8,731 nucleotides of DNA from Candidatus Mcinerneyibacteriota bacterium. Its GTDB lineage: Bacteria > AUK180 > JAQVHJ01. Below the pieces are notes generated by a model. That model had not been told where the DNA came from and ran no database searches. It worked only from the letters and a program-made list of their open reading frames with translations. Shown here one piece after another: positions 1 to 8,731 of the stretch. Each line of letters opens with the position of its first letter. The stretch's first letter is position 1. The stretch spans positions 1 through 8,731 of the forward strand of contig DAOVMD010000101.1 in NCBI GenBank assembly GCA_030630935.1. The letters run 5' to 3'. The position numbers were made by a program, and so were the translations under genes.

Positions 1-92
1 TCCGGAGTCTTATAAAGCCAAAGATTGCCCGTCCCATGGCTCATAACATGATAATTTGCCCCTGGGTATTCTATTCTTAATTGCCTGCTCAT
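1..92 (-). CDS. RAYT / IS200-like Y1 transposase, N-terminal 30 codons
   Basis: The ATG is at 92-90 and the frame stays open to the left edge, so only the first 30 residues are visible. They begin MSRQLRIEYPGANYHVMS, the hallmark opening of the REP-associated tyrosine transposase family (Y1/HUH single-strand transposases related to IS200), in which the first strand carries the 'LRIEYPGA.YHV..RG' signature. Family members nick and move or copy short palindromic REP sequences. The catalytic HUH and tyrosine motifs would lie outside the window and cannot be checked. The conserved 'RGN' stretch reads HGTGN here, a variant I believe occurs in the family. No ribosome binding site precedes the ATG, and a promoter abuts it. 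The palindromes at 321-451 are plausible substrates. Family assignment is strong; activity is unknown. Confidence 0.85.
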   Translation of the reverse strand, partial: MSRQLRIEYPGANYHVMSHGTGNLWLYKTP

Positions 93-127
93 GTTTATAT
101 TATACCTTAAAATATTAGGAAAGTCAA
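90..127 (-). promoter_or_regulatory. Promoter for the RAYT gene, apparently leaderless
   Basis: On the minus strand a -35 box TTGACT (127-122) is followed after exactly 17 bases by TATAAT (104-99). Only six bases separate the -10 box from the ATG at 92-90, so transcription should begin at or within one or two bases of the A of the start codon. No Shine-Dalgarno sequence fits. This predicts a leaderless mRNA, probably translated poorly, which suits a transposase. The boxes are seen; the start point is inferred. Confidence 0.65.
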
Positions 128-142
128 ATATATTACCTAAAT

Positions 143-201
143 TTTTTCAACATTTATCAAGAATCGATTACTAAGACAGAAGACAGAGGCCGGCACCCTA
201 T
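143..201. repeat. Dispersed repeat, copy 1
   Basis: Positions 143-200 match 904-961 at 57 of 58 positions (the one difference is 166 G versus 927 A). The right half, 173-201, also matches 2729-2757 perfectly over 29 bases. The unit ends in GGCCGGCACCCTA. It lies close upstream of the RAYT promoter, so it could be moved by that enzyme, but no evidence beyond proximity supports this. This copy lacks the GGCACCCTAT at its left end that the other two copies have. Confidence 0.9.
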
Positions 202-320
202 TTCCCATTTTCCTAATAATTATAACATAAAGCACAATCTAAGTCAAGACCAAACCTAAAAACAATCCGCACCCCCTAAAAAACATATAGGAACCAGGGA
301 ACTAACAAGACTTTGGGGGG

Positions 321-451
321 CAGATAGCAGACAACTGCTCTCTGCTATCTGTTTTCTGCAGCAAAGCTGCATGCTATCTGTGAGGTTAACAACGTTAACC
401 GAATATGTCCCGTAGGGACTACTGATAATAGCCCCGCAATTCATTGCGGGG
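321..451. repeat. Cluster of four perfect inverted repeats, REP-like
   Basis: Four perfect palindromic stems lie back to back: 321-331/341-351 (11 bp, 9-base loop), 384-390/394-400 (GGTTAAC with its complement), 407-411/415-419 (GTCCC, GTA, GGGAC) and 432-440/443-451 (CCCCGCAAT with its complement; the innermost pair cannot form, leaving a TTCA loop). A shorter GCAGC-AAA-GCTGC stem lies between the first two. On the minus strand GTAG (422-419) directly precedes the TCCC-TAC-GGGA hairpin, the layout of REP elements recognised by RAYT transposases. Stems are seen directly; the REP assignment is inferred from this layout and the RAYT gene start at 1-92. Confidence 0.6.
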
Positions 452-555
452 TAAAGTTACCCTCACTATACCCACGATCAGTTCAATATCCCTTTCGCAA
501 TAATAATATTAAAAATGTAATGTTGAAATATAAAATTTAAGCGTCCCGCAGCCAA

Positions 556-575
556 TTGTTTGCTCTCGCAAACAA
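556..575. repeat. Perfect 8-bp inverted repeat with TCTC loop
   Basis: TTGTTTGC (556-563) and GCAAACAA (568-575) form a perfect stem around TCTC. No T-run follows on either strand, so it is not a convincing terminator. It belongs to the palindrome field in this intergenic region. Confidence 0.6.
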
Positions 576-590
576 CAGTTTGAGTAATCA

Positions 591-647
591 GTTCGAGTTA
601 GCTCCCCTAATCGGGGAGTACTTTTTGCAAACGTCTCTTACTCGAAC
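591..647. repeat. Nested inverted repeat enclosing a G+C-rich hairpin
   Basis: GTTCGAGT (591-598) pairs perfectly with ACTCGAAC (640-647). Inside it, CTCCCC (602-607) pairs with GGGGAG (613-618) over a TAATC loop, followed by TACTTTTT on the plus strand. The inner hairpin plus T-run looks like an intrinsic terminator for plus-strand transcription, but no plus-strand gene precedes it. It may be a relic terminator or part of a mobile palindrome. Confidence 0.5.
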
Positions 648-870
648 TCTTACTCTTACTGAGAAATTAAGTATAATTAAACGTTTCATACATATAACTA
701 TCGCACTAAACAGAAGCATCATAATATGTAATGCAAAAACAATTATCAATTAATAATTATCAACTATAAACCATAAATGCGCAGCAAAGCGAAACTCTTG
801 TGCTCTATTGTTCCTTGTGCACTTAAGTTCTTGCGCACTAATCTGCTCTCTGTTCTCTGCTCTCTATTCT

Positions 871-893
871 TTGCTCAAGCAAAGCTTGAGCAA
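871..893. repeat. Perfect 10-bp hairpin beside repeat copy 2
   Basis: TTGCTCAAGC (871-880) and GCTTGAGCAA (884-893) form a perfect stem around an AAA loop. It ends one base before GGCACCCTAT, the left border of repeat copy 2. Copy 3 also has a hairpin (2664-2688) just before the same border, which suggests the hairpin may be part of the element. Confidence 0.65.
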
Positions 894-894
894 T

Positions 895-962
895 GGCACC
901 CTATTTTTCAACATTTATCAAGAATCAATTACTAAGACAGAAGACAGAGGCCGGCACCCTAC
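895..962. repeat. Dispersed repeat, copy 2
   Basis: The core 904-961 is nearly identical to copy 1 (57/58). It is flanked by GGCACCCTAT at 895-904 and by GGCACCCTA at 953-961, so the unit is bounded by short direct repeats 58 bases apart. The right border lies only about 15 bases beyond the TAA of the AlbA_2 gene, so the element sits at that gene's 3' end. Confidence 0.9.
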
Positions 963-1150
963 TTATAAGCAATTGATTATTTTTTTATCACTTCCCAATG
1001 CCCCCCTCTTGCAGGTCCAATTCTTTTGATCTTGCCGGCTTGTTTTAATTTTGAAAGATTCCATTCAATCCCTCGTCTTGATAACCCGCATATTTCTGTT
1101 AATTCTTTCTGTGTTATTTGAGGATTCTTACTTATAGCATCAATGATTTT

Positions 1151-1198
1151 CTCCACAGTTTTTTCCACAGCTTTCTCCACAGTTTTCTCCACAGTTTT
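1151..1198 (-). repeat. In-frame 12-bp tandem repeat, four units
   Basis: Four 12-base units (1151-1162, 1163-1174, 1175-1186, 1187-1198; consensus CTCCACAGTTTT on the plus strand) encode the (VEKT)4-like linker between the GHKL-like region and the winged helix. Because the unit is a multiple of three, copy-number change would alter linker length without shifting the frame. Such acidic/basic linker repeats are common in this family. Confidence 0.85.
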
Positions 1199-1999
1199 CC
1201 GTATGGTTGGAAAAGTAATTTTGTAGTAATCAAAATCGCCTGTTATCTTTGGTTTAATATGATAGAACTCAAGCCAACCATTAATCATCCTATGAAACCC
1301 AGTCCCCATATCTTCTGCCAATTTTACAAATCGAAATATTTTTGCAATAATAGGATTACGAGGCATGGAAAAATCTTCTTTCAAGATTATATCTAATTTT
1401 TTAGGTAATGCTCCGGGATTAAAGAACTCTATTCTATCTGTAAATACTCTAATTCTCGGAAATGCAGAACTAAAATAATCACTGTGTATTATCATATTTA
1501 CTAATGCTTCCCTTATCGCTTGTAAATGTGGGGGATCGTCATCTCTTACCCCTCTTTTTACAGAAAATGGAATCTCAATTTTCCTTAACAATCTTTCATA
1601 TATGTCAAAAAATGTCAGTAAGAGATTTCCTTCAGAAAGAAGCCTATAGTTATACCTCATAGGAGCATCTTCATAAGATGTCCCATTTATTTCTATATAG
1701 TCTATTCCATAGTTTGGTATTTCATCTGCAAGAATATCTTCACTCCCAAATACCAGTAATCCGCCAAAGGTAATTTTATCATTTTTTACTACCTTTAATT
1801 TTTCTAGAAACGTTTTATTATCTAAAGAGTTATATCTATGTCCAGGATTTACTTGCGAAAACATATTTCTATATTTTCTTAAAGTTACATCATTTAAATC
1901 ACTAAAATTATAACTGGATAAATCTTTATCCTTTTCTTCAAAAGAAGCCTGACGATAAAAGGAATCAATCTCCTCAACCGTAGCACGCTGGTCTCCTGA

Positions 2000-2002
2000 T
2001 CA
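2000..2002 (-). other. Premature TGA stop in the AlbA_2 gene
   Basis: The frame reads ACA-TGA-TCA-GGA-GAC-CAG, giving T-stop-S-G-D-Q. The codons on both sides encode recognisable family sequence in the same frame, so this is a nonsense codon, not a frameshift. The family pattern 'RTGSGDQ' places glycine here. Confidence 0.88.
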
Positions 2003-2522
2003 TGTTCGTATAAAAGTATTTTTATTTGTTGAGCCGTAATAAACAGGCCTGTCTTTTGATGATTGTTGGGAAATATAAAACGCCAAAACAGTTTTATCAT
2101 TAAATAAATATTTTTTACAGTTTGCGCTAATCTTTTTATTAAATTTCCCGCTTCTTAATGCAGTCGTGAAATCCTGTTCAATTTTTTCAGGATTAGAAAT
2201 GCCGCCAATAGTATATAACTTACCTTTTTTACTGACTCCAAATATTAGCCATCCTCCAGCGGTATTAGAGAATGCTGAAACCGTTTTCCAGCTACTTTTA
2301 GGGATCTCAGATTTTGCTTCTTTTACCTCAAAGTCTTCCCATTCAATATCCTCTAACTTTTTAATTAATTCTTCTTTCTTCATTCACAATTCCTCAATCT
2401 GCAACTTTACAGTTTAGTTTAGTTTTATTCTTTCCCACGATAATCTACTACCCTAATTATTATGGATTAATCGTAGAGGATAATTATATCATTAATTTAG
2501 CATTGTTCTAACTTCAATAATT

Positions 2523-2551
2523 ATTATATAATATAATTATATGATTGTCAA
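2523..2551 (-). promoter_or_regulatory. Perfect-consensus sigma-70-type promoter for the AlbA_2 gene
   Basis: On the minus strand TTGACA (2551-2546) and TATAAT (2528-2523) are separated by exactly 17 bases, with A/T-rich sequence upstream of the -35 box that could act as an UP element. Transcription should start near 2516, leaving a 5' leader of about 130 bases before the ATG at 2383. A consensus promoter before a regulator gene is usually held in check by a repressor, perhaps the gene's own product; no operator is proven. Confidence 0.75.
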
Positions 2552-2601
2552 GAGATTTAAATGCTAAAAAGTTCAATTGGTTTATTTTTTTGTTTTGGAA
2601 T

Positions 2602-2621
2602 GCATCGATGCTAATCGATGC
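2602..2621. repeat. Perfect 8-bp hairpin
   Basis: GCATCGAT (2602-2609) and ATCGATGC (2614-2621) enclose a four-base GCTA loop. No T-run follows on either strand, so it lacks the tail of an intrinsic terminator. Confidence 0.6.
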
Positions 2622-2663
2622 GGTCTTATAAAACAACTTATCGAGTCATAAGTCATAGCGGTG

Positions 2664-2688
2664 CACAGCACTCTACGCAGTGCTTGTG
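2664..2688. repeat. Imperfect hairpin beside repeat copy 3
   Basis: CACAGCACT (2664-2672) pairs with AGTGCTTGTG (2679-2688) with one bulged base. It ends three bases before the GGCACCCTAT left border of repeat copy 3, the same arrangement as the 871-893 hairpin beside copy 2. Confidence 0.55.
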
Positions 2689-2691
2689 ACC

Positions 2692-2757
2692 GGCACCCTA
2701 TTCTCCACATTATCAAGGTCAATTTACCAAGACAGAAGACAGAGGCCGGCACCCTAT
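2692..2757. repeat. Dispersed repeat, copy 3, terminating the SIR2 gene
   Basis: The unit is bounded by GGCACCCTAT at 2692-2701 and at 2748-2757. Its inner right half (2729-2757) is identical to copy 1 over 29 bases. The left half resembles the other copies (CACATTATCAAGGTCAATT versus ACATTTATCAAGAATCGATT) with a small deletion and substitutions. Its right border coincides with the point where SIR2-like coding sequence ends. Confidence 0.85.
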
Positions 2758-2958
2758 ATACAATTCATCAATAACCCATAGAACTTTTTCTATATCTATA
2801 ATTTTATCATTCTTATAAAAAAAATATTTATTTATCAAATCAAAATATGGATCCTCTTTTATTTCTTTTGGTAATTTTTCTAAAAATTCAATTGTTGTTG
2901 GATAATTATCTGGATCTACCGCTTTTGAAGCTCCTGCTCCTGCAAAAATTAAAATCAT
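2719..2958 (-). pseudogene. Truncated SIR2-like protein, N-terminal about 67 residues
   Basis: The product opens MILIFAGAGASKAVDPDNYPTT. The GAGAS loop at residues 7-11, after a hydrophobic strand, is the NAD-binding start of SIR2-family domains, and 'YPTT.EF...LP' shortly after is usual in defence-type SIR2 proteins that deplete NAD+. SIR2 domains normally run 200 residues or more and include catalytic Asn and His residues further on, which are missing. The last 12 or so residues (IGCRPLSSVLVN) are translated from dispersed repeat copy 3, so the native reading ends near 2758. The ATG overlaps the TGA of the TOPRIM gene as ATGA, and GGAG lies eight bases upstream, which implies translational coupling. 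The fragment is almost certainly non-functional as an enzyme. Confidence 0.72.
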
Positions 2959-4718
2959 TTTTCGCTCTCCTTAATAATTTCACCGAAATGTCCTGACATT
3001 TGATTTATTTTCCAGATGTCATAGTTTACCGGTTGATGATTTTTGCTTGCTAAATTTATAATATTAGAAATATGCTTTAGTATTTTTCTTGTAAATTCAT
3101 TATTTATATCTTTCTCTTTTTTAGGATTTTTTAAAATTAAATTTAAAAGGATTTCATGCATCTCTATCTTATTTAAACCATAATCTGTTTTTTCCTTATA
3201 CAGTATTTTTAATGTATATTTATTGGTTTTATCTTCGTCAAAAGATTTCATACACCTAGATACATCTTCCTTCTTAAATTTATATTTACTATTACATAAA
3301 ATGGTTAGTGCTTTTGCTAATTCCCTTGAAGAGAAATTATCAAATTCAAAGTTTTTCTCCCATAAGATTATATATTCTTCTTTTGTTACCATTCTTCCTG
3401 GGGTGAAGATAGATTCCTTTTTAAGTAATCTATCTTTAGTTATTTTTGCCTTGCCTTCATTATCCATAATTAATATAACTATAGTTTGAAGAGAATGGTA
3501 TTCATCTATAAATTTTTTAAGTGCAATATATTTATCATCTTTTTTGTCCCCAACAATATTATCAATACCATAAAAATCTCTAATATCAATCCCAAAAACA
3601 TTAATATTATATCCAAATAATTTGGATAAAGCATTAGTAATAAATTCTTTTTCACTCTTACCTTCAACTATAATAATTACTTTTGGTCTAGGATTTAATT
3701 TATATCTATTTACTAAATATTCAAGATATTTTGTTTTATTTTCAGCTTTAATATCCTTATGAAACCTTGCTAATGAATATAATCGTGAAGCATAAGGAGG
3801 ATCTAATTCATTTTTATTGATATCCTTATAAAAAAGGCGAATCATATATTCCATTGAATATAATAATTGAGCATATAATGCATTGTATCGTAAATTCTTT
3901 TTTTCAGAATATGAAATATATTGTATTAACTCATACCAACTTCTTAAAGGATCAATATGCTCAACATAACGCTTCATTTCATCATGAAGTTTACTAATTT
4001 TATCATTTTTTAAGTCTAATCCTTTTTTAATTGTTTTAGGTTTCCAGCTTTTACGTAATTCCCACCACCAATTATCGTGAAGCTCAAGTGCTGGAGTTTT
4101 AATATGTATTGTTCTTTGATCAGTTAATGTTTGAGGATAATAACGATTTGAGATTATTTGACAAATAATTGCTGTTTCATTCTCATCTTTTATATTACTT
4201 GCACGTCTACATGAGAAATTAATTGTTTCTCTTCTTTTTTGAAAATAATTTTTACTTTGTGAGCTTGATAAATTTTTTATTATAAATGTATTATATGTTC
4301 GAGAACTACACCTTAATACCTTTTGTAATGGATAAATCTGAAAAATAGAATAATAACTTTCAATTTGATATTTTTGCTTTTTATTATAAAAATATTTCCA
4401 TGCTCTAAACTTTTTTAATTTTGAATTCCATAATAAATTATCCTTCAACAATAAGGTTAAATTACTTTTCTTAAAATCAGGATACCTTATTTCACTTGGA
4501 ATAAAATGTTTGTAATTATCTTTTTCATAATTTTCATATTTTAATCTTAAAAAAGGATAAAATAACTTTTCTTTTTCAAAAGTTTCCAATAATGTTTCAT
4601 TTATCATAATTTTCCTTTTATTACAATATTCAATAAACTTTTTAGTATTCAATAATGGGCATATTATAAAAGATTCGTGCTTAATGAATAATTTCAAATA
4701 ATCCTTATTTATACTCAC
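2955..4718 (-). CDS. TOPRIM (OLD-like) domain protein of unassigned family
   Basis: This 587-residue protein has a TOPRIM domain at about residues 345-470: a strand plus VIIIVEGKSEKEFI, with the conserved Glu at 352, and VILIMDNEGKAK, with D419 and E421 where most TOPRIM folds have DxD. The following WEKNFEFDNFS segment resembles the region after the TOPRIM core in OLD-family nucleases. The N-terminal 340 residues are rich in Lys, Tyr and Trp (DNWWW at 215-219) and I do not recognise them; no Walker A motif is visible, so the ATPase part of classical OLD/GajA proteins is absent. A metal-dependent nuclease or toprim-type effector is a reasonable guess. The start is GTG at 4718, with GAGGAG five bases upstream inside the type IIG remnant. 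It is followed by the SIR2 remnant with an ATGA overlap. It has no signal peptide or membrane segment. Confidence 0.75.
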   Translation of the reverse strand: MSINKDYLKLFIKHESFIICPLLNTKKFIEYCNKRKIMINETLLETFEKEKLFYPFLRLKYENYEKDNYKHFIPSEIRYPDFKKSNLTLLLKDNLLWNSKLKKFRAWKYFYNKKQKYQIESYYSIFQIYPLQKVLRCSSRTYNTFIIKNLSSSQSKNYFQKRRETINFSCRRASNIKDENETAIICQIISNRYYPQTLTDQRTIHIKTPALELHDNWWWELRKSWKPKTIKKGLDLKNDKISKLHDEMKRYVEHIDPLRSWYELIQYISYSEKKNLRYNALYAQLLYSMEYMIRLFYKDINKNELDPPYASRLYSLARFHKDIKAENKTKYLEYLVNRYKLNPRPKVIIIVEGKSEKEFITNALSKLFGYNINVFGIDIRDFYGIDNIVGDKKDDKYIALKKFIDEYHSLQTIVILIMDNEGKAKITKDRLLKKESIFTPGRMVTKEEYIILWEKNFEFDNFSSRELAKALTILCNSKYKFKKEDVSRCMKSFDEDKTNKYTLKILYKEKTDYGLNKIEMHEILLNLILKNPKKEKDINNEFTRKILKHISNIINLASKNHQPVNYDIWKINQMSGHFGEIIKESEK

Positions 4719-4773
4719 ACATTCTCCTCGATTATTTTAATTTCTTCTTTGGTTAGGTTGTATAGTTTATAGA
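4714..4773 (-). repeat. 60-bp direct repeat, copy B
   Basis: This stretch matches 5987-6046 at 58 of 60 positions (differences at 4719 and 4730). It covers the last 18 or so codons and stop of the type IIG enzyme, including the GAGGAG that serves the next gene. The two copies are 1273 bases apart and flank the Fic gene. Confidence 0.95.
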
Positions 4774-4831
4774 ATAATTTAACAATCTGCTGTATTAATT
4801 CTTTGATGTGTCTGTTAGGGTTATTACTCAT
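4715..4831 (-). pseudogene. Remnant of a second type IIG enzyme C-terminus, 38 codons
   Basis: Reading from an ATG at 4831-4829, with AAGG five bases upstream, the frame encodes 38 residues ending KLFYKLYNLTKEEIKIIEENV and TGA. The intact enzyme ends QLVYKLYNLTKEEIKIIEENA. Before the shared tail, the two are alike at protein level (IKELIQQIVK versus IDIIDNQIDQ) but diverged in DNA, so this looks like the tail of a related allele, not a simple fresh copy. It might still be translated, since its end supplies the ribosome binding site of the TOPRIM gene and could couple its translation. No independent function is evident. Confidence 0.75.
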
Positions 4832-4851
4832 AGAGACCTTTACCTATTTTT

Positions 4852-4879
4852 ATTATTGCAAATATTTATCATTTTTCAA
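4852..4879 (-). promoter_or_regulatory. Possible promoter for the remnant-TOPRIM-SIR2 unit
   Basis: On the minus strand TTGAAA (4879-4874) and AATAAT (4857-4852) are separated by 16 bases, placing a start near 4845, about 14 bases before the 38-codon frame. In such AT-rich sequence a match of this quality can arise by chance. Its position in the only sizeable gap of the cluster, next to tandem repeats, is what makes it worth listing. Confidence 0.3.
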
Positions 4880-4900
4880 AATTTTTGGTGTCTCAGTAAA

Positions 4901-4950
4901 TGTCACAGTATTGTCACAGTAATATGTCATAGTAATATGTCATAGTAACT
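4901..4950. repeat. 13-bp tandem repeat overlapping the Fic stop codon
   Basis: Four units run head to tail: 4901-4911 (11 bases), 4912-4924, 4925-4937 and 4938-4950, with plus-strand consensus TGTCAYAGTAATA. The TGA of the Fic gene (4942-4940) lies in the last unit. Adding or losing downstream units would not change the Fic product. The array lies just upstream of the possible promoter at 4852-4879, so it could also be a set of operator-like sites; that is inference. Confidence 0.8.
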
Positions 4951-5986
4951 CATAATATTTTGTTGGATCTGTCTTACTTTTTGAAATTTCCTTAATAAAT
5001 CTTAATTTAACTAATTTAGATAAATCACGCTGAACAGTTCTCTTTACAAAACCATATTTTTTAATTATTTTTTCTACAGACACACGACTTTCTTTAACGA
5101 TAAATAATAGTATTTTTTCCTGTCGATAATTCAAATTAGATTGTTTAGCTTTATCTTTAATAACTTCTTTTTTTATCGCCAGCTCTCCTTTTATCTTAAC
5201 TTCAATAAGCTGGTTTTTCAATCCTTCTGTAAAATATTCAAGCCACAATGTCATGTCCATATTATTTTTTCGGACAGATTGAATTGCATTATAATAATCT
5301 CTACGATTTTTATCATAATACTCTGATATCGAGAATAGTTTCTTGAAATCATAACCATTTTTATAAAGGATTAAAGTAGAAATCAGGCGTGCTGTTCTAC
5401 CGTTTCCATCTAAAAAAGGATGGATATCAACAAATTGGTATTGAGAAATACCTGCAATAAGAACAGGCGAAATATCCAAACTTTTATTTAACCAGCTAAA
5501 AAAAACTTTCATCAATTTGGGAAGTTTATCCGGAGATGGTGGTGTATAAATTATTTGTTTTGTTAAAGAATTAACTACATAGTTTTGAACCTTTCTATAT
5601 TTACCTGGTTCAAGGATTCCACCTCTAACATTATCAACTAAAATTCTATGAATTTCTTTTATTAAATTTTCAGTAATCTTAGATTTTTTGTCAAGATATT
5701 CAGCTATAAAATCCATTGCGCTTTTATAATTCAATATTTCCTGAAGATCATCTTTTCTTATTCCCTTTATAGTCTTCCCTGATAATATCTTTTTTGCTTG
5801 AGCTAAAGTAAGCTCAGTTCCTTCAATATGAGTAGAATGGTGAGCCTCAAGAATAATGGCCTTGCTTTGCATCGCTCTAATCCAATCTTGCTTTAATTTA
5901 GCTGCTTCTAAAAATCCTCGTGCTCGTTCTATCTCAAGAAGACAATTATTTATACTATTGGTAATTGTAAATTTTGGTTTAAACAT
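4940..5986 (-). CDS. Fic family protein (class II) with C-terminal winged helix
   Basis: Fic enzymes usually transfer AMP from ATP to a hydroxyl side chain of a target protein. The complete active-site motif HPFLDGNGRTAR is present at residues 189-200 (catalytic H189), with a target-docking flap (NYVVNSLTKQIIYTPPSP) at about 135-152. The N-terminal STHIEG (51-56) matches the [S/T]xxxE[G/N] inhibitory helix that blocks ATP binding in class II Fic proteins, with E55 the expected inhibitory glutamate. Residues about 285-347 form a winged helix (FVKRTVQRDLSKLVKLRFI), suggesting DNA binding or self-regulation. At 348 residues it has a typical length. The ATG at 5986 is preferred because GAGGAG (6002-5997) lies ten bases upstream; an ATG at 5995 would have one base of spacing. 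It begins right after the type IIG stop, so the two are co-transcribed. Its target is unknown. Confidence 0.9.
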   Translation of the reverse strand: MFKPKFTITNSINNCLLEIERARGFLEAAKLKQDWIRAMQSKAIILEAHHSTHIEGTELTLAQAKKILSGKTIKGIRKDDLQEILNYKSAMDFIAEYLDKKSKITENLIKEIHRILVDNVRGGILEPGKYRKVQNYVVNSLTKQIIYTPPSPDKLPKLMKVFFSWLNKSLDISPVLIAGISQYQFVDIHPFLDGNGRTARLISTLILYKNGYDFKKLFSISEYYDKNRRDYYNAIQSVRKNNMDMTLWLEYFTEGLKNQLIEVKIKGELAIKKEVIKDKAKQSNLNYRQEKILLFIVKESRVSVEKIIKKYGFVKRTVQRDLSKLVKLRFIKEISKSKTDPTKYYELL

Positions 5987-6046
5987 CTCACGCATTCTCC
6001 TCTATTATTTTAATTTCTTCTTTGGTTAGGTTGTATAGTTTATAGA
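5987..6046 (-). repeat. 60-bp direct repeat, copy A (end of the type IIG gene)
   Basis: This is the partner of 4714-4773 (58/60 identical), covering the final codons, stop and embedded GAGGAG of the intact enzyme gene. Recombination between the copies would delete 1273 bases including the Fic gene and leave the enzyme gene complete (with one conservative end change) and directly followed by the TOPRIM gene. Confidence 0.95.
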
Positions 6047-8731
6047 CGAGTTGGTCGATTTGATTGTCAATTATATCAATCTGTTTCTGGTAATGTTTTT
6101 TGTCCTGTTCTGTCTTTGCATTATGAAACTTCTTCTGAACCTCTAACATTTGATCAACAAGATTAACTAATTTATCATGAGATTTTATTCCATCATTATT
6201 TTTAAAGTCAATATTATTTATTGGGAAACTTTTTAATTCTTTAACTTTAAATTGAGGAAATATTTTTCTCTGGAATTTATCATATTTTTTCTCAAACCAA
6301 AACGAAATAATTTTTGAATTTAAAATACCTAATATATATTCAAAAGAGTAATCATTCTTTACATTAAATACTACCATACTATTTATATCATTTAAAAAAT
6401 ATTTTTCTGTATAAATAGCATTTATACAATAAGGTGGTTTGGATGGTATTTGCCTTACTAATATTCTTGGACAATTAAATGGAACCGATTTTCTTGGTTC
6501 CGCAAGAAAATCTCCATATTTCAAATATTCTTTAGACCAGCTTAGATAATATCTTTGCACATCTTTTCCTTCAAGATATTTTATGTCTTTATTATCTAAC
6601 TTCTTTTTACTATGAAATATTCTATTATTCTTTGCAAAATCTTTTTGAGGAGGTTTACCCTTTCCTGTTTGATAAGCCTTTAATCCTGTTGATACTATTG
6701 TAATGTCTTCTAATTTTATTGATTTTTTTTCTATTTTTGAAATAATGTTTTTTAATTTTATATTTTTATATAAATTAATTTGTATTATATCATCTTTTAA
6801 TATTTCATAAAATGATACGGTAGCTATCTTGTTTATTGAATTAATATCATTGCTTTCGTAAAGATAAACATTTTTAGGTTTACCTTTTTTAAATATTAAT
6901 ATTGAAGTATCAACATTAGCCCCTATAAATACTTTATATAAAATATTTATAATTTTAACTGATCCAGTAGATGAAATTATAAAATCCCTAAATATTTTCA
7001 AACTACTAATGGTAAGCCAATTATTTGGTATAATAAATCCCAATGTTCCATTTTTAATTAATTTGCTAAATGCCATTTCTACAAACATCATATATGTATT
7101 TAATTGATAATTTTGATGTTCATATTTATTATAAAAATACTCTTTTTCACATTTTGTAAATCCTTTATCTCTTGTAAAAACATACGGTGGATTTCCAATC
7201 ACTACATCGAATCCGCCGTTTTTCATGATTTCGGGGAAGCCATCTTTACCGTCCCAGTCGAAGACGTTTATTTTTCGTTTCTCGTCGTCGTCAAATAGGG
7301 ATAGGTTTTGTCCCTGGTAAAAGTCACTTCCGATGAGTGAGTTACCGCACTTAATGTTATTCGACAGGTCAGGTAGGAGTTTGAAATCGGAGATCTTGAA
7401 TAGCATTCCTGCAGATTCCTGGTTCTCGTGCTCCATTAGTTTCAAGAGTAACGATAACTTTGTAACTTCAACTGCCTGCTGATCAATGTCAACTCCATAA
7501 ATATTATTCAGGAGAATATTCTGTTTTTCTGCAATGGTTAAACGAAATGTGTTCTCAGAAACCTGGTAAATTTTACTGTCCTTCAGTGTTTTTTTTATTC
7601 GTTTTTTATCGGTGTAGTATTCCAGGTGATAGTCCATTAAATATTGATATGCACCGAGGAGGAAGGAGCCTGACCCGCAAGCGGGATCCATGATGCGAAT
7701 GTTTTTGATCGCCTTCGGGGACATTCGCTTACGAGAGCCGAGAACAGAGAGCTGACCCTGTACCACTGCTTCGCTTGGGTGCAGGGCGCCGGAACTGTCG
7801 TTTGACTGAGAACTACTGTTTGACTGTTTTGATTGCCGCGCTTTAGCTCGTGGCTGGAGTGGAACGGAAGTCATCCCGACGCGTCGGGACAATGACAAAT
7901 TATTATTTTGAGTTAGATTGCCGCGCTGCGCTCGCAATGACAACTCAAAATTACCTATTAATGCACCTACTGTGTTTTGGACGATGTAGTCGACGATGTA
8001 TTGTGGTGTGTAATAGACTCCGCCGGCTTTTCGGACTTCGGGTTTCTCTTCTATTTTTGCCTGGTGACTTGGTGTTAACCTGATAACTTTTCCCAGGAAC
8101 TGTTCATAGATATTTCCGAGGATCTCGACTCCGAGGACAGAGAACTCATACGGGCATGCCGGGTAGTATAGTTCTTTTATAATTGATTTCAAGATATGAT
8201 CATCTATCTCGAGATTATTAATGAACTTTTCCTTCTTGAACAGTCCGGCATTATATTTCTTATCAGCCCTTTGAAAAACTTCGGTTAGCTCAACCATAAT
8301 ATTTTCTGTATCGGTTAATTTCATCAGCATCCCGTACTCTTCCATCTGTCTATCTTCAGCAATGCGGAGGAAGATTATCCGGTCAATGATTTTCTGAACT
8401 GCATAGTTAAGTTCATAGATGCTTACGTCCTGGTTCCGGAGTGCGATCACACGAGCTAACCTTGAACGCCAGTCCTCAATAAGTTTCAGGAACTCCTTAT
8501 CAACTTCACTGGTTCCCTTTTTCCGTTTCTTATCAACGATATACCTGTCAAAACTCCCTTTTAGGATGGCTTCCTTGGAAAATGCCCCGTTAATAAAATC
8601 CCACTCTTTCTGATACTCGTCATACGTACAGTAGAAAATCCTGGCGACACTTGCTTTATCTTTATGTGAAGGCTTTATCCTTGTATCATAAACCGCGAAC
8701 TCTTCAAAATCTGTCAGGATAGATAATGGAA
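5988..8731 (-). CDS. Type IIG (Eco57I-like) restriction enzyme / adenine-N6 methyltransferase, 5' end off window
   Basis: The frame is open to the right edge, giving 913 complete residues without the N-terminus. The first visible residues (PLSILTDFEEFAVYDTRIKP) and the helical stretch ending IIDRIIFLRIAEDR are the linker and helical domain typical of type IIG enzymes, so the GTG at 8450 is internal. The methyltransferase follows: YYTPQYIVDYIV (240 on), the SAM-binding motif DPACGSGSF (348-356) and catalytic NPPY (513-516), diagnostic of adenine-N6 methylation. The remainder is a TaqI-type target-recognition region and a C-terminal coiled coil (about 850-913). The expected PD-(D/E)XK nuclease would lie beyond the window. 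The oddities are a repeat-derived insert before DPACG and an abrupt drop in G+C after NPPY. A BREX PglX protein is a less likely alternative. The single frame suggests it is intact. Confidence 0.92.
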   Translation of the reverse strand, partial: PLSILTDFEEFAVYDTRIKPSHKDKASVARIFYCTYDEYQKEWDFINGAFSKEAILKGSFDRYIVDKKRKKGTSEVDKEFLKLIEDWRSRLARVIALRNQDVSIYELNYAVQKIIDRIIFLRIAEDRQMEEYGMLMKLTDTENIMVELTEVFQRADKKYNAGLFKKEKFINNLEIDDHILKSIIKELYYPACPYEFSVLGVEILGNIYEQFLGKVIRLTPSHQAKIEEKPEVRKAGGVYYTPQYIVDYIVQNTVGALIGNFELSLRAQRGNLTQNNNLSLSRRVGMTSVPLQPRAKARQSKQSNSSSQSNDSSGALHPSEAVVQGQLSVLGSRKRMSPKAIKNIRIMDPACGSGSFLLGAYQYLMDYHLEYYTDKKRIKKTLKDSKIYQVSENTFRLTIAEKQNILLNNIYGVDIDQQAVEVTKLSLLLKLMEHENQESAGMLFKISDFKLLPDLSNNIKCGNSLIGSDFYQGQNLSLFDDDEKRKINVFDWDGKDGFPEIMKNGGFDVVIGNPPYVFTRDKGFTKCEKEYFYNKYEHQNYQLNTYMMFVEMAFSKLIKNGTLGFIIPNNWLTISSLKIFRDFIISSTGSVKIINILYKVFIGANVDTSILIFKKGKPKNVYLYESNDINSINKIATVSFYEILKDDIIQINLYKNIKLKNIISKIEKKSIKLEDITIVSTGLKAYQTGKGKPPQKDFAKNNRIFHSKKKLDNKDIKYLEGKDVQRYYLSWSKEYLKYGDFLAEPRKSVPFNCPRILVRQIPSKPPYCINAIYTEKYFLNDINSMVVFNVKNDYSFEYILGILNSKIISFWFEKKYDKFQRKIFPQFKVKELKSFPINNIDFKNNDGIKSHDKLVNLVDQMLEVQKKFHNAKTEQDKKHYQKQIDIIDNQIDQLVYKLYNLTKEEIKIIEENA
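5997..6002 (-). promoter_or_regulatory. Embedded ribosome binding site deciding the Fic start
   Basis: GAGGAG at 6002-5997 encodes the two glutamates near the end of the type IIG enzyme and also serves the Fic gene, ten bases from ATG 5986. The identical hexamer at 4729-4724 lies five bases from the GTG of the TOPRIM gene. The shared enzyme tail thus carries a ready-made ribosome binding site for whatever gene follows it. Confidence 0.7.
7870..7896. repeat. Perfect 14-bp palindrome with outer arms
   Basis: CCCGACGCGTCGGG (7875-7888) is its own reverse complement. GTCAT (7870-7874) and ATGAC (7892-7896) extend the hairpin with a short bulge on the right side. It is translated as part of the enzyme (LSRRVGM). 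Confidence 0.85.
7915..7941. repeat. GTCATTGCGAGC-type interspersed palindromic repeat
   Basis: On the minus strand this reads GTCATTGCGAGCGC followed by AGCGCGGCAATCT, an imperfect palindrome of a kind scattered through intergenic regions of many bacterial genomes. Here it is read in frame as LSLRAQRGNL. A decayed relative starts at 7831 (GATTGCCGCGCT). Confidence 0.75.

Follow-up and report, generated by a model that had tools for sequence, protein, structure and literature searches.

The window analysed here is the whole 8,731-nucleotide contig C153 of a 3.16-Mb metagenome bin (80% complete, 471 contigs). It encodes on its minus strand a predicted restriction-modification enzyme whose base composition changes abruptly at the catalytic NPPY motif. 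The locus raises the question whether this change marks the replacement of the recognition region by recombination, as a sequence-only reading had proposed, and, if so, which part of the enzyme was exchanged and whether the adjoining Fic gene was part of the same event. The enzyme gene enters the contig at its edge (8731), where its 5' end is cut off, and extends to 5988. By domain content, the product appears to be a single-chain type IIG enzyme. It matches the Pfam families Eco57I (aa 408-601), N6_Mtase (best stretch 500-629) and TaqI_C (aa 717-837, E 9e-21), and its top PADLOC model is REase_MTase_IIG (PDLC03604, E 5e-154). Motif I (DPACGSGSF, aa 348-356) lies ahead of NPPY (aa 513-516), the order of gamma-class methyltransferases, and the recognition module, a C-terminal TaqI_C, is contained in the same chain. 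The window is cut before the PD-(D/E)xK nuclease domain; the signature PDYxFR...FVEAKK is found in two partial copies of the enzyme on contig C186, and an HSDR_N domain is present in the homologue L125. The C186 copies (L038, G000:C186, 124-1246 and 1460-2582) form a 1.1-kb inverted repeat with 90% identity between the arms. Each arm is a truncated first half of the same type IIG enzyme, and the two converge; the arrangement could be what is left of a decayed locus, or an artefact of assembly.

The hand counts that had drawn attention to the step are exact, with a G+C content of 0.228 at 7021-7200 and 0.450 at 7201-7380 in the sliding profile. With an insertion at about 7725-7955 masked, the best change point in the gene is window position 7184 (log-likelihood gain 46.6; 2-unit interval 7155-7199), which is inside NPPY (7193-7182, codons 513-516 of the visible frame); the step had been placed within a few codons of this motif. 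At third positions alone, the change point is codon 511 (gain 50.5), with G+C falling from 0.48 to 0.16. In 107 control ORFs from the loci retrieved (at least 500 aa, without NPP[YFW]), the gain has a median of 2.5 and a 99th percentile of 21.6; the window gene reaches 53.8 and is exceeded by a single control. The G+C peak of the insertion is ruled out as the source of the step because the change point stays at NPPY when the insertion is masked. Two implications of the sequence-only reading fail. AT-richness does not extend all the way to the C-terminus, given that the last ~45-57 codons return to a third-position G+C of ~0.39-0.42, and the part before NPPY is not host-like. The third-position G+C of the genome averages 0.307 (SD 0.051; 57 ORFs on 16 contigs), and both parts of the enzyme are outliers, at 0.47 before NPPY (above) and 0.12 in the stretch between NPPY and the tail, hereafter the cassette (below). 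The first half is not plainly native, and because it is also unusual, composition alone gives no direction for the replacement in this genome.

The nearest relative with the same backbone, G001, belongs to the same family but to a different genus, and its gene is collinear with the window gene. The two proteins are 83% identical up to NPPY, 30% identical beyond it and 77% identical over the final ~57 residues; counted from motif I on, the values are 0.85, 0.31 and 0.78, and the identity changes 3 codons past the start of NPP and again 3 codons ahead of LVDQML. The G001 gene has a step of its own, with third-position G+C going from 0.56 to 0.14 and to 0.25 in the tail. The window gene can be divided, on the minus strand, into a first backbone part with connector helices and motif I up to NPPY (7182..8731), matched by the Pfam and PADLOC models and with its nuclease domain lost past the contig edge; the motif IV NPPY itself, which is the 5' seam (7182..7193); the exchanged cassette, which comprises methyltransferase motifs V-VIII and the TaqI_C-type recognition domain (6168..7181, 3' border within ~15 bases either way); and a helical C-terminal tail (5988..6167; 77-78% identity to G001, third-position G+C ~0.4). 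This tail goes with the backbone, contrary to the earlier picture of a recognition half that is AT-rich to its end. The window cassette is 56% identical to that of L073, 48% to L083, 44% to plasmid enzymes of E. faecium and Arthrobacter, and 33% to G001. The connector part of the plasmid enzymes has no significant match to the window enzyme, and their motif I part is 25-28% identical to it. By these identities, the window cassette is closer to enzymes on other backbones than to G001, which has the same backbone. No near-identical donor was found, the best relative being that with 56% identity. A phage origin of the cassette was considered and rejected, since neither the 50,697 phage records nor the viral contigs contained a match (the viral scan used strict peptide patterns only).

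In gamma-class methyltransferases, the motif order places NPPY within the catalytic domain. In an AlphaFold2 model of the enzyme (alignment of 50 sequences, mean pLDDT 82), NPPY directly follows the strand 507-512, further methyltransferase strands and helices precede the recognition domain, and the tail consists of two long helices and one short one (845-870, 874-898 and 903-911). The nearest solved folds are CamA, BrxX/PglX, M.BseCI, M.TaqI and MmeI. The seam is thus not the end of the methyltransferase, as had been assumed: NPPY is followed by motifs V-VIII together with several of the fold's strands, and therefore half of the catalytic domain was swapped along with the recognition domain. 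The in-frame insertion (7725..7955, minus strand) is located in the linker between the connector and the methyltransferase, before motif I, and contains a dispersed palindromic repeat, GTCATTGCGAGC...GCGGCAATCT. It is missing in most homologues, its residues 263-332 are disordered in the model (pLDDT ~30), and 60 nt of it recur at 95-98% identity in 5 other contigs. The G001 homologue has a differing insertion of the same kind in the same linker (L060, about 750-860). The insertion is similar to palindromic elements that integrate into genes where these encode disordered linkers.

The same architecture was followed through 85 full-length homologues from many phyla, including archaea and isolates, which were collected mainly by conserved first-half patterns. 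Third-position G+C falls after NPPY in 81 of the 85 and usually recovers in the tail, with means of 0.56-0.57 before NPPY, 0.37 after it and 0.53 in the tail; the drop also shows at fourfold sites, where it averages 0.25. The strongest case is L106 (0.95, 0.37 and 0.95 in the three parts), with the first edge exactly at NPP. In 44 homologues with strong two-edge fits, the median first edge is 0.5 codon from NPP, and 21 of these edges fall within 5 codons of it. In the 69 loci for which the local host composition could be estimated, from short flanks, the first half follows it with a slope of 0.89 and a mean difference of +0.015. The cassette does not track the host and is 0.175 below it at third positions.

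The descent of the parts differs as well. Pairwise identity of the first half correlates with that of the tail at rho 0.45 and with that of the cassette at rho 0.08, in pairs that share members and hence are non-independent and with cassette alignments that become uncertain near 20% identity (one duplicate record was excluded from the pairwise tests). Identity of the first halves reaches at least 75% in 27 pairs, yet 22 of these have cassettes less than 35% identical; of the 11 close pairs examined, 10 have the protein break 3-5 codons past the NPP start. Conversely, the cassette is shared better than the backbone in L106/L133 (0.59 vs 0.42) and in L104/L142 (0.59 vs 0.41), and related cassettes can keep a similar composition on compositionally different backbones (L055/L054, L106/L133). 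Cassettes with 60% identity or more also sit on different backbones in L096/L101 and L108/L068. When the cassette tree is imposed on the connector, the loss is ~89% of that incurred with label-shuffled trees, compared to ~10% for the motif I tree used as a control; connector and cassette share 4 of 79 splits, and connector and motif I 25 of 79. Separate trees of the parts before and after NPPY, which the sequence-only reading had proposed, are therefore nearly unlinked, unlike the control split. That reading had regarded the same step in all homologues, together with congruent trees for both halves, as the mark of a constraint. The step is indeed nearly universal (81/85) but the trees are not congruent, and the exchange stands. 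Constraint on the protein as the cause of the step is ruled out, because the step is equally strong at fourfold sites and the halves differ in history.

Two patterns among the homologues deserve mention in their own right. In a subgroup (L090, L094 and L119), the composition edge is ~170 codons after NPPY, near the border of the methyltransferase and recognition domains, and L094 and L119 share the stretch between the seams (0.70) and not the recognition domain (0.35); together with the later break, this shows that a second seam also exists at that border. Furthermore, within one genome (G046), L044 and L045 (contigs C53 and C33) have first halves 87% and cassettes 30% identical.

Taken as a whole, the gene very probably consists of two pieces of different descent, with the stretch from NPPY to the tail replaced from a different, AT-richer source. 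Replacement of the recognition region, as originally proposed, is backed by the identity profiles, the incongruence of the trees and the similarity across backbones. The same backbone occurs with different recognition parts, the same recognition part occurs on different backbones, and the histories are incongruent, as expected of recognition-domain movement. More generally, the seam recurs in bacterial and archaeal relatives, and a constant catalytic motif seems to be the point at which type IIG enzymes exchange their recognition halves. In the mechanism that we propose, the backbone (connector, motif I to NPPY and the last ~57 residues) would stay together, and motifs V-VIII with the TaqI_C-type recognition domain would be replaced as one stretch between NPPY and the tail. 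Donor and recipient would recombine at two blocks of DNA, FDxVIGNPPY upstream and LVxxML...LYxLTxEEIKI downstream, which are conserved because the encoded protein is conserved. Recombination at the NPPY and tail blocks is the most likely route. Both activities of type IIG enzymes use one recognition module, so that its replacement alters cutting and methylation together (PMC4081073). With one recognition domain for both activities, a new specificity could arise without self-damage. The DNA sequence recognised by the window enzyme probably differs from that of the G001 enzyme, and the benefit of such a swap might be escape from adapted phages.

Several other explanations of the step have to be weighed against the exchange. 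The part after NPPY could simply be fast-evolving, under diversifying selection and AT-biased mutation, without any exchange. Rapid divergence is expected of recognition domains, and a step in 81 of 85 homologues could come from such a general process. This process would not produce nearly unlinked trees of the halves, pairs that share the cassette better than the backbone (the L106/L133 and L104/L142 cases) or a cassette that resembles plasmid enzymes with unrelated N-termini, and we consider this explanation very unlikely. Shared cassettes on different backbones refute fast evolution as the sole cause; it may still contribute to composition, and part of the low G+C of the cassette could stem from AT-biased mutation in DNA that evolves rapidly. 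A switch for phase variation, in which silent cassettes are shuffled into the expressed gene, is brought to mind by the two inverted N-terminal copies on C186, 90% identical to each other, but these copies are backbone and not cassette, and no second cassette was found in the ~80% complete genome, which makes such a switch highly improbable. Least credible is a chimera, in which assembly or binning would have put two unrelated pieces together. The bin is fragmented and carries partial backbone copies on C186, as would suit an artefact, but the reading frame continues across the seam without interruption, the gene is collinear with G001 at both borders, and the architecture with its step recurs in most of the independently assembled homologues, isolates included.

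It had further been suggested that the adjoining Fic gene was replaced along with the recognition region. This gene (4940..5995, minus strand) encodes a SoFic-like, AMPylase-type Fic-domain protein with a C-terminal HTH (Pfam Fic, E 5e-20; PADLOC SoFic, E 2e-68; motif HPFLDGNGRTAR) and a possible N-terminal inhibitory motif, STHIEG, and overlaps the stop of the enzyme gene. Arrival of the cassette and the Fic gene as one block would fit the AT-richness of both (third-position G+C 0.12 and 0.20, respectively) and the correlation, across homologues, between the drop in the cassette and that in the next gene (rho 0.68), but this correlation can stem from comparing both with the same backbone. The tail between the cassette and Fic belongs to the backbone, none of the 26 cassette-sharing pairs has the downstream gene in common, and Fic is flanked by direct repeats of its own, so that joint arrival is improbable and the claim of co-movement is not sustained. 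The 60-bp repeats (58/60 identical, minus strand) lie at the 3' end of the enzyme gene (copy 1, 5987..6046) and at the end of a 38-codon leftover tail (4721-4834) before the next gene (copy 2, 4714..4773). The next gene is an AT-rich ORF of 587 aa without an assigned family (2955..4718, minus strand; no Pfam or PADLOC match), which begins within copy 2. Fic and this ORF each start at an enzyme-type end, and Fic between its repeats looks like an insertion/excision unit.

The neighbour genes of the homologues are varied (HEPN, SIR2, TIR, DUF3800 and Abi_C, and also ordinary genes) and AT-rich on average. Given this variety and the 0/26 count, the slot after the enzyme is variable independently of the cassette. 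For SoFic-type proteins, abortive infection has been reported as the mode of action (PMC12249575). In L125 (Nitrospirota, 5635-9375), a single ORF encodes a type IIG enzyme whose tail is followed by a fused Fic domain, a hint that the enzyme and Fic are functionally linked; the gene after this enzyme resembles a 330-aa gene beside the G001 enzyme (27%, E 9e-35). Elsewhere in the window, a gene with Schlafen/AlbA_2, HATPase_c_4 and HTH domains (977-2383) has one in-frame TGA and is probably broken, and AAGACAGAAGACAGAGGCCGGCACCCTA is repeated at least three times between genes (181-200, 935-960 and 2735-2755).

A broader scheme, to which we would give an even chance, is that type IIG enzymes of bacteria and archaea consist of a fixed backbone in which a docking slot lies between NPPY and the conserved tail, that AT-rich half-enzymes, drawn from a pool shared with non-orthologous backbones, are replaced in this slot so frequently that they seldom acquire the composition of the host, and that the position directly downstream is a second slot, exchanged independently and occupied by assorted defence genes. 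If the exchange of recognition halves is real, similarity over the whole gene cannot predict the recognised sequence, the best whole-gene relative often having a different recognition half. The cassette alone might predict it, because cassettes recur on different backbones. With its fixed borders, the composition sandwich would offer an easy way to detect past exchange by scanning any genome, which would make the turnover of restriction specificity measurable from sequence. In addition, two halves of one catalytic domain would be naturally joined at NPPY, and this seam could be useful for studying the construction of specificity modules.

Recognition-domain movement is already known as a kind of event. 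Type IIG enzymes have been named in passing among those with moving recognition domains (PMC7379913). In the literature searched, which included few subscription papers, we found no description of the NPPY and tail borders or of the composition sandwich in type IIG enzymes. The window enzyme is like the Eco57I, BpuSI and TspGWI-like type IIG enzymes in being a single chain with a gamma-class motif I, NPPY and a C-terminal TaqI_C domain; homologues have an N-terminal nuclease domain, whereas that of the window copy is out of view beyond the contig edge, and the window copy differs in its in-frame repeat insertion. PglX/BrxX of BREX and CamA, the closest solved folds, are also gamma-class methyltransferases with a built-in recognition domain, but their sequence similarity to the window enzyme is mainly around NPPY, and no BREX genes are present in the window. 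Recognition domains of type III enzymes, as far as the citing article relates, move between non-orthologous genes by way of conserved motifs (Furuta and Kobayashi, cited in PMC3983042); these enzymes are beta-class with a different motif order, whereas the borders in the window are NPPY and the C-terminal tail of a gamma-class single-chain enzyme. Shuffling of recognition domains and Domain Movement have been described for type I HsdS (PMC3077401, PMC3983042), and reassortment of recognition domains, as summarized in a later article, for type IIB enzymes (Jurenaite-Urbanaviciene 2007, cited in PMC4081073). Both share with the window enzyme the modular exchange of recognition domains between conserved flanks. 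However, in type I and type IIB systems the recognition domain is located in an S subunit or in an S module with repeats, whereas in the window enzyme half of the catalytic domain moves along with it.
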